64,000 nt of DNA from Vicinamibacteria bacterium (GTDB lineage Bacteria; Acidobacteriota; Vicinamibacteria; Vicinamibacterales; UBA8438): the NCBI GenBank assembly GCA_022820825.1, contig JAJEEU010000024.1, positions 62,001-126,000 of the forward strand, in the 5' to 3' direction. Under the pieces are notes generated by a model. That model saw nothing but the letters and a program-made list of their open reading frames with translations. It searched no databases and had not been told where the DNA came from. Positions within the stretch are counted from its first letter, which is position 1. Each line of letters starts with the position of its first letter. Shown piece after piece: positions 1-64,000 of the stretch. A program made the translations under genes and the position numbers.

Positions 1-2
1 TG

Positions 3-644
3 ATCGGCGACGACATGGTCGACGACTGGGAGCAGCATCTGGACCTGATGGTCGACAGCGTGCTGATCAACAGCGGGAGAGGCTGCATCAACTGCTCGGG
101 CATCTGGGCGTCCCGCCACACGCAGGAGATTGCCGAGGCAATCGCCGCGCGGCTCGGGCCGATCGAGGCGCTGCCGCCGCAGGATCCGAAGGCCGCGATC
201 GCCGCGTTCACGGTGCCGGGCCAGGCGGGGGCGATCTCGGCGGACATCGATCGCGCGCTCGATGCTCCGGGCACTACCGACGTGACCGCTCCCTATCACG
301 CCGGCGGCCGGCTCGAGGAGCGCGAGCGGTGCGGCTACCTGCGTCCCACGGTCGTCCACTGCGCGTCGCCCGAATCGCCCGCGGCCGGCAAGGAATACAT
401 GTTCCCGTTCGTGACGGTCGTCGAGTGCCCGCAGCGCAAGATGATCTCTTCGATCGGCCAGACGCTGGTGGCGACGGCGCTCACGGACGACCCGGCGTTC
501 AAGGCCGAGCTGCTCGACGCGCGGAACATCGACCGCCTGAACATCGGGCCGATACCGACGATCAAGCTGGACTGGCTGCAGCCCCACGAGGGAAACATCG
601 TCGACTTCCTGTTCCGGCCGCGCGCGTTCCAGATGGCGTCGTGA
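3..644 (+). CDS. Aldehyde dehydrogenase-like protein, C-terminal part (5' end outside window)
   Basis: ORF open to the window edge; GRGCINCSGIWASRH resembles an ALDH catalytic Cys region; C-terminal segment resembles ALDH-type proteins. Confidence 0.55.
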   Translation: MGDDMVDDWEQHLDLMVDSVLINSGRGCINCSGIWASRHTQEIAEAIAARLGPIEALPPQDPKAAIAAFTVPGQAGAISADIDRALDAPGTTDVTAPYHAGGRLEERERCGYLRPTVVHCASPESPAAGKEYMFPFVTVVECPQRKMISSIGQTLVATALTDDPAFKAELLDARNIDRLNIGPIPTIKLDWLQPHEGNIVDFLFRPRAFQMAS

Positions 645-660
645 CGGTCCCGCCGGGCGA

Positions 661-1353
661 TTGAAGGCGGCCGCGGTGCTCGAAGTCGACAACCTGAGCA
701 AGCAGTACCCCACCGCGAGGGGGATGCTGCCGATCCTCTCCGACGTCACTTTCTCGCTCTCGCGCGGGCAGTCCGCGTCCATCGTCGGGCCGTCGGGCTG
801 CGGCAAGAGCACGCTGCTGTACGTGCTGGGCGCCATCGAGCCGCCGAGCGGCGGGCGCGTGACGCTGGACGGGCAGGACCCGTTCGAGCTGGACGAGCGC
901 GAGATCGCCCGCTTCCGCAACACCCGCGTCGGCTTCGTCTTCCAGGATCACCTGTTGCTGCCGCAGTGCACGGTGCTCGAGAACGTGCTGGTGCCGACGC
1001 TGGTGGGCGACCCCGATCCGGGCGCCGCCGACCGCGCGCTGCAGCTCATCGACCAGGTGGGACTTGCCGAGCGGGCCGAGCACCGGCCGGGGGAGTTGTC
1101 GGGCGGCGAGCGCCAGCGCGTGGCGCTGGCGCGGGCGTTGATCCGGCAGCCGCCGCTGCTGCTGTGCGACGAGCCGACGGGCAACCTGGACCGCGATTCG
1201 GCGGAGACGGTGGCGTCGCTGCTGTTCGAGCTGCACCGCAAGCAGGAGACGATCCTGGTGATCGTCACCCACAACCCCGACCTGGCGGGCCGCTGCGCCG
1301 TCCGCTACCGGCTGAGCGACCAGCGGCTGGCGCCGGCGGACCAGGCGTCCTAG
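661..1353 (+). CDS. ABC transporter ATP-binding protein (LolD/MacB-like)
   Basis: Walker A GPSGCGKST, signature LSGGERQRVALARAL, Walker B LLLCDEPTGNLD. Confidence 0.9.
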   Translation: MKAAAVLEVDNLSKQYPTARGMLPILSDVTFSLSRGQSASIVGPSGCGKSTLLYVLGAIEPPSGGRVTLDGQDPFELDEREIARFRNTRVGFVFQDHLLLPQCTVLENVLVPTLVGDPDPGAADRALQLIDQVGLAERAEHRPGELSGGERQRVALARALIRQPPLLLCDEPTGNLDRDSAETVASLLFELHRKQETILVIVTHNPDLAGRCAVRYRLSDQRLAPADQAS

Positions 1354-1405
1354 GCCAGAGCCACGCCGCGCTCGGCGGGCCATGCACCCGCCTGACCGGC
1401 TCCGG

Positions 1406-1858
1406 CTACTGCGGGCGGTTGTACATCAGCAGGCCGACGCCGGCCGCCGCCATCAGGATCCCCAGGAAGAACAGCGGGGACGGACTTTCCTTGGGCGGGT
1501 TGTAGAGCATCGCCACGAACGTGGCGACCACGGGCGCGCCGGCGAACACCAGCGGCGGCACCACGTTGGGACGGCCGCCGTTGACGAGCGCCAGGACGAT
1601 GCCCAGCGCGCCGAGGGCGCCGAGCACGCCGGCGCCGATCGTGAACGCCACGCCGCCGGGCGTGAACACGTGCCAGCTTCCGGCCCGCGCGACCATGACC
1701 CCCGGAATGGCGATGGCTACGAGCACGTAGGCCACGCCGACCATCAGGAACGCGTGCACGCCGCTACCACCCAGACCCGCCTGCCCCTTGTGCAGCGTCG
1801 GGATGTAGGTTCCCCAGCTCAAGACCGTCAACACGACGTACGGCAACCAACTGCTCAT
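1406..1858 (-). CDS. Small multi-TM membrane protein, possible DMT-like
   Basis: Hydrophobic 150-aa ORF starting MSSWLPYVVLTVLSWGTYIP; repeated TM segments. Confidence 0.6.
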   Translation of the reverse strand: MSSWLPYVVLTVLSWGTYIPTLHKGQAGLGGSGVHAFLMVGVAYVLVAIAIPGVMVARAGSWHVFTPGGVAFTIGAGVLGALGALGIVLALVNGGRPNVVPPLVFAGAPVVATFVAMLYNPPKESPSPLFFLGILMAAAGVGLLMYNRPQ

Positions 1859-1993
1859 TTGGATTTGTCCTCCGCTGTCTGAAGTGCGGGACATTCTAGC
1901 GCGTGCGGGGCAGAAGCGGTGCCGGCGGGGCAGTTGATGCGGAGCCGGCGGGTCCTGTCGCCGGGCGGTCCGGCGGTGCTCGGGCGCACCCCG

Positions 1994-2156
1994 AGGAGTC
2001 CGTGGCGAAAGCCCCGCGTCGCACCGAGACCGGCGAGGCGCCCGGCTGGCAAGGCGCGAGGAGCGAGCATATTCGAGATATGTGAGCGACGAGCAACGCA
2101 GTCCAGGCGGGATGCATCGTCGGTCGAATGCAGCGGGGCTTTCGCCACGGACTCCT
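1994..2156. mobile_element. MITE-like element with 24-bp perfect terminal inverted repeats
   Basis: AGGAGTCCGTGGCGAAAGCCCCGC at 1994-2017 and its exact reverse complement GCGGGGCTTTCGCCACGGACTCCT at 2133-2156; intergenic. Confidence 0.6.
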
Positions 2157-2369
2157 AGGCTACGTCTATCGGGTTCTGGCCGTCAGGGATAGGCCCAGTG
2201 GCATCCGGGCACGCTCCCGCCTATGGCCGTGGATTGCAGACTCACGTTTACGTCGCTGTTCCACGGGCCGACAAGGACTTTGATCCACCGCCGGTGCCGC
2301 GACCGCTAGGTCTGTGCGCGTTGCTGCGCCCTGCGCGCCGCCGGACCGCCCGGCGCCACCCGCCGGGGC

Positions 2370-2436
2370 ATTGCCGGACGACCCGATCCGGATTGTCGAG
2401 TACTGGCAGACGGACGAGGACGTTGGTGTCAACCGC
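2370..2436 (-). pseudogene. Remnant of a PIN-domain (VapC-like) toxin 5' end
   Basis: Minus-strand translation AVDTNVLVRLPVLDNPDRVVRQ parallels AVDTNVLVRLLVRDDPDQVARA of the intact VapC at 4033-4413, then diverges. Confidence 0.65.
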
Positions 2437-2467
2437 TCCCAGGGCAACCTTGAATATCTAATGAAGA

Positions 2468-3286
2468 TTGTTCAGGATTCGCAGGGGCTGCGCCGTGGCG
2501 GACGCGATTCGCGAACTTCTTGTCGTACTGCACGTCTCCACCGGGTTCGTGGGTCTGGCAGCGTTCTGGATTCCCGCCGTCGCGCGCAAAGGCGGACGCC
2601 TGCACGTTGCCGCCGGGCGCGTGTTCAGCGTGTGCGCCTACGTTGTGGCCCTGAGTGCCCTCGGCTCGGCTTCATGGGCGCTGTTGCATCCGACCAGTTG
2701 GTGGGGACGGGGACCGGTCAGCCTTGTTGATATTCCGGCTGGCGAGATCATGCTGATCGCCATCCTCGGTTTCCTCGCCCTGATTGTGCTCAACAGTGTC
2801 GAGACCGGCCTCCGCGCGATGACGACGCGCCGGCGGCCCGAGGAGTTCGCCGGGTGGCGCCTGCAGCTCGTCGGCCTGGCGCAGGCCGCCGCCAGCGTGG
2901 CGCTATTCGTATTCGGCCTCTTCCACGTTGTGCGGGGCAGTGGCCTCTTCTGGATCCCCGTGGCGCTCGGGGCTGCCGGCATCGCCGGCTATGTCCAGGA
3001 TCGCCGTTTCCTTGCCGATCCCCGCCCCACACCGATGGCGTGGTGGTACAAGCACATGGAGGGAATGATCGGGTCCGGCATCGGCTTTCACACCGCTTTT
3101 CTGGTCTTCGGTTGGCAGCGTTTGTTCGGCGAAGGACTCATTGAGGGTACGTGGTGGTTCTTGCCCTGGATTCTGCCGTCCGCCGTTGGAATCGTGGTGC
3201 TCCGTGTATGGACGCGCTTCTACATGCGGAAGTTCGGAGAGCTGCCGGAACAGGTCGCGCACGCAGGACGCGTGACATACTCTTGA
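2468..3286 (+). CDS. Multi-pass membrane protein of unknown function (DUF2306-like)
   Basis: 272-aa ORF with several hydrophobic segments; ends next to the M50 protease gene. Confidence 0.55.
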   Translation: MFRIRRGCAVADAIRELLVVLHVSTGFVGLAAFWIPAVARKGGRLHVAAGRVFSVCAYVVALSALGSASWALLHPTSWWGRGPVSLVDIPAGEIMLIAILGFLALIVLNSVETGLRAMTTRRRPEEFAGWRLQLVGLAQAAASVALFVFGLFHVVRGSGLFWIPVALGAAGIAGYVQDRRFLADPRPTPMAWWYKHMEGMIGSGIGFHTAFLVFGWQRLFGEGLIEGTWWFLPWILPSAVGIVVLRVWTRFYMRKFGELPEQVAHAGRVTYS

Positions 3287-3287
3287 A

Positions 3288-4013
3288 GTGATGTCCTATC
3301 TCGTCGTCATCCTCATCGTTGGCTTGCTCATCGTGATACATGAGCTCGGCCATCTTCTGGTCGCGAAGCTGTGCAGGATTCCGATTGCGCAGTTCTCCAT
3401 CGGCTTTGGGCCGAAGCTGCTCGGCCGGAAGTGGGGGGAGACCACCTACCTGATTTCGGCGGTCCCGATCGCGGGATACGTGTTGCCGGCGCTCGATGAG
3501 CGTGAAGCGCGCGAGCATCCGGTCTCCAACCGCATCCTGTTCGCCCTGGGAGGACCGTTCGCAAACGTCGTTGCCGCCTTCGCCGGTCTGCTTGCCCTCG
3601 GCGTCATGGAGCTTGGGTTGGGCGTGACCGAGGCGGCCGTATTCGCGACGACCGGGATCTGGACGAACGTGGGCCAGCTCGCGACCGCCCTGTCGACCCT
3701 GTTTGCTGAGCCGAGTCAACTGAGCGGAATCGTCGGTATCGTGGCGATCGGCGGCTCGCAGTTCGGTTCGACCGTTGCCGGCCTGCTGACGTTTTCCGTA
3801 TTCATCAACCTGAACCTGGCGGTGCTGAATCTTCTGCCGCTGCCACCGCTCGACGGCGGAAAAATCCTGTTCTGCCTGCTCGAGAAGATCTGTCAGCCCC
3901 TGACCCGGGTCCAGATGCCGGTCACACTCGCCGGGTGGGCCTTCGTCCTGGCGGTGATGGTCTACGCCACGATTCAGGACCTCCAGAGAATCGCCGGCGG
4001 TTTGTTCGCTTAG
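3288..4013 (+). CDS. M50 (site-2 protease/RseP-like) membrane metalloprotease, short form
   Basis: HELGH zinc motif and NLLPLPPLDGGKI second motif; no evident PDZ domain. Confidence 0.85.
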   Translation: MMSYLVVILIVGLLIVIHELGHLLVAKLCRIPIAQFSIGFGPKLLGRKWGETTYLISAVPIAGYVLPALDEREAREHPVSNRILFALGGPFANVVAAFAGLLALGVMELGLGVTEAAVFATTGIWTNVGQLATALSTLFAEPSQLSGIVGIVAIGGSQFGSTVAGLLTFSVFINLNLAVLNLLPLPPLDGGKILFCLLEKICQPLTRVQMPVTLAGWAFVLAVMVYATIQDLQRIAGGLFA

Positions 4014-4032
4014 CCTCGCGGACCTGCTGGCG

Positions 4033-4413
4033 TCACAAGCAATGGGCGCCGTCCACCCGCGACAACTTCCGGTCGAACGTACCTACCGGAAGGTGCCCCG
4101 CCTTGCGGGCTATCTCGACGACGAGGCAGTCGGAGAATCCGGTCGATCGCGTGCCGCTGAAGGCGGCGCGCGCCCTCCGGACGACGTCCTCATCCTGCAG
4201 GGTCAAACGCTCGTGGTCTATGAGCATGCCTACGACAGTTCCGATGCGGCGGCGGTGTAGGCCGTAGACGGACTGTAGGACCCAGATGGTTTCCACGAGC
4301 ACAGGTAGAGAAATCCACGCCCCGTGTTCCACGAACGCCTCGGCGCGGGCAACCTGATCGGGATCGTCGCGCACTAGCAGACGGACAAGAACGTTGGTGT
4401 CAACCGCGCGCAT
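4033..4413 (-). CDS. PIN-domain VapC-family toxin
   Basis: MRAVDTNVLVRLLVRDDPDQV N-terminus, PVLVETIWVL, TGFSDCLV; overlaps the antitoxin gene. Confidence 0.88.
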   Translation of the reverse strand: MRAVDTNVLVRLLVRDDPDQVARAEAFVEHGAWISLPVLVETIWVLQSVYGLHRRRIGTVVGMLIDHERLTLQDEDVVRRARAAFSGTRSTGFSDCLVVEIARKAGHLPVGTFDRKLSRVDGAHCL

Positions 4414-4660
4414 GACTGCGCCGCATTCTGGACCGAATGCCCTCGTCCATATCCTCGATGCTTCTACGCGCCGGTGGGGCGGTGAAGACGGCCTTGTGGA
4501 TGTCGAGCGACGAGTACTTCGTGGCCCGCCGGACGATCACGTCGTCACCCCGCTCGCACCACTCGACCGTGGCGCCGGGCGTCAGTCCCAGCTTGCGGCG
4601 AATTCGCGCGGGGATCGAGACCTGACCTTGAGAGGTGAGCTTTGATTCGATCGATTCCAT
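4400..4660 (-). CDS. AbrB/MazE-type (VapB) antitoxin
   Basis: ESKLTSQGQVSIPARIRRKLGLTPGATVEW SpoVT/AbrB motif; immediately upstream of VapC. Confidence 0.88.
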   Translation of the reverse strand: MESIESKLTSQGQVSIPARIRRKLGLTPGATVEWCERGDDVIVRRATKYSSLDIHKAVFTAPPARRSIEDMDEGIRSRMRRSHARG

Positions 4661-4730
4661 GTGCGTTCCCCGTCCACGAAGTGCTTCAACATCGTCGCAT
4701 TCATTACCGGGGTAAATCAAGTGTCAGCGC

Positions 4731-4862
4731 CTAGCGCCACTTGAAGAGCTTGAGCGCCAGGAAGAAGCTCGCGGCGCACCAGGCGGCGAGGATGAGCAGC
4801 TCCGGGCCGGTCGCGAGGATGCCGTTGCCATCGAGCATGACGCTGCTCAGTGCGTCGACCAG
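4731..4862 (-). pseudogene. Diverged copy of the last 44 codons (with stop) of the ABC permease at 6149-7201
   Basis: 132 bp aligned to 6149-6280 with 8 mismatches; begins exactly at the stop codon; translates LVDALSSVMLDGNGILATGPELLILAAWCAASFFLALKLFKWR*. Confidence 0.85.
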
Positions 4863-4928
4863 CTTCTATATTTCGTTTATGATCGAAATCTTTTGTAGAT
4901 CGCGATATTATTCGTTTGTATCTGAATT

Positions 4929-6152
4929 ATGGAGTTGCTGCGCCAGCGATACCTCGACCGTCTCCGGCAGTTGCTGGACGCCCCCGCCATCACCGCGGTG
5001 ACGGGCATCCGGCGGGCCGGAAAGAGCGTCCTGCTGCGGCAGTTCGCGGCCGCGTTGCGCGACGAGCGGCAGGTGGTCTACGTCGACAAGGAGTCGTTCG
5101 CGTTCGAGTCGCTACGGACGGCGCGCGATCTGATCGACCACGTGGCGTCCGCCACGCGACCGGGCGAGCAGCGGGTGGTGATCGTCGACGAGGTGCAGCA
5201 GATCGCCGACTGGGAACGCGCGGTCGCCTCGCTGAACGGCGAAGACCGCACCCAGGTCGTCATCTCCGGCTCCAACGCCACGCTGCTGTCGGCCGAGCTC
5301 GCGACGCTGATCGCCGGCCGCTACGTCACGCTGCAGGTCTTTCCGCTTACGTTGGCCGAGTTCGGCGACCTGTACCGGCAGCGTCCCGGCGCCGCGGCCG
5401 ACGACGCCGAGCTGTTCCGGCTCTACCTGCGCATCGGCGGTCTGCCGGGACTGCTCCACACCGACCTCAGCGATCCGGTCGTCGACCAGATGTTGGCCGA
5501 CATGGTCAGCACTATCGCCATCCGGGACGTGATCCGGCGTCACCGCATCCGCGACGTGGCCCTGTTCGAGGCGATCATGCGGTTCGCGGTCGACAGTATC
5601 GGCAGCCTGGTGTCCGCGAAGCGCATCGCCGACTTCCTGAAGAGCCAGCGCCGAAGGGCAGCGGTCGATACCGTGCTCAACTACCTCGCGCACCTGGGCG
5701 ACGCGTTCCTGCTGACGGCCGTTCCGCGCTTCGATCTGCAAGGTCGACGGCTGTTGCAGGTGAATCAGAAGCACTACCTGGGCGACATCGGCCTGCGCAA
5801 CGGGATCATCGGCTACCGCGAGAGCGACATCGGCGGCATCCTGGAGAACCTGGTCTTCCTGGAGTTGCGCCGCCGCGGCTACACGGTGACGGTCGGCGTA
5901 GCAGGATCGCGAGAGATCGACTTCGTCGCGGAACGGCGGTCCCGGCGCCTTTACGTGCAGGTTGCCTACCTGCTCGAATCGCCAGCCACGATCGAGCGTG
6001 AGCTCGCGGCCTTCGCCGCGGTTCGCGACGCCTACCCCCGCGTGCTGCTTTCCCTCGACCCGCACCAGCCCGCCGACCTTCAGGGCGTGCGGCACCAGTC
6101 CTTGACCGACTTCCTGCGCGGCGCTCCGCTCGAGGCTTCAGCGGAGGTCTAG
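4929..6152 (+). CDS. AAA ATPase with DUF4143-type C-terminus
   Basis: Walker A TGIRRAGKSVLLRQ, Walker B VVIVDEVQQI, VVISGSNA sensor; C-terminal REIDFVAERR nuclease-like segment. Confidence 0.88.
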   Translation: MELLRQRYLDRLRQLLDAPAITAVTGIRRAGKSVLLRQFAAALRDERQVVYVDKESFAFESLRTARDLIDHVASATRPGEQRVVIVDEVQQIADWERAVASLNGEDRTQVVISGSNATLLSAELATLIAGRYVTLQVFPLTLAEFGDLYRQRPGAAADDAELFRLYLRIGGLPGLLHTDLSDPVVDQMLADMVSTIAIRDVIRRHRIRDVALFEAIMRFAVDSIGSLVSAKRIADFLKSQRRRAAVDTVLNYLAHLGDAFLLTAVPRFDLQGRRLLQVNQKHYLGDIGLRNGIIGYRESDIGGILENLVFLELRRRGYTVTVGVAGSREIDFVAERRSRRLYVQVAYLLESPATIERELAAFAAVRDAYPRVLLSLDPHQPADLQGVRHQSLTDFLRGAPLEASAEV

Positions 6153-7201
6153 CGCCACTTGAAGAGCCTGAGCGCCAGGAAGAAGCTGGCGGCGCACCAG
6201 GCGGCGAGGATGAGCAGCTCCGGGCCGGTGGCGAGGAGGCCGTTCCCGTCGAGCATGACGCTGCGCAGGGCGTCGACCAGGGCGGTGAGCGGCAGCGCCT
6301 GTATGAACGGCTGGAGGGGGTCGGGGAAGTTCGACGCGGCGAAGAAGATCCCTGAGCAGATCCACATGGGCGCCATGACGACGTTCATGATGCCGGATAT
6401 GCCCTCGATGGTCTGCGCGCGGCTGGCGGTGAGCAGGCCGATGCCGCTGAACGTCATCGCGCCGAGCAGGGAGACGGTGCCGAGCGTGACCAGCGAGCCC
6501 TCGATCGGTACGCCGAACATCAGGCGGGCGAAGCCGACGAGCGCCGCCACCTCGAGTCCGAGCAGCACCAGGCGCGCCGCGACGAGGGCGGCCAGGTACT
6601 GGTAGCGCCGCATCGGCGTCGCGATCAGCCGCTTCAGCATCTTGCGGGTGCGCTGCAACACCAGCGTGAACCCGACGCCCCACATGCCGGTGCCCATGAT
6701 GTTCATTCCGAGCAGGCCGGGGATCAGCCAGTCGATGTAGCGGCTGCCGGTGGCGGTCACGGTTTCGTCGCGGCCGGTCCAGACGTCCTTGCGGCCGGCG
6801 GCGCGCTGCAGCAGGTCGTCGACGGTCTGCCGCGCCAGCCGGCTTTCCGAGCGGATCGGGTCGAAACGGTAGCGCGGGGGATCGCCGGGCACGACCACGA
6901 GGTGCGCCAGCCCGTCGCGCAGCGCGGTCTCCGTGCCGCCGGGATCGACCGGGATGATCTCGATGCTCTCGTGGGCCGCCAGGGTGTCGGCCAGCTCGGT
7001 CGCGCCGGCTCCGGGTTCTACCGCGACCGCCACTTGCGTTTCGGACGGGGTGCGGAATGCGATGCCCAGCGCGAGCGCCATGAGGAGCGGGAAGACGAAG
7101 ACCCAGAAGATCATCTCCGGCTCGCGCACCATGACGAGCAGCCGGGTGATGGTCATCTCGACGAACGGATGGCGCGGCTGCGCGGAACGGGTCTCAGTCA
7201 T
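6149..7201 (-). CDS. ABC-2 type transporter permease
   Basis: N-terminal TM plus a cluster of C-terminal TMs; paired with the ATP-binding subunit upstream. Confidence 0.85.
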   Translation of the reverse strand: MTETRSAQPRHPFVEMTITRLLVMVREPEMIFWVFVFPLLMALALGIAFRTPSETQVAVAVEPGAGATELADTLAAHESIEIIPVDPGGTETALRDGLAHLVVVPGDPPRYRFDPIRSESRLARQTVDDLLQRAAGRKDVWTGRDETVTATGSRYIDWLIPGLLGMNIMGTGMWGVGFTLVLQRTRKMLKRLIATPMRRYQYLAALVAARLVLLGLEVAALVGFARLMFGVPIEGSLVTLGTVSLLGAMTFSGIGLLTASRAQTIEGISGIMNVVMAPMWICSGIFFAASNFPDPLQPFIQALPLTALVDALRSVMLDGNGLLATGPELLILAAWCAASFFLALRLFKWR

Positions 7202-8207
7202 CGCGCAGTCGGTGTCCGGTCAGCGCCACGAAGACGTCTTCCAGCGTGGCGGTGCGTGTCGCGAGCGTCTCGATCTCCGTGCCCATCTCGGCCGCCGCCC
7301 GGGCGAGCGCCGGCAGCGTCCTGTGCAGGGCCGCGGCGGTGACGGTCCAGGCCCCGGAGGATTCGCCCGCGCGCACGGTGTCGACGTCGGGGAGCGCGGC
7401 GAGCCGTTCCTGCAGATCGGCGGACTGCGACTCCGCGCCGCCGGCGAACGCGACCTCGACGATGTGTGGCGCGCCGATGGAGAGGATCAGCTCGTCGGGG
7501 CTGCCCTCGGAAACGAGCTTTCCGTAGTCGACGATAGCGATCCGGTCGCACAGCACGTGGGCCTCATCCATGTAGTGGGTGGTCAGCAGGACGGTGCCCC
7601 CGGCGGCGCGATAGCTCTGCAGCACCGCCCACAACTGCCGCCGCGCCTGCGGATCCAGCCCGGTGGTCGGCTCGTCGAGGAAGAGCAGCTCGGGATCGCC
7701 GACCAGGGCACAGCCGACGGCAAGACGCTGCCGCTGTCCGCCCGAGAGCTTGCCGACCCAGCTCCGGCGCTTGCCGTCCAGCTCCAGCAGCTCCAGGACG
7801 GCGTCTACCGAACGGCCGCGCGGATAGAACGACCGGAAGAGCCGGAGCGTCTCGATGACGGTCAGCTTCTCGTCGAGCTGCGATTCCTGGAGGTGAATCC
7901 CGAGCCGCGCCCGGAGCGCGTCGTCTTGCTCTCCCCATGCGCACCCCAGGACCCGCACGCGGCCGGCATCCGGCGCGAGCAGCCCCTCCAGGATCTCGAT
8001 GGTCGTGGTCTTGCCGGCGCCGTTCGGACCGAGCAAGCCGAAGCACTCGCCGCAGCGCACCTCCAGGTCGAGACCGTCGACCGCCAGCACGTCGCCGTAG
8101 CGCTTGACGATGCCGGTGCAACTCAGGGCCGGCTCCGCGGGTGCGGTCGTCGGCTGCTCCGGGCGCACGGCGTCCTCGACGGGGGCAGGGGGAGTGGGTG
8201 ACAGCAT
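7194..8207 (-). CDS. ABC-2 type transporter ATP-binding protein
   Basis: GPNGAGKTTTIEIL, LSGGQRQRLAV, LLFLDEPTTGLD; overlaps the permease start. Confidence 0.92.
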   Translation of the reverse strand: MLSPTPPAPVEDAVRPEQPTTAPAEPALSCTGIVKRYGDVLAVDGLDLEVRCGECFGLLGPNGAGKTTTIEILEGLLAPDAGRVRVLGCAWGEQDDALRARLGIHLQESQLDEKLTVIETLRLFRSFYPRGRSVDAVLELLELDGKRRSWVGKLSGGQRQRLAVGCALVGDPELLFLDEPTTGLDPQARRQLWAVLQSYRAAGGTVLLTTHYMDEAHVLCDRIAIVDYGKLVSEGSPDELILSIGAPHIVEVAFAGGAESQSADLQERLAALPDVDTVRAGESSGAWTVTAAALHRTLPALARAAAEMGTEIETLATRTATLEDVFVALTGHRLRDD

Positions 8208-8334
8208 CTACCTCGCACTTGCGGGCTGGGGGTTCTCACGCGCACGCTCGTTGTGCGCAACTAGCAAGGATACATCGGAGGCTGCCCGCTCGCCGCGCAG
8301 CCGGAGATGCAGTGCCGGCCGAGGAATTGCAGGG

Positions 8335-8361
8335 CAAAAAGAAACGCCCCTTGCGGGGCGT
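8335..8361 (-). terminator. Intrinsic-terminator-like hairpin reading on the minus strand
   Basis: ACGCCCC-TTG-CGGGGCGT stem; on the minus strand followed by TTTCTTTTT. Confidence 0.5.
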
Positions 8362-8406
8362 CGGGCCAGCGATGCTCTCACTGGCGGGGTATTCCAACTC
8401 TAGAGC

Positions 8407-9066
8407 ATGGCACTATACGAGTCAACGGAAAGCGAACCGCTTCGAGCGGACCGCGTCATCGCGTATGTAGACGGCTTCAACCTCTACTTCGGACTCCGAC
8501 CCAAGGGTTGGCGGCATCTCTATCGGCTCGACGTTCACCGCTTGGCGGAGAACCTGCTGAAGCCACACCAGCGGCTTGTGCGGGTGCGCTACTTCACCGC
8601 TCGTGTCGCGTCACGGCTTGGGGACGACGGCGCACGGACGAGGCAGAGCACATATCTGGAAGCCCTTGAGTCGCTTGGGGTTGTCAACCTGCACTATGGC
8701 CATTACCTCGCCAAGACGCGGCGGTGCCGGCGCTGCGGTGCGACATGGGAGACGTTCGAGGAGAAGATGACGGATGTCAATATCGCGGTCGAACTACTCG
8801 GCGACGCTCGAGACGACGCGTTCGATACCGCGTTTCTCGTGTCCGGCGATAGCGACCTGACGAAGCCTGTGCAAGCGGTGCAGTTGCGCGATTCGACGAA
8901 GCGCGTTGTTGTGGCGTTCCCTCCCGGACGCACATCCGTGCAGCTACGCGAGGCTGCGGCGGCGGGCTTCGTGATCGGTCGCAAGAAACTCAAGGACAGC
9001 CAGTTGCCGGAACGCGTTGTCAAAAACGACGGTCACGTTCTGACCCGGCCATCGCAGTGGAGTTGA
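8407..9066 (+). CDS. NYN-domain (PIN-like) nuclease, LabA/DUF88-type, with a CxxC insert
   Basis: VIAYVDGFNLYFGL, DVNIAVELLGDA, FDTAFLVSGDSDLTKPVQ motifs; CRRCG insert. Confidence 0.85.
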   Translation: MALYESTESEPLRADRVIAYVDGFNLYFGLRPKGWRHLYRLDVHRLAENLLKPHQRLVRVRYFTARVASRLGDDGARTRQSTYLEALESLGVVNLHYGHYLAKTRRCRRCGATWETFEEKMTDVNIAVELLGDARDDAFDTAFLVSGDSDLTKPVQAVQLRDSTKRVVVAFPPGRTSVQLREAAAAGFVIGRKKLKDSQLPERVVKNDGHVLTRPSQWS

Positions 9067-9246
9067 ATGGCGCCCGCATCGTCCTGAAGTGCAAGCGGAA
9101 CAAGATCAGCTCGCAAGTGGCGGCCGAACGGGCTCCCGGCAGACACGGGGGGGCTTTCTGCCACGGGACTGACAGGTTCTGACACACCGCGTGGTTACGC
9201 TTCAGGGTTCCGCGCTACTCCATGCGTGGCAGAAGGGAGTGTGACC

Positions 9247-10254
9247 ATGCAGATCATCCAGGACACCCTGGCGGGGCTACAGATCGGCGAGCCGGTCGTC
9301 CATCGGCAGATGGCGATGTTTCCGCTGCTCGGCAAGCAGGCCGGCGGCGGGGAGCGGGCGTACCTGACGCTGGACGAGGCGCTGGGGGCGGCGTGGGCGG
9401 AGGTGGGCGAGGTGTCGGAGGGCGGCAGCGTTCCCGAGTTGTTGTTCAAGAACCCGGGCGATAAGCCGGTGCTGCTGGTGGAGGGGGAGGAGCTGGTGGG
9501 TGCCAAGCAGAACCGCACGCTGAACGTCTCGATCCTGGCGCCGCCGAAGAAGGAGACGTTGATACCGGTGTCCTGCGTCGAACGTGGGCGCTGGGGATAC
9601 GACGACGGTGAGGTGTTCCAGAGCTCGGACCGGGCGCACTACGCGATGGGCCGGCGGGCCAAGCGGGAAGCGGTCAACCGGAACATGAGCCGCGACCCGC
9701 AAAGCCGCCATGCCGACCAGGGCGCGGTGTGGGCGGAGATCGACGCGAAGATGGCGACGATGGCCGCGTGCTCGGACACGGACGCGATGGCCGACATCTA
9801 CGAGCAGCACCGCGGCTCGCTCGACGACTACGTCGGCGCATTCGAGCAGCAGACCGGCCAGGTCGGGGCCGTATTCGTGGTCGGCACGCGCTTCGCGGGT
9901 GTCGACCTGTTCGCGCACGACGAGACATTCGGGGTGCTGCTGCCGAAGCTGCTGCGCAGCTACGCGCTCGACGCGCTGGAGCTGCGTGCCGGCAAGCCGA
10001 TCGAGCCGCGCACGGATTTCGCGCAGCGGCTGGTGGCCGACGTCCTCGCTGCGCAGGCCCAGAAGTATCCGGCGGTCGGGATGGGTGAGGACGTGCGTAT
10101 CGAGAGCCCGGCCGTTGCCGGCGGGGCGCTGGCGGCGGACGGCGCCGTGGTGCACCTGGCGGCGTTCCGCCGCGACGCGCAACGCGGCCCCGCTGAGGCC
10201 GGAGGATACCGGCGCGCCAGCCAGCGGCGCGCGAACCGCTTGCGGCGGGAGTGA
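9247..10254 (+). CDS. ARPP-1-like family protein
   Basis: LLVEGEELVGAKQNRTLNVSILAP motif recalled from the ARPP-1 family; 335-aa ORF. Confidence 0.65.
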   Translation: MQIIQDTLAGLQIGEPVVHRQMAMFPLLGKQAGGGERAYLTLDEALGAAWAEVGEVSEGGSVPELLFKNPGDKPVLLVEGEELVGAKQNRTLNVSILAPPKKETLIPVSCVERGRWGYDDGEVFQSSDRAHYAMGRRAKREAVNRNMSRDPQSRHADQGAVWAEIDAKMATMAACSDTDAMADIYEQHRGSLDDYVGAFEQQTGQVGAVFVVGTRFAGVDLFAHDETFGVLLPKLLRSYALDALELRAGKPIEPRTDFAQRLVADVLAAQAQKYPAVGMGEDVRIESPAVAGGALAADGAVVHLAAFRRDAQRGPAEAGGYRRASQRRANRLRRE

Positions 10255-10378
10255 CGTGCGGATTGCCCGACTGGCCAAGCCCGACTGCGCGGGCTCGCGG
10301 CACTGACCGCACAGCGGGTAGTCCAGGCACCGGCCAGGGTGCGCCTTGCGCTACGGGCGAGAGCAGATCAGCGGAACC

Positions 10379-10407
10379 GCCGCTGATTTTGCAGCAAATT
10401 CAGCGGC
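10379..10407. repeat. Long palindrome, 14-bp arms with one mismatch and a 1-nt centre
   Basis: GCCGCTGATTTTGC-A-GCAAATTCAGCGGC; a third TCAGCGG lies at about 10368. Confidence 0.75.
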
Positions 10408-10475
10408 GGCGTTCGTGATCGTACGAAACCTGCCGGCGTCCAACCGGTTTCCAGGCGTGGCGGCGCACGGCGGTC

Positions 10476-10634
10476 TCAAAGTCGAAGTTCAACCTGTTCG
10501 ACACCGGCGGGATGGGCGAGTTCTATGAGCAGCATCGCGGGTCGCTTGAAGGCTACGTAGACGCGTTCGAGCGGCAGTCCGGGCACGTCGGGGCCGTATT
10601 CGTGGTCGGCATGCGGTTCGACTACTCCTCGTAG
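10476..10634 (+). pseudogene. Truncated second copy of the ARPP-1-like gene
   Basis: MGEFYEQHRGSLEGYVDAFERQSGHVGAVFVVGMRFDYSS* matches MADIYEQHRGSLDDYVGAFEQQTGQVGAVFVVGTRFAGV of the intact gene. Confidence 0.8.
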
Positions 10635-10691
10635 CCGGTTGACGTATGGTAGCGGTTGACATAAGGTTGCATGTGGAACCGGAGGTGAGAT

Positions 10692-11141
10692 GTGGAAACC
10701 GGTGCGGCGGCGGCCATGCGCGATGCGGAGGAAGCGGCGGAGCGGACGTTCAGGGAGCATCGGCATGATGTTGGATGGCTCGACGCCTTCGCCGCTGGCC
10801 TCGACCGTCGGCGTGCGGTCGATGCCTTCACGCGGACGACCGAGACCTGGGGCCTGAGCCAGGCAGAGGCGGCCCGGCTGTTCGGCGTGAGCCGGCAGGC
10901 GATCGGCAAGTGGCGCCGGCGCGGCGTGCCGGCGGAGCGCGCCGGGGCGGTGGCGGATCTGGCGGCTGCCACCGATCTGCTCGTCCACTATCTCAAGCGC
11001 GACCGAATTCCGGCGGTGGTGCGGCGGCCGATTCCGGCGCTCGGCGGCGTGTCCCTGGTGGAGCTGCTGGGGCAGGGCGATACCGGCGCGGTGCTCGCTG
11101 CGTGCCGCGACATGTTCCGGTTCGACCAGGCGCAGGCCTGA
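10692..11141 (+). CDS. Xre/MbcA/ParS-type antitoxin
   Basis: HTH LSQAEAARLFGVSRQAIGKWRRRGVP with a C-terminal toxin-binding-like region; directly upstream of the RES gene. Confidence 0.8.
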   Translation: METGAAAAMRDAEEAAERTFREHRHDVGWLDAFAAGLDRRRAVDAFTRTTETWGLSQAEAARLFGVSRQAIGKWRRRGVPAERAGAVADLAAATDLLVHYLKRDRIPAVVRRPIPALGGVSLVELLGQGDTGAVLAACRDMFRFDQAQA

Positions 11142-11143
11142 CC

Positions 11144-11701
11144 GTGGAGCTGCGTCAAGAGCGGTTGCCGGACAACCACGTCTGGTGGCGCATCGCCGAT
11201 CCGGATTGGGCGGATCCGCTCGATCCCGGCTTCGCGCAGCGCCGCGGCGGACGCTGGAACCCGCCCGGCAGCTTTCCGGTGCTCTACCTGAACGAGGACC
11301 TGGCGACGGCGCACCTGAACCTCCGCGGCTTCATCGCGCGCTGGCCGTACGAGCCCGAGGACTTGCGCGACGACCGCGGGCCGACGCTGGTGGGTTGCGT
11401 CCTGCCGCGCCGCCAGGTTGTCTGCGACGCGCACTCGGCGGAAGGCCTTCGTGCGGCAGGTTTGCCCGACAGCTATCCGCTCGACAAGGACGGCGTCACG
11501 GTTCCGCACAGCCGCTGTCGGCCCGTCGGCGCGGGGGCCAGGGCCGCCGACCTGCGCGGCGTCCGCGCCCGCTCGGCGCGGTCGCGGGACGGCGACTACC
11601 GCGAGTTGGCCTGGTTCCCGGCGTCGGCGCGAAGTGTCGCCCGGCGAGTCCGTACACTGGCGTACGGGACGTGGTTCCGGGGTGTAGACCCGACCGCATG
11701 A
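11144..11701 (+). CDS. RES-domain toxin
   Basis: WWRIADP...RRGGRWNPPGSFPVLYLNEDLATAHLNL RES-type motif; GTG start 2 nt after the antitoxin stop. Confidence 0.82.
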   Translation: MELRQERLPDNHVWWRIADPDWADPLDPGFAQRRGGRWNPPGSFPVLYLNEDLATAHLNLRGFIARWPYEPEDLRDDRGPTLVGCVLPRRQVVCDAHSAEGLRAAGLPDSYPLDKDGVTVPHSRCRPVGAGARAADLRGVRARSARSRDGDYRELAWFPASARSVARRVRTLAYGTWFRGVDPTA

Positions 11702-11845
11702 GCGACATGACGCGCTATTCGATCTTCGTGGCGGGTGCCCCGCGCCCTGACTGGAGCCAGGTCAGACTCTCGACCTTGCCGGTTGCGTCTCGGCTGAACG
11801 TCAGTTGGTCGTCTGTGTTCTCGAGGAAAAACTAGAATCCGTCGC

Positions 11846-12325
11846 ATGGCGGTGACCGTTCGTCCACTCCGCGACGATGAGCTGCGCCTGTATCTGGAGA
11901 TCCACGAACGGGCCATTCGGGGGCTCGCCGTGAGTCACTACTCTCAAGATGACATAGAGGGATGGGTGGTGCCGGCGACGGACGAGAATCTGCGCCGTCT
12001 TGCGCTGAACGCGGACCGCGAGATCCGGTTCCTGGCCGAGCTGGATGGAAAACCCGTCGGGATCGGCGCGCTCGTGCTGGAGGAATCCGAGTTGCGGGCG
12101 GTCTACGTGTCTCCGGAGGGTGCTCGAAAGGGATGTGGCTCCGCGTTGGTGCAAGCGATCGAGCGGACCGCCAGAGACAACGGTGTGGCCCGTCTCGCGC
12201 TCTTCGCCTCTCTGAACGCCGAGCAGTTCTACGCTGCCCTCGGGTACCGCTCAACGGCGAGAACGGAAGTAGTGCTCCCCAACGGCCATCGCATGGCGGG
12301 GATGCAGATGGAGAAGGACCTCTAG
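11846..12325 (+). CDS. GNAT-family N-acetyltransferase
   Basis: ELRAVYVSPEGARKGCGSALVQAIERTARDNGVARLALFASLNAEQFYAALGYR. Confidence 0.88.
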   Translation: MAVTVRPLRDDELRLYLEIHERAIRGLAVSHYSQDDIEGWVVPATDENLRRLALNADREIRFLAELDGKPVGIGALVLEESELRAVYVSPEGARKGCGSALVQAIERTARDNGVARLALFASLNAEQFYAALGYRSTARTEVVLPNGHRMAGMQMEKDL

Positions 12326-12363
12326 CTCGGGGGCTTTGCCCGCTCAGGTGTAGACTCGACGGC

Positions 12364-13314
12364 ATGAGTTATATGACGCGCGCCCTCACGGGAACCGCCA
12401 CGGCGTTGGCGCTGACCGGCAGCGTGTGGGCACACGCGCTTGCACAGGAACCCGCCGGGACCGAGCCGCTGGCGTTGTCGGATCACGTGTGGGTCGTGCT
12501 CCAGGGACAGCCCGGGGCGCAGTCCAACGTGGGGATCGTCGTCGGCAGCAGGGGCGCGTTGGTCATCGACAGCGGGTTGGGGTCCCGGAACGGCGCAATC
12601 CTCGCGGATGTCGCGCGCCGGCTCGCTCCGGGTCGGACCACCCTGTACGTGGCGGCGACGCACTTTCATCCCGAGCACATGATGGGTGAATCGGGGTTTC
12701 CGGATTCGGCGATCGTCGTGCGCTCGGTGGGCCAGCAACTGGACATCGACGCGACAGGGGCGGCGGAGGGCCGCGGCGTCGTCGAGTTGTTCAGGCAGAT
12801 GCCCAACCGCGCCGCCGACATGGAGGGCGCCGTCTATCGCACGCCGGACATGCTGTTCGAGGGCGACGCGCTGATCGATCTCGGCGGCATCCGCGTGCGG
12901 CTCATGGAGTTGGGGCCGGCCCATACGCGGGGTGATGTCGGCTTCGACGTCGAGGGCGACGGCGTCGTCTTCACGGGCGACGTGGCCATGGATTCGCCCA
13001 TCGGCATCCGTTCCGCGCGGTTCACGTCGGCGCCCAGCAGCGCGAGCGCCTGGCTGGCCAGTCTGGAGCGGCTGATGGCGCTGCGGCCGCGCCACGTGGT
13101 GCCGTCGCACGGCCCGCTGGGCGATGCGTCGATGATCGAGAAGCACCGCGCCTTCATGACGGCGGTGCGCGATCGGGTCGGCGCGCTCAAGCGGCAGCGG
13201 CAGACGGCCGACCAGGTCGCATCGACCGTGACCGCCGAGCTCGCCGAGCAGCACGAGGTTCCGGAAGAGATCGCTGGCAATGCCGCGCGGCTCTTCTACA
13301 ACGAGCTCCCGTAG
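12364..13314 (+). CDS. Secreted MBL-fold metallo-hydrolase
   Basis: Signal peptide; THFHPEHMMG, GPAHTRGD, FTGDVAMD, VVPSHGP motifs. Confidence 0.85.
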   Translation: MSYMTRALTGTATALALTGSVWAHALAQEPAGTEPLALSDHVWVVLQGQPGAQSNVGIVVGSRGALVIDSGLGSRNGAILADVARRLAPGRTTLYVAATHFHPEHMMGESGFPDSAIVVRSVGQQLDIDATGAAEGRGVVELFRQMPNRAADMEGAVYRTPDMLFEGDALIDLGGIRVRLMELGPAHTRGDVGFDVEGDGVVFTGDVAMDSPIGIRSARFTSAPSSASAWLASLERLMALRPRHVVPSHGPLGDASMIEKHRAFMTAVRDRVGALKRQRQTADQVASTVTAELAEQHEVPEEIAGNAARLFYNELP

Positions 13315-13317
13315 CCG

Positions 13318-14382
13318 CTATTCCAGGCCGGCCGCCTGGCGTTCCTGGTAGCGGGCTCCCCGCAGGATGTTGAACATGCCGTAGTTGGCTTCGTGGCAGG
13401 CGTACTCGTACATCTGCTCGTCCTGCCGCCACATCGGGATCTCGCCGCCCCACGGCTCGGTGTAGATGACCGGGTCGTCGACGGTGAAGTCGTACAGCAG
13501 GGTGTTCTCGTCCACGCGCGTGAACCGCTCCGTCACCGTGATCTGCTCGGACACCTGGTTGCCGGGCCTGCGGTCGAGCTCGTGCGCGAACATGCTCTGC
13601 TGCACGTCGTGCTGCTGGGGATGGATATTGGTCGTCTCGACGACGAGCGTATCGCCCTCCCAGCGGCCCCGGGAGTCGCCGTGCCACGGACGGATGTGGT
13701 CGGGCAGTCGCGGGCCGTCGTCCAGGCGGACGATCCGGGCGCTGCGGTACTGCTCGGTCATGATGGCCACGTGATCGGCGGTCTGCACGATGTAGTAGTT
13801 GTTGTTGTAGGCGGCGCCGATCATCGGCGGTCCGGTCCTGGGACCGACCGGCACGAGGCAGCGTTCGGGCAGCGGCAGCAGCTCGGGATGATCGTGCTCC
13901 CCGAACTGCCTGCCGAACGCGGCCTGCTCCGCGCGCAACCGCTTGCCCGTCTCGGTGAGCTCCGGCAGCCGCCCGTTCGCCGGACGCGTGACGAGCGACG
14001 AGCGCGGCTCGCCGTTCACGATGGCCACGCGGTCGCCCGGCTCGACGTAGAAGAGGTCGTAGGCGCCCGGATTGTTCGTGGCCTCGGGCGCGGCGCGGTT
14101 CGGGTCGAGCGGCTCGAAGCTGTTCTCGAGGAAGTTCGAGGCGCGTTGCTCCGCCTGTGCGACCTCCTCCTGCGTGAGGGTCGGCCCGCGGCCCGCGGGC
14201 CGCTGCAGCGGCGTCACGAAGCCGTTGCTCCAGCGTCCCTGAATGTCCGGATGCCCGTATTCCGTGCGCGGCACGGTCCAATCCGCGGCGTCTGCCTCTT
14301 GCGCCGCCGCCGACGAAGGCAGGCCCGCCAACCCAATCGCACACCCGAGCACGAGAACCGCAACCGCATGAGGCGTTCTCAT
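13318..14382 (-). CDS. Secreted protein of unknown function
   Basis: Clear signal peptide ending AAAQEAD; 354 aa. Confidence 0.55.
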   Translation of the reverse strand: MRTPHAVAVLVLGCAIGLAGLPSSAAAQEADAADWTVPRTEYGHPDIQGRWSNGFVTPLQRPAGRGPTLTQEEVAQAEQRASNFLENSFEPLDPNRAAPEATNNPGAYDLFYVEPGDRVAIVNGEPRSSLVTRPANGRLPELTETGKRLRAEQAAFGRQFGEHDHPELLPLPERCLVPVGPRTGPPMIGAAYNNNYYIVQTADHVAIMTEQYRSARIVRLDDGPRLPDHIRPWHGDSRGRWEGDTLVVETTNIHPQQHDVQQSMFAHELDRRPGNQVSEQITVTERFTRVDENTLLYDFTVDDPVIYTEPWGGEIPMWRQDEQMYEYACHEANYGMFNILRGARYQERQAAGLE

Positions 14383-14445
14383 CCGTATCTCCTTCGCTCC
14401 TGCTGTATCACCCTGGATTCTAACCGCGCCGCGCTTCCGTTGCAG

Positions 14446-15783
<1,338 letters not shown>

Positions 15784-17751
15784 TCACGACGCCGGGCGCC
15801 GGTTGAGCGCCAGCACGCCGCCCGCGAGCGCGACGCCGGCGACGTCGAAGATCGGCACGCCCACCCCGCCGAGCGCGGTCACCGGCCCCGGCGCCAGCAA
15901 CAGCGCCGCCGCGGCGAAGATCGCCAGCCGCAGCCCGAGGCCGAGCGGATTGCGCAACTGACCCGCGATGCCGGCCGCGAAGCAGGTGACGCCCAGCGTG
16001 GCCATGCCGATGGGCAACAGCACCTGCAGCCAGCCGGCGGGCTCGCCAGCCGCGTTCAGCAGCAGCAGCTCGGGCCGGTAGATGAACATGTACGGCAGGG
16101 TGAAGCCGACCAGCGCGTAGCGGAACGCGGCGACCGCGGTGGGCATGATGCGCGTGTCGGCGATGGACGAGGCGGCGTAGGCCGCCAGCGCCACGGGCGG
16201 CGTCACCATCGACATCATGCCGAAATAGAAGATGAACAGGTGCGCGGCCAGCGGGATCACCCCGAGGTTGCCGATCACGGGTCCTATTAGCGTGTCAATC
16301 AGCAGGTAGCAGACTGCCGACGGCAGCCCCATCCCCAGGATGATCGACGAGACCATGATCAGCACGAGCGCCAGGAACAGGCTCTGCTCGGCGAGCGGGA
16401 TGATCGTGGCCGGCAGGCGCGTGCCGATGCCGGTCAGCGTGACGATGCCGATGATGATGCCGACGCACGCCGCCGCCGCGACCAGCGGCACGACGCCGCG
16501 CGCCGCGGTGGCCAGGCCGTTCAGCGTCCGGCGCACGTCGAGTCGCGTCGCGGCGCTGAAGCTGCTGGTGACGACGATCGCCACGAGCGAGAGCGTGACG
16601 GCGCGGAACGCCGTGTAGCCGAGGACGAGGAACAGGATGAGGCTGCCGAGCGCCGTGGCGAACACGATGCCGGCCGCGCGCGAGGTCTCGGCGCCCGTGC
16701 CGCTGTCGTCGGCCTCCGCAGCGGTCTCGGCGCCCTCCGTGGCGATGGACATCCGCCGCGCATGGAAGTGCACGATGAGCAGCAGCGACAGGTAGTACAG
16801 GATCGCCGGGATGAGCGCCGCGCGGATGATCTCCAGGTAGGTCACCGGCGGCTCGACGATCTCGAGCATCATGTAGGCGCCGGCGCCCATCACCGGCGGC
16901 ATGAGCGCGCCGCCCGAGCTGGCCGCGGCCTGCACGCCCGCCGCCGTCACCGGCTTGAAACCGGCGCTGCGCATCATCGGGATGGTGAACGTCCCGGTGG
17001 TGGCGGTGTTCGCGACGGCGCTGCCGGACAGCGATCCCATCAGGCCGCTGCTGAGCACGGCCACCTTGGCCGGCCCGCCGGAGCTGCGCCCGAACACCCG
17101 CTGCGCGAAGTCGACGATGAACCGCGTGGCGCCGGTCGCCTCCAGGAACGCGCCGAAAATGACGAACAGGAAGACGTAGGTGAACATCACGTTCAGCGCC
17201 ACGCCGAAGACGCCCTGGCTGTGGAGGAACGTCTGCGCCACGATGCGCTCCACCGTGTAGCCGCGGTGCGGAAAGAGCCAGTCGGGCAGCGACTCGCCGA
17301 TCAGCGCGTAGACGATGAACGCGCCGGCCAGCAGCGGCAGCGCCATCCCGAGCGCGCGGCGGGACGCCTCGATCACCAGCAGCAGCCCCACGAGACCGAC
17401 CGTGGTGTCGAGCGCCGTCTCGAACCCGGCGCGGTTCCCGAGCGCCGCGCCGTCTATCCACCACGCCTCGAAGAGCGGGTCGGTCTGCACCACGATGTAG
17501 CCGCAGCAGGCGGCCGCCAGGAGCGCCAGCAGCACGTCGCCGGCACGGGCCAGCGGATGCCCTTTCAGTGACGGATGGACCGGGACGTTGAGAAAGCAGA
17601 GCGCCAGCCCCACCAGCGCGAAGAACGCCAGCCGGCTCTGCGGCGCCAGCAGCGGGTAGTTGACCTCGACGAGCGTGAACGCGCACAGCAGGATGCCGAG
17701 CCCGCTGCTGACGAGTAGCCGAATGTCGCGCGCCGAGGTGGTCGCAGCCAC
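15784..17751 (-). CDS. TRAP transporter fused permease (TAXI type)
   Basis: About 650-aa polytopic ORF; GSAVANTATTGTFTIPMMRSAGF and GMGLPSAVCYLL motifs. Confidence 0.92.
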   Translation of the reverse strand: MAATTSARDIRLLVSSGLGILLCAFTLVEVNYPLLAPQSRLAFFALVGLALCFLNVPVHPSLKGHPLARAGDVLLALLAAACCGYIVVQTDPLFEAWWIDGAALGNRAGFETALDTTVGLVGLLLVIEASRRALGMALPLLAGAFIVYALIGESLPDWLFPHRGYTVERIVAQTFLHSQGVFGVALNVMFTYVFLFVIFGAFLEATGATRFIVDFAQRVFGRSSGGPAKVAVLSSGLMGSLSGSAVANTATTGTFTIPMMRSAGFKPVTAAGVQAAASSGGALMPPVMGAGAYMMLEIVEPPVTYLEIIRAALIPAILYYLSLLLIVHFHARRMSIATEGAETAAEADDSGTGAETSRAAGIVFATALGSLILFLVLGYTAFRAVTLSLVAIVVTSSFSAATRLDVRRTLNGLATAARGVVPLVAAAACVGIIIGIVTLTGIGTRLPATIIPLAEQSLFLALVLIMVSSIILGMGLPSAVCYLLIDTLIGPVIGNLGVIPLAAHLFIFYFGMMSMVTPPVALAAYAASSIADTRIMPTAVAAFRYALVGFTLPYMFIYRPELLLLNAAGEPAGWLQVLLPIGMATLGVTCFAAGIAGQLRNPLGLGLRLAIFAAAALLLAPGPVTALGGVGVPIFDVAGVALAGGVLALNRRPAS

Positions 17752-17760
17752 GGGGGAGGT

Positions 17761-18801
17761 CTACTGCGGCCAGATGCCGGCTTCCTGGTAGTAGCGAATC
17801 GCGCCGGGATGGAACTCGGTGCCGGTGTCGCGCACCACGTTGTTGGGGTTGATCGCGCGGCCGGCGGCATGCTTCTCGACCACCAGCGGCTGGTTCTCGT
17901 ACAGCAGCTTAGTCACGTTGTAGATGAGGTCGGCGGGCGCGCTCGCGGAAGCGATGAAGTGCATCGAGCCGACGTCGAGCCCCTCGAACGGCTCCGCCTG
18001 GCCGCGGTACGTATCGGCCGGGATCGTGGCCGGCCGGAAGAACAGGTACTCGTCGATCAGGCCCTGCTTCTCCGCATCTCCGAACGGGATGAACGTCAGC
18101 TCCATCGACGCGGCGGCCTGCGTGATCGACGCGGTCGGGACCGCGCCGCCGAGGAAGGTCGCGTCCGCCGAGCCGTCGGTCAGCATGTCGACCGCCGCCT
18201 GCTGCGTGGCGTTGAGCGGCGAGAAGTCGTCGTAGGTGACGCCGTGCGCACCCAGCAGCGGACCGACGAAGTACTCGAAGCCGGCCCCGGCCGGCCCCAC
18301 GGTTACGCGCCGGCCCCGCAGGTCGTCGATGGTGCTGATGCCCGACCCCGCCTGGGTGACGAACAGCGCGACGTTCGGCGCGAGGGTCATGATGGACTGC
18401 ACCTCATAGGCGCGGTCCCAGCCCTCGGAGCCGCGCACGGCGAAATAGGTGATCGCGGCGTTCGACAGCGCGAAGTCGAGCTCGCCGCTGGCCAGCCGGC
18501 GGATGTTCTCCTGCGATCCGCTGGTGGCCTCGGCGGTCACGTTGTAGCCGAAGTCCGCGCCCGTTTCGTTGACGACTTCCGCCAGCGCGCTGCCGACCAC
18601 GAAGAACGCGCCGCCCGGCGGTGCGGTGCCCATGCTCAGGAATTGGCGTGACGGCGCAGCGTCGCCGCCCTCGCCGCCGCCTCCGCCGCCGCAGGCGGCG
18701 AGCATGCCCGCCAGAACCAGTATCACGATGCCGATCGCGGCGACCGGCGATCCGGAGATGAATCGACCCAAGGAACCTTCCCTCCTCGAATAACCCCACA
18801 T
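17761..18801 (-). CDS. TAXI-family TRAP transporter solute-binding lipoprotein
   Basis: Lipobox LAACGGGG; SMGTAPPGGAFFVVGSALAEVVNE; adjacent to the fused permease. Confidence 0.9.
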   Translation of the reverse strand: MWGYSRREGSLGRFISGSPVAAIGIVILVLAGMLAACGGGGGGEGGDAAPSRQFLSMGTAPPGGAFFVVGSALAEVVNETGADFGYNVTAEATSGSQENIRRLASGELDFALSNAAITYFAVRGSEGWDRAYEVQSIMTLAPNVALFVTQAGSGISTIDDLRGRRVTVGPAGAGFEYFVGPLLGAHGVTYDDFSPLNATQQAAVDMLTDGSADATFLGGAVPTASITQAAASMELTFIPFGDAEKQGLIDEYLFFRPATIPADTYRGQAEPFEGLDVGSMHFIASASAPADLIYNVTKLLYENQPLVVEKHAAGRAINPNNVVRDTGTEFHPGAIRYYQEAGIWPQ

Positions 18802-18805
18802 GCTA

Positions 18806-20131
18806 CTACGCTTCCGGCTTGCGACCCCGCTCTACGACGAAGCGGCGCGCCTTCATCTCGAAGCGCGGCAGCGTTCCGGCCGCCACCGGCGTGACCTGCA
18901 CGTTCAGACCGAGCGCTTCCCGCAGACGCTGCGCGGCCAGCGCGGTCACCGCGGCGTCGTCGGCGCCGCGGCCCACCTCGATCTCCACCGCGAGTGCGCG
19001 CAGGGAGCTGACCGTGCGCACGGTGCAGCGGTATTCGACCACGGCGTCGATCTCCCGCAGCACCGTCTCGACGGCCGACGGATAGATGTTCGCGCCGCGG
19101 ATGTTGACCATGTCGTCGGCGCGCGCGAGGATGCCGCCCACGAGACGCACGAACGTGCGGCCGGAGGGGCACGGCTCGTGGGTCGCGACGACCAGGTCGC
19201 CGGTCCGGTAGCGGATCAGCGGGCTGGCGGTGCGTCCCAGGTTCGTGATGACCAGCTCGCCGCGCTCGCCGTCCGGCAGCGGGTGATCGGTCTCGGGGTC
19301 GAGCACCTCCGCGATGTACTCGCGCTCGTTGACGTGCAGGAACCCGGGCGCTTCGCGGCACTCGAAGCTGATCGGACCCACCTCGGTCAGGCCGTGGTGG
19401 TCGATGACGCGCGCTCCCCAGCCGCGCTCGATGCGGCGGCGCGTGGCCGGAATGCTGCCGCCCGGCTCGCCCGCGACGATGATGGTGCGCACGGCCGTGC
19501 CGGCCAGGGCGTCCTCGCCGCCGCCCGCCTCGCGCGCCACGTCGAGCAGCCGCAGCGCGTAGGTCGGCGTGCAGCAGACCACGGTGGGTTCCAGCGCTGC
19601 GATCTGGGCCAGCCGCTGGGCGCTCGTCATCCCGCCCGCCGGTACGGCGTGCGCGCCGATCTGCGTCGCGGCGTCGAACGCCGTCCAGAAGCCGAGGAAC
19701 GGCCCGAACGAGAACGGAAAGAAGATCCGGTCGCGGCCGTCGACGCCGGCGCCGCGGTAGACCGCCTTCCAGCAGTCGAGCATCCACTGCCAGCTTTCCG
19801 GGGTGTCGATCCAGCGCAGCGGCTTGCCGGTGGTGGACGAGGTCTGGTTGTAGCGCGTGTAGCGCTCGATCGGCTCGGTCAGCACCGTGCCCCAGGGCGG
19901 CGCCTGCGCCTGATCGGCCACCAGCTCCGCCTTGGTCGTGAAGGGCAGCGCGGCCAGGTCGCGCGGCAGGACGAGCGCCGCCGGGTCGACGCCGGCAGCT
20001 TCGAGCTTGCGCGTGTAGAAACGGTTCCGGCCGTGGATGTCGCGCAGCAGGCGCGCGAGGCGCTCCCCCTGGTGCGCGGCGAGCTCCGCTCGCGGCAGGC
20101 GCTCGGTTGCCGGCGCGGTTTCGCCCCTCAT
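18806..20131 (-). CDS. Phenylacetate-CoA ligase-like AMP-forming enzyme
   Basis: TSSTTGKPLRW, DHHGLTEVGPISFEC, YRTGDLV; ATGA overlap with the thioesterase. Confidence 0.88.
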   Translation of the reverse strand: MRGETAPATERLPRAELAAHQGERLARLLRDIHGRNRFYTRKLEAAGVDPAALVLPRDLAALPFTTKAELVADQAQAPPWGTVLTEPIERYTRYNQTSSTTGKPLRWIDTPESWQWMLDCWKAVYRGAGVDGRDRIFFPFSFGPFLGFWTAFDAATQIGAHAVPAGGMTSAQRLAQIAALEPTVVCCTPTYALRLLDVAREAGGGEDALAGTAVRTIIVAGEPGGSIPATRRRIERGWGARVIDHHGLTEVGPISFECREAPGFLHVNEREYIAEVLDPETDHPLPDGERGELVITNLGRTASPLIRYRTGDLVVATHEPCPSGRTFVRLVGGILARADDMVNIRGANIYPSAVETVLREIDAVVEYRCTVRTVSSLRALAVEIEVGRGADDAAVTALAAQRLREALGLNVQVTPVAAGTLPRFEMKARRFVVERGRKPEA

Positions 20132-20562
20132 GCGGCGTCCGTACCGCCGTCGTCGTTCGCGGCGCGCAGCTTGCGGACGATCTGCGGCGGAATGGAGACC
20201 GCGGCCAGCGGTTGGCCGGCCTGGCGGCGCACGCAGGCGATGGTCAGGCTGCCGGTGGCGATTTCCTCGCCGTCCTTCGTCACGTCGGCGGCGTAGCGGA
20301 TGGACTTCTCCCCGAACTTGACGATACGGATACGGACCTCGAACTCGTCCTCGAACGCGAGCGGCCGGCGGAAGTCGAACGAGGCCGCCACGCGCGGGAA
20401 GCCTACGCCCGCGCCTGGCTTCGCGATGCTGAGGCCGGCGGCGCGCCACAGGGCGTGCTCCGCCTCTTCCATGTAGCGGTAGAACCAGGAGAAGTGGACG
20501 ATCCCGGCGCTGTCGGTCTCGTAGAACTGCACCCGCCTCTTGAGGCGGTAACCGGTTGACAC
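20128..20562 (-). CDS. 4HBT/YbgC-type acyl-CoA thioesterase
   Basis: VQFYETDSAGIVHFSWFYRYMEEAEHALWR hotdog motif. Confidence 0.9.
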   Translation of the reverse strand: MSTGYRLKRRVQFYETDSAGIVHFSWFYRYMEEAEHALWRAAGLSIAKPGAGVGFPRVAASFDFRRPLAFEDEFEVRIRIVKFGEKSIRYAADVTKDGEEIATGSLTIACVRRQAGQPLAAVSIPPQIVRKLRAANDDGGTDAA

Positions 20563-20633
20563 ACGTGTATTCTAGGGCAGGCCGGCAGCCGCGGATGACG
20601 GCTGCGAACCTTCAACAGGCGAGGAGATCACGC

Positions 20634-22031
20634 ATGGGCAAGCACCTGATAGCGCGCTGGTACCGTCGCACCGCGGCATCCCGCCCCGCAGCCGCGGCGG
20701 CGACGCTGCTGGCGGCGGCTCTCTTCCTGTTCGCCGGCGCGGAGGTGGTGCACGCCGCGGTCGATACGGAATCCCAGTTCGTCTTCAACACGTTCGCCTT
20801 CCTCGTCTGGGGGGCGCTCGTGATGTGGATGTGCGCCGGCTTCACCATGCTGGAGTCCGGGTCCGTCCGCACGAAGAACGCGTCGGTGATCTGCCTGAAG
20901 AACATCGGCCTGTACTCGATTGCGGGGCTCGCCTATTTCTTCATCGGCTACAACCTGATGTACGTCGACGTCGGCAGCCTGGTCGGCTCGTTCACGCTCT
21001 TCTACGGCCCGTCCGCCGACGAGGTGGCGCTGCTGGCGGGCCAGGAGAGCGCGCTCGACGGGGTGGTCGGCAACAACTACTCCGTCATGTCCGACTGGTT
21101 CTTCCAGATGGTCTTCGTGGCGACGGCCGCGTCAATCGTGTCCGGCGCCCTGGCCGAGCGGGTCAAGCTCTGGTCGTTCTTCCTCTTCACGTCGATTCTG
21201 ACCGCGATCATGTATCCGATTGTCGGCGCGTGGACCTGGGGCGGCGGGTGGCTCGATGGGCTGGGGTTCCAGGACTTCGCCGGATCCACCATCGTGCACG
21301 GCACCGGCGGCTGGGCGGCGCTCGCGGGCGCCCTGGTGGTCGGGCCGCGGGGCGGGAAGTTCCGCAAGGACGGGACGGTGCTGCCGACGCCGCCCTCCAA
21401 CGTCCCGGTGGTGACGCTCGGGGTCTTCATCCTCTGGCTGGGCTGGTTCGGCTTCAACGGCGGCTCGCAGCTCGCGCTGGCCAGCGCCCTGGACGTCGTG
21501 GCGATGAGCGTCGTGCTCGTCAACACGAACCTGGCGGCGGCGGCCGGCGTCATCGCCGCCCTCGCCGTCTCGCGGCCGATCTTCGGGCGGGTGGACCTGA
21601 TGGCCGGCCTGAACGGCGCCATCGGCGGGCTGGTGGCCATCACCGCCGGGCCGACCATGGTCGAGCACTACTGGGCGGTAATCATCGGCGCCGTCGGCGC
21701 CATCATCTGCACCGCCGGCATGAAGCTGCTGGAGAACCTGAAGGTGGACGACGTGGTCGGCGCGGTCCCGGCCCACCTGTTCGCCGGCGTCTGGGGCACG
21801 CTGGCGGCCAGCATCGCCGCCGGCGCGACGCTCTGGGTGCAGATCGTGGGCGTGCTGGCGATAGGCGCGTTCGTCTTCACGACCTCGTGGCTGCTCTGGT
21901 TTGCAATCGAGAAGGCGATCGGCGTGCGCGTGGCGCCCAACGTCGAGGAGCTCGGGCAGGATGCGGCCGAGCTGGGGATCGAGGCGTATCCCGAATTCGT
22001 GCTGATGCCCGAACCGAGCGACGACGCGTAG
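20634..22031 (+). CDS. amt: Ammonium transporter
   Basis: AFLVWGALVMWMCAGFTMLESG, DFAGSTIVHGTGGWAAL, LGWFGFNGGS. Confidence 0.95.
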   Translation: MGKHLIARWYRRTAASRPAAAAATLLAAALFLFAGAEVVHAAVDTESQFVFNTFAFLVWGALVMWMCAGFTMLESGSVRTKNASVICLKNIGLYSIAGLAYFFIGYNLMYVDVGSLVGSFTLFYGPSADEVALLAGQESALDGVVGNNYSVMSDWFFQMVFVATAASIVSGALAERVKLWSFFLFTSILTAIMYPIVGAWTWGGGWLDGLGFQDFAGSTIVHGTGGWAALAGALVVGPRGGKFRKDGTVLPTPPSNVPVVTLGVFILWLGWFGFNGGSQLALASALDVVAMSVVLVNTNLAAAAGVIAALAVSRPIFGRVDLMAGLNGAIGGLVAITAGPTMVEHYWAVIIGAVGAIICTAGMKLLENLKVDDVVGAVPAHLFAGVWGTLAASIAAGATLWVQIVGVLAIGAFVFTTSWLLWFAIEKAIGVRVAPNVEELGQDAAELGIEAYPEFVLMPEPSDDA

Positions 22032-22043
22032 CGCGCGGCTCGG

Positions 22044-23306
22044 CTACGCGCCGACGGCCGGGCGCCCCGAGGTCCGTGGCAGCTCCTCTCCGCGCCCGGA
22101 GAACTCGCGGAGCGCGTCGAACAGCGGGCCGAGGTCGGCGAAGATGTTGCCGACGAGCGCGTCCACCAGCCGCGGGTGCAGGTCGGGATAGGCCTGGATG
22201 AACTCGCGGAAGCTGAACCGCTCGTTGTAGAACGACAGCACGAGCTGCCGGAACTGGTCGAGCGCCCACCGCATCTGGCGGCCGTACTCCTCGAACGTGG
22301 CGGCCGACACGCCGCTGCCGGCGAGGCCCGCGTGGACGGCGTCCGCCGCCATCTCGCCGCTCTTGAGCGCCATGAACAGCCCGGTGGAAAAGACCGGGTC
22401 GAGGAATGAGAACGCGTCTCCCGCCAGGCAGAAGCCGTTCCCGCCAATCTCTTCCGCGCGGTAGCTGAACTCGCCGGTCACGCGCACCGGCTCGCTGCGC
22501 GTGCCGGGCCGCAGGTGCTTCTCGATCCAGATGCACTCGGCCGCCTCGCGCGCGAATATCTCCTCCGGGTCGCGCGTGTCGCGGTAGAGGTAGTCCTTCT
22601 CGGCCACGACGCCGACGCTGACGATGTCGTCCGGGAGCGGGATGTACCAGAACCAGCCCTTGTCCGGGATGTAGGCGACGGTGGTGGCGCCGGCGTCGAG
22701 CCCCGGGTCGCGCAAGGCGCCGCGGTAGTAGGTGAAGATGGAGATCTTGTTCAGGTCCGGATCGCGCCGCTTCATCCCGAGCCGGGAGGCCAGGAAGGCG
22801 TCGCGGCCCGACGCGTCGATCACGGCGTCCGCGCGGAACGTACCGGACCCGCCGCCGCCGAGGTCGGCGCGGACGCCGGCCACGCGGTCTCCGTCCATCA
22901 GCACCTCGCGCACGGCGGCGCCCTGGAACACCTCGACGCCCTTTGCCCGCGCGTTGTCCAGCAGCATCCGGTCGAAGTCGCTGCGGCGCACCTGCCAAGT
23001 GGTTGCGCAGGGGTGCTTGATGGTCTCGAAGAAGTAGAACGGCTGCGACACCTTGCCGCTGGTCGAGACGAACTGCACGCTGAACTTCTGCGGGCAGGCG
23101 GCCTGCTCGAACCAGTCGAGCACGCCGATCCGCTCGAACGTGAACCACGTGTAGGGCATCAGCGACTCGCCGATGTGATAGCGCGGAAACCGCTCGCGCT
23201 CCACCACCGCGACCCGCCGGCCGTGCTGCGCCAGCACGGTCGCCGCCGTCGCGCCGGCGGGCCCGCCGCCGATGACGACGCAGTCGTGGCGTTGCGTTCC
23301 GCTCAT
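22044..23306 (-). CDS. FAD-dependent oxidoreductase, halogenase/geranylgeranyl-reductase-like
   Basis: VVIGGGPAGATAATVLAQHGRRVAVVERERFPRYHIGESLMPYTW, CLAGDAFSFLDPVFSTGLFMAL. Confidence 0.88.
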   Translation of the reverse strand: MSGTQRHDCVVIGGGPAGATAATVLAQHGRRVAVVERERFPRYHIGESLMPYTWFTFERIGVLDWFEQAACPQKFSVQFVSTSGKVSQPFYFFETIKHPCATTWQVRRSDFDRMLLDNARAKGVEVFQGAAVREVLMDGDRVAGVRADLGGGGSGTFRADAVIDASGRDAFLASRLGMKRRDPDLNKISIFTYYRGALRDPGLDAGATTVAYIPDKGWFWYIPLPDDIVSVGVVAEKDYLYRDTRDPEEIFAREAAECIWIEKHLRPGTRSEPVRVTGEFSYRAEEIGGNGFCLAGDAFSFLDPVFSTGLFMALKSGEMAADAVHAGLAGSGVSAATFEEYGRQMRWALDQFRQLVLSFYNERFSFREFIQAYPDLHPRLVDALVGNIFADLGPLFDALREFSGRGEELPRTSGRPAVGA

Positions 23307-23311
23307 CGCCT

Positions 23312-23902
23312 CTACCTGATGACCAGCGGCAGCACCTCGACGATGTCGCCGATCTTCGCGCCGTGGCGGATGATCTCGGTGCGCCGGCCGTACAGCGTCC
23401 GCGGCTCGCGCATCCAGAACACGCCCATCATCTCCGGGTTCGGCGTCACCTGCAGGAACGCCTTCACGCGGCTCGTGTACTGGAAGCGGCCGTCGCGCAG
23501 GATGCGCCCGAGCGGGATCTCGTTCCTGACGATCTGCCGCCTGATCTTGTCCCCGAACGCATCCAGGTCCATGCGGATGGCGCCCATCTCCACCGGCTGG
23601 CCGGCGTATTCCTGGACGAGCAGCACGCGGCGGAAGTAGGAGCCGCGCAGGGTGAAGGTGGACAGCGGCCGGAGCATGACGCGCCCGCCGAAGTGGCGCT
23701 CCAGCGTCAGCGTCATGTCGGAGTCGTGCACCAGCAGCGTGCGGTAGGGCAGCGGAATGTCGTCCGGCTGCACCGCCTCGACGTGCGGGACGTCGATGCC
23801 GGCCCGCTCGTAGACCAGGTCGAGCGGGTATATCAGTCCGCCGCCCCGCGGCCCCCGGCGGTGCGCCGGCGTGCCCTCGGTTGCTGTGCGCGCTGCGTTC
23901 AC
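23312..23902 (-). CDS. Chorismate pyruvate-lyase-like (DUF98/UbiC-like fold) protein
   Basis: LVHDSDMTLTLERHFGGRVMLRPLS, GAIRMDL...IPLGRIL, LYGRRTEIIRHGAKIGDIVEVLPL. Confidence 0.6.
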   Translation of the reverse strand: MNAARTATEGTPAHRRGPRGGGLIYPLDLVYERAGIDVPHVEAVQPDDIPLPYRTLLVHDSDMTLTLERHFGGRVMLRPLSTFTLRGSYFRRVLLVQEYAGQPVEMGAIRMDLDAFGDKIRRQIVRNEIPLGRILRDGRFQYTSRVKAFLQVTPNPEMMGVFWMREPRTLYGRRTEIIRHGAKIGDIVEVLPLVIR

Positions 23903-25237
23903 CTACGTGTACCGGATGTCCGTGTGCGCCGGCAGGAAGAAGCGCGGCAGCAGGCTGTCGACGCGCAGCAGGCCGTCGCGTGACAGGCGCACCGCCTCCG
24001 GCGACGCCTCGGCCAGGTAGCCGTCGCGGTCGAGCGACGCGAGCGGGGCGTCGAACCGTTCGCGGGGATCGACGCCGTACTTGTCGCGGAAGTACGCCGG
24101 GCGGATCGAGCCGAGCTTGAGCTGCAGCACGAGCTCACGGATGAGCCGCTCCTCGTCCGTCGGGCGGTAGGCGCGGTTGAGCGGGATGCGGCCCGCCTTG
24201 ATCGCGTCGGCGTAGGCCCCCCAGGAGTCGAGGTTCTGCATGTGCACGCCGTTGACGTGGCCGAACGAGGCGACGCCCAGGCCGGCCAGGTCGGCCCCCT
24301 GCCACAGGCGGTCGCGGTAGACGAACTTCGTCCTTCCGGGATCCTTGACGGCGGTGTACGCGCTGCCGACGGTGTAGCCGGCGCGCTCGAGCGCGGCGAA
24401 CGCCTCGTCCACCCAGCGGCGCTTGGTCGACCAGGGCGCCACGGTCTCCTGGAACTGCCCCGTCCCGTGCATGCGGTCGCTGCTGATCGTCGTGTTGAAC
24501 GGCAGCTCCATCTGGTAGATGGTGACGCTGTCGGGATCCAGATCGACCGTCCGCTCCACGGCCATGCGCCACTTCTCGTCGGTCTCGCCCAGCATGCCGG
24601 CGATCAGGTCGATGTTGATCTGCGGGAAGTCGATGGACCGCGCGAAGTTGTAGGCGCGGAAGATCTCGGGCGAGCGGTGCGCGCGCCCGTTGAGCTCCAG
24701 GATGTGGTCGTCGAAGTGCTCGATGCCGAGGCTGAGCCGCGTGACCCCCAGCTCGCGGATGGCGGCCAGCTTCGGCTCGGTCAGCGTGCCCGGCTCGCAC
24801 TCGAACGTGATCTCGCGGGCGGTCGACCACGGCGTCACGGCCGACAGGCGCTCCACCAGACCCCCGAGCTGCCGCACCGAGAGGAACGACGGCGTGCCGC
24901 CGCCGAAGTAGATGAAGTCGAGCGGCCGCCCGGCGATGGCCGGCTGCTCCGCGTACAGCTCCCACTCGCGCCCGAGCACGTCGAGATACGACTGGATCTC
25001 CGCGGCGTTCTTGTCGGTGTATACGCGGAAGTAGCAGAAGTGGCAGCGCTTGCGGCAGAACGGGATGTGCAGGTACAGCCCGAGCGGCACGGCGGCCGGC
25101 GGTGCGGCGAGCGCGGGATGGGCCGCCTCCCGGACGGCCTCCGGCGTCCAGACCGAGAACGGCGGGTAGTTGGCTACGAAGTAGCTGCCGACCTCCGTTT
25201 CGGCCGCGGCAGGGACCGCCGCCGGCGTGTCGCTCAT
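23903..25237 (-). CDS. HemN-like radical SAM protein
   Basis: LYLHIPFCRKRCHFCYFRVYTDKN (CxxxCxxC), [45 protein letters not shown]. Confidence 0.9.
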   Translation of the reverse strand: MSDTPAAVPAAAETEVGSYFVANYPPFSVWTPEAVREAAHPALAAPPAAVPLGLYLHIPFCRKRCHFCYFRVYTDKNAAEIQSYLDVLGREWELYAEQPAIAGRPLDFIYFGGGTPSFLSVRQLGGLVERLSAVTPWSTAREITFECEPGTLTEPKLAAIRELGVTRLSLGIEHFDDHILELNGRAHRSPEIFRAYNFARSIDFPQINIDLIAGMLGETDEKWRMAVERTVDLDPDSVTIYQMELPFNTTISSDRMHGTGQFQETVAPWSTKRRWVDEAFAALERAGYTVGSAYTAVKDPGRTKFVYRDRLWQGADLAGLGVASFGHVNGVHMQNLDSWGAYADAIKAGRIPLNRAYRPTDEERLIRELVLQLKLGSIRPAYFRDKYGVDPRERFDAPLASLDRDGYLAEASPEAVRLSRDGLLRVDSLLPRFFLPAHTDIRYT

Positions 25238-25283
25238 CGACCTACTATAGCAGTCAGTCCGGCGGCCGGCGGGCTGGCGCCAA

Positions 25284-26405
25284 TCACCCGAAGACGTAGA
25301 GGATGCCGTCCTGCGAGGCGATGACGACCTTGCCGTCGGCGATGGCCGGCGAGGCCGTCAGCGGCGCGCCGGTGTCGAAGTCCCAGAGCTGCTCGCCGGT
25401 CTCGAGGTCGAGCATGTAGAGGCGTCCGTCGCCCGAGCCGATGAACACGCGCCCCCCGGCGGCGGCCGGCGACGAGTCGATCCGCGCCCGCGTCCGGAAC
25501 GTCCAGCGCCCCTCGCCGGTCTCCTGGTCGATGCCGTGCACCATGCGGTCGCGCCCGCCGATGACGATGGTGCCGTCCACGTTCAACGCAGACGAATAGA
25601 AGGGGAAGTGGCGCTGCGGGTGCTCGTAGCGCCAGAGCTGCTCCCTGGAGGACAGGTCGACGCCGATCACCTCGTTGTTGAACGTGCCGAAGAAGGCGCG
25701 GTTGCCGGTGGTGGTGGCCGAGGCGGCCGTGTACGCGCCGGCGGGCACGCTGAACACTTCCTCGCCGTCGCTGACGCGGATGCCCCGGAACATCTCGTCG
25801 CAGCCGCCGAAGTAGGCGACGCCGTCGACGACCGCCGGGGTCGCGTGCACGTAGTTGAGCGTTTCGTACTTCCAGATCAGCTCGCCGGTCCGGGCGTCGA
25901 GCCCGTACAGGTGCGCGTCGTACGAGCCGATCAGCACGACGTTGCCGTCGACGACGGGCGAGGACTTGATCTCGCCGTCGGTCTGGTGCGTCCAGACGGC
26001 TTCACCCGTCGCGGCGTCGACCGCGTGCAGGAAGCCGGCCAGGTCGCCGATGTAGACCAGCCCGCCGCTGACGGCCGGCGACGACTCGCCGATGCCCATC
26101 TCGGTGCTCGCCTCGTACGACCACAGCTCTTCGCCGGTCTCGAGATCGGCGGCCACGAGCGTGCCGGAATAGGTGCCGACGTAGACCACGCCGTCGACGA
26201 CGGCCGCGGAAGAGTCGATCGACTCGCCGGCTTCCAGCGTCCAGAGCAGTTGCGGATCGTCCGGCACCGCGGAAGCGGATACGCCGCTCAGGCCCGCCGT
26301 GCCGCGGAACTGCGGCCACTGGTCGGCCGGCGCCGTCTGACCGGCCGCCGCGGACCCGAGGGCCAGCAAGGCCGCAACCGGCAGGCAGGTCCTCAGTAAG
26401 CGCAT
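25284..26405 (-). CDS. Secreted PQQ-like beta-propeller repeat protein
   Basis: Signal peptide; repeated VVDGVVYVGTYSGTLVAADLETGEELWSYE-type blades. Confidence 0.9.
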   Translation of the reverse strand: MRLLRTCLPVAALLALGSAAAGQTAPADQWPQFRGTAGLSGVSASAVPDDPQLLWTLEAGESIDSSAAVVDGVVYVGTYSGTLVAADLETGEELWSYEASTEMGIGESSPAVSGGLVYIGDLAGFLHAVDAATGEAVWTHQTDGEIKSSPVVDGNVVLIGSYDAHLYGLDARTGELIWKYETLNYVHATPAVVDGVAYFGGCDEMFRGIRVSDGEEVFSVPAGAYTAASATTTGNRAFFGTFNNEVIGVDLSSREQLWRYEHPQRHFPFYSSALNVDGTIVIGGRDRMVHGIDQETGEGRWTFRTRARIDSSPAAAGGRVFIGSGDGRLYMLDLETGEQLWDFDTGAPLTASPAIADGKVVIASQDGILYVFG

Positions 26406-27535
26406 CGATATACCTCCAGCGCGTCGGGTTGACCCAGTTGTCGCGGGTTGAACGCCGCCGTCCACTGCCGGCTGGCGAGGTCGGCGAGCGCCGCGAGACT
26501 GTCTTCCGGCACGCCCGCGTCGCGCAGCCGGTGCGGGAAACCGCCGGCGCGGCGTACGCGCACGAGCCACTCGGCCAGGCGGTCGCTGCTGGAGCCGCCC
26601 GCGCCGTTCATGGTGGCCGCGACGATCGGGCCGTACAGCTCGGCGTCTTCCCCCGCGTTCCACTGCACCACGTGCGGCAGCAGGAGTGCGAGCGCCACGC
26701 CGTGGGCGATCTTGTAGCGCGCGGTCAACGGGTTGGCGCACGCATGTGCCGCGCCGAGCATGGACTGCTCGATGGCCAGTCCGGCGTAGAACGCGCCCAG
26801 CAGCATGGCCCCGCGGGCGTCGATGTCGTGCGGGGCCGTCATTACCCGTTCATAGTTGGTGCTCAGCAGGCGGAACGCCTCGTGGGAGAACAGCGTCGAG
26901 ACGGGCGTGCGCCGTTTCGTCACCGCGGTCTCGACGGCGTGCGCGATCGCATCGAAGCCCGCGGCGCTGGTCACTCCTTCCGGCTGCGACAGCGTCAGCT
27001 CCGGGTCGAGCAGCGCCACCCGGAAGGCGGCCTTGGCGTCGCCGCAGGCCGTCTTCAGTCCGGTTTCGGCGTCGGCAATCACGGCGTAGCTCTGCGCCTC
27101 CGAACCCGTGCCCGCGGTCGTGGGGACGGCGATCATCGGCAGCAGCGGCTTGGAGGCCTTCCCGTAGCCCTGGTAGTCGGCCATCGTGCCGCCGTTGGTG
27201 AGCAGGAAGTTGATCCCCTTCGCGCAGTCGAGCGAGCTGCCCCCGCCGAGACCGATGATGGAGTCGACGCTGAGGGGCGCGGTATAGGCGCGCCCGCGCT
27301 CGATCATGTCCGAATCGGGATTGACGTCGAAGTCGTGGAACGGGACCGGGTCCAGGCCGGCGGTGTCCAGCAGCCGCAGGGCCCGCTCGACGTGGCCGGC
27401 CTTCTCGAGCCCGGGGTCGGCGACCACCAGCGGCCTGGTGAAGCGCAGCTCGCGGGCGATGTGTCCGAGCTGCTCGACGGCGCCGGCGCCGAAGACGAGC
27501 CGCGTGCGGAGCTGGAAGTCGAACGGGTCAGACAT
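26393..27535 (-). CDS. Iron-containing alcohol dehydrogenase
   Basis: IIGLGGGSSLDCAKGINFLL, PTTAGTGSEAQSYAVI, GFDAIAHAVE, HGVALALLLPHV. Confidence 0.93.
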   Translation of the reverse strand: MSDPFDFQLRTRLVFGAGAVEQLGHIARELRFTRPLVVADPGLEKAGHVERALRLLDTAGLDPVPFHDFDVNPDSDMIERGRAYTAPLSVDSIIGLGGGSSLDCAKGINFLLTNGGTMADYQGYGKASKPLLPMIAVPTTAGTGSEAQSYAVIADAETGLKTACGDAKAAFRVALLDPELTLSQPEGVTSAAGFDAIAHAVETAVTKRRTPVSTLFSHEAFRLLSTNYERVMTAPHDIDARGAMLLGAFYAGLAIEQSMLGAAHACANPLTARYKIAHGVALALLLPHVVQWNAGEDAELYGPIVAATMNGAGGSSSDRLAEWLVRVRRAGGFPHRLRDAGVPEDSLAALADLASRQWTAAFNPRQLGQPDALEVYRCAY

Positions 27536-27761
27536 CGTGCAAAGCCAACTATGTTATCAGCGTTGCGCGGGTTGTACGCACGCCGTTGGGGCGCTGGCAC
27601 GGGTGCGCCACAGCGGTGTTCGTGCCCTTGCAGGGCGGCGGTGCCATCCGGTCTCCATGGGCAAGCTTGGACACCAAGTGTGCCAGAACCGCCACAGTAG
27701 AAGGACCGCCGGCACGTAGATGTCTGCCGCGGCTGACGGTCACGCTGATATACTTTCGTTA

Positions 27762-27795
27762 AAAATCATCAATAACTATAATAATGATGAATTTT
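27762..27795. promoter_or_regulatory. AT-rich inverted repeat overlapping the fic start codon, putative operator
   Basis: AAAATCATCA...TGATGAATTTT (one-base bulge), in an AT-rich leader. Confidence 0.45.
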
Positions 27796-29184
27796 GATGG
27801 GACGCTGATCATGAAGAGACCGCCCGGTCCCCCGCCGCTCACGGAACTCCTCAAAAGGTACCAAGACAAGTTGCCGGTCCTGCTGTCGCACGGCGTTCAG
27901 CCGACAGTGAACGGCCGCTATGTTCACTGGGACACGCTGCGGAGGCAAGCGTCACGACCAGCGGGCTTGAGCGCCGGAGTTTGGTGGACCGGCATCCGAT
28001 TGGCCCGGACGGGACAATCTCGACCGCTCCCGCTCCTTGATGCGAAGGGGCAGCCGTTCACATACATGCTCCCGGACCGCGTGCAAGAAGCTTTGCACCT
28101 GATTGACAGCCGTGCGAGCGGTCGGGTCGGCGTGACCGATACAGTGACGAATCAGGCGACCCGCGATCGGTTCATCGTCGATTCCCTGATCCGGGAGGCG
28201 ATAACTTCCAGCCAGCTCGAGGGAGCATCGACGACGCGCGCCGTAGCCGCACGGATGATTCGAGCCGGGCGCCGTCCACGGAATCGCAGCGAGCAGATGA
28301 TCTTGAACAACTATCGGGCGATGCGCGCGGTCCGCGAAATGCGGGACCGCGCGCTGACCTACGAGACAGTGCTCGCGCTGCACCGCGAAGTCACCGAGGA
28401 CACGCTCGCCGATCCGGCCGCCGCCGGCCGGTTGCAACGCCCTGACGACGAGCGTGTCGAAGTGTGCGATGCCCGCAGCGGGCACGTGCTTCATCGGCCG
28501 CCGCCGGCGGAACAACTCCCGCAGCGGTTACGCGAGATGGTGGAGTTTTCCAACGCGGAGGACGGAATTTCGGGGCTCAGTGGCGGACGCTTTCTGCACC
28601 CGGTCATTCGCGCCATCGTGCTCCATTTTTGGCTGGCCTACGACCATCCGTTCGCGGACGGCAACGGGCGTACGGCGCGCGCGCTGTTCTACTGGGCGAT
28701 GCTTCACCGCGGCTACTGGATGTTCGAGTTCGTGTCGATCAGCCGGTTCCTGACGGCGGCTCCGGCGCAGTATGCTCGCGCCTTCCTGCATGCCGAGACC
28801 GACGCGAACGATGCGACGTACTTCATCGTGCATCAGGTCGACGTGATCCTGCGGGCCCTCGACGAGCTTGATGCGTATATCGCGAAAAAGACGGCGCAGG
28901 TGGCTCGAATCGAACAGATGCTCCGTCGTCGTACGGACTTGAACCACCGCCAGCTTGCACTCCTGGCCCACGCCATCCGGCATCCGGATGCAGAATTCAC
29001 AACTCGTTCTCACATGACGAGCCATAACGTTGTCTACGCAACGGCGCGTGCGGATCTGTTCGGCTTGGCAGAGCTGGGGTTTCTTGATCGACACCGGCGT
29101 GGTCGCAAGCTAAACGTATTCGAGACTCCGCCGGACCTGGACGCGCGGATCCGCTCTACCGCAGCAACGCCTGCATCGCCATGA
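27784..29184 (+). CDS. Fic-domain protein with N-terminal autoinhibitory motif (class II)
   Basis: Fic motif HPFADGNGRTAR; inhibitory motif SSQLEG upstream of the Fic core; C-terminal winged-helix-like region. Confidence 0.92.
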   Translation: MMNFDGTLIMKRPPGPPPLTELLKRYQDKLPVLLSHGVQPTVNGRYVHWDTLRRQASRPAGLSAGVWWTGIRLARTGQSRPLPLLDAKGQPFTYMLPDRVQEALHLIDSRASGRVGVTDTVTNQATRDRFIVDSLIREAITSSQLEGASTTRAVAARMIRAGRRPRNRSEQMILNNYRAMRAVREMRDRALTYETVLALHREVTEDTLADPAAAGRLQRPDDERVEVCDARSGHVLHRPPPAEQLPQRLREMVEFSNAEDGISGLSGGRFLHPVIRAIVLHFWLAYDHPFADGNGRTARALFYWAMLHRGYWMFEFVSISRFLTAAPAQYARAFLHAETDANDATYFIVHQVDVILRALDELDAYIAKKTAQVARIEQMLRRRTDLNHRQLALLAHAIRHPDAEFTTRSHMTSHNVVYATARADLFGLAELGFLDRHRRGRKLNVFETPPDLDARIRSTAATPASP

Positions 29185-29293
29185 ATGCGTTCAGATCCTT
29201 AGATGGTTCCTACCGCGACCTGCCGACGGCACGGTTCAACCATCGGGACACTTCGTCGTAACGACCGCCACCCGCTGGGTCGCCTGCAGGCCC

Positions 29294-30712
29294 TCAGGGG
29301 CGGTAGCGCTCGAGCTCGCGCTTCACGACCGGGGCCAGCAGGTAGAGGCCGATCAGGTTGGGGATGGCGACAACGAAGACCAGGGCGTCGGAGAGGTCGA
29401 TGACCGCGCCCAGGTCCACGCTGGCGCCGACTACGACGAAGGCGCAGAACGCGAGCTTGAAGCCGAAGTCCTGCAGCCGGCCCTCGCCGGCCAGGTAGGT
29501 GAACGCCTTGAGTCCGTAGTAGGCCCACGCGATCATCGTCGAGAACGCGAACAGGATGGCCGCGGTCGCCAGCGGGACCGGAGACCAGCTCAGGGTGGAT
29601 GCGAAGGCGCGGGTAGTCAGCTCGATGCCGCTGATGTCGCCCGTGGCGAGCGCCGGGTCGTAGATGGTGGTGGTGATGACCAGCGCCGTCATGGTGCAGA
29701 TCACGACGGTGTCGATGAACGGCTCGAGCAGCGCGACCAGCCCCTCGCTCGCCGGATGCGGCGTGCGCGCGGTGGCGTGCGCGATGGCGGCGCTGCCCAG
29801 TCCCGCCTCGTTGGAGAAGACGGCGCGCCGGAAGCCGATGACGAGCGCGCCCAGCGCCCCGCCCGCCATTCCCGTCGAGGTGAAGGCGCCCTGCCAGATC
29901 GCGGCGACCGCCGCCGGCAGCCGCTCGGCGTTCAGCCCGATGACCAGCAGCGCGAGCGTTACGTAGAGCAGGGCCATCCCGGGCACCAGCCGCACGGTGG
30001 TGCCGGCAATCGTCCTGATCCCGCCGATGATCACCAGCGCCACGGCGCCCGCCAGCAGCAGGCCGATCAGCCAGCCGCGGCCGGCGAAGACGCTGGCGTC
30101 GGCGCCGGTGATGTCGATGAGGATCGCCGCCGCCTGGTTCGACTGGAACATGTTGCCGATGCCGAGGCAGCCGAGCACCATGGCGGCGGCGTAGAAGATG
30201 CCCAGCCCGCGGCCGAGCGCCGGCCAGCCGCGCGCGCCGAGGCCCCGTTCCAGGTAGTGCATCGGCCCGCCGGATACCGATCCGTCGGGATTGCGCCGCC
30301 GGTAGAGCACGCCGAGCGTGCACTCCGCGAACTTCGCCGACATGCCGAGCAGACCCGCGACGATGAGCCAGAACGTGGCGCCCGGGCCGCCGACGGAGAT
30401 GGCGACGGCCACCCCGGCCATGTTGCCGATGCCGACCGTGCCGGAGACCGCCGTCGTGAGCGCGCTGAACTGCGATATCTCGCCCGGGTCGCCCTCGCGC
30501 GCGTAGCGCCCCGAGACGATGCGCAGCGCCTGCGCGAACCCGCGCACGTTGATGAAACGGAGATAGACCGTGAAGAACAGGCCGCCGGCCGCCAGCCAGA
30601 TCACGATGAGCGGCAGCTCGGCGCCCGGCAGCGGCAGCGCGTAGAACACGAAGCCGGAGACCGCGTCGGCCACCGGACGCATGGCGCCGTCGATGAGCTG
30701 GTCGATGGTCAT
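29294..30712 (-). CDS. Sodium:alanine symporter (AGCS) family protein
   Basis: SALTTAVSGTVGIGNMAGVAVAISVGGPGATFW, GGPMHYLERGLG, GFRRAVFSNEAGLGSAAIAHA. Confidence 0.95.
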   Translation of the reverse strand: MTIDQLIDGAMRPVADAVSGFVFYALPLPGAELPLIVIWLAAGGLFFTVYLRFINVRGFAQALRIVSGRYAREGDPGEISQFSALTTAVSGTVGIGNMAGVAVAISVGGPGATFWLIVAGLLGMSAKFAECTLGVLYRRRNPDGSVSGGPMHYLERGLGARGWPALGRGLGIFYAAAMVLGCLGIGNMFQSNQAAAILIDITGADASVFAGRGWLIGLLLAGAVALVIIGGIRTIAGTTVRLVPGMALLYVTLALLVIGLNAERLPAAVAAIWQGAFTSTGMAGGALGALVIGFRRAVFSNEAGLGSAAIAHATARTPHPASEGLVALLEPFIDTVVICTMTALVITTTIYDPALATGDISGIELTTRAFASTLSWSPVPLATAAILFAFSTMIAWAYYGLKAFTYLAGEGRLQDFGFKLAFCAFVVVGASVDLGAVIDLSDALVFVVAIPNLIGLYLLAPVVKRELERYRP

Positions 30713-30752
30713 GGAGCCGGGCGGGAGGTCCGGGCCGGAGACACGCGAGGCG

Positions 30753-32681
30753 CTACACGTCCAGGTCCTGCACCTGGTCGGCGCGTTGCATGATGAACCG
30801 GAACCGGGCGGACGGATCGCGTCCCATCAGCTCGTTCATCACGCGGTCGGTCACGAGCTGGTCGTTGACGTCCACGCGCAGGAGCCGGCGCGTCGCGGGA
30901 TTCAGCGTCGTGTCCCACAGCACCTTGGGCATCATCTCGCCCAGCCCCTTGAAGCGCGTGATCTCCGCCTTGCCGCGGTGGCCGTTGCTGGCCGAGCGGT
31001 CCAGGATGCGCTCGCGCTGCTGCTCGTCCAGCGCCCAGAACGTCTCCTTGCCGATGTCGATGCGGTAGAGCGGCGGCTGGGCTAGGTACACGCGCCCGCG
31101 GCTGATCAGTTGCGGCAGGTGCCGGTAGATGAAGGTCAGCAGCAGCGTGGCGATGTGGTTGCCGTCCGAGTCGGCGTCGGCGAGGATGATGACCTTGCCG
31201 TAGCGCAGCTTCGCCAGGTCGAGGTTCTTGCCGAAGCCGCATCCGAGCGCCGTCACCACGTCGGACAGCTCCTTGTTCTCCAGCACCTTCGACGCCGACG
31301 CGGTCTCGGTGTTCATCACCTTGCCGCGCAGCGGCAGGATGGCCTGCCGCTGCCGGTCGCGCGCCTGCTTGGCGGAGCCGCCGGCCGAGTCGCCTTCGAC
31401 GATGAACAGCTCGCGGTCCGCGGGCGACCGCGCGGAGCAGTCGCTCAGCTTGCCCGGCAGGTTCAGGCGCGACGCGGCCGCGCCCTTGCGCGTCACCTCC
31501 TGCTGCGCGGCGCGGCTCGCCGCCCGCGCGCGGGCGGCCAGGATGATGCGCGCCACGATGGCGTTGGCGGCGCTGATGTTGTGGTTGAGCCATTGCTCCA
31601 GGGCGGGCCGCACCGCCGAGTCGAGCGCCTGCACCATCTCCGGGTTGTTGAGGCGGTCCTTGGTCTGACCCTGGAACTGCGGATCGCGCACGAAGATGCT
31701 GAGCACGCCGGTCAGGCCTTCGCGGATGTCCTCGGCGGCGATGGTCACGCCCTTCGGCGACAGGCCGTGCGTTTCGATGAAGTTGCGGATCGCCTTGCCG
31801 ATTCCCGCCCGCAGCCCGCTCTCGTGGGTGCCGCCCGAGCCGGTCGGCACGCCGTTCACGTAGCTCCGGAGGTGCTCGTCGGTCGACTCCGTCCATTGCA
31901 GCACGACGTTGACGCGCCCGCCGCTCTCGTCGTGGTCCTTCGCCAGCGCGAAGACCGCGTCGTGGACCGGCGCCTTGCCGCGATCCTCCACGATGTGCGC
32001 CAGGTAGTCCCCCAGGCCGTTGCCGTGGCGGAAGGTGCTGCGCTCCTTGCCCGCCTCGTCGTCGAAGACCACGCGAATGCCGGCATGGAGGTAGCTGACG
32101 ACCTTCAGGCGGTCGAGGATCAGCTCCGGGTCCAGGGTGGTCCTGGGAAAGATCTTCGGATCCGGCCGGAAGAACACCGTCGTACCGGTGCCGCGCGCCG
32201 GCGCGATGCGCCGCAACGCGGATGCGGGCTTGCCCCGCTCGAACCGCTGCTGCCACTGGTAGCCGCTGCGCTTCGAGGTGGCCACCAGCTCCTTCGACAG
32301 CGCGTTGACCACGCTGGCGCCGACCCCGTGCAGGCCGCCCGCCGTGCGGTACGTCCGGTGCTCGAACTTCCCGCCGGCGTGCAGGGTGGTGAAGATCACC
32401 TGCAGGGCGCTGGCGCCGCTCTTCGGGTGCTTGTCCACGGGTATCCCGCGTCCGTCGTCGGTGACCGTGATCGACGACCGGTCGGCGTGCAGCGCCACCT
32501 GCACGTTCTGGGCGTGGCCGTTCATCGCCTCGTCCACGGCGTTGTCGAGGATCTCCCAGACGAGGTGGTGCAGGCCGGCCGAGCCGACGCCGCCGATGTA
32601 CATGCCGGGGCGCTTGCGGACCGGCTCCAGCCCGTCGAGGACGGTGATGTCCCGCGCCGTATAGGTTTCTGCCATCGCCAT
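30753..32681 (-). CDS. parE: DNA topoisomerase IV subunit B
   Basis: KRPGMYIG, DNAVDEAMNG, GLHGVGASVVNALS, LFIVEGDSAGGSAKQARDR. Confidence 0.94.
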   Translation of the reverse strand: MAMAETYTARDITVLDGLEPVRKRPGMYIGGVGSAGLHHLVWEILDNAVDEAMNGHAQNVQVALHADRSSITVTDDGRGIPVDKHPKSGASALQVIFTTLHAGGKFEHRTYRTAGGLHGVGASVVNALSKELVATSKRSGYQWQQRFERGKPASALRRIAPARGTGTTVFFRPDPKIFPRTTLDPELILDRLKVVSYLHAGIRVVFDDEAGKERSTFRHGNGLGDYLAHIVEDRGKAPVHDAVFALAKDHDESGGRVNVVLQWTESTDEHLRSYVNGVPTGSGGTHESGLRAGIGKAIRNFIETHGLSPKGVTIAAEDIREGLTGVLSIFVRDPQFQGQTKDRLNNPEMVQALDSAVRPALEQWLNHNISAANAIVARIILAARARAASRAAQQEVTRKGAAASRLNLPGKLSDCSARSPADRELFIVEGDSAGGSAKQARDRQRQAILPLRGKVMNTETASASKVLENKELSDVVTALGCGFGKNLDLAKLRYGKVIILADADSDGNHIATLLLTFIYRHLPQLISRGRVYLAQPPLYRIDIGKETFWALDEQQRERILDRSASNGHRGKAEITRFKGLGEMMPKVLWDTTLNPATRRLLRVDVNDQLVTDRVMNELMGRDPSARFRFIMQRADQVQDLDV

Positions 32682-32759
32682 GTACGCCGGCGCCCCGCTG
32701 GGTTGAGGGCGCTCCGAACGAGGAGGGATTGTGAAGGTTCAGTGTAGCATGTGGCAGCC

Positions 32760-33029
32760 ATGACGTCAGACCATCGGACGGCCGCGATCGACCACCTGCG
32801 CGCGCTCCGCGAGCGCCTCGGGAGCGGCTCCGCCGACCCTTCCGCGGCGGAAGAGTGCGAGCAGCTCATCCGCGCGGTGGAGGCGTTCCACATGGAGGGC
32901 GCCAGGTTCCGCATGCACGGGCTGCGGCGCCGCCTGGCGTCCGGTGACGCGCACGCCCCGGACGGCGCGCTGCAACTGCTGGACGCGGCAGCCGAGGCGC
33001 TCCGCTCTGCCGGCTTCGGCATCCGCTGA
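32760..33029 (+). CDS. Small helical protein of unknown function
   Basis: 89-aa ORF in an intergenic slot, divergent from parE. Confidence 0.4.
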   Translation: MTSDHRTAAIDHLRALRERLGSGSADPSAAEECEQLIRAVEAFHMEGARFRMHGLRRRLASGDAHAPDGALQLLDAAAEALRSAGFGIR

Positions 33030-33040
33030 CCCCCGCCTCG

Positions 33041-34018
33041 CTACGCGGATCTCGCCAGCCAGACACCGGCCGCCGCGGCGGTGTACGCCAGCGCCGCCGC
33101 CACGCCGACAACCGCCTGCGCCCGGCGGTAATCGGACGCGGTTCCGGCGGGCGGCGCGTCCGGATCGCCGATCCACGTATCCGTGACCAGCCGGCCTTCC
33201 AGCCATAGCGGGCCGACGAGCCGGCGCGTGATGCCGCCCGCCATGGCCGCCTCGCTCCAGCCCGGGTTGGGTCCCGGCAGCACGGCGTGGTCGCGCCAAC
33301 CCGCCAGCAGCGCGCGGCGCCCCGAGCAGCCCGGCAGCACGAGAGAAGCAAGGGAGATCAGCAGCCAGCTTGCGCGCGCCGGCAGCCACTGCAGCAGGTC
33401 GTCGAGCCGCGCGCCGCACCACCCGAAATGCAGGTAGCGCGGTGTGCGGAAGCCGACCATCGAATCCATCGTGCTGACCAGCTTGCACAGCACCAGCCCC
33501 GGAATTCCCAACAGGGCGTACCACAGGATGGGCGAGACCACGCCGTCGGCCAGGTTCTCGGCGAGGCTCTCGATGGCGGCCCGCCGGCAGGCGGCGGCGT
33601 CCATGCGATCAGCGTCGCGCCCGACCAGGCGGCCCGCCGCACGCCGTGCGGCGGGCAGGTCCCCGGCCGCGGCCGCCTGCTCGACTGCACGGCCGTGGGC
33701 CAGCAGATCGCCGAGCGCAAGCAGGCTGTAGAGCAGGAAGAAGTGCGCCGCGGCGCCCGCGAGCGGATGCAGCCGCGCGATCCCCAGCAGCCCGGCCGAC
33801 AGGCCGCCCAGCCACAACGCGGCGAGCAGCACGAACAGCAGGCAGCCGCCCGCCCGGCCGTCCGCGCCGGCGGCGCGCAGGCCGCGCTCGATCCAGGCGA
33901 GCGATGCGCCGAACAGCCGCACCGGATGCCAGCGGTAGACCGGATCGCCCAGGGCTGCATCGAGCAGCGCCGCCGCCACGAGCAGCTCGGCGCGCGGCAG
34001 CAGCGGGCTCAGGTCCAC
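33041..34018 (-). CDS. Adenosylcobinamide-phosphate synthase (CbiB/CobD)
   Basis: LDAALGDPVYRWHPVRLFG, IESLAENLADGVVSPILWYALLGIPG, NPGWSEAAMAG; GTG start overlaps the CbiZ-like gene. Confidence 0.92.
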   Translation of the reverse strand: MDLSPLLPRAELLVAAALLDAALGDPVYRWHPVRLFGASLAWIERGLRAAGADGRAGGCLLFVLLAALWLGGLSAGLLGIARLHPLAGAAAHFFLLYSLLALGDLLAHGRAVEQAAAAGDLPAARRAAGRLVGRDADRMDAAACRRAAIESLAENLADGVVSPILWYALLGIPGLVLCKLVSTMDSMVGFRTPRYLHFGWCGARLDDLLQWLPARASWLLISLASLVLPGCSGRRALLAGWRDHAVLPGPNPGWSEAAMAGGITRRLVGPLWLEGRLVTDTWIGDPDAPPAGTASDYRRAQAVVGVAAALAYTAAAAGVWLARSA

Positions 34019-35199
34019 TTGGCGCCCCAGCCGGCGGCCAGCGCGCGCAGCGCCAGCTCGACCGGCTCGTCCGGCGCGTCCTGCAGGGCCGCGCGGAATG
34101 CCGGCCAGTCGTCCGGACGGGCGGCGATTGCGCAGGCGAGGCACGCAGCCTGCTGGCGCAGCGCCTCGGCGGCGGCGCCGGGGGGCAGCGTCCCGGCTGC
34201 CGTGCGGTCGAGCACCGCCGCGACACCGTAGGCTGCCGCCGCCACGCCCGGCTCGTAGAAGGCGGCCTGGCGGTTTCTGTCGAGCAGCGCGTACTGCTCC
34301 GCCGGCAGCAGCTCCGCCAGCCGCGCCAGCGCTCGCTGCTCGGTCAGCCCGAAACGTCCGAGCGCATGAAACAGGCCGCGCGTCAGGGAGGGTTCGAGCC
34401 CGTTCTGCCAGCGCAGCGCTTCCTTGACGCCTTCCAGCACCGCGCGGCCGATCAGCTCGCCAAGCTTGACGTGGGGACCCGTGGCCAGGCGCGCCTCCCG
34501 GCGCGGTTCCAGCGGCGCCGCCAGGCAGAATTGATCCGTCCCGGTGCCGGTGGCGATGCCGGGCGACTGCCGGCTACCCGCAGCCAGCTCCGCCAGCGCC
34601 GCCGACTTCGCCTCGGTCATGGTCATGACGGCGCGCGCCTGGGCCGCGGGCGTCAGCGGGCAGCTCAGCAGCAGGATGGTGTTGATCGTGCCGTTGTGCG
34701 GCGCCGCGTCCGCCGCGGTGCGGTCCGCGGCTTCATCCGCCGCGACCCCCCGCCAGCTCCCGTCCGCGGCTTCGAGCCAGCGCGCGGGATCGCCGGCGCG
34801 CGCCGCGTTGCCGGCGACGCCGGCAGTCACGAACGCATCGACCCGCAGATCCTCGAAGCCGGCCGGCCTGTGGACGGCGTACGCCATGTTGGCCGCCGTG
34901 CCCATGACAGCCGTCCGGTCCGCTGCGACGCCCATTTCGGCGCAGACCGCGCGGTGATACCCCGGCTGCCCGAGCTCGACGATGCGGCGGTAACGCTCCG
35001 CGTCGCCGGTCGCCTCGCAGCTCTGGTGGTTGGCCAGCAGCGCCACGTCCTCGCGCTCGCCGCCGCACTCGGCCGACGTGCTCAGCACGCGGTGCGGGAC
35101 CAGCAGCTCGACCAGCAGGAAGCGTCCCGCGCGCCGCGCGACGAACCGCTCGCAGCGGTGCAGCGTTTCGGCCGAGCGGTTCCAGTCGTCACCGGTCAT
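34009..35199 (-). CDS. cbiZ: Adenosylcobinamide amidohydrolase (CbiZ-like)
   Basis: VFVTAGVAGNAARAGD-like segment, GTINTILLLSCPLTPAAQARAVMTMTEAKSAALAEL, ATGTGTDQFCLA. Confidence 0.85.
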   Translation of the reverse strand: MTGDDWNRSAETLHRCERFVARRAGRFLLVELLVPHRVLSTSAECGGEREDVALLANHQSCEATGDAERYRRIVELGQPGYHRAVCAEMGVAADRTAVMGTAANMAYAVHRPAGFEDLRVDAFVTAGVAGNAARAGDPARWLEAADGSWRGVAADEAADRTAADAAPHNGTINTILLLSCPLTPAAQARAVMTMTEAKSAALAELAAGSRQSPGIATGTGTDQFCLAAPLEPRREARLATGPHVKLGELIGRAVLEGVKEALRWQNGLEPSLTRGLFHALGRFGLTEQRALARLAELLPAEQYALLDRNRQAAFYEPGVAAAAYGVAAVLDRTAAGTLPPGAAAEALRQQAACLACAIAARPDDWPAFRAALQDAPDEPVELALRALAAGWGAKWT

Positions 35200-35242
35200 C
35201 GCATATCCGGATGGGGCTGCTATACTCCCCACCGACTGCATT

Positions 35243-35412
35243 GCTCCCGATGATTCCGGGAAGTGGGTGAGACTCCCACACGGTCCCGCCACTGTAAGCG
35301 GGGAGCGGGCGGCACGTCGGCGCCGGTGGGCGCCGGCCACTGTGCTCGACGAGCATGGGAAGGCCTTGCCGTTCCGCTTCGATCCGCGAGTCAGGAGACC
35401 GATCATCGGGGT
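35243..35412 (+). promoter_or_regulatory. Cobalamin (B12) riboswitch
   Basis: GGGAAGTGGGTGAGACTCCCACACGGTCCCGCCACTGTAAGCGGGG core and GAGTCAGGAGACCG B12 box; CCCGATGAT pairs with ATCATCGGGG. Confidence 0.93.
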
Positions 35413-35530
35413 GTTCGCATAACCTGACGGACCGGCCTGCCGGTGCGTGAGATTCGGCGCGTGGATACGCCGAAAGGAGGTTCCCGCCTGCATCCATGCT
35501 GCGAATGATATGGGAAGGGGAGGCGTGTAC

Positions 35531-36106
35531 ATGAGCATCGTCACCAGGCACGGCGACCGCGGACAGACCGGGCTGGTCGGCGGGGTCCGCGTATCGAAGA
35601 CGTCCCCGCGGGTGGAGGCGTACGGCGCGGTCGACGAGCTGAACAGCCAGATCGGATTCGCCCGCGCGATCTGCGCCGATGCCGCGATCGGCGCGCTGCT
35701 CAAGGAGATCCAGCGCGAGCTGTTCGCGATCGGCGGCGCGCTGGCCACGCCGGCGCCGCGTCCCGGCGCCGCGCCGCCGGTGACGGCCGCGATGGTCGAG
35801 CGGCTCACCGCGGAGGTGCAGCGCATCGAGGCGATCGACGGGGTGCTGGGCGACTGGGCGATTCCCGGCGAGCACGCTGCTTCCGCCGCGCTCGACGTCG
35901 CGCGCACGGTGTGCCGGCGGGCCGAGCGGCGGGTCGTGCAGTTGGCCGAAACGGGCGAGGACGTCAACGCGGACCTGCTGGCCTATCTCAACCGGCTGTC
36001 CGACCTGCTGTGGATCCTGGGCCGCCAGATCGAGGCCGAGGCGGGCGTGGACGCGGCGCTGCGAGAGCCGGAGAGCGGCGGGCCGAAATGGTCCCGCGCG
36101 TGGTGA
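35531..36106 (+). CDS. PduO-type cob(I)alamin adenosyltransferase
   Basis: TRHGDRGQTGLVGG, RVEAYGAVDELNSQIG, NRLSDLLWILGR. Confidence 0.95.
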   Translation: MSIVTRHGDRGQTGLVGGVRVSKTSPRVEAYGAVDELNSQIGFARAICADAAIGALLKEIQRELFAIGGALATPAPRPGAAPPVTAAMVERLTAEVQRIEAIDGVLGDWAIPGEHAASAALDVARTVCRRAERRVVQLAETGEDVNADLLAYLNRLSDLLWILGRQIEAEAGVDAALREPESGGPKWSRAW

Positions 36107-36110
36107 GCGC

Positions 36111-37103
36111 ATGACGCTGCGCGCGCGCCTGTTGCGGCGGGGACGGCTGCGGGCCGTCCTGGAGGCCGCACTCTGCCTGGTGCTGCTGGCGGCCGCCTGG
36201 CGCGCCGCGGACGGCACGCGGGCCGACTGGCCGCGCGCGGAGGACTCCGCGGAGTCCCCGGCGGGATTCCCGCGGACCGTCCACGACCACGCCGGCGACC
36301 CGCTGCGGCTGGCCCGGCCGCCGGCGCGGATCGCGTCGCAGGCGCTGGTGACGGACCACTTCCTGTTTGCCGTCGTGCCCCCGTCGCGGATTGCCGCGGT
36401 CAGCTCCGTTGCGCACGACCCGCGCTACAGCTACGTCGCCGACGTGGTGGCGGGGCTGGACGTCGCGGTCGTCGAGGACAGCGAGGCGCTGCTGCGGCGC
36501 CGTCCCGACCTGCTGCTGGTGTCGCATGCCGCACGCGCCGACATGGTCTCTGTGGCGCGTGCCGCCGGCATTCCCGCGTTTCGCCTGCGAACCGAGTTCG
36601 ACGACTTCGAGCAGATCACGGCCGGCCTGGAAACGGTCGGACGGTTGACGGGCCGAGAGCGCGCCGCGGACCGGGTGATTGCGGAGTTCCGCGAGCGGGT
36701 CGCGGCGGCGGTCGCACGCCGCCCGGCCGCGGCGCTTCCGCCGCGCGTGCTGGTGTACGTCGCCATGTCCGGCACGTTCGGGGCCGGCTCGCTGTTCGAC
36801 CACATCCTGACGGAGCTCGGCGCGGTCAACGTCGCGGCGGAGCAGGGCGTCGGCCCGCACGGCATGATCAGCGGCGAGCAGATCGCCGGCTGGAATCCGG
36901 ACTGGATCGTCGCCGACGCCCCGGCCGGCGAAGAGGACGCCGCGCGCCGGCGCATCCTCGACCAGCCCGGCGTGGCGGTCACGACGGCCGGACGGACCGG
37001 CCAGGTCCTGGTGCTGGACCATCGCCGTTTCATCACCATGTCCCACCACGCCGCCCGGCTGGTCGAAGCCGTGGCCGCTGCGCTGTACCCGGATACGCCG
37101 TGA
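36111..37103 (+). CDS. ABC transporter substrate-binding protein, probable cobalamin (BtuF-like)
   Basis: Downstream of the B12 riboswitch; PARIASQALVTDHFLF, RRPDLLLVS; FecB/BtuF pattern. Confidence 0.85.
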   Translation: MTLRARLLRRGRLRAVLEAALCLVLLAAAWRAADGTRADWPRAEDSAESPAGFPRTVHDHAGDPLRLARPPARIASQALVTDHFLFAVVPPSRIAAVSSVAHDPRYSYVADVVAGLDVAVVEDSEALLRRRPDLLLVSHAARADMVSVARAAGIPAFRLRTEFDDFEQITAGLETVGRLTGRERAADRVIAEFRERVAAAVARRPAAALPPRVLVYVAMSGTFGAGSLFDHILTELGAVNVAAEQGVGPHGMISGEQIAGWNPDWIVADAPAGEEDAARRRILDQPGVAVTTAGRTGQVLVLDHRRFITMSHHAARLVEAVAAALYPDTP

Positions 37104-38173
37104 GCTCCGACGCCGGCAGCGAGTCGAGGATCCGGACCGCGGCGTGGATCGGCCTGCCGCTGCTGGCGGTCCTGCTGGCGGCCGCGGTCGTCGCGGCGAT
37201 CGCGATCGGCAGCACCGGCATCCCCTGGGTCACGGTCGTCCGGGTGCTGGCGGCGCGCGTCCTCCCGGACGGTTGGATCGATCTGGGCGGCGTGTCGGAG
37301 GCCGACCAGGTGATCATCTGGATGATCCGCATGCCGCGCGTCGTCGTCGCGGCGCTGGCGGGGGGCGCGCTGGGCGTCGCCGGGACGCAGATGCAGGGGC
37401 TCTTCCGCAATCCCCTCGCGGAGCCCAGCGTCATCGGCATCAGCCAGGGCGCGGCGCTCGGCGCCGTGGTCACGTTCGTGAGCGGTCTGGCCGCCGCGGC
37501 CGTCTTCTGGCTGCCGCTGTTCGCCTTCGCCGGCGCGCTGGCGGCGCTCGCGACGGTCTACACGATCGCCACCAGAGCCGGCCGCACGCCGGTTGCGACG
37601 CTGCTGCTCGCCGGCATCGCGCTCGGCGCGCTGGCGACCGCCGTCTCGTCGCTGCTGATCTCGCTCAGCGTCGTCAACTGGCAGGTGGCCAACGAGATCG
37701 TCTTCTGGATGATGGGCGGTCTCGACAACCGGACCTGGACGCACGTGTGGATGTGCCTGCCGCCGCTGGCGCTGGGGGTGCTCGGGGCGCGCTGGTACAC
37801 GCGCGACCTGGATCTGCTGCTGCTCGGCGAGGAGACCGCCGCCAGCCTCGGCGTCGAGGTGGAGCGCGTGCGCCGCGTCATCCTGACCACGGCGGCGATG
37901 CTGACCGGCGCGGCCGTGGCCGTCAGCGGCGTCATCGGCTTCGTCGGGCTGATCGTGCCGCACATGCTGCGGCTGGTGCTCGGGCCGTCGCACCGCGTCC
38001 TGCTGCCGGCGGCCATGCTCGGTGGAGCGTCGTTCCTGATCCTCTGCGACCTGCTGGCGCGCACGATCAATCCGCCGGAGGAGATCCGGCTGGGCATCAT
38101 CACCGCGGCGTTCGGCGCGCCGTTCTTCCTCTACCTGCTGCGCCGGCAATGGGGAGGCTACAGCCTCCAATGA
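37100..38173 (+). CDS. FecCD/BtuC-type ABC transporter permease
   Basis: RMPRVVVAALAGGALGVAGTQMQGLFRNPLAEPSVIGISQGAALGAV. Confidence 0.94.
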   Translation: MSSDAGSESRIRTAAWIGLPLLAVLLAAAVVAAIAIGSTGIPWVTVVRVLAARVLPDGWIDLGGVSEADQVIIWMIRMPRVVVAALAGGALGVAGTQMQGLFRNPLAEPSVIGISQGAALGAVVTFVSGLAAAAVFWLPLFAFAGALAALATVYTIATRAGRTPVATLLLAGIALGALATAVSSLLISLSVVNWQVANEIVFWMMGGLDNRTWTHVWMCLPPLALGVLGARWYTRDLDLLLLGEETAASLGVEVERVRRVILTTAAMLTGAAVAVSGVIGFVGLIVPHMLRLVLGPSHRVLLPAAMLGGASFLILCDLLARTINPPEEIRLGIITAAFGAPFFLYLLRRQWGGYSLQ

Positions 38174-38946
38174 GCCTCACTCTGGACGGGGCCGGCCTGC
38201 GCATCGGGCCGCGCCACCTGGTGCGCGACGTCAGCCTGGAGGTCGCGCCCGCCCGGATCACCGCCCTGGTCGGACCGAACGGCGCCGGCAAGTCGACCGT
38301 GCTGCGCCTGCTGGCCGGTCTGTGGCGCCCGACCTCGGGGCGCGCGGCCATCGAGGGCGCCGACCTGGCGCACCTGCCCCGCCGCCGGCTCGCCCGGCGC
38401 ATCAGCTTCGTGCCGCAGGAGACCCGCATCGACATCCCGTTCACCGTGCAGGAGCTGGTGATGATGGGGCGGCATCCGCACCTGGGGCGCTTCGATGCGC
38501 CCGGGCCGGCGGACGACGAGGCCGTTGCCGGCGCGCTGGCGCGCGCCGACGTCACGCACCTGGCGGACCGCCTCGTCACGGAGCTGTCGGGCGGCGAGCG
38601 CCGGCGCGCCGTGATCGCGCGCAGCCTGGCAACCGGGTCGAACGTCATCCTGCTCGACGAGCCGACCGCCAACCTCGACATCGACCACGTCATCGAGACG
38701 CTGACGCTGCTGCGGTCGCTCGCGGCGTCCGGGGCGACGATCGCGATCGCGCTGCACGACCTCAACGCCGTCGCGCGCTGGGCGGATGTGGTGGCCGTGC
38801 TGGACACGGGGCGCCTCCAGGCCTGCGGTCCGCCCGCCGAGGTGCTCGACGACGACCTGGTGGCGTCGGTATTCGGCGTGCAGGTGGAGCGGATCACCGC
38901 CGCGGACGGCAGCCCCACCCTCATATTCCACCGCCAGCCCCGCTAG
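38170..38946 (+). CDS. FecE/BtuD-type ABC transporter ATP-binding protein
   Basis: GPNGAGKSTVLRLLAGL, LSGGERRRAVIARSLA, LLDEPTANLD. Confidence 0.94.
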   Translation: MSLTLDGAGLRIGPRHLVRDVSLEVAPARITALVGPNGAGKSTVLRLLAGLWRPTSGRAAIEGADLAHLPRRRLARRISFVPQETRIDIPFTVQELVMMGRHPHLGRFDAPGPADDEAVAGALARADVTHLADRLVTELSGGERRRAVIARSLATGSNVILLDEPTANLDIDHVIETLTLLRSLAASGATIAIALHDLNAVARWADVVAVLDTGRLQACGPPAEVLDDDLVASVFGVQVERITAADGSPTLIFHRQPR

Positions 38947-39145
38947 CAGCCGCCGGGGGCTTGCGGCGCAAACCCATGTTGGCAATGCAGCGAACGGCGC
39001 AGAGCCAAGACAACGGTTGAACAGGAAGGGGACGACAAGCGCTTGAGCAGGCGTCCCCAAGCCGCGCACGGCGCGGCCCGCCGGCCACGGAGTGGGGCGG
39101 AGGGGTCCCCGCGAGTGGCCGGCGGGGGTTTGGGGCGCAGCCCCA
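38947..39145. repeat. GC-rich nested inverted repeats between convergent genes (terminator or repeat element)
   Basis: CCCGCCGGCCAC 39077-39088 / GTGGCCGGCGGG 39115-39126; outer CCCCAA/TTGGGG; GGGGC-gca-GCCCC 39132-39144; reverse complement of 38947-38974 resembles 39127-39145. Confidence 0.6.
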
Positions 39146-39146
39146 T

Positions 39147-40349
39147 CTAACGAAGAAGCCTGAACCGCTGTACGCGCGACCCGACCGGTCGGGGCTGGGT
39201 TTCCGCCGTCCAGATATTGCCGCGCGAGTCCGTGGCCAGCGTGTGCAGGCCCCGAAAGTCGCCGGGGTCGGGACCGAGGTTGCCGAACGTGCCGACGACC
39301 TCCAGCGTCTCGCGGCGGACGATGTGGATGTGTCCGTTGCCGTAGTCCCCGACGTAGATGAATTCCTGATCCGGATCCGGGGAGAAGTCCAGCCCGCAGG
39401 CGGTCATGTTGTCGTCGCCCTCGAGGTTGATGAAGCCCTGTTTCACGTATTCGCCGGAGAGCGTGAACACCTGGATGCGCCGGTGGTTGCGGTCGCCGAC
39501 GTAGACCAGCCCGTCGTTGGAGACCTTGAGCGCGTGCACGCTGTTGAAGATGTCCGGGCCGTCCGGGTCGGCGGTCAGGTCCATGTCGGCGGCCGAGGCG
39601 GTCGGACTGGCGTCGCGTCCCAGATCGGGCGGCGGCTGGTTGCCGAACGCACCCCACATGCGCTTGAACTGCAGCGTCTGCGCGTCCAGCACGAGCACCC
39701 GGCGGTTCGCGTAGCCGTCGGCGACGAACAACTCGTTGGTGTCCGGGAACACCACCGCCTCGGTGGCCAGGTGGACGCTCCCGGTGTCGGCGTTGCCGCC
39801 CTGTCCCAGCGGATGCCGGTCGCGACCGCCGAACTGGCCCAGGAACTCGCCGCTGCTGGTGAACTTGAGGATCATGTCGTCCGTGCGGTCCGTCGGATCC
39901 GCGTAGGACTGCTCCAGCGGGTTGAGGCCCGTGACCCACACGTTGTCCTCGTGGTCGACGAACAGGCCGTGTTCCGTGTCGGGCCAGTCGTAGCCGTCGG
40001 CGGGGCCGCCCCACGCCTGGACGAAGTTGCCGTTCTCGTCGAACTCCAGGACCGGCGGCGCGGCCAGGTGCTGCCGGTCGGCGGGGACCTGCCGCGAACG
40101 GTGGAGGACCCACACGTGGTCGTGCCTGTCGACGGCCACGTAGGTGACGACGCCGACCGCCGCGCGGTCCGGCAGCGCGGGCGGCCACTGCCACGAGGTA
40201 TCGACCTCGAACCGCGGTATCCCGCCGTTGGCGTCGGCGCCCGTGTCCGGCGGCGCCCCGCCGCCGTCTGCACCGGATCCGACGTCAGCGGGTGCGCAGG
40301 CGCCCACGGCCAGCGCGAGAAGCGCAACGGTCAACGATTTGCCCGGCAT
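39147..40349 (-). CDS. NHL-repeat/peptidylglycine alpha-amidating-lyase-like lipoprotein
   Basis: Lipobox-like VGACAP; beta-propeller motifs DHVWVLHRSRQ, EHGLFVDHEDNVWVTG, GDRNHRRIQVF. Confidence 0.8.
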   Translation of the reverse strand: MPGKSLTVALLALAVGACAPADVGSGADGGGAPPDTGADANGGIPRFEVDTSWQWPPALPDRAAVGVVTYVAVDRHDHVWVLHRSRQVPADRQHLAAPPVLEFDENGNFVQAWGGPADGYDWPDTEHGLFVDHEDNVWVTGLNPLEQSYADPTDRTDDMILKFTSSGEFLGQFGGRDRHPLGQGGNADTGSVHLATEAVVFPDTNELFVADGYANRRVLVLDAQTLQFKRMWGAFGNQPPPDLGRDASPTASAADMDLTADPDGPDIFNSVHALKVSNDGLVYVGDRNHRRIQVFTLSGEYVKQGFINLEGDDNMTACGLDFSPDPDQEFIYVGDYGNGHIHIVRRETLEVVGTFGNLGPDPGDFRGLHTLATDSRGNIWTAETQPRPVGSRVQRFRLLR

Positions 40350-40406
40350 GGTCACCCCTTCCTCCGCTGCACTATAGCGGGCGTTCCGCCGCGGGACCAC
40401 GATGGA

Positions 40407-42794
40407 CTAGCGTAGCACCGGCGTGGCGACGGGGGGCGGGACGACGCGCGTGAAGCTGCCGCGCTGGAGCAGCTCGCGCCCCTTGCCGCCGCGGTTGGTC
40501 ACCTCGTACTTGGCGGTGCTGATGGTCTGTGACGCGCCGCGGCTGGTCTCGACCGTCAGCAGGTCGCGGGCGCCGGTGGAGGCCACGAAGCCGATCACCG
40601 CATCGGCCTTGCGGTCGAGCTTGATCAGCGTCACGCCCTTGCCGGGGCCGGAGAGGAAGTTGATCTGCTCCGCGTCGCACAGCATGGCGCGCGCCTGCCG
40701 GGTGGCGGCGATGATCACCGCCGTCTCGCGCACGATCGAGACGCCGACGATTTCCGCGTTGCGGGCGGGGCGCGCGAAGCGCCGGCCGGCGCGGGTGCTC
40801 GGCTCGGCGAACGGCTCCAGGCTGAAGCGCAAGGCGAAGCCGTCGCTGCTGACGGCGACGGCGTGTGTCGGGGGCGGGCTGCCCTCCGGGCGCGCGGCGA
40901 TGTCCGCGGTGACGCGCGGGTCCAGGCTGAACGCCGCGACGATGCGTTCGCCGTCCTTCAGCTTGAACTGCCGCTGGATCGGCTCGCCGTAGCCGGTCGA
41001 CGCCGGGATGTCGATCAGCCGGCAGGTGTACGCCGCACCGAGATTGCTGAACAGGACGCAGGTGGCGCGCGTGCTGCCCGCCACGGCCGCCAGCAGGGCG
41101 TCCCCCTCGCGCAGGCGCGTGGTCGCGACGTCGCGGACCTCGCGCTGGCGCTTCACCCAGCCGTCCCGCGAAATCAGCACGACGGCGTCCTCGTCGACAA
41201 TGAAATCGTCGGCGCTGTAGCTGGCGTCGTCGTCGGCCTCCGCGATCAGCGTGCGCCGCGGGCTGGACGCCGCGCCGTAGGCGGCGCGGATTTCGCGGAG
41301 CTCGTCGCCCACCACGGCCCGGCGCGCGTCCTCGTCGGCCAGCAGCGCCGTGATTTCGTCGACGCGCGCCCGCTTGGCGGCCAGCTCCTCGCGGATGATC
41401 AGGATTTCCAGCCGCGCCAGGCGGTAGATCTTGAGCTCCAGGATGGCGTCCGTCTGCTCGGCGTCGAGATCGAAGCGGCGCATGATCTTCTGCGCGGCGT
41501 CCGCCTTGCCGTCCGAGCGGCGGATCAGCCGGATGATGGCGTCGAGGGCATCGAACACCTGCTCGAACCCCTCGAGGATGTGGATCCGCTTGCGGAGGGC
41601 CTCGAGCTCGTGCTCGAGCCGGTTCGTGACGACCTCCAGGCGAAAGACGAGGAAGTGCTGGAGGATTTCTTTCAGCTCCAGCCGTTCCGGCCGGCCCGCC
41701 TCGGCCTGCTCGGTCGGCACGAGACACGTGAGGTTGGCGGCGAAGTTGGTCTGCAGCGGCGTGTGGCGGAACAGGTACGCCATGACGAGCCGTTCGTCGG
41801 CATCGCTCTTCAACTGGAGGACGATGCGCACCTGGTCGGTCGACTGGTCCGTCACGTCGAGCAGCGGCGGCAGCTTGCGGGCGAGGACGATCTCCGCGAT
41901 CCGCTCGACGATCTGCGCCTTGTTGGCGGCGTACGGGATGCTCGTCACGTGGATGGTCTTCGAGCCGCGCGCCGGCGGCCCCGGCTCCCAGGTGGCCCGC
42001 ATGCGGATGGTGCCGCTGCCGGTGCGGTAGATCTCCCGCAGCTCGTCCGCCGGGTTCAGCACCTGCCCGCCGGTCGGGAAGTCGGGGCCCGTGACGAACT
42101 TGCACAGGGCGTCGGTGTCGAGCTCCGGGTTGTCCAGCAGATGGAGCAGCGCCGTGCACACCTCGTCCGCGTTGTGGGGCGGGATGTTCGTCGCCATGCC
42201 GACCGCTATGCCGGTGGCGCCGTTGATCAGCAGGTTGGGCAGCCGCGCGGGCAGGACGACCGGTTCCTGCCGCGTGCCGTCGTAGTTGGGCCGGAACGGC
42301 ACGGTCCGCCGGTCGAGCTCGGACAGCAGCTCGGTGCTGGCCGCGTCGAGCCGGCATTCCGTGTAGCGCATGGCCGCGGCGCCGTCGCCGTCCAGCGAGC
42401 CGAAGTTGCCGACCCCTTCGACCAGGGGGTAGCGCACGGTGAACGGCTGCGCCAGGCGTACCAGCGTGTCGTAGATGGCGGCGTCGCCGTGCGGGTGGTA
42501 GCTGCCCATGACGTCGCCGACCACCTTCGCGCACTTGCGCGGCTTGGCGTCGGCGGTGAGCCGCTGTTGCCACATCGTGTACAGGATGCGGCGCTGCACC
42601 GGCTTCAGGCCGTCGCGCACGTCGGGCAGCGCCCGCGACGTGATGACCGATAGCGCGTAGTTGAGGTAGCGCGACTGCGCCGCCTCGTGCAGCGGGACGG
42701 CGCCGTCGCCGCCCGGCGGCTGCTCGACCGGGGGATCTTCCTCCGGCGGCTCGGCGTCGAAGAGCGGCGCGTCGCGCGGCGGCCGTTGCGTCAA
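40407..42794 (-). CDS. parC: DNA topoisomerase IV subunit A
   Basis: [41 protein letters not shown] start overlapping the NUDIX stop (TTGA). Confidence 0.94.
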
Positions 42795-43450
42795 CCGGCT
42801 ACCCTCATGGGCGCGGCGCCGAGCATCGTCAGCAGCTCGGACAGGATCATTGCGGTCGCACCCCAGACGCGCTCGCCGCACACCTCGAAGTACGGCGCGC
42901 GCACGAGCGTCTCCGGGCGGCAGATGAAGCCGCGGCGCGGCCGTCCGCGCGCTTCCAGGAGCGTTGCCAGCGGCACCTCGAGCACGCGCCCCACTTCCGC
43001 CGAGCGCGGCCTGAAGGGGGGATGTGCGGCGGCAACGCCGACCACCGGATGGAGTGCGAAGTCGCTCACGAAGACGTAGAGCGGCGACAGGCGGCCCAGC
43101 AGGCGCACGCGGTCCGGCTCCACGCCGACTTCCTCCGCCGCTTCGCGCAGGGCGGCCGCCGGGATGGACTCCGCCGGCTCGACCCTGCCGCCCGGCAGCG
43201 AGACCTGCCCGCCGTGCCGCGGCAACGCGCCGGAACGGACGGTCAGCAGAAGGTGGGGAACCTCGCCGCGGAGGTAGAGCAGAACGAGTCCGGCAGCCGG
43301 CTGCGCTCCGTCGGGCACGTGACCCGGACGCCAGCCCCTGCGCGGCCGCGGTGCGAGGCTGACGTGGGCGTCGCCGCCGGGCAGCGGCGCCTGGAGCGCC
43401 GCCCGGATCCGCGTTTCAATCTGATAGAGTGACGAGGAGTCCGGGACCAC
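42791..43450 (-). CDS. NUDIX hydrolase (CoA pyrophosphatase-like)
   Basis: Complete Nudix box [26 protein letters not shown] start. Confidence 0.9.
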
Positions 43451-43498
43451 GGTGCAGCCTCCCATCTTACCGTACTGATCCGGTCCCCAAAACACTGC

Positions 43499-44935
43499 AT
43501 GAGCGACCAGCGGCGGGCGCAACCCGGCTTCGACCGGCGCATTGTGGAAGGCTCGCTGTCGCGCGCCGTCTGGCGCCTGGCCTGGCCCACGATGCTGGCG
43601 AACGTCATCGGCGGGCTGCAGGGGATCGTCGACCAGGCGATGGTCGGGCACTACGTCGGGCACGCCGGCAACGCCGCGATCGGCGTCAGCATGCAGGTGT
43701 TCCTGCTCGTCATCGTCTTCGTCGCGTCGATCTTCACCGGCATGGGCGTGCTGGTCGCCCGCTTCGCCGGCGCGAACGACGCGGACGCGGTCAACCGGAC
43801 GGTGTACCAGGCATTCCTCACGGCGGTGCTGCTGGCGGTCGGCATCCTCGCGCCTGTCGGCTACTTCGCCGCGCCCTTCCTGCTGACGCTGGTCAACGCC
43901 GCGCCCGAGGTGCAGGCCGAGGCGCTGGCCTACATCCGGATCGTGTTCGTGTTCAGCATCGGGATGCTGGTCTTCTTCATGATGAACGGCGCCCTGCGTG
44001 CCGCGGGCGACGCCCGCACGCCGCTGCGTCTCGGCCTGGTGATGACGGCGCTCAACATCGTGCTGAACGTCATCCTCATCCGCGGACTCGGCCCGATCCC
44101 CTCTTTCGGCACGGCGGGCGCCGCCATGGGCACCGCCATCGCCAGCGGCGCCATCGGCGTGGTGTTCATGTCGCTGCTGTTCTCGGGCCGCCTCGTGGTG
44201 CGGTTCTCCGGGACGATGTCGCTGGCGCCGGACTGGCGCGTCATCCGCGAGCTGTTCCGCTTCGGCCTGCCGGCCGGCTTCCAGGGCATCGTCATGAACC
44301 TGGCCGGCGTGCTGCTGCTGCGCTTCATCGGGTCGCTGGAGCACAGCGCCGAGGCGCAGGCCGCCTACGCGGTCGGCTACACGGAGCTGTTCGCCCTGAT
44401 CACGTGGACCTCGGTCGGTCTTATGGGCGCCACGGCGGCGGTGGCGGGGCAGAACCTGGGGGCGGGCCGGCCCGAGCGCAGCGCCCGCGCGGCGCAGGTG
44501 GCGGCGGTCATCGGCCTGAGCAATGCGGCGGTCGTCGGGCTGGCGTTCATCGTCATCCCCCGGCAGTTGCTGGCCGTCTTCGCGCTCGATCAGGGTGTGG
44601 CGTACGAGATCGGCCGCCAGTTGCTCGCCTATCTCGCCGTCTCCGGATTCTTCGTCTCGGTGGCGCTGATCTACACCGGCGGCCTGCAGGGCACGGGCGA
44701 TACCCGCAGTCCGCTCTACATCTCCATCGTGTCCCAGGTAGTCATTCCGATCGGCCTGTGCACCTGGTACTCCCTGGGGCGCGGCCTGCAGGCGGAGGAC
44801 ATCTGGCTGGCCATCGTGCTCGGGCACGTGACGCGCGCCGCGCTCAGCGTCATCCGCTTCCGCCAGGGCAAGTGGCGCGACATCGCCGTCAACATCGGGC
44901 CGGAACCCACGCCGCCGGCGCCGCTGCAATCGTGA
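43499..44935 (+). CDS. MATE-family efflux protein
   Basis: 12-TM ORF; WRLAWPTMLANVIGGLQGIVDQAMVGHYVG. Confidence 0.92.
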   Translation: MSDQRRAQPGFDRRIVEGSLSRAVWRLAWPTMLANVIGGLQGIVDQAMVGHYVGHAGNAAIGVSMQVFLLVIVFVASIFTGMGVLVARFAGANDADAVNRTVYQAFLTAVLLAVGILAPVGYFAAPFLLTLVNAAPEVQAEALAYIRIVFVFSIGMLVFFMMNGALRAAGDARTPLRLGLVMTALNIVLNVILIRGLGPIPSFGTAGAAMGTAIASGAIGVVFMSLLFSGRLVVRFSGTMSLAPDWRVIRELFRFGLPAGFQGIVMNLAGVLLLRFIGSLEHSAEAQAAYAVGYTELFALITWTSVGLMGATAAVAGQNLGAGRPERSARAAQVAAVIGLSNAAVVGLAFIVIPRQLLAVFALDQGVAYEIGRQLLAYLAVSGFFVSVALIYTGGLQGTGDTRSPLYISIVSQVVIPIGLCTWYSLGRGLQAEDIWLAIVLGHVTRAALSVIRFRQGKWRDIAVNIGPEPTPPAPLQS

Positions 44936-44961
44936 CGCCGCGCGGGCGGCAATTGACCACA

Positions 44962-46113
44962 ATGGATACACCGTCGGACGTGAAGCGCTCGACCCTGGCG
45001 GCGCAGGCGCTCGGCGGCAGCGATCCGGCGACCCGCGCGGTGGTCCCGCCGCTGGTGGCGTCGGCGCCGTACGAGCGGGCGCCGGACGGCACCTATCCCG
45101 GCGGCCACACCTACACGCGCGACCAGAACCCGACGTACGACCGCTGCGAAGCGCTGCTGGCTCGGCTCGAGGACGGCCGCGAGGCGCTGCTGTTCGGCTC
45201 GGGGATGGCCGCGGCCACCACGGTCTTCGAGACGCTCGCGCCCGGCGACCACGTCGTCGCGCCCGCCGAGATGTACTGGACCATCCGGAGCTGGCTGCAG
45301 CACGCTGCATCGAGGGGTCGTTTCGAGCTCGACCTGGTGCCGAACGGCGACCACGACGCCCTGCGCCGGGCCCTGCGCCCCGGCGCGACCCGCATCGTCT
45401 GGGTCGAGACGCCCTCGAACCCGACCTGCGTAATCACCGACATCGCGGCGACGGCGGAGATCACCCACGCGGCGGGCGCACGCGTCGTGGTGGACAGCAC
45501 GGTGGCGACGCCGGTGCTGTGTCGCCCGCTGCGGCTGGGCGCGGATTTGGTCATGCACTCCGCGACGAAGCAGCTCAACGGCCATTCGGACGTCCTTGCC
45601 GGCGCGCTGGTGACCGCCCGCGACGACGAGCCGTGGGCGCGCATCCGGCACGAGCGCGCCAACCGCGGCGCGGTGCTCGGTCCGTTCGAGGCGTGGCTGC
45701 TGCTGCGCGGCATGCGCACGCTGTTCCTACGTGTTGCCCGGTCGGCCGAAAACGCGCAGCAGGTGGCCGAGGCGCTGGCGCGGCATCCGGATGTCGACGC
45801 CGTTCTGTATCCCGGCCTGCCCGATCACCCCGGTCACGCCATCGCCGGCCGCCAGATGCAGGGCGGTTTCGGCCCGATCGTGTCCTTCCGCGTCGGTACC
45901 GCGGACCGCGCGCGCCGGGTCGCCGGCGCCCTGCGCCTGTTCCGCAACGCCACGTCGCTGGGCGGCGTCGAGAGCCTCGTCGAGCACCGGGCGCCGGTGG
46001 AGGGCCCGGGCACGCCGGTTCCGGCGGACCTGCTGCGCCTGTCGGTCGGCATCGAGGACGCCGGAGATCTGATCGCCGACCTGGAGCAGGCGCTCGCCAC
46101 CGCCGCCCGCTGA
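44962..46113 (+). CDS. Cys/Met-metabolism PLP-dependent enzyme (cystathionine gamma-synthase family)
   Basis: YTRDQNPTYDRCEALLARLEDG, LLFGSGMAA, MHSATKQLNGHSDVLAGALV. Confidence 0.93.
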   Translation: MDTPSDVKRSTLAAQALGGSDPATRAVVPPLVASAPYERAPDGTYPGGHTYTRDQNPTYDRCEALLARLEDGREALLFGSGMAAATTVFETLAPGDHVVAPAEMYWTIRSWLQHAASRGRFELDLVPNGDHDALRRALRPGATRIVWVETPSNPTCVITDIAATAEITHAAGARVVVDSTVATPVLCRPLRLGADLVMHSATKQLNGHSDVLAGALVTARDDEPWARIRHERANRGAVLGPFEAWLLLRGMRTLFLRVARSAENAQQVAEALARHPDVDAVLYPGLPDHPGHAIAGRQMQGGFGPIVSFRVGTADRARRVAGALRLFRNATSLGGVESLVEHRAPVEGPGTPVPADLLRLSVGIEDAGDLIADLEQALATAAR

Positions 46114-46119
46114 CCGGTG

Positions 46120-46608
46120 ATGGACGCCGCGTTCCGCATCGATCCCGCGGTCGAGGCCGACGTGCCGGTCATTCTGGACCTGATCCGGGACTTGGCCGAG
46201 TACGAGAAGCTGTCCGACCAGGTGACGGCGACGGAAGCGGACATCGCCCGCTCACTGTTCGGGGACCCACCGCGCGCCGAGGCAGTCATCGCCCGCCTGG
46301 ACGGGGACGCGATCGGCTTCGCGCTGTTCTTCCACAACTACTCGACCTTCCTCGGCCGGCCCGGGCTGTATCTGGAAGACCTGTACGTCCGGCCGGCGTT
46401 CCGCGGCCGCGGCTTCGGCCGCCGCCTGCTCGTCCACCTGGCGCGCATCGCCGTGGACCGCGGCTGCGGCCGCTTCGAATGGTCGGTGCTCGACTGGACC
46501 GAACCCGCCATCGCCGCCTACCGCCGCGCGGGTGCCACCCCGCTCGACGATTGGACCGTCTACCGCCTCACCGGTGACGCCCTCGAGCGGCTGGCGAGCG
46601 AAGCGTAA
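46120..46608 (+). CDS. GNAT-family N-acetyltransferase
   Basis: LYLEDLYVRPAFRGRGFGRRLLVHLARIAVDRGCGRFEWSVLDWTEPAIAAYRRAGA. Confidence 0.92.
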   Translation: MDAAFRIDPAVEADVPVILDLIRDLAEYEKLSDQVTATEADIARSLFGDPPRAEAVIARLDGDAIGFALFFHNYSTFLGRPGLYLEDLYVRPAFRGRGFGRRLLVHLARIAVDRGCGRFEWSVLDWTEPAIAAYRRAGATPLDDWTVYRLTGDALERLASEA

Positions 46609-47527
46609 CGGTGAATTCGCCATCCTTGTCAAAGAGCGGGTTCGTATCGCTGTAGCCCTCTCTGAGACGTTTCCGCGTCTGATCGGAGAGGAGCTCCACC
46701 GACTGCTCGACTCCTGGTTCCTCGTCGAGTCCCTTGTCCAGCCTGTAGCCGCCTCGATCGGTCAGGACGTACCTGGCGTGGAAGTCGTGCGGTGCATCAT
46801 CACGAATGCGCCAGCGGCATACCCGGATCGACGAGACCTTGCCGAACAGCATGGGTGGCAGGCGGCGCTGACACTGACTTTCGAATTCTTCCCAGCTCGG
46901 CTTCCGATCGTCATCGCGCGCGTGAATCGCGACGTCGACCGCATCGTGAACCGTCTCCGCCGCCAGTTGGATGCACGCTCGTACGACCGGATGCCACTTG
47001 CCGTTCGAGGGATCGAAGTGCGGATCGATCAAATGCACGTTGCGGCTGTTGCGGACCAGCATCCCAATATGCCGGGCGAGCGGGTCCGGTTCCCGCAGTA
47101 CCAGCGCTTCACGCGGTACGTCGAGCTTCGGATGGAGCTCGTCGATGTCCTCTTCGAGAACCACATCCTGATGGTCGTCCGGGTTGCACGTTGACAGGAT
47201 GGCGTGAAACGCATTCGCGCCTGTCTGACTGGCAGTGGCGTTGCGAATCCAGCGTTCGTTCGCCGGCAGAAGCGTCTCGTCATATGCCGCGTCCGACGAG
47301 ACGAACTTGGAGTTCGACTGATCGATGCGCCTGAAGATCCGTTTGCGGTCGTGATCGGCGAGTTCCGTATTCTCACGACACGCGGCCCGGACGAGTGCCT
47401 TCCACTTCTTCCTGCTCGGATAGGCGGCAATCGCCCGCCCGTGCGGGAAGCCCATGAGGTTGAGCGTGTTGCGGCACTTGTCCCAAGTAGCGAGCACATC
47501 GGGCTCGATGGCGAACGTGTAGAGCAT
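46568..47527 (-). CDS. Putative effector with PLD-like motif, partner of the upstream ATPase
   Basis: DFHARYVLTDRGGYRLDKGLDE (HxRx4D, variant of HxKx4D) and NVHLIDPHFDPSNGKW; TGATG overlap with the ATPase gene. Confidence 0.6.
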   Translation of the reverse strand: MLYTFAIEPDVLATWDKCRNTLNLMGFPHGRAIAAYPSRKKWKALVRAACRENTELADHDRKRIFRRIDQSNSKFVSSDAAYDETLLPANERWIRNATASQTGANAFHAILSTCNPDDHQDVVLEEDIDELHPKLDVPREALVLREPDPLARHIGMLVRNSRNVHLIDPHFDPSNGKWHPVVRACIQLAAETVHDAVDVAIHARDDDRKPSWEEFESQCQRRLPPMLFGKVSSIRVCRWRIRDDAPHDFHARYVLTDRGGYRLDKGLDEEPGVEQSVELLSDQTRKRLREGYSDTNPLFDKDGEFTVTLRSPAARGRHR

Positions 47528-49656
47528 CAGAACAGCTCGTCGTCACGTTCTTCGAAAAACCCCTGCGGCCAGCGGTCGAGGAACTCACCGGTCTCGTCGA
47601 TGCGCAGCCGCGTCGCGCGTACCTCGCCGCCGGTCTGTTCCAGGAAGACTACCGACACCTGCTCGGGCTTCAGGGCCGGTTTTCCTTCCGGGAGCTCGCC
47701 GTCGTGCGTCTCCTCGATGCGCCGCAGCAGCCGCAGGATCAGGTGCTCGCTGTGGGTCTCGATCAGGAAAATTCCAGCGCTCGGTTCGCTGGTGAGGGTT
47801 CCTATCGCATCCGGATAGGGATTGAGCGCGGCGACGAACAGGTCGCCGAGCTCCACCTGCATCTTGGGGTGGACGTGCAGCTCCGGCTGCTCGATGGCGG
47901 TGATCCCGGGCCGTTCCGGATCGAGTGCCGCGGTCACGACCGGCAGGATCTGCGAAACGCCGACACCGATGTCGGAGGTTCGCACGGGAAGCTCCGATTC
48001 CGCGGTCACGATCTCGACCTTCGGCCGTTCCCGCGCCTCCGCGATCGCGCGCACGAGCGCCTTGACGTCGGATGGAGGGTCGCCTTGCTCAAGTTTGCTG
48101 ATGCTTGTGCTGAGCTTTGTGACGACTTCAACAAGAAACCGGTAGAACTTGTGTAAGTTTTCAATATTCTTGTTGACTGGAACATCTTGGGCAGCGTCAT
48201 TTTGGTTGGTGGACCCGCCATCATGATCGTGACCGGTTCTGATGCGCGCCGCCAATTCATCACGATCGCGACCGTATAGAGTGGCGATTTTCGCTGCCTC
48301 CTTCCGTACCCACCGGTCAACGTCGACGACGCCGTTCTCGTCCCGAAATTCTGCGAGTTGAAATTCTGCGAGACAGCGTTCGTGTAGCCGAATCAAGCCA
48401 ACCCAAGGCGCATCTCCCGCAAGCTCGATGGTCGATTTCCGGCGCAACTTGTAACCCGTGTCAAGGCGGCTGGCGTGCGAGAGCCAGTCGTTCACGCTCT
48501 TGAGTAGATTGCTGTCCGGCAAGGTGGGATGATAGGAATTCTGTCGCACGAGCAGATTCCAGGCAGCCGACCCGTCGCTCCAGCTTCCCTGTTCGTGTGG
48601 GTCCGGTTCGACCGCGGTGTGCGGGCGCAGCTCGCGCACCGGTCCGATGTGGCGGAGGCTTGCCAGTTCGTCTCGCAGGGTGCGTCCGATGCCGACGAGC
48701 AAGCCAGACGCGAACAGACCAAGATAGTAGATGTCCGGTATGTCTTCGGCGCGGATTGCCAACGGGAGTTCCCATTTTTCTTCCGACAATTTGAGGACAG
48801 AATCCCAATCCGGCAGCGGCGTCTCTTGTCCTTGGCCCATGGCCTTGGCCAGCAGCCGGTAATCGTCGCCTTGCGCCTCTGCTTTTTCGGCCACACGGCT
48901 AGCGGTTGCCGGTGAGGAGTCTGTCGCGGCCGGATGGAAGCGGTCGAGTAGTGCATGGTTCCAATTGAGCTCGAGCTTCGGCGTTCCAGTGTTGGATGCC
49001 ACGATGCGACCGAAAAGCGTACCCTCTACGGCCACTTCGTAGCCTGTGAGCATGGGTCGGTCGGAGAGGCTTGACCAGCCGATTATCAGCACAAGGCTGC
49101 CCGAGCGGACGTTTGGCGCGGGGTCGTTGTCAAGGATCCAACCTACTCCTTCTGATTCGAAAGGCGCCAATAGGTCGTGCTCGTGCTCGATCATGGCGTT
49201 CCACACCGGCTCCGGCACCATCCAATCATGGAGATTCAACTCGAAGCGCAGCCGGACGACACGATTGAGATCGTGGCCGTGGACGAACTGGCGGAAACCG
49301 CCGAGGTCGACCTGGTCGCCACCGAGCTCCGTCTTGTGAGCGTCCGCGTTTCTGTGGGTCAGGATCTCGTGGGCGTAGCAGAGCGCCTGGAGGATCGTGC
49401 TCTTTCCGGCGCTGTTACGGCCGAAGAGCAGAGTGATTGGGCGCAGGTCGATCCGGACGGGCGCTCCGATTCCCTTGAAATTCTCGATTTCGATCGCCGT
49501 GATCAGCGGCTTCTGTGGCAGGACGCTTGTCCGGCGTGCCGCGGCAATCACCGCCCTGCCGGCGGCCTCGTCGGCCGGAGTGGCGGCGGCACCATTTTGG
49601 AGGTCAGCGGCGCGGTCGTGATCTTCTCTTGTTACGGGTTTGGTGTTGTCTGCCAT
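47527..49656 (-). CDS. AAA ATPase, ABC/OLD-like (AAA15-type)
   Basis: IEIENFKGIGAPVRIDLRPITLLFGRNSAGKSTILQAL; SDIGVGVSQILPVV signature; ITAIEQPELHVHPKMQVELGDLFV Walker B; FLIETHSEHLILRLLRR. Confidence 0.9.
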   Translation of the reverse strand: MADNTKPVTREDHDRAADLQNGAAATPADEAAGRAVIAAARRTSVLPQKPLITAIEIENFKGIGAPVRIDLRPITLLFGRNSAGKSTILQALCYAHEILTHRNADAHKTELGGDQVDLGGFRQFVHGHDLNRVVRLRFELNLHDWMVPEPVWNAMIEHEHDLLAPFESEGVGWILDNDPAPNVRSGSLVLIIGWSSLSDRPMLTGYEVAVEGTLFGRIVASNTGTPKLELNWNHALLDRFHPAATDSSPATASRVAEKAEAQGDDYRLLAKAMGQGQETPLPDWDSVLKLSEEKWELPLAIRAEDIPDIYYLGLFASGLLVGIGRTLRDELASLRHIGPVRELRPHTAVEPDPHEQGSWSDGSAAWNLLVRQNSYHPTLPDSNLLKSVNDWLSHASRLDTGYKLRRKSTIELAGDAPWVGLIRLHERCLAEFQLAEFRDENGVVDVDRWVRKEAAKIATLYGRDRDELAARIRTGHDHDGGSTNQNDAAQDVPVNKNIENLHKFYRFLVEVVTKLSTSISKLEQGDPPSDVKALVRAIAEARERPKVEIVTAESELPVRTSDIGVGVSQILPVVTAALDPERPGITAIEQPELHVHPKMQVELGDLFVAALNPYPDAIGTLTSEPSAGIFLIETHSEHLILRLLRRIEETHDGELPEGKPALKPEQVSVVFLEQTGGEVRATRLRIDETGEFLDRWPQGFFEERDDELF

Positions 49657-49669
49657 CGTGGCTACTTAC

Positions 49670-49685
49670 TGCAACGACCATGCCA
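49670..49685 (-). promoter_or_regulatory. Sigma-54 (-24/-12) promoter
   Basis: Minus strand TGGCATGGTCGTTGCA: GG-N10-GC spacing; in the gap between the sigma-54 activator and the ATPase gene. Confidence 0.8.
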
Positions 49686-51209
49686 TCACCGCCCCCTCGG
49701 CGTGGCGGGCAGCGATATATCGTAGCGGTTCAACCAGTTGGTGAGCGTCTGGTAGCTCGGGAGGCCGATCAGCTCGGCGGCGCGGGTCTTGTTGCCGTTC
49801 GCTTCGGCGAGCGCGCGTTCCAGGTAGTGGCGGGCCATGTCCGCCATGAGTTCCGGGAGATCCAGGCCGTTGCCGAGCGGCCGGCCGAGGAGGTCGGCGG
49901 AGTCGCTCCGCACCGTCTGGAGCAGCTCCTCGCGCACGTCGTCGCCGCCGACGACGGCGTGGGGTGACCACAGCGCGAGGCGGTCGATCGTCGCCTGGAG
50001 TTCCCGGACGTTGCCCGGCCAGGCGTGGCGCAGCAGAAGGTTCCTTGCCTGGGGAGAAAGGGTCTTCTGTTCCGCACTCGGCTGGTCGGCGAACTTGCGG
50101 TTGGCTGCGGCCAGGAAGTGGTCGATCAGCGGGGTCAGGTCGCCGGGCCGCTCCCGGAGAGGCGGCAGGCGGATGACGCCGGTGGCGAGCCGGTAGTACA
50201 GGTCTTCGCGGAACCGGCCAGCTTCCACTTCGGCGCCCAGGTCGCGGTTCGTGGCGGCGATGATCCGAACGTCGACCGGGATGGGCTTGTCCGAGCCCAG
50301 CCGCCGAGCGGTCTTTTCCTGCAGCGTGCGGAGGATCTTGACCTGGGCCGCGAGCGGCAACTCGCCGATCTCGTCCAGGAACAGCGTTCCGCCGCTCGCC
50401 GCCTCGAAGTGGCCGGTGCGCGCGCGGTCGGCGCCGGAGAACGCGCCCCGCTCGTGTCCGAACAGCAGTGATTCGACGAGTCCTTCCGGCAGGGCGCCGC
50501 AGTTCACCTCCTCGAACCGCCCGCGCCGCCGCCGGCTGTCGGCATGAATGGCGCGCGCGAACAGCTCCTTGCCGGTGCCCGATGCGCCTTCGATCAGCAC
50601 GGTGACATCGTGCGGCGCCACGCGGCGCGCGCGGGCCTTGGCCCGCTCCATCAGGGGGCTTCTGCCGATGATCCCGTCAAACTCGGGCGATGCGGGCGGC
50701 AGGCTGTCGATAAGTCTCTCGAGCTTGTCGTCGGCGTCGCGCAGTAGCGCCGGCACGTACTCCGCGGCGATGTCGAATGGCACGGAGACCGTCCTGACGC
50801 CGGTCCGCTCGTGAGACTGGATGAGCTCGGCGGGGTAGCGCGTCTTGGCCAGCAGCACCCACACCGCCTGCATGGCAGGCGTGCCGGGGCTCACGTGCAC
50901 GGTCAGGTCGGCCTCGGCGCCGTACGTCTCCCGCGCAAATTCCATTGCCCGTACTGCGGCTGCATGTATGGCGCCATAGTCGGTGGGGTCGCGCAGAGGT
51001 TCGAAGCGGAGGTGCACCGGCGGCGCGCCGGTCTCCTCGAGCCACGTGTTGTAGGCGCTGTTACTGGCCTGCGGATAGTTCGAGAGGAGCACCAGCCCGT
51101 CGAGCTCGCGGGCGGCGACGGCGCTTGCGATGGGACCGCGACCTGATCGCCGGCCGCTGGCGCAGTCGAGATCCGTCTGGCCGATCCAGGCGAGCAGAAC
51201 GCAGGACAT
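49686..51209 (-). CDS. RtcR-like sigma-54-dependent activator with N-terminal CARF-like domain
   Basis: AAA+ core GASGTGKELFARAIH, GAFSGA (GAFTGA variant), Fis-type HTH NKTRAAELIGLPSYQTLTNWLNRY; N-terminal LTVHVSPGTPAMQAVWVLLAKTRYPAELIQS parallels the RtcR CARF motif. Confidence 0.88.
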   Translation of the reverse strand: MSCVLLAWIGQTDLDCASGRRSGRGPIASAVAARELDGLVLLSNYPQASNSAYNTWLEETGAPPVHLRFEPLRDPTDYGAIHAAAVRAMEFARETYGAEADLTVHVSPGTPAMQAVWVLLAKTRYPAELIQSHERTGVRTVSVPFDIAAEYVPALLRDADDKLERLIDSLPPASPEFDGIIGRSPLMERAKARARRVAPHDVTVLIEGASGTGKELFARAIHADSRRRRGRFEEVNCGALPEGLVESLLFGHERGAFSGADRARTGHFEAASGGTLFLDEIGELPLAAQVKILRTLQEKTARRLGSDKPIPVDVRIIAATNRDLGAEVEAGRFREDLYYRLATGVIRLPPLRERPGDLTPLIDHFLAAANRKFADQPSAEQKTLSPQARNLLLRHAWPGNVRELQATIDRLALWSPHAVVGGDDVREELLQTVRSDSADLLGRPLGNGLDLPELMADMARHYLERALAEANGNKTRAAELIGLPSYQTLTNWLNRYDISLPATPRGR

Positions 51210-51265
51210 CGTTAGATAGTAAAAAACTTCGTGAATATAACAAGATATTTGTTTGCTGCGCATCC

Positions 51266-51330
51266 ATGCGGACCAACCTCGTGCTGGATGAAGACCTGGT
51301 CCGGGAGGCTCCGGAGCTAACCGTAGCGCG
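51266..51330 (+). pseudogene. Remnant of a VapB-type antitoxin 5' end
   Basis: MRTNLVLDEDLVREAPELT resembles VapB MRTNxxLDDELVxEAxxLT, then loses similarity. Confidence 0.55.
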
Positions 51331-51359
51331 TGGCGTACGCCTGTCGGCGATGCTGCTCG

Positions 51360-54191
51360 TCAGGGAGCCTCTGGTGGGCTCGCCGCGGACTGATCGGGCT
51401 CGTCCTCCCGCAGGGCCTGCTCGATGAACGTCCGCGACGCGTCGCGCAGGCGGACGATTTCCCGCCAGTCGTCCGACTCGGGGACCAGCGGCTTCCCGAA
51501 GGTCATCTTCATCCGGCCCGGCCATACCAGCACCGTGCCGGCGGGGAAGACGTGGCGCGTGCCGCTGATGGCGACGGGGACGACGGGCAGGCCGGTGTCC
51601 ACCGCGGCGCGGAAGGCCCCCAGCCGGAACGGCAGCAGGCCGCGGGCGCCGGTGAACGTACCCTCGGGGAACACGAACAGGGAGCGGCCCTCCCGCAGCG
51701 GCTCGACAATGGCCGCGGCGTCGTCGATGCGCTGCGCGTGGTCGCGCTTGTCGAGCCTGATGTGGCCCGCCTTGCGGATGGTCGTGCCCACCAGCGGGTA
51801 GCGCACCAGCTTCCCTTTCACCGCAAAGCGGATGTCGGCGTTCAGGACCGCCATGACAACAACCGGGTCCAGGAAGCTCTGGTGGTTGGCCACGTAGACC
51901 GCTGGCTCGGGATGTGAGCCGTCGAGGCCCTTCACATCCAGCCGGCAGCCGGTGAGCGCCACGATCAGCCGCGTCCAGGCGCCGACGAAGCGCGTGGGCC
52001 AGCGGCCGCTCGGGCCCAGGGCGAGAATTACCCACGCCGGCGGGGCGGTCACGAGCAGCAGCAGCCAGACGTAACCGGTGAAGGCGATCCGGAGCAGCCG
52101 CGAGCCCCACGCGCGGCCGCGGGCGAACGCCGAGCGGGCGAACACCCGCGCCCACTGCGCGAACAGCGGAGAGCGGCCGCTGGCGAGCCGTCCCGCGACG
52201 TAGGCGTCCCGTGTGGCCGCGCGGCGGATCTTGCCGCTCGACGTCTTGAGCACCGCCCCTGGCGGCGCGGGCACGACCACGTTCGGCGGGACGCCGAGGC
52301 CGGCCGTGACGCGGTTCGTCACCTCCGTCCTGATGCGCTGCCGCGCCGCCGCGGCCGTCTGGCGCGTCTCGACGACCACCACGAACTGTTCGGTGCCGCG
52401 CGCCGCGTCGCCGACCCCGAACGCCGCCACGCACCCCTTGCGCACGCCCTCGACACCGCTCGCGATCTCCTCGGCCTCGTGCGGGTGCAGGTTGCGGCCG
52501 GCCTTGATGATGATGTCCTTGTCGCGCCCGGTGACGAACAGCTCGCCGTCGGCGATGTAGCCGATGTCGCCGGTCTCGAGCCAGCCGTCGGCGCCGATCA
52601 GGCCGCGGGTGGCTTCCGGGTTGCGGTAGTACCCGGCGGTGGCCGACGGCCCGCGGAACTGCACGCGTCCGGCCCGGCGCTCCGGGACCGGCGCGCCGGA
52701 CTGGTCGACAACGCGCAGCTCGTGCTTCGGGAGCGCAATGCCGCAGGCGACCACGCGCAGCGCGTCGTCGCCGTCCGCGACCGGCTCGGCCCGGCCGTGC
52801 TCCTGGTACGCCGCGCGGTCGATCGTGTCGATCCGCGGGCCGCGCTCGACCGGCGGCACCGCCAGCGCCACCGAGCATTCGGCGAGACCGTAGACCGGGC
52901 ACAGCGCCTCCGGCTTCAGGCCGAGCGGCTCGAAGCGCTTGCGGAAGCGCTCCAGGCTCTCGGGGTGCACGGCCTCCGAGCCGTTCAGCAGGCGGCGTGC
53001 GCTGCTCAGGTCGATGCCCTCCAGCTCGTCGTCGCGGATCCGCGCGCTGCACAGGTCGTAGGCGAAGTTGGGCGCCGGCGACAGCGTGCCCCGGTGATCG
53101 CTGAGCGCCCGGAGCCAGCGGATCGGCCGCGCGAGAAACGCCAGCGGCGACATCAGGATCAGCGGGATGCCCATGTACATGGTGCCCAGCCACGAGCCGA
53201 TCAATCCCATGTCGTGATACAGCGGCAGCCAGCTCACCCCGACGTCGCCGGGCCGCGCGCCGAGACCGTGCTCGATGGCCCGGATGTTGGCGAGCAGATT
53301 CGCGTGGGAGAGCAGCACACCCTTGGGGTTGCCCGTGCTGCCCGATGTGTACTGGATGAGGGCCGGCTCGCCGCCGCCGCGCGCCCCGCGGCCGTAGCGG
53401 ATCCCCGCCGTGCCCCCGGCCGCGGAAAGCGCATCGGGCGTCACGACGGCCGACAGCGACGGCACCTGCGGCACCAGGACGCCGGCCAGCCGCTCAATCT
53501 CGGTGAACGTGATCAGCAGCCGGGCGCCGGCGTTGCGCAGGATGCCCACCTGGCGCGCGGCGTACTCCTCGATGCGGTTGGCGCGCACTGGCGGATAGAG
53601 CGGCACGGGGATGCATCCGGCCAGCAGCGTGCCGAGGAAGGTGGGGAAGAACGCCCGCTCGGTCCGCAGCATGATGGCGACGGTCTCGCGCTGCCCGATG
53701 CGCCGCGCCGCCAGTCCGTTCGCCACGGCCACGGCCGCTTCCCACAGCGCGCCGTACGTGATGGGCGTCTCGGTCCCGTCGTCCTCCCGCAGGTGGATGT
53801 GGCTGCGGTCCGGCGTGCGCGTCGCATGCCACTCGAACGCGTCGATGAGCGTGACGGCCGCGGCGGGCGCCGTGGTCGCGGCGGTTGCCGCCGCCGGTGC
53901 GGCGGCCGGCGTTTCCGCGCGTCCGGCGCTGGTGACGGCGGTGACGAGGTCTGCGGGCGTGTCCGCCTCGACCATGAGCTCGTCGCCGAGCCGCACGTCG
54001 AACGCCTCCTCCAGACGCACCGCCAGCTCCACCCGTTCGAGGCTGCCGATGCCGAGATCCTGCTCCAGGTCGTCGTCCGGGCGCACGCGCCGGTCACTGC
54101 CGCCGCGGAGCTCGCTGACGAACTCGTCGACGAGGTTGAGCACGCGCGCCTGAACCGCTGCGGGCGACGTTGAGGGGGCTGGCGAGGACAT
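51360..54191 (-). CDS. ACP - fatty acyl-AMP ligase - PlsC-type acyltransferase fusion
   Basis: ACP-like DLGIGSLERVELAVRLEEAF; AMP-ligase IQYTSGSTGNPKGVLLSHANLLANIR and WLPLYHDMGLIGSWLG; acyltransferase VANHQSFLDPVV and VFPEGTFTG. Confidence 0.92.
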   Translation of the reverse strand: MSSPAPSTSPAAVQARVLNLVDEFVSELRGGSDRRVRPDDDLEQDLGIGSLERVELAVRLEEAFDVRLGDELMVEADTPADLVTAVTSAGRAETPAAAPAAATAATTAPAAAVTLIDAFEWHATRTPDRSHIHLREDDGTETPITYGALWEAAVAVANGLAARRIGQRETVAIMLRTERAFFPTFLGTLLAGCIPVPLYPPVRANRIEEYAARQVGILRNAGARLLITFTEIERLAGVLVPQVPSLSAVVTPDALSAAGGTAGIRYGRGARGGGEPALIQYTSGSTGNPKGVLLSHANLLANIRAIEHGLGARPGDVGVSWLPLYHDMGLIGSWLGTMYMGIPLILMSPLAFLARPIRWLRALSDHRGTLSPAPNFAYDLCSARIRDDELEGIDLSSARRLLNGSEAVHPESLERFRKRFEPLGLKPEALCPVYGLAECSVALAVPPVERGPRIDTIDRAAYQEHGRAEPVADGDDALRVVACGIALPKHELRVVDQSGAPVPERRAGRVQFRGPSATAGYYRNPEATRGLIGADGWLETGDIGYIADGELFVTGRDKDIIIKAGRNLHPHEAEEIASGVEGVRKGCVAAFGVGDAARGTEQFVVVVETRQTAAAARQRIRTEVTNRVTAGLGVPPNVVVPAPPGAVLKTSSGKIRRAATRDAYVAGRLASGRSPLFAQWARVFARSAFARGRAWGSRLLRIAFTGYVWLLLLVTAPPAWVILALGPSGRWPTRFVGAWTRLIVALTGCRLDVKGLDGSHPEPAVYVANHQSFLDPVVVMAVLNADIRFAVKGKLVRYPLVGTTIRKAGHIRLDKRDHAQRIDDAAAIVEPLREGRSLFVFPEGTFTGARGLLPFRLGAFRAAVDTGLPVVPVAISGTRHVFPAGTVLVWPGRMKMTFGKPLVPESDDWREIVRLRDASRTFIEQALREDEPDQSAASPPEAP

Positions 54192-54244
54192 GGACGACCG
54201 GTTGACGCCGCACGGCTCGCCGCGCGGCGTGCGGTGCGGCTGCG

Positions 54245-54844
54245 TCAGTCCAGACGTCGGATCTGTCTGATGACGATGGGTTCGCGGGGCACGTCGTCCA
54301 GGCCGTTCGCGCGGTGCGTGCGCGTGCGCTCGATCCTGTCGACGACGTCCATGCCGTCGACCACGCGGCCGAATACCGCGTATCCGAATCCGCGGTTGCT
54401 GCGATCCCGGTGGTCGAGGCTGCTGTTGTCCTCCGTGTTGATGAAGAACTGCGCGCGCGCCGAGTTGGGGTCGGCCGTGCGCGCCATGGCCAGCGTGCCG
54501 CGGCGGTTCCGGATCCTGTTCGTGGCCTCGTTCAGGATGCCGCCGCGGAGTCCCTCGGTCTTCGGCTGGAGGTCTTCCGTGTAGCCGCCCCCCTGGATCA
54601 TGAAGTCGCGGATGACGCGATGAAAGATGGTGCCGTCGTAGAAACCGTTCTGCACGTAGGTGAGGAAGTTGACGACCGACACGCGGGCGTCCTGCCGGAA
54701 CAGCTCGACCGTGATGTCGCCCTCGGTGGTCTCGATCACGACCTTGGGATCCGGGGGCGGACCCTGCGGCTCCTGCGCCGCCGCGCCGCTTGCGGGCAGC
54801 GCTGCTAGCAGCAAGGCGCACGTCAGCACGCGGCCTGCGAGCAT
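54245..54844 (-). CDS. Secreted cyclophilin-type peptidyl-prolyl isomerase
   Basis: Signal peptide; GTIFHRVIRDFMIQGGGYTEDL, RAQFFINTEDNSSLDHRD. Confidence 0.95.
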   Translation of the reverse strand: MLAGRVLTCALLLAALPASGAAAQEPQGPPPDPKVVIETTEGDITVELFRQDARVSVVNFLTYVQNGFYDGTIFHRVIRDFMIQGGGYTEDLQPKTEGLRGGILNEATNRIRNRRGTLAMARTADPNSARAQFFINTEDNSSLDHRDRSNRGFGYAVFGRVVDGMDVVDRIERTRTHRANGLDDVPREPIVIRQIRRLD

Positions 54845-54850
54845 GGCGTC

Positions 54851-55417
54851 CTACTTGACCATGGCGCCGGTGATCGTGACCGTCTCGACCGGCACATCCC
54901 CGGCGGCCGTCTGCACGGCCGCGATCTTGTCGACCACGTCCATCCCGTCGGTCACCCTGCCGAACGCGGCGTATCCGAATCCGCGGTCGGTCGTGTCCCG
55001 GTGGTTGAGGAAGTCGTTGTCGACGGTGTTGATGAAGAACTGCGCTGTCGCGCTGTCGACGACGCCCGTGCGCGCCATCGCGATGGTGCCGCGCTCGTTC
55101 AGGACGCCGTTGGCCGCTTCATTCCTGATGGGCGCGCGGGTCGGTTTCTGGCGCATGTCGGCGGTGTGTCCACCGCCCTGAATCATGAACCCCTGGATGA
55201 CGCGGTGAAATATCGTGCCCGCGTAGAAGCCGTCGTTCACGTACTGCAGGAAGTTCTCGACGCTGATCGGTGCCCGGTCCTGGTACAGCTCGATGGTGAT
55301 GTCGCCCATGCTCGTCTGCATGACGACGACGGGATTGTCCTGCGCGGCTGCGGGTTGCGCGGCGGCCGCAATCATGACGAGACAGGCTCCCGCGAGGGCC
55401 AGTGCGCGAAGTGGCAT
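54851..55417 (-). CDS. Secreted cyclophilin-type peptidyl-prolyl isomerase (tandem paralogue)
   Basis: Signal peptide; GTIFHRVIQGFMIQGGGHTADM, TAQFFINTVDNDFLNHRD. Confidence 0.95.
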   Translation of the reverse strand: MPLRALALAGACLVMIAAAAQPAAAQDNPVVVMQTSMGDITIELYQDRAPISVENFLQYVNDGFYAGTIFHRVIQGFMIQGGGHTADMRQKPTRAPIRNEAANGVLNERGTIAMARTGVVDSATAQFFINTVDNDFLNHRDTTDRGFGYAAFGRVTDGMDVVDKIAAVQTAAGDVPVETVTITGAMVK

Positions 55418-55604
55418 GGCGGCGACTCCTTCCGATGACGAACGTTCGGGTCGAGGTGAAGATCCAAATTACGGGATCTCGGGATCCAAAAATTGGAACG
55501 CATGCTGGCCGGCGTGCCCGGTGATCCACCGCGAAAACGCCGGTTTTGCGGGCTTGGCGGCAACGCGCCAGTACGGCCCTGAGTATGCATAAAGAACCTG
55601 AGCC

Positions 55605-55632
55605 TGTCCAGTCCGGCATGGCGGACTGGACA
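55605..55632 (+). promoter_or_regulatory. Perfect 11-bp hairpin with an ATG in the loop
   Basis: TGTCCAGTCCG-GCATGG-CGGACTGGACA; the candidate start ATG of the DUF349 gene is at 55618. Confidence 0.55.
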
Positions 55633-58398
55633 ACGACCAACATGAAGCTGTTCGAGAAGCTGCGCACCACGCCCGAGTGGGAAGACGCGGACGTCGCCGT
55701 CCGCGCCCGGGCGGTCCGCGATCTCCCGCCCGACGACCTGGAGCTGCTGGTCCGGATCGCCGCTGACGACGAAGACGCCGCGGTGCGGGGCGCGGCCGTG
55801 CAGCGCATCGACGATCTCCAGACGCTGGCGTCGATCCACGGCGCGGAGGCCGATCCGGACGTCAGGGCGGCTGTCCGCGAGAGGGTGCGGGATCTGCTGC
55901 TGGATGAGGAGGTCGAGGCCGGGGTCGACGCCGCCATCGACCTGCTGCCGCCGCGGGACCTGGCTACGGTTGCGCGAGACGCGCCCCTGGCCGAAGTCGG
56001 TCGCGCGGCGCTGTCGCGGCTGGAGGGCGAGAAGCACCTGGCGGCGGTGGCCAGCCGCGCCGGGCACGTGGAGATCGCTGCGGCGGCGCTGGAGCGCATC
56101 GTCGATCCGGAAGCCTTGCAGGCGGTGGCGGTCAAGGCGGAGGAGCGCTCCGTCGCGCTCGACGCTTTCGAGCGGTTGTCGAACGGCCATCTCGATCCGG
56201 ATCTGCTGGAGGTCGTCGCGAAGCGGTCGAAGCAGAAGGCCGTCGCCCGGCGCGCGAAGGCGCTGCTCGCGGAGCAGGAGGAAGAGCACGCGGCGGAGAC
56301 GGCTCCGGACGAAGAGGAGGCTCCCCGGCCCGTCGCCGCGTCGCCCATCGAGCGGGTGCACGTGGCGGAGTTCGACGAGGAGCGCGCGAAGCGGGCGCAA
56401 CGCGCCGCGGAACGCACCGCGTTGCTGGCCGCCGCCCGCCGCGTCTGCGAGACGATCGAGAAGGTGCCGGGCGCGGAAGCCGCGCAGGCGTTGCCGGGCC
56501 TGCGCGAGGAGTGGGGCGCGCTGCCATGGCCCGCTCCCGAAGCCGGCCCGCCCGCGGGACGGGCAGCGCTCCTGGAGCGCTTCGAGCGCGCGGTGGCCGG
56601 CTGCGAGCAACGCGGCCGACAGTGGGCCGAAGATCAGGCGCAGCTCGAGCGCCTGGAGACGCTCGTCGCGGAGATGGAGCGTGCGGAGCTCGCCGAAGAC
56701 GGCCGGCCGCAGACCTTCTGGCAGCAGTCCGACCAGGATTGGCGTGCCATAGTCGCGGAGTTCCGCGGCCGGTCGATCGTGCGCCGCGAGAGCCGCGAGC
56801 GCCTGGTCGGCCTGGAACGGCGCAAGGCGGAGGTGGATGCCCGGCGGCGCGCCGCGGAAGCCGCGCAGCGCTCGGACGCGGAGCGGCAGGCGCAGGAGAA
56901 TCTCGAGCGGTTCGAGCGGTTGTGCGCCGCTGTCGAAGACGTGGCCGCCTCCGCCACGAGCCAGTTGCCGGCAGCCGAGCGGCAGTTGCGCGCCGCGCGG
57001 CGGGCGCTCGAAGAGTTGCGCGAATCCGATGCCGCGGCGCCGCTGCCCTCCCGCCGCGCGCGCGCCGCGCTCGTGCGGCGCCTGCAACAGGCCCACACGG
57101 CCTTGCTGGGGCGCGTGCGCGAGTTGCGCGACTTTGCCGACTGGAAGCGCTGGGCCAATCTCGGGGTGCGCGAGGAGCTGTGCTCCCGCCTCGAGGCCCT
57201 GGTCGACGAGAAGGACGATGCCGCCGTCGCGAGCCGCTACCGGGAGATCGTCCTCGAATGGCGGCGCACGGCGGACGTGCCGCAGGATCGCGACGCGCCG
57301 ACGCGCGCGCGTTTCGAAGCGGCGCACGAGAAGGTGTATCCGCGCTGCCAGGCGTTTCTGGAAGCGCAGACGGCCGGCCGGGAGCAGAACCTCGCGCGGC
57401 GGATCGCGATCATCGAGGAGGCCGAGCAGCTTGCGTCGTCGACCGACTGGCTGAAGACCGCGCAGCGTATCGCCACGCTCAAGGAGCAGTGGCAGGAGAT
57501 CGGTCCGGTCCCCCGCCAGCAGCAGAAGGAAACGTGGAACCGGCTCCGGACGGCCTGCAACACCTTCTTCCGGCGGCGCAAGGAGGATCTGGACACGCGG
57601 AAGAAGGCGTGGGCCCGCAACCTCGAGTTGAAGGAGGCGCTGATCGCCCGTGTCGAGGCGCTGGCGACGGCGGGCAACGGCACGTCGCCGGCCGAGCAGG
57701 TGCGGCAGGCGCAGGCGGAGTGGAAGACGATCGGTCCGGTGCAGCGCAAGCGGTCGGATGCGGTCTGGCAGCGGTTTCGCGCGGCTTGCGACGCCGTGTA
57801 CGGCAGCATCCATGCGGCCGAGCACGCGGAGGCGGCCGGCAAGGTGGCCGCGCGCGAGCAGATCTGCGGCGAGCTGGAGGCGCTGCTGCCGGCCGGCGAC
57901 GCGCCGGGCGAACCGCCCGCGCAGCTCGCGGAGACCGTGCGCGACCTCCGGCAGCGGTGGCGGCAGGCGCCGGAGGTGCCGCAGGCCGTCGGACGGCGGC
58001 TGGCGGCCCGCTTCGGTAGCGGCATCAACCGCGTCATCGCCGTCTGGCCCGCCGCCTTCCGCGGCACCGATCTCGATCCGGACCGTCAACTCCGGCGGCT
58101 GGAGGCACTGTGTGCACGGGCCGAGACGCTGGTCGGGGACGACACGGAGCCGAGCGCGTCCCCTGCCGAGATCCTCGCGGCGCGCTGGCGGGAGGCCCTC
58201 GCGAGCAACCTGATGGGCGCCCGGGTCGACGAGGCCAGACGGCGCCGTTCCACGCTGGAGGAGCTCCGCCGCCTCCAGGCGGAGCGGCGCAGGCTCGGCC
58301 AGATTCCGGGCGCCGAGGCGCAACGGCTCGCGCAGCGCTTCCAGCAGGCGTGCGACCGCCTGTCCAACGCGACGCAGGGACAGAGCCGGGCCGGCTGA
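55618..58398 (+). CDS. DUF349-repeat protein
   Basis: Repeated WKTIGPVQRKRSDAVWQRFRAACD / WQEIGPVPRQQQKETWNRLRTACNTFF units; HEAT-like N-terminus. Confidence 0.85.
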   Translation: MADWTTTNMKLFEKLRTTPEWEDADVAVRARAVRDLPPDDLELLVRIAADDEDAAVRGAAVQRIDDLQTLASIHGAEADPDVRAAVRERVRDLLLDEEVEAGVDAAIDLLPPRDLATVARDAPLAEVGRAALSRLEGEKHLAAVASRAGHVEIAAAALERIVDPEALQAVAVKAEERSVALDAFERLSNGHLDPDLLEVVAKRSKQKAVARRAKALLAEQEEEHAAETAPDEEEAPRPVAASPIERVHVAEFDEERAKRAQRAAERTALLAAARRVCETIEKVPGAEAAQALPGLREEWGALPWPAPEAGPPAGRAALLERFERAVAGCEQRGRQWAEDQAQLERLETLVAEMERAELAEDGRPQTFWQQSDQDWRAIVAEFRGRSIVRRESRERLVGLERRKAEVDARRRAAEAAQRSDAERQAQENLERFERLCAAVEDVAASATSQLPAAERQLRAARRALEELRESDAAAPLPSRRARAALVRRLQQAHTALLGRVRELRDFADWKRWANLGVREELCSRLEALVDEKDDAAVASRYREIVLEWRRTADVPQDRDAPTRARFEAAHEKVYPRCQAFLEAQTAGREQNLARRIAIIEEAEQLASSTDWLKTAQRIATLKEQWQEIGPVPRQQQKETWNRLRTACNTFFRRRKEDLDTRKKAWARNLELKEALIARVEALATAGNGTSPAEQVRQAQAEWKTIGPVQRKRSDAVWQRFRAACDAVYGSIHAAEHAEAAGKVAAREQICGELEALLPAGDAPGEPPAQLAETVRDLRQRWRQAPEVPQAVGRRLAARFGSGINRVIAVWPAAFRGTDLDPDRQLRRLEALCARAETLVGDDTEPSASPAEILAARWREALASNLMGARVDEARRRRSTLEELRRLQAERRRLGQIPGAEAQRLAQRFQQACDRLSNATQGQSRAG

Positions 58399-58441
58399 CG
58401 GTCCGCGGCGGCCGTCCGTTCCCATGCCGCTACAATGACCC

Positions 58442-61400
58442 TTGATGGAGGGGTTCCACCCGCTTACCCGGGCCTGGTTCGCCAGTTCCTTCGCCGCGCC
58501 GACCAAACCCCAGTTGCAGGCGTGGCCGGAGATACGCGCCGGCCGCGACGTCCTGATCGCAGCGCCCACCGGTTCCGGCAAGACCCTCGCCGCATTCCTC
58601 ATCTGCCTGGATGACCTGATCGCGCGCGGCGCAGCCGGCGACGGCCTGCCCGATCACGTGGAGGTCGTGTACGTCTCGCCGCTGAAGGCGCTGAGCACGG
58701 ACATCCACCGCAACCTGGAGGCGCCGCTGTCCGGGATCGCGGCGCTGGCCGCGGAGGAGGGCCTGGATCTGGAACCGATCCGGACCGCCGTCCGGACCGG
58801 GGATACGCCCGCGGGTGAGCGGGCGCAGATGGTGCGGCGTCCGCCGCACGTGCTGGTCACGACGCCGGAATCGCTCTTCATCCTGCTGACGGCCGAACGC
58901 GGCCGCCGGGCGCTGCAGCGCACGCGGGTCGTGATTGTCGACGAGATCCACGCCATGGTGGACGACAAGCGCGGCTCGCACCTGGCTCTCACGCTGGCGC
59001 GCCTGGATCACCTCGTGCGAGAGGCGGGCGGCCCCCGGCCGCAGCGCATCGGCTTGTCCGCGACGGTCAACCCGATCGAGGAAGTCGCCCGCTACCTGCG
59101 CGGCGACGCGCCCGCCGATCCGGTGATCGTGAACGCCGGCCACCGGCGCGAGCTCGACCTGGCCGTGGAGGTTCCCGAGGAAGAGCTCGGGATGGTGGCC
59201 ACCAACGAAATGTGGGGCGAGATCTACGACCGGATCACCGGGCTCGTCTCCGAGCACCGCACCACGCTGGTATTCGTCAATACGCGGCGGCTGGCAGAGC
59301 GGGTGGCCCACCGCCTGGCGGAGCGCGCCGGCGCCGACGCGGTGCTGGCGCACCACGGCAGCTTGTCGCGCCAGTTGCGGCAGCAGGCCGAGAGCGATCT
59401 GAAGGCGGGGCGCCTGCGTTGCGTCGTCGCCACCGCGTCGCTGGAGCTCGGCATCGACATCGGCTCGGTCGACCTGGTCTGCCAGATCGGCTCCCCGCGC
59501 TCGATTGCCGTCGCCCTGCAGCGCGTGGGCCGGTCGGGACACAAGGTGGAGCGGTCGCACGTGCCGAAGGGCCGCTTCTTCCCGACGACGCGCGACGAGC
59601 TGATCGAGACGGCGGCGCTGGTGCGCGCGGTGCGGCGCGGCGTGCTCGACCGGCGCGTGATCCCCGACTGGCCGCGCGACATCCTGGCCCAGCAGATCGT
59701 GGCGGCCGCCGCGTGCGAGCCGTGGGAGGAGGACGAGCTGTACGAGCTCGTGCGGGGCGCGTATCCGTACCGCAACCTGCCGCGATCCGAATTCGACGCG
59801 GTCGTCGCGATGCTGTCCGACGGGATCGCGACGGACCGCGGCCGGCACGGCGCCTACGTCCACCGCGACCGCGTCAACCGCGCGCTGCGCGGCCGGCGCG
59901 GCGGGCGGCTGGCGGCCATGACCTCCGGCGGCGCCATCCCGGACAACGCCAACTACCTCGTCGTAGCCGAGCCGGAGCGCGCCACGGTCGGCACCGTGGA
60001 CGAGGACTTCGCGGTCGAGAGCCTCGCGGGCGACATCTTCCTGCTCGGCACGACCTCGTGGCGCATCCGGCGCGTGGAGGCGGGCCAGGTCCGCGTGGAG
60101 GATGCCCGCGGCGCGGCGCCGTCCATACCGTTCTGGCGCGGCGAGGCGCCCGGACGCACTGCCGAGCTGTCCGCCGAGGTGTCGGAGGTCCGCCTGCGGA
60201 TCGCGGAGCTGACCGGCGTGCCCGGCGTGGAGGGCGCGCCGCCGGCCGGTGCGGCCGAGGCGTTCCTGCAGGAGCAGTGCGGCCTGAACGCGTACGGCGC
60301 GGAGCAGGCGGCGGCGTACGTCCGGGCGGGGGTCGCCGCCCTCGGCGCGGCGCCCGCGGTCGACACGGTCATCGCCGAGCGTTTCTTCGACGAGGGGGGC
60401 GGGATGCAGCTCGTCATCCATGCCCCGTTCGGCGCGCGGATCAACCGCGCCTGGGGCCTGGCCCTGCGCAAGCGCTTCTGCCGCTCGTTCAACTTCGAGC
60501 TGCAGGCTGCAGCGACCGACAACGGCATCGTCATATCGCTCGCGGAGCAGCACAGCTTCCCGCTGGAGTCGATCTACCGCTTCCTGTCACCCGGCACGGT
60601 CGCCGACGTCCTCACCCAGGCGCTGCTGCCGGCGCCCATGTTCACCGCGCGCTGGCGCTGGAACGCGTCCCGGGCGCTGGCCGTCCTGCGCTTCGCCGGC
60701 GGCCGCAAGGTGCCGCCGCCCATCCAGCGCATGCGTTCGGACGACCTGCTCGCCTCGGTCTTTCCGGATCAGGTCGCCTGCCAGGAGAACTTGACCGGCG
60801 AGATCCGCATTCCGAGCCACCCGCTCGTGGACGAGACGATTCGCGACTGCCTGCACGAGGCGATGGACCTCGACGGGCTGCGCGCGGTGATTGCCGCCAT
60901 CGAGGACGGCCGCATCGCGACGCGGGCCATCGAGACCGCCGAGCCGTCGGCGTTCAGCCACGAGATCCTGAACGCCAATCCGTACGCGTTTCTCGACGAC
61001 GCCCCGCTGGAGGAGCGCCGGGCGCGGGCGGTGCAACTGCGCCGCACGCTGCCGCGCGACGCCCGCGAGGTCGGCGCGCTCGACGCGGCGGCGATCGCCG
61101 AGGTGGCTCGCGAATCGTGGCCGCTGGTGCGCGACGCCGACGAGCTGCACGACGCGTTGCTGACCTTGACGGTCACGCCGCCGGTGGCAGCCTGGCAGGA
61201 TTGGTATGCCGAGCTGGAGCGGGACCGGAGAGCGACCATCATCCTCGTGGACGGCCAGCGGTTGTGGCTGCCGACGGAGCGCCGGCGCATGGTGGAGACG
61301 CTCTATCCCGGTGGACGGCTGGTCCGGGACGTGCCGGAAGTCGAGCAGCCGCGGCCGGACAGCACCGAGGCGGCCGCCGCGGAGGTGCTGCGCGGCTGGC

Positions 61401-62749
61401 TCGAGTCTTCGGGACCGCAGCGGCCGAGCGTGCTGGCGGGGAAGCTGGCGCTGCCGCCGGAGGTGGTCGACGCGGCGCTCGCGCGCCTGGAAGGCGAGGG
61501 CCAGGTGTTGCGCGGACAGTTCTCGCCGGGTGAGGCCGCCGGCGGCGAGACCGAGTGGTGCAACCGGCGCGTGCTCGCCCGCATTCACCGGCTTACGCTG
61601 GGACGGCTGCGGCGGGAGATAGAGCCCGTTTCGGCGGCCGACTTCGTGCGCTTCCTGGCGCGCTGGCAGCATGTCGCGCCGGGCACGCGGCTGCACGGAG
61701 CGGCCGGCCTGCTGCAGGTGATCAGGCAATTGCAGGGGTACGAGATCTCGGCGGCCGCGTGGGAGCCTGAAGTACTGGCGCGGCGCGTGGCGGGCTACAG
61801 TCCGGAGCTCCTGGACCGACTCTGCCTGGCGGGCGAGGTGATGTGGGGGCGGTTGTCGCCGCATCCGGCGTTCGAGGCGGATGCCGCGGCGCCGGAGGAA
61901 GCGCGGCGCAACGGGCGGCCGCGGCGGCGCGTGCGGCCCACCCGGACGGCGCCGGTGGCGGTGTTCCTCCGCGAGGATGCGCCCTGGCTGGTGCCGCAGC
62001 GGACCGCCGGCGACGCCGAGTCCCCGGCGCTCTCCCATGCCGCCCGGGAGGTGCTGGAGCAGATGGAAGCGCGCGGCGCGTCCTTTCTGCGCGATCTCGT
62101 GCGCACGACCGGCCGGCTGCCGAGCGAGGTGGAGGACGGGCTGTGGGAGCTGGTTGCCGCGGGACTGGTCACCGCCGACGGCTTCGACAACCTGCGGTCG
62201 TTGATCGATCCCAGGCGACGCCGCGGCGAGGGCCGCTTCCGGACCGCGCGCCCGCGGCACGCGGCCGGCCGTTGGGCGCTGCTCCGGGTGTACACGTCGG
62301 ACGCAACGAACGCCGCCGACGGCGGAGACGCTGCTGCCGCCGCGGAAGCGTTCGCCCGCCAGTTGCTGCTGCGCTGGGGCGTGGTGTTTCGGGACATCAT
62401 CGCCCGCGAGGCGCTGGCGCCGCCGTGGCGCGAGCTGCTGCGGGCGCTGCGCATGCTGGAGGCCTGCGGCGAGATCCGCGGCGGCCGGTTCGTTGACGGC
62501 TTCCTCGGGGAGCAGTTCGCCCGGCCGGAGGCGGTCGACGCGTTGCGCGCGGTCCGGCGCGGCCGCGAGGGCTCCGCGGCGAACGGCCACCTGCGGCTGC
62601 CGGCGGCCGATCCGCTGAACCTGCTCGGCATCATCGTCCCGGGCCAGCGGGTGAACGCGCTCTCCGGCGCCACGGTCGAGTTGCTGCCGGCGCCACCGCC
62701 GGACGGTGAACCCGCCGCCGCACCCATGGCCGCCGCTCCTGTAAAGTAG
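58442..62749 (+). CDS. Lhr-type large DEAD/DEAH-box helicase
   Basis: APTGSGKTLAAFL, VIVDEIHAM (DEIH), VGRSGH; 1435 aa with Lhr-like C-terminal domains. Confidence 0.93.
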   Translation: MMEGFHPLTRAWFASSFAAPTKPQLQAWPEIRAGRDVLIAAPTGSGKTLAAFLICLDDLIARGAAGDGLPDHVEVVYVSPLKALSTDIHRNLEAPLSGIAALAAEEGLDLEPIRTAVRTGDTPAGERAQMVRRPPHVLVTTPESLFILLTAERGRRALQRTRVVIVDEIHAMVDDKRGSHLALTLARLDHLVREAGGPRPQRIGLSATVNPIEEVARYLRGDAPADPVIVNAGHRRELDLAVEVPEEELGMVATNEMWGEIYDRITGLVSEHRTTLVFVNTRRLAERVAHRLAERAGADAVLAHHGSLSRQLRQQAESDLKAGRLRCVVATASLELGIDIGSVDLVCQIGSPRSIAVALQRVGRSGHKVERSHVPKGRFFPTTRDELIETAALVRAVRRGVLDRRVIPDWPRDILAQQIVAAAACEPWEEDELYELVRGAYPYRNLPRSEFDAVVAMLSDGIATDRGRHGAYVHRDRVNRALRGRRGGRLAAMTSGGAIPDNANYLVVAEPERATVGTVDEDFAVESLAGDIFLLGTTSWRIRRVEAGQVRVEDARGAAPSIPFWRGEAPGRTAELSAEVSEVRLRIAELTGVPGVEGAPPAGAAEAFLQEQCGLNAYGAEQAAAYVRAGVAALGAAPAVDTVIAERFFDEGGGMQLVIHAPFGARINRAWGLALRKRFCRSFNFELQAAATDNGIVISLAEQHSFPLESIYRFLSPGTVADVLTQALLPAPMFTARWRWNASRALAVLRFAGGRKVPPPIQRMRSDDLLASVFPDQVACQENLTGEIRIPSHPLVDETIRDCLHEAMDLDGLRAVIAAIEDGRIATRAIETAEPSAFSHEILNANPYAFLDDAPLEERRARAVQLRRTLPRDAREVGALDAAAIAEVARESWPLVRDADELHDALLTLTVTPPVAAWQDWYAELERDRRATIILVDGQRLWLPTERRRMVETLYPGGRLVRDVPEVEQPRPDSTEAAAAEVLRGWLESSGPQRPSVLAGKLALPPEVVDAALARLEGEGQVLRGQFSPGEAAGGETEWCNRRVLARIHRLTLGRLRREIEPVSAADFVRFLARWQHVAPGTRLHGAAGLLQVIRQLQGYEISAAAWEPEVLARRVAGYSPELLDRLCLAGEVMWGRLSPHPAFEADAAAPEEARRNGRPRRRVRPTRTAPVAVFLREDAPWLVPQRTAGDAESPALSHAAREVLEQMEARGASFLRDLVRTTGRLPSEVEDGLWELVAAGLVTADGFDNLRSLIDPRRRRGEGRFRTARPRHAAGRWALLRVYTSDATNAADGGDAAAAAEAFARQLLLRWGVVFRDIIAREALAPPWRELLRALRMLEACGEIRGGRFVDGFLGEQFARPEAVDALRAVRRGREGSAANGHLRLPAADPLNLLGIIVPGQRVNALSGATVELLPAPPPDGEPAAAPMAAAPVK

Positions 62750-62783
62750 GGCGCGCACGGCGCGCCGCGGAAGGACTCCGTCA

Positions 62784-64000
62784 ATGACATCGAGACACTT
62801 GCTGGCCGCCCTGCCGCTTGCCGCGGTTGCCTGCGCGGGTGCAGAAGCGCCGCCGCCGGTTGCGGAGAGTCAGCGCGCGATCGTCGAGCGGCTTGCCGAC
62901 GACGCGCTCGAAGGGCGCATGACCGGCTCGCCGGGCATCCAGGAGGCGGCCGGCTACATCATCGGGCAACTCAGGGCGATCGGCGCCGAGCCGCTGCCGG
63001 GAGTGGGCGGCTACCGCCAGGCGTTTGCGTACACGGCGGGCGTCACCGACGCCGGCACGACCGTCGCGTTCGCCCATGAGGACGGCGCGCCGCTGCCGCA
63101 CCCCGATGGCGGCGGGAACCTGGCGCGCGCCCTGTCCTTCTCGGAGAACGGCACGGTCGAGGGTCCGCTGGTGTTCGCCGGCTACGGGCTGTCGGTGCCG
63201 GAGACCGACGGTTTCAGTTACGACAGCTACGCCACGCTGGACGTGACGGACAAGATCGTCCTGGTGCTGCGCTACTTCCCCGAGGACGCAGAAGGCGACC
63301 TGCGCGCCACGCTGGCGCGCTACGCCGGTCTGCGCTACAAGGCGCTGGCCGCACGCGAGCGGGGCGCCGCCGGACTGATCGTGGTCACCGGCCCGCGCTC
63401 GCCCAACGCCGGCGACCTGGTGCCTCTCACGTTCGACACGGCGGTGGCCGACTCGGGCATCGTGGCGGCCACGGTGGACGGCAGAATGGCGAAGGTCATC
63501 CTTGAAAGCGCCGATCGGACGCTCGTGGAGGTGCAGGCGTCGCTGGATACCGCCAATCCCCACGTCACCGGTTTCGACCTGCCGCTGACGGCAACCATCG
63601 AAGCGAAGCTCGACAGCTCGGAGGCGACCGGGCACAACGTGCTGGGCTACCTGCCGCCGACCGGCAACGGCGCGGTCGACAAGCCGTACCTGATGCTGGG
63701 GGCGCACTACGACCACCTGGGCCACGGGCGGGTGGACTCGCTGGCGCGCGCCGACGAGGCAGGCGATGTTCACAACGGCGCCGACGACAACGCCTCGGGC
63801 GTGGCCGCCGTGCTGGCGGCGGGCGGGGAGCTGGCGGCGGCCGAGCGCGACCGCGGCGTCATCCTCGCCTTCTGGTCCGGCGAGGAGATCGGACTGCTCG
63901 GGTCGCGCGACTTCGTCGAGCAAGCGCCGGTCCCGATGGATCAGATTGCCGCCTATCTCAACTTCGACATGGTCGGCCGCCTGCGGGACAACAACCTCAG
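62784..64000 (+). CDS. M28-family metallopeptidase with PA-type domain (3' end outside window)
   Basis: Signal peptide; GAHYDHLG, NGADDNASGVAAVL, LAFWSGEEIGLLGSRDFV. Confidence 0.88.
   Translation, partial: MTSRHLLAALPLAAVACAGAEAPPPVAESQRAIVERLADDALEGRMTGSPGIQEAAGYIIGQLRAIGAEPLPGVGGYRQAFAYTAGVTDAGTTVAFAHEDGAPLPHPDGGGNLARALSFSENGTVEGPLVFAGYGLSVPETDGFSYDSYATLDVTDKIVLVLRYFPEDAEGDLRATLARYAGLRYKALAARERGAAGLIVVTGPRSPNAGDLVPLTFDTAVADSGIVAATVDGRMAKVILESADRTLVEVQASLDTANPHVTGFDLPLTATIEAKLDSSEATGHNVLGYLPPTGNGAVDKPYLMLGAHYDHLGHGRVDSLARADEAGDVHNGADDNASGVAAVLAAGGELAAAERDRGVILAFWSGEEIGLLGSRDFVEQAPVPMDQIAAYLNFDMVGRLRDNNL

Follow-up and report, generated by a model that had tools for sequence, protein, structure and literature searches.

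When an integrase integrates DNA at a tRNA gene or at the 3' end of a coding sequence, the incoming DNA restores the end of the gene and the old end is displaced. A second known arrangement is insertion with a long target duplication (Nobusato et al. 2000, Gene 259:99, as cited in PMC1643837 and PMC4978471). Non-replicating DNA carrying an end of lacZ has also been found to give, through a single crossover, duplications of that end of 109-950 bp (PMC3240628).

How single-gene defense candidates and toxin-antitoxin pairs move without a transposase is an open question. PDC-S01, in which an ATPase is joined to a PD-(D/E)XK-type domain, is a single-gene phage-defense candidate from the PDC families, which were proposed computationally and are mostly without validation (PMC12988326). 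Since PDC-S01 is reported to rank as the fourth most common defense system in prokaryotes (PMC12988326), the route by which it spreads is of general interest. We found no literature on the mobility of DUF4143 genes.

The permease end, the ATPase and their neighbors

The window (the whole stretch of 64,000 nucleotides analyzed here, from a draft genome of 108 contigs) contains a 132-bp direct repeat at 4731-4862 and 6149-6280, with 8 differences (93.9% identity). The repeat consists of codons 308-350 and the stop codon of an ABC-2 permease gene, and the permease stop codon is the end point of both copies. It is the longest direct repeat in the first 14 kb of the window (blastn E about 1e-53), and no further copies of it were found elsewhere in the genome. 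Read from the permease to the detached copy, the differences are five synonymous changes and R313S, L322I and R345K, exactly as in the original prediction, which had been made from the sequence and its reading frames. Its description of the block between the copies was also correct: this block holds exactly a 66-bp AT-rich leader and the ATPase gene, with no integrase gene or att core. The ATPase stop codon, TAG at 6150-6152, lies inside permease copy B (CTAG at 6149-6152) and, therefore, the last bases and the stop of the ATPase gene were supplied by the permease end. The features are listed in Table 1.

Table 1. Features of the duplicated permease end and of three further displaced gene ends
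Feature	Position	Strand	Remarks
PIN-domain toxin / MazE-like antitoxin pair	4033..4720	-	PIN and MazE_antitoxin matches; beyond the displaced end
Displaced copy A, permease 3' end	4731..4862	-	43 codons + TAG, detached, no start; 94% to 6149-6280
AT-rich ATPase leader	4863..4928	+	Aligned leaders; nucleotide homology between loci starts here, not in copy A
AAA_14 + DUF4143 ATPase, 407 aa	4929..6152	+	Pfam; PADLOC PDC-S01; alignment; stop within copy B
Copy B, functional permease 3' end	6149..6280	-	Abuts ATPase end; distance 0 to stop codon
ABC-2 type permease gene, 350 aa, intact	6149..7201	-	Relatives at 83% and 62% identity, same 3' end
ABC transporter ATPase, permease operon	7194..8207	-	Co-syntenic in relatives (6149-8152 at 83-85%)
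SDR gene	C32:41141-41983		Displaced end 44697-44886, beyond a 2.8-kb segment
PQQ/disaccharide-hydrolase gene	C107:22532-25045		Displaced end 30749-30834, beyond 5.7 kb
DUF4143 ATPase	L150 (G012)		MNT-HEPN fusion gene between its end and the displaced end; displaced end frameshifted

Relatives have a single permease end with other DNA downstream, and their identity in this segment does not exceed about 79%. The PIN/MazE-like pair is 79% identical to G018:C74:151544-152235, and this similarity stops at 4720, 10 bp before copy A. The pair is a second mobile unit. It is the native neighbor beyond copy A and, because the homology breaks off so close to that copy, the permease of the recipient allele may itself have been followed by a different insert.

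The ATPase gave Pfam matches above the cut-offs to AAA_14 (1.4e-27) and DUF4143 (2.1e-16), and its best PADLOC match was PDC-S01 (PDLC04787, 2.1e-129). Like members of that family, it is encoded by a single gene, with the AAA_14 ATPase followed by DUF4143; the alignment shows Walker motifs and an EIDFVA...YVQV stretch. Structure prediction gave a mean pLDDT of 52 and was left out of the analysis, and a sequence search of the PDB returned no match for the protein. Family membership suggests a PD-(D/E)XK-type domain and makes the ATPase a candidate in defense against phages. Copies of DUF4143 ATPases number 34-42 per genome in G012, G013, G019 and G023 and 16 in the genome of the window; some genera of the same bacterial family have zero.

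Several other repeats were seen in the window. The start of the PIN toxin gene is copied (2375-2441 and 4346-4412, 62-67 bp, 82-84% identical) at a distance of 1.9 kb, across ORF 2468-3286 and an M50 peptidase gene from the PIN gene. An interspersed repeat of about 165 bp at 1991-2159, with inverted ends at 1991-2017 and 2133-2159, has many copies in related genomes (81-93%) and looks like a small non-autonomous element. A 121-bp direct repeat (9775-9895 and 10500-10620, 83%) was also found, and its second copy resembles a residual piece of the neighboring gene 9226-10254. The sole Rfam match in the window was a cobalamin riboswitch at 35234-35421 (RF00174, 82 bits).

Mobility of the ATPase and its flanks

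The ATPase is about 92% identical at the amino acid level in other genera (G006, G013, G018 and G023), compared to 59-83% for their permeases; in G006, the values are 92% and 61%. A 73% identical ATPase occurs in a spirochaete. The ATPase loci in other genera occupy other sites, and nucleotide homology between loci spans the leader-ATPase unit and does not extend past either end of it. In G006, the unit lies within a 2.5-kb insert that immediately follows another gene at its stop codon. This insert is missing at the same site in G002, G010, G022, G023 and G026, and at the site occupied in G023 and G018, remnants are still present in G002 and G012; thus, the ATPase gene comes and goes. Judged by these sequence comparisons, the leader and ATPase together are a mobile unit that is foreign here and spreads horizontally. 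The leader contains two motifs of the form TTCG...CGAA, TTTCGTTTATGATCGAAA (4871-4888) and TTCGTTTGTATCTGAA (4911-4926), and similar motifs are present in most of the ATPase loci compared from other genera. Most simply, they would mark an operator and promoter region.

It had been predicted that flanking copies of a neighboring gene's end accompany this ATPase family, and a lack of such copies around homologous ATPase genes was named as evidence against the idea. That lack is largely what we found. Most homologous ATPase loci have no long flanking repeat, the exceptions being L077 (80 bp) and L076 (384 bp, matching a neighboring HTH gene). Among 83 DUF4143 genes in 75 regions, strong flanking direct repeats were seen only in the window and at L108. 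Three DUF4143 genes were flanked compared to 0.46 expected per trial with random intervals, a count in which two genes represent one event and the window was ascertained, leaving a single event without it. Since most relatives of the ATPase have no flanking copy, the idea that the duplication belongs to the ATPase was rejected. The link to the ATPase falls, and the explanation by gene ends stays.

The repeats at the exceptional loci are of other kinds. At L108, on contig C8 of the same genome, a 135-bp direct repeat (3281-3415 and 7037-7171, 100% identical) comes from inside a SoFic-like gene and is placed on the far side of two adjacent DUF4143 ATPases, near a leader-like region with iterated motifs. 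At L077, the spirochaete locus with the 73% identical ATPase, an 80-bp piece of a glutamate/leucine dehydrogenase gene (3854-3933 and 6603-6681) lies directly upstream of the ATPase leader, and the intact dehydrogenase gene follows about 1.4 kb after the ATPase end. Both junction pieces look like filler DNA. L076 (G019:C165) combines 384- and 111-bp repeats with a second, partial ATPase copy; the nearly full-length copy at this locus has a disrupted N-terminus.

Gene ends bounded by stop codons at other loci

A scan of 1.03 Mb of the same genome, with minima of 50 bp and 80% identity, gave 22 direct and 5 inverted repeat pairs. In 1.74 Mb from this and related genomes, 34 repeat copies lay in genes. 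For five of the 34, the end of the copy was no more than 6 bp away from a stop codon, compared to 0.35 expected under uniform placement and one at a gene start; genes were called by a simple ORF-based method, and the window, which was ascertained, is one of the five. Four of the five are clear cases: the window, the SDR gene, the PQQ/disaccharide-hydrolase gene and the DUF4143 gene of L150. The fifth, L164, is a short-range repeat and, therefore, was not counted. In the further three cases, as in the window, an insert separates the intact end of a gene from a second, displaced one. At C107, the intervening DNA includes genes for a glyoxalase and for a PIN toxin that has a small ORF as its partner. 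In all three of these further cases, the stop codon or C-terminus of the displaced end differs from that of the intact one (LPE-TAA vs LPEG-TAG; AGS vs AGSGDQP before the stop; TGA vs TAG).

Relatives were compared at these loci. G018 appeared to offer a clean empty site for L150, which was rejected because the leader is still present there, indicating a deletion; the comparison suggests that the flank adjoining the displaced end is native. In G002, the SDR gene and the downstream ORF are present and no displaced end was seen. No informative adjacency was found for the C107 locus in relatives. The DNA that separates the MNT-HEPN gene from the end of the ATPase includes a 110-bp stretch (L150:5556-5665) with 77-91% identical copies in related genomes. 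This stretch probably derives from a large protein family and, once more, lies at a junction.

Changes between the paired ends were pooled over the window, C107 and the SDR gene, giving 27 changes in three cases, 18 synonymous and 9 non-synonymous. This ratio differs from the neutral expectation of 72% non-synonymous changes (P=3e-5). It also differs from the value of about 58% that we estimated for one copy decaying from the start (P=0.007, or 0.016 without the window). In the two further displaced ends counted, C107 and SDR, the changes are likewise mostly synonymous. Because of this pooled synonymous excess, most of the divergence probably arose while both ends were functional.

When the differences in the window were polarized on relatives, all three amino acid changes fell on detached copy A, and R313S hits an arginine that is invariant in every relative compared. 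On these few sites, copy A has about 3 non-synonymous to 2 synonymous changes and copy B about 0 to 2-3, which would fit a stranded copy A that was once functional and is now decaying. The stranded end here is probably no longer functional. The original prediction had taken the two segments for independently evolved, functional gene ends. The pooled ratio, too synonymous for neutral decay after duplication, supports a replacement end supplied by incoming DNA, but the replacements on the detached copy speak against both ends still being functional here.

Origin of the displaced ends and comparison with known systems

We propose that the gene end was displaced when the permease gene recombined with a diverged allele in which the insert already followed the stop codon, so that the recipient's old end was stranded; we hold this explanation about equally likely to be right or wrong. 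In a related strain, the leader-ATPase unit would have gone in immediately after the permease stop codon, a position of the kind it has behind another gene in G006. A fragment with the ATPase and the permease 3' end would then have entered the recipient and been joined by homology within the permease coding sequence. Its other end would have joined illegitimately inside the recipient's permease end, at codon 308, where CAG is common to both sides; alternatively, a circularized fragment may have entered by a single crossover. CAG is the only microhomology at the leader junction, as compared with the G006 flank; homology-facilitated illegitimate recombination would leave 3-10 bp at one junction. 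The resulting order is the one observed, with the permease carrying the donor-side end, then the ATPase, and the recipient's old end beyond. As the few polarized sites indicate, the stranded end, now without constraint, would be decaying. On this view, the repeat ends at the stop codon because the donor and recipient share the coding sequence and not the downstream DNA. With one genome per species, no donor strain with the permease-ATPase arrangement and no extra copy was found, and the eight differences in the window are too few to show a crossover point. The internal gene pieces of L108 and L077 do not fit this scheme.

The main rival is insertion with a long target duplication, in which the unit entered the permease 3' end, one event copied 132 bp on both sides and the outer copy decayed. 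It accounts for a block between the copies that is exactly the unit common to other loci and for the outer copy being the decaying one, and the pattern is known for restriction-modification genes of Helicobacter, as far as PMC1643837 and PMC4978471 describe it. However, it leaves the stop-codon boundary in four cases as a coincidence, does not explain the different stop codons of the other displaced ends or the synonymous excess, and is not matched by such a duplication at the other sites of ATPase relatives. Copies that were identical when the unit inserted are disfavored by the pooled changes and by the stops that differ elsewhere; the 8 sites of the window are too few to decide. We consider it possible but somewhat unlikely. 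A tandem duplication that took in the ATPase and the permease end, with later loss of the outer ATPase, would agree with the excess of direct over inverted repeats in this genome and with the partial second ATPase copies in G019. This explanation is improbable, since the deletion would have had to halt precisely at the stop codon and the sequence to the left of copy A, considered as an ATPase remnant and rejected, has no significant similarity to the ATPase end. Slightly less probable still is a random illegitimate insertion of the ATPase with a nearby 132-bp piece copied into the left junction as filler, which has the look of L108 and L077 in its favor but is not expected to end at a stop codon, as four cases do.

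Returning to recombination with an insert-carrying allele, the stranded ends at other loci suggest that ordinary recombination, with no integrase, carries gene-end inserts from one strain to another, diverged one. A broader proposal, which we offer as doubtful, is that 3'-end inserts in this bacterial family spread between strains by exchange of the neighboring gene end and without an integrase, each exchange leaving a stop-bounded "ghost end". The inserts meant include small selfish or defense genes (DUF4143 ATPases, MNT-HEPN and PIN toxin pairs). If true, ghost ends could be a readable record of the transfer of gene modules between strains. When a displaced gene end has a stop codon of its own, it is a scar from which the insertion, the direction of the insertion and a diverged donor can be read. 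Such scars are not rare, as the scan suggests, and the idea can be tested in any well-sampled species.

In its domains, the window ATPase shows no difference from PDC-S01, with the ATPase domain and DUF4143 in both and a putative role in defense. Integrase-mediated integration shares the displaced old end with the window, which differs in its one-gene insert and in the lack of an integrase or att core. The comparison to integration at a gene 3' end, as originally drawn, remains a good description of the end replacement, since the layout recurs with other genes and cargoes and homology stops at the stop codon. The likeness to an integrase is not supported because homologous or illegitimate recombination explains the arrangement without an enzyme. 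Homology-facilitated illegitimate recombination or single crossover, with a homologous anchor and an illegitimate join or a circularized fragment (PMC3240628), is the process proposed here. The lacZ experiment and the window have a partial gene-end duplication in common; in contrast to the experiment, the window represents a natural, old event for which the donor was not found.

Insertion with long target duplication, as far as its citing sources portray it, resembles the window in having a selfish or defense-type gene flanked by long direct target repeats, here 132 bp at 94%, and no transposase or integrase. Unlike the repeats portrayed there, those of the window are gene 3' ends that are bounded by a stop codon and are not identical, and the other displaced ends have their own stop codons. 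The cargo is a DUF4143 ATPase rather than a restriction-modification pair.
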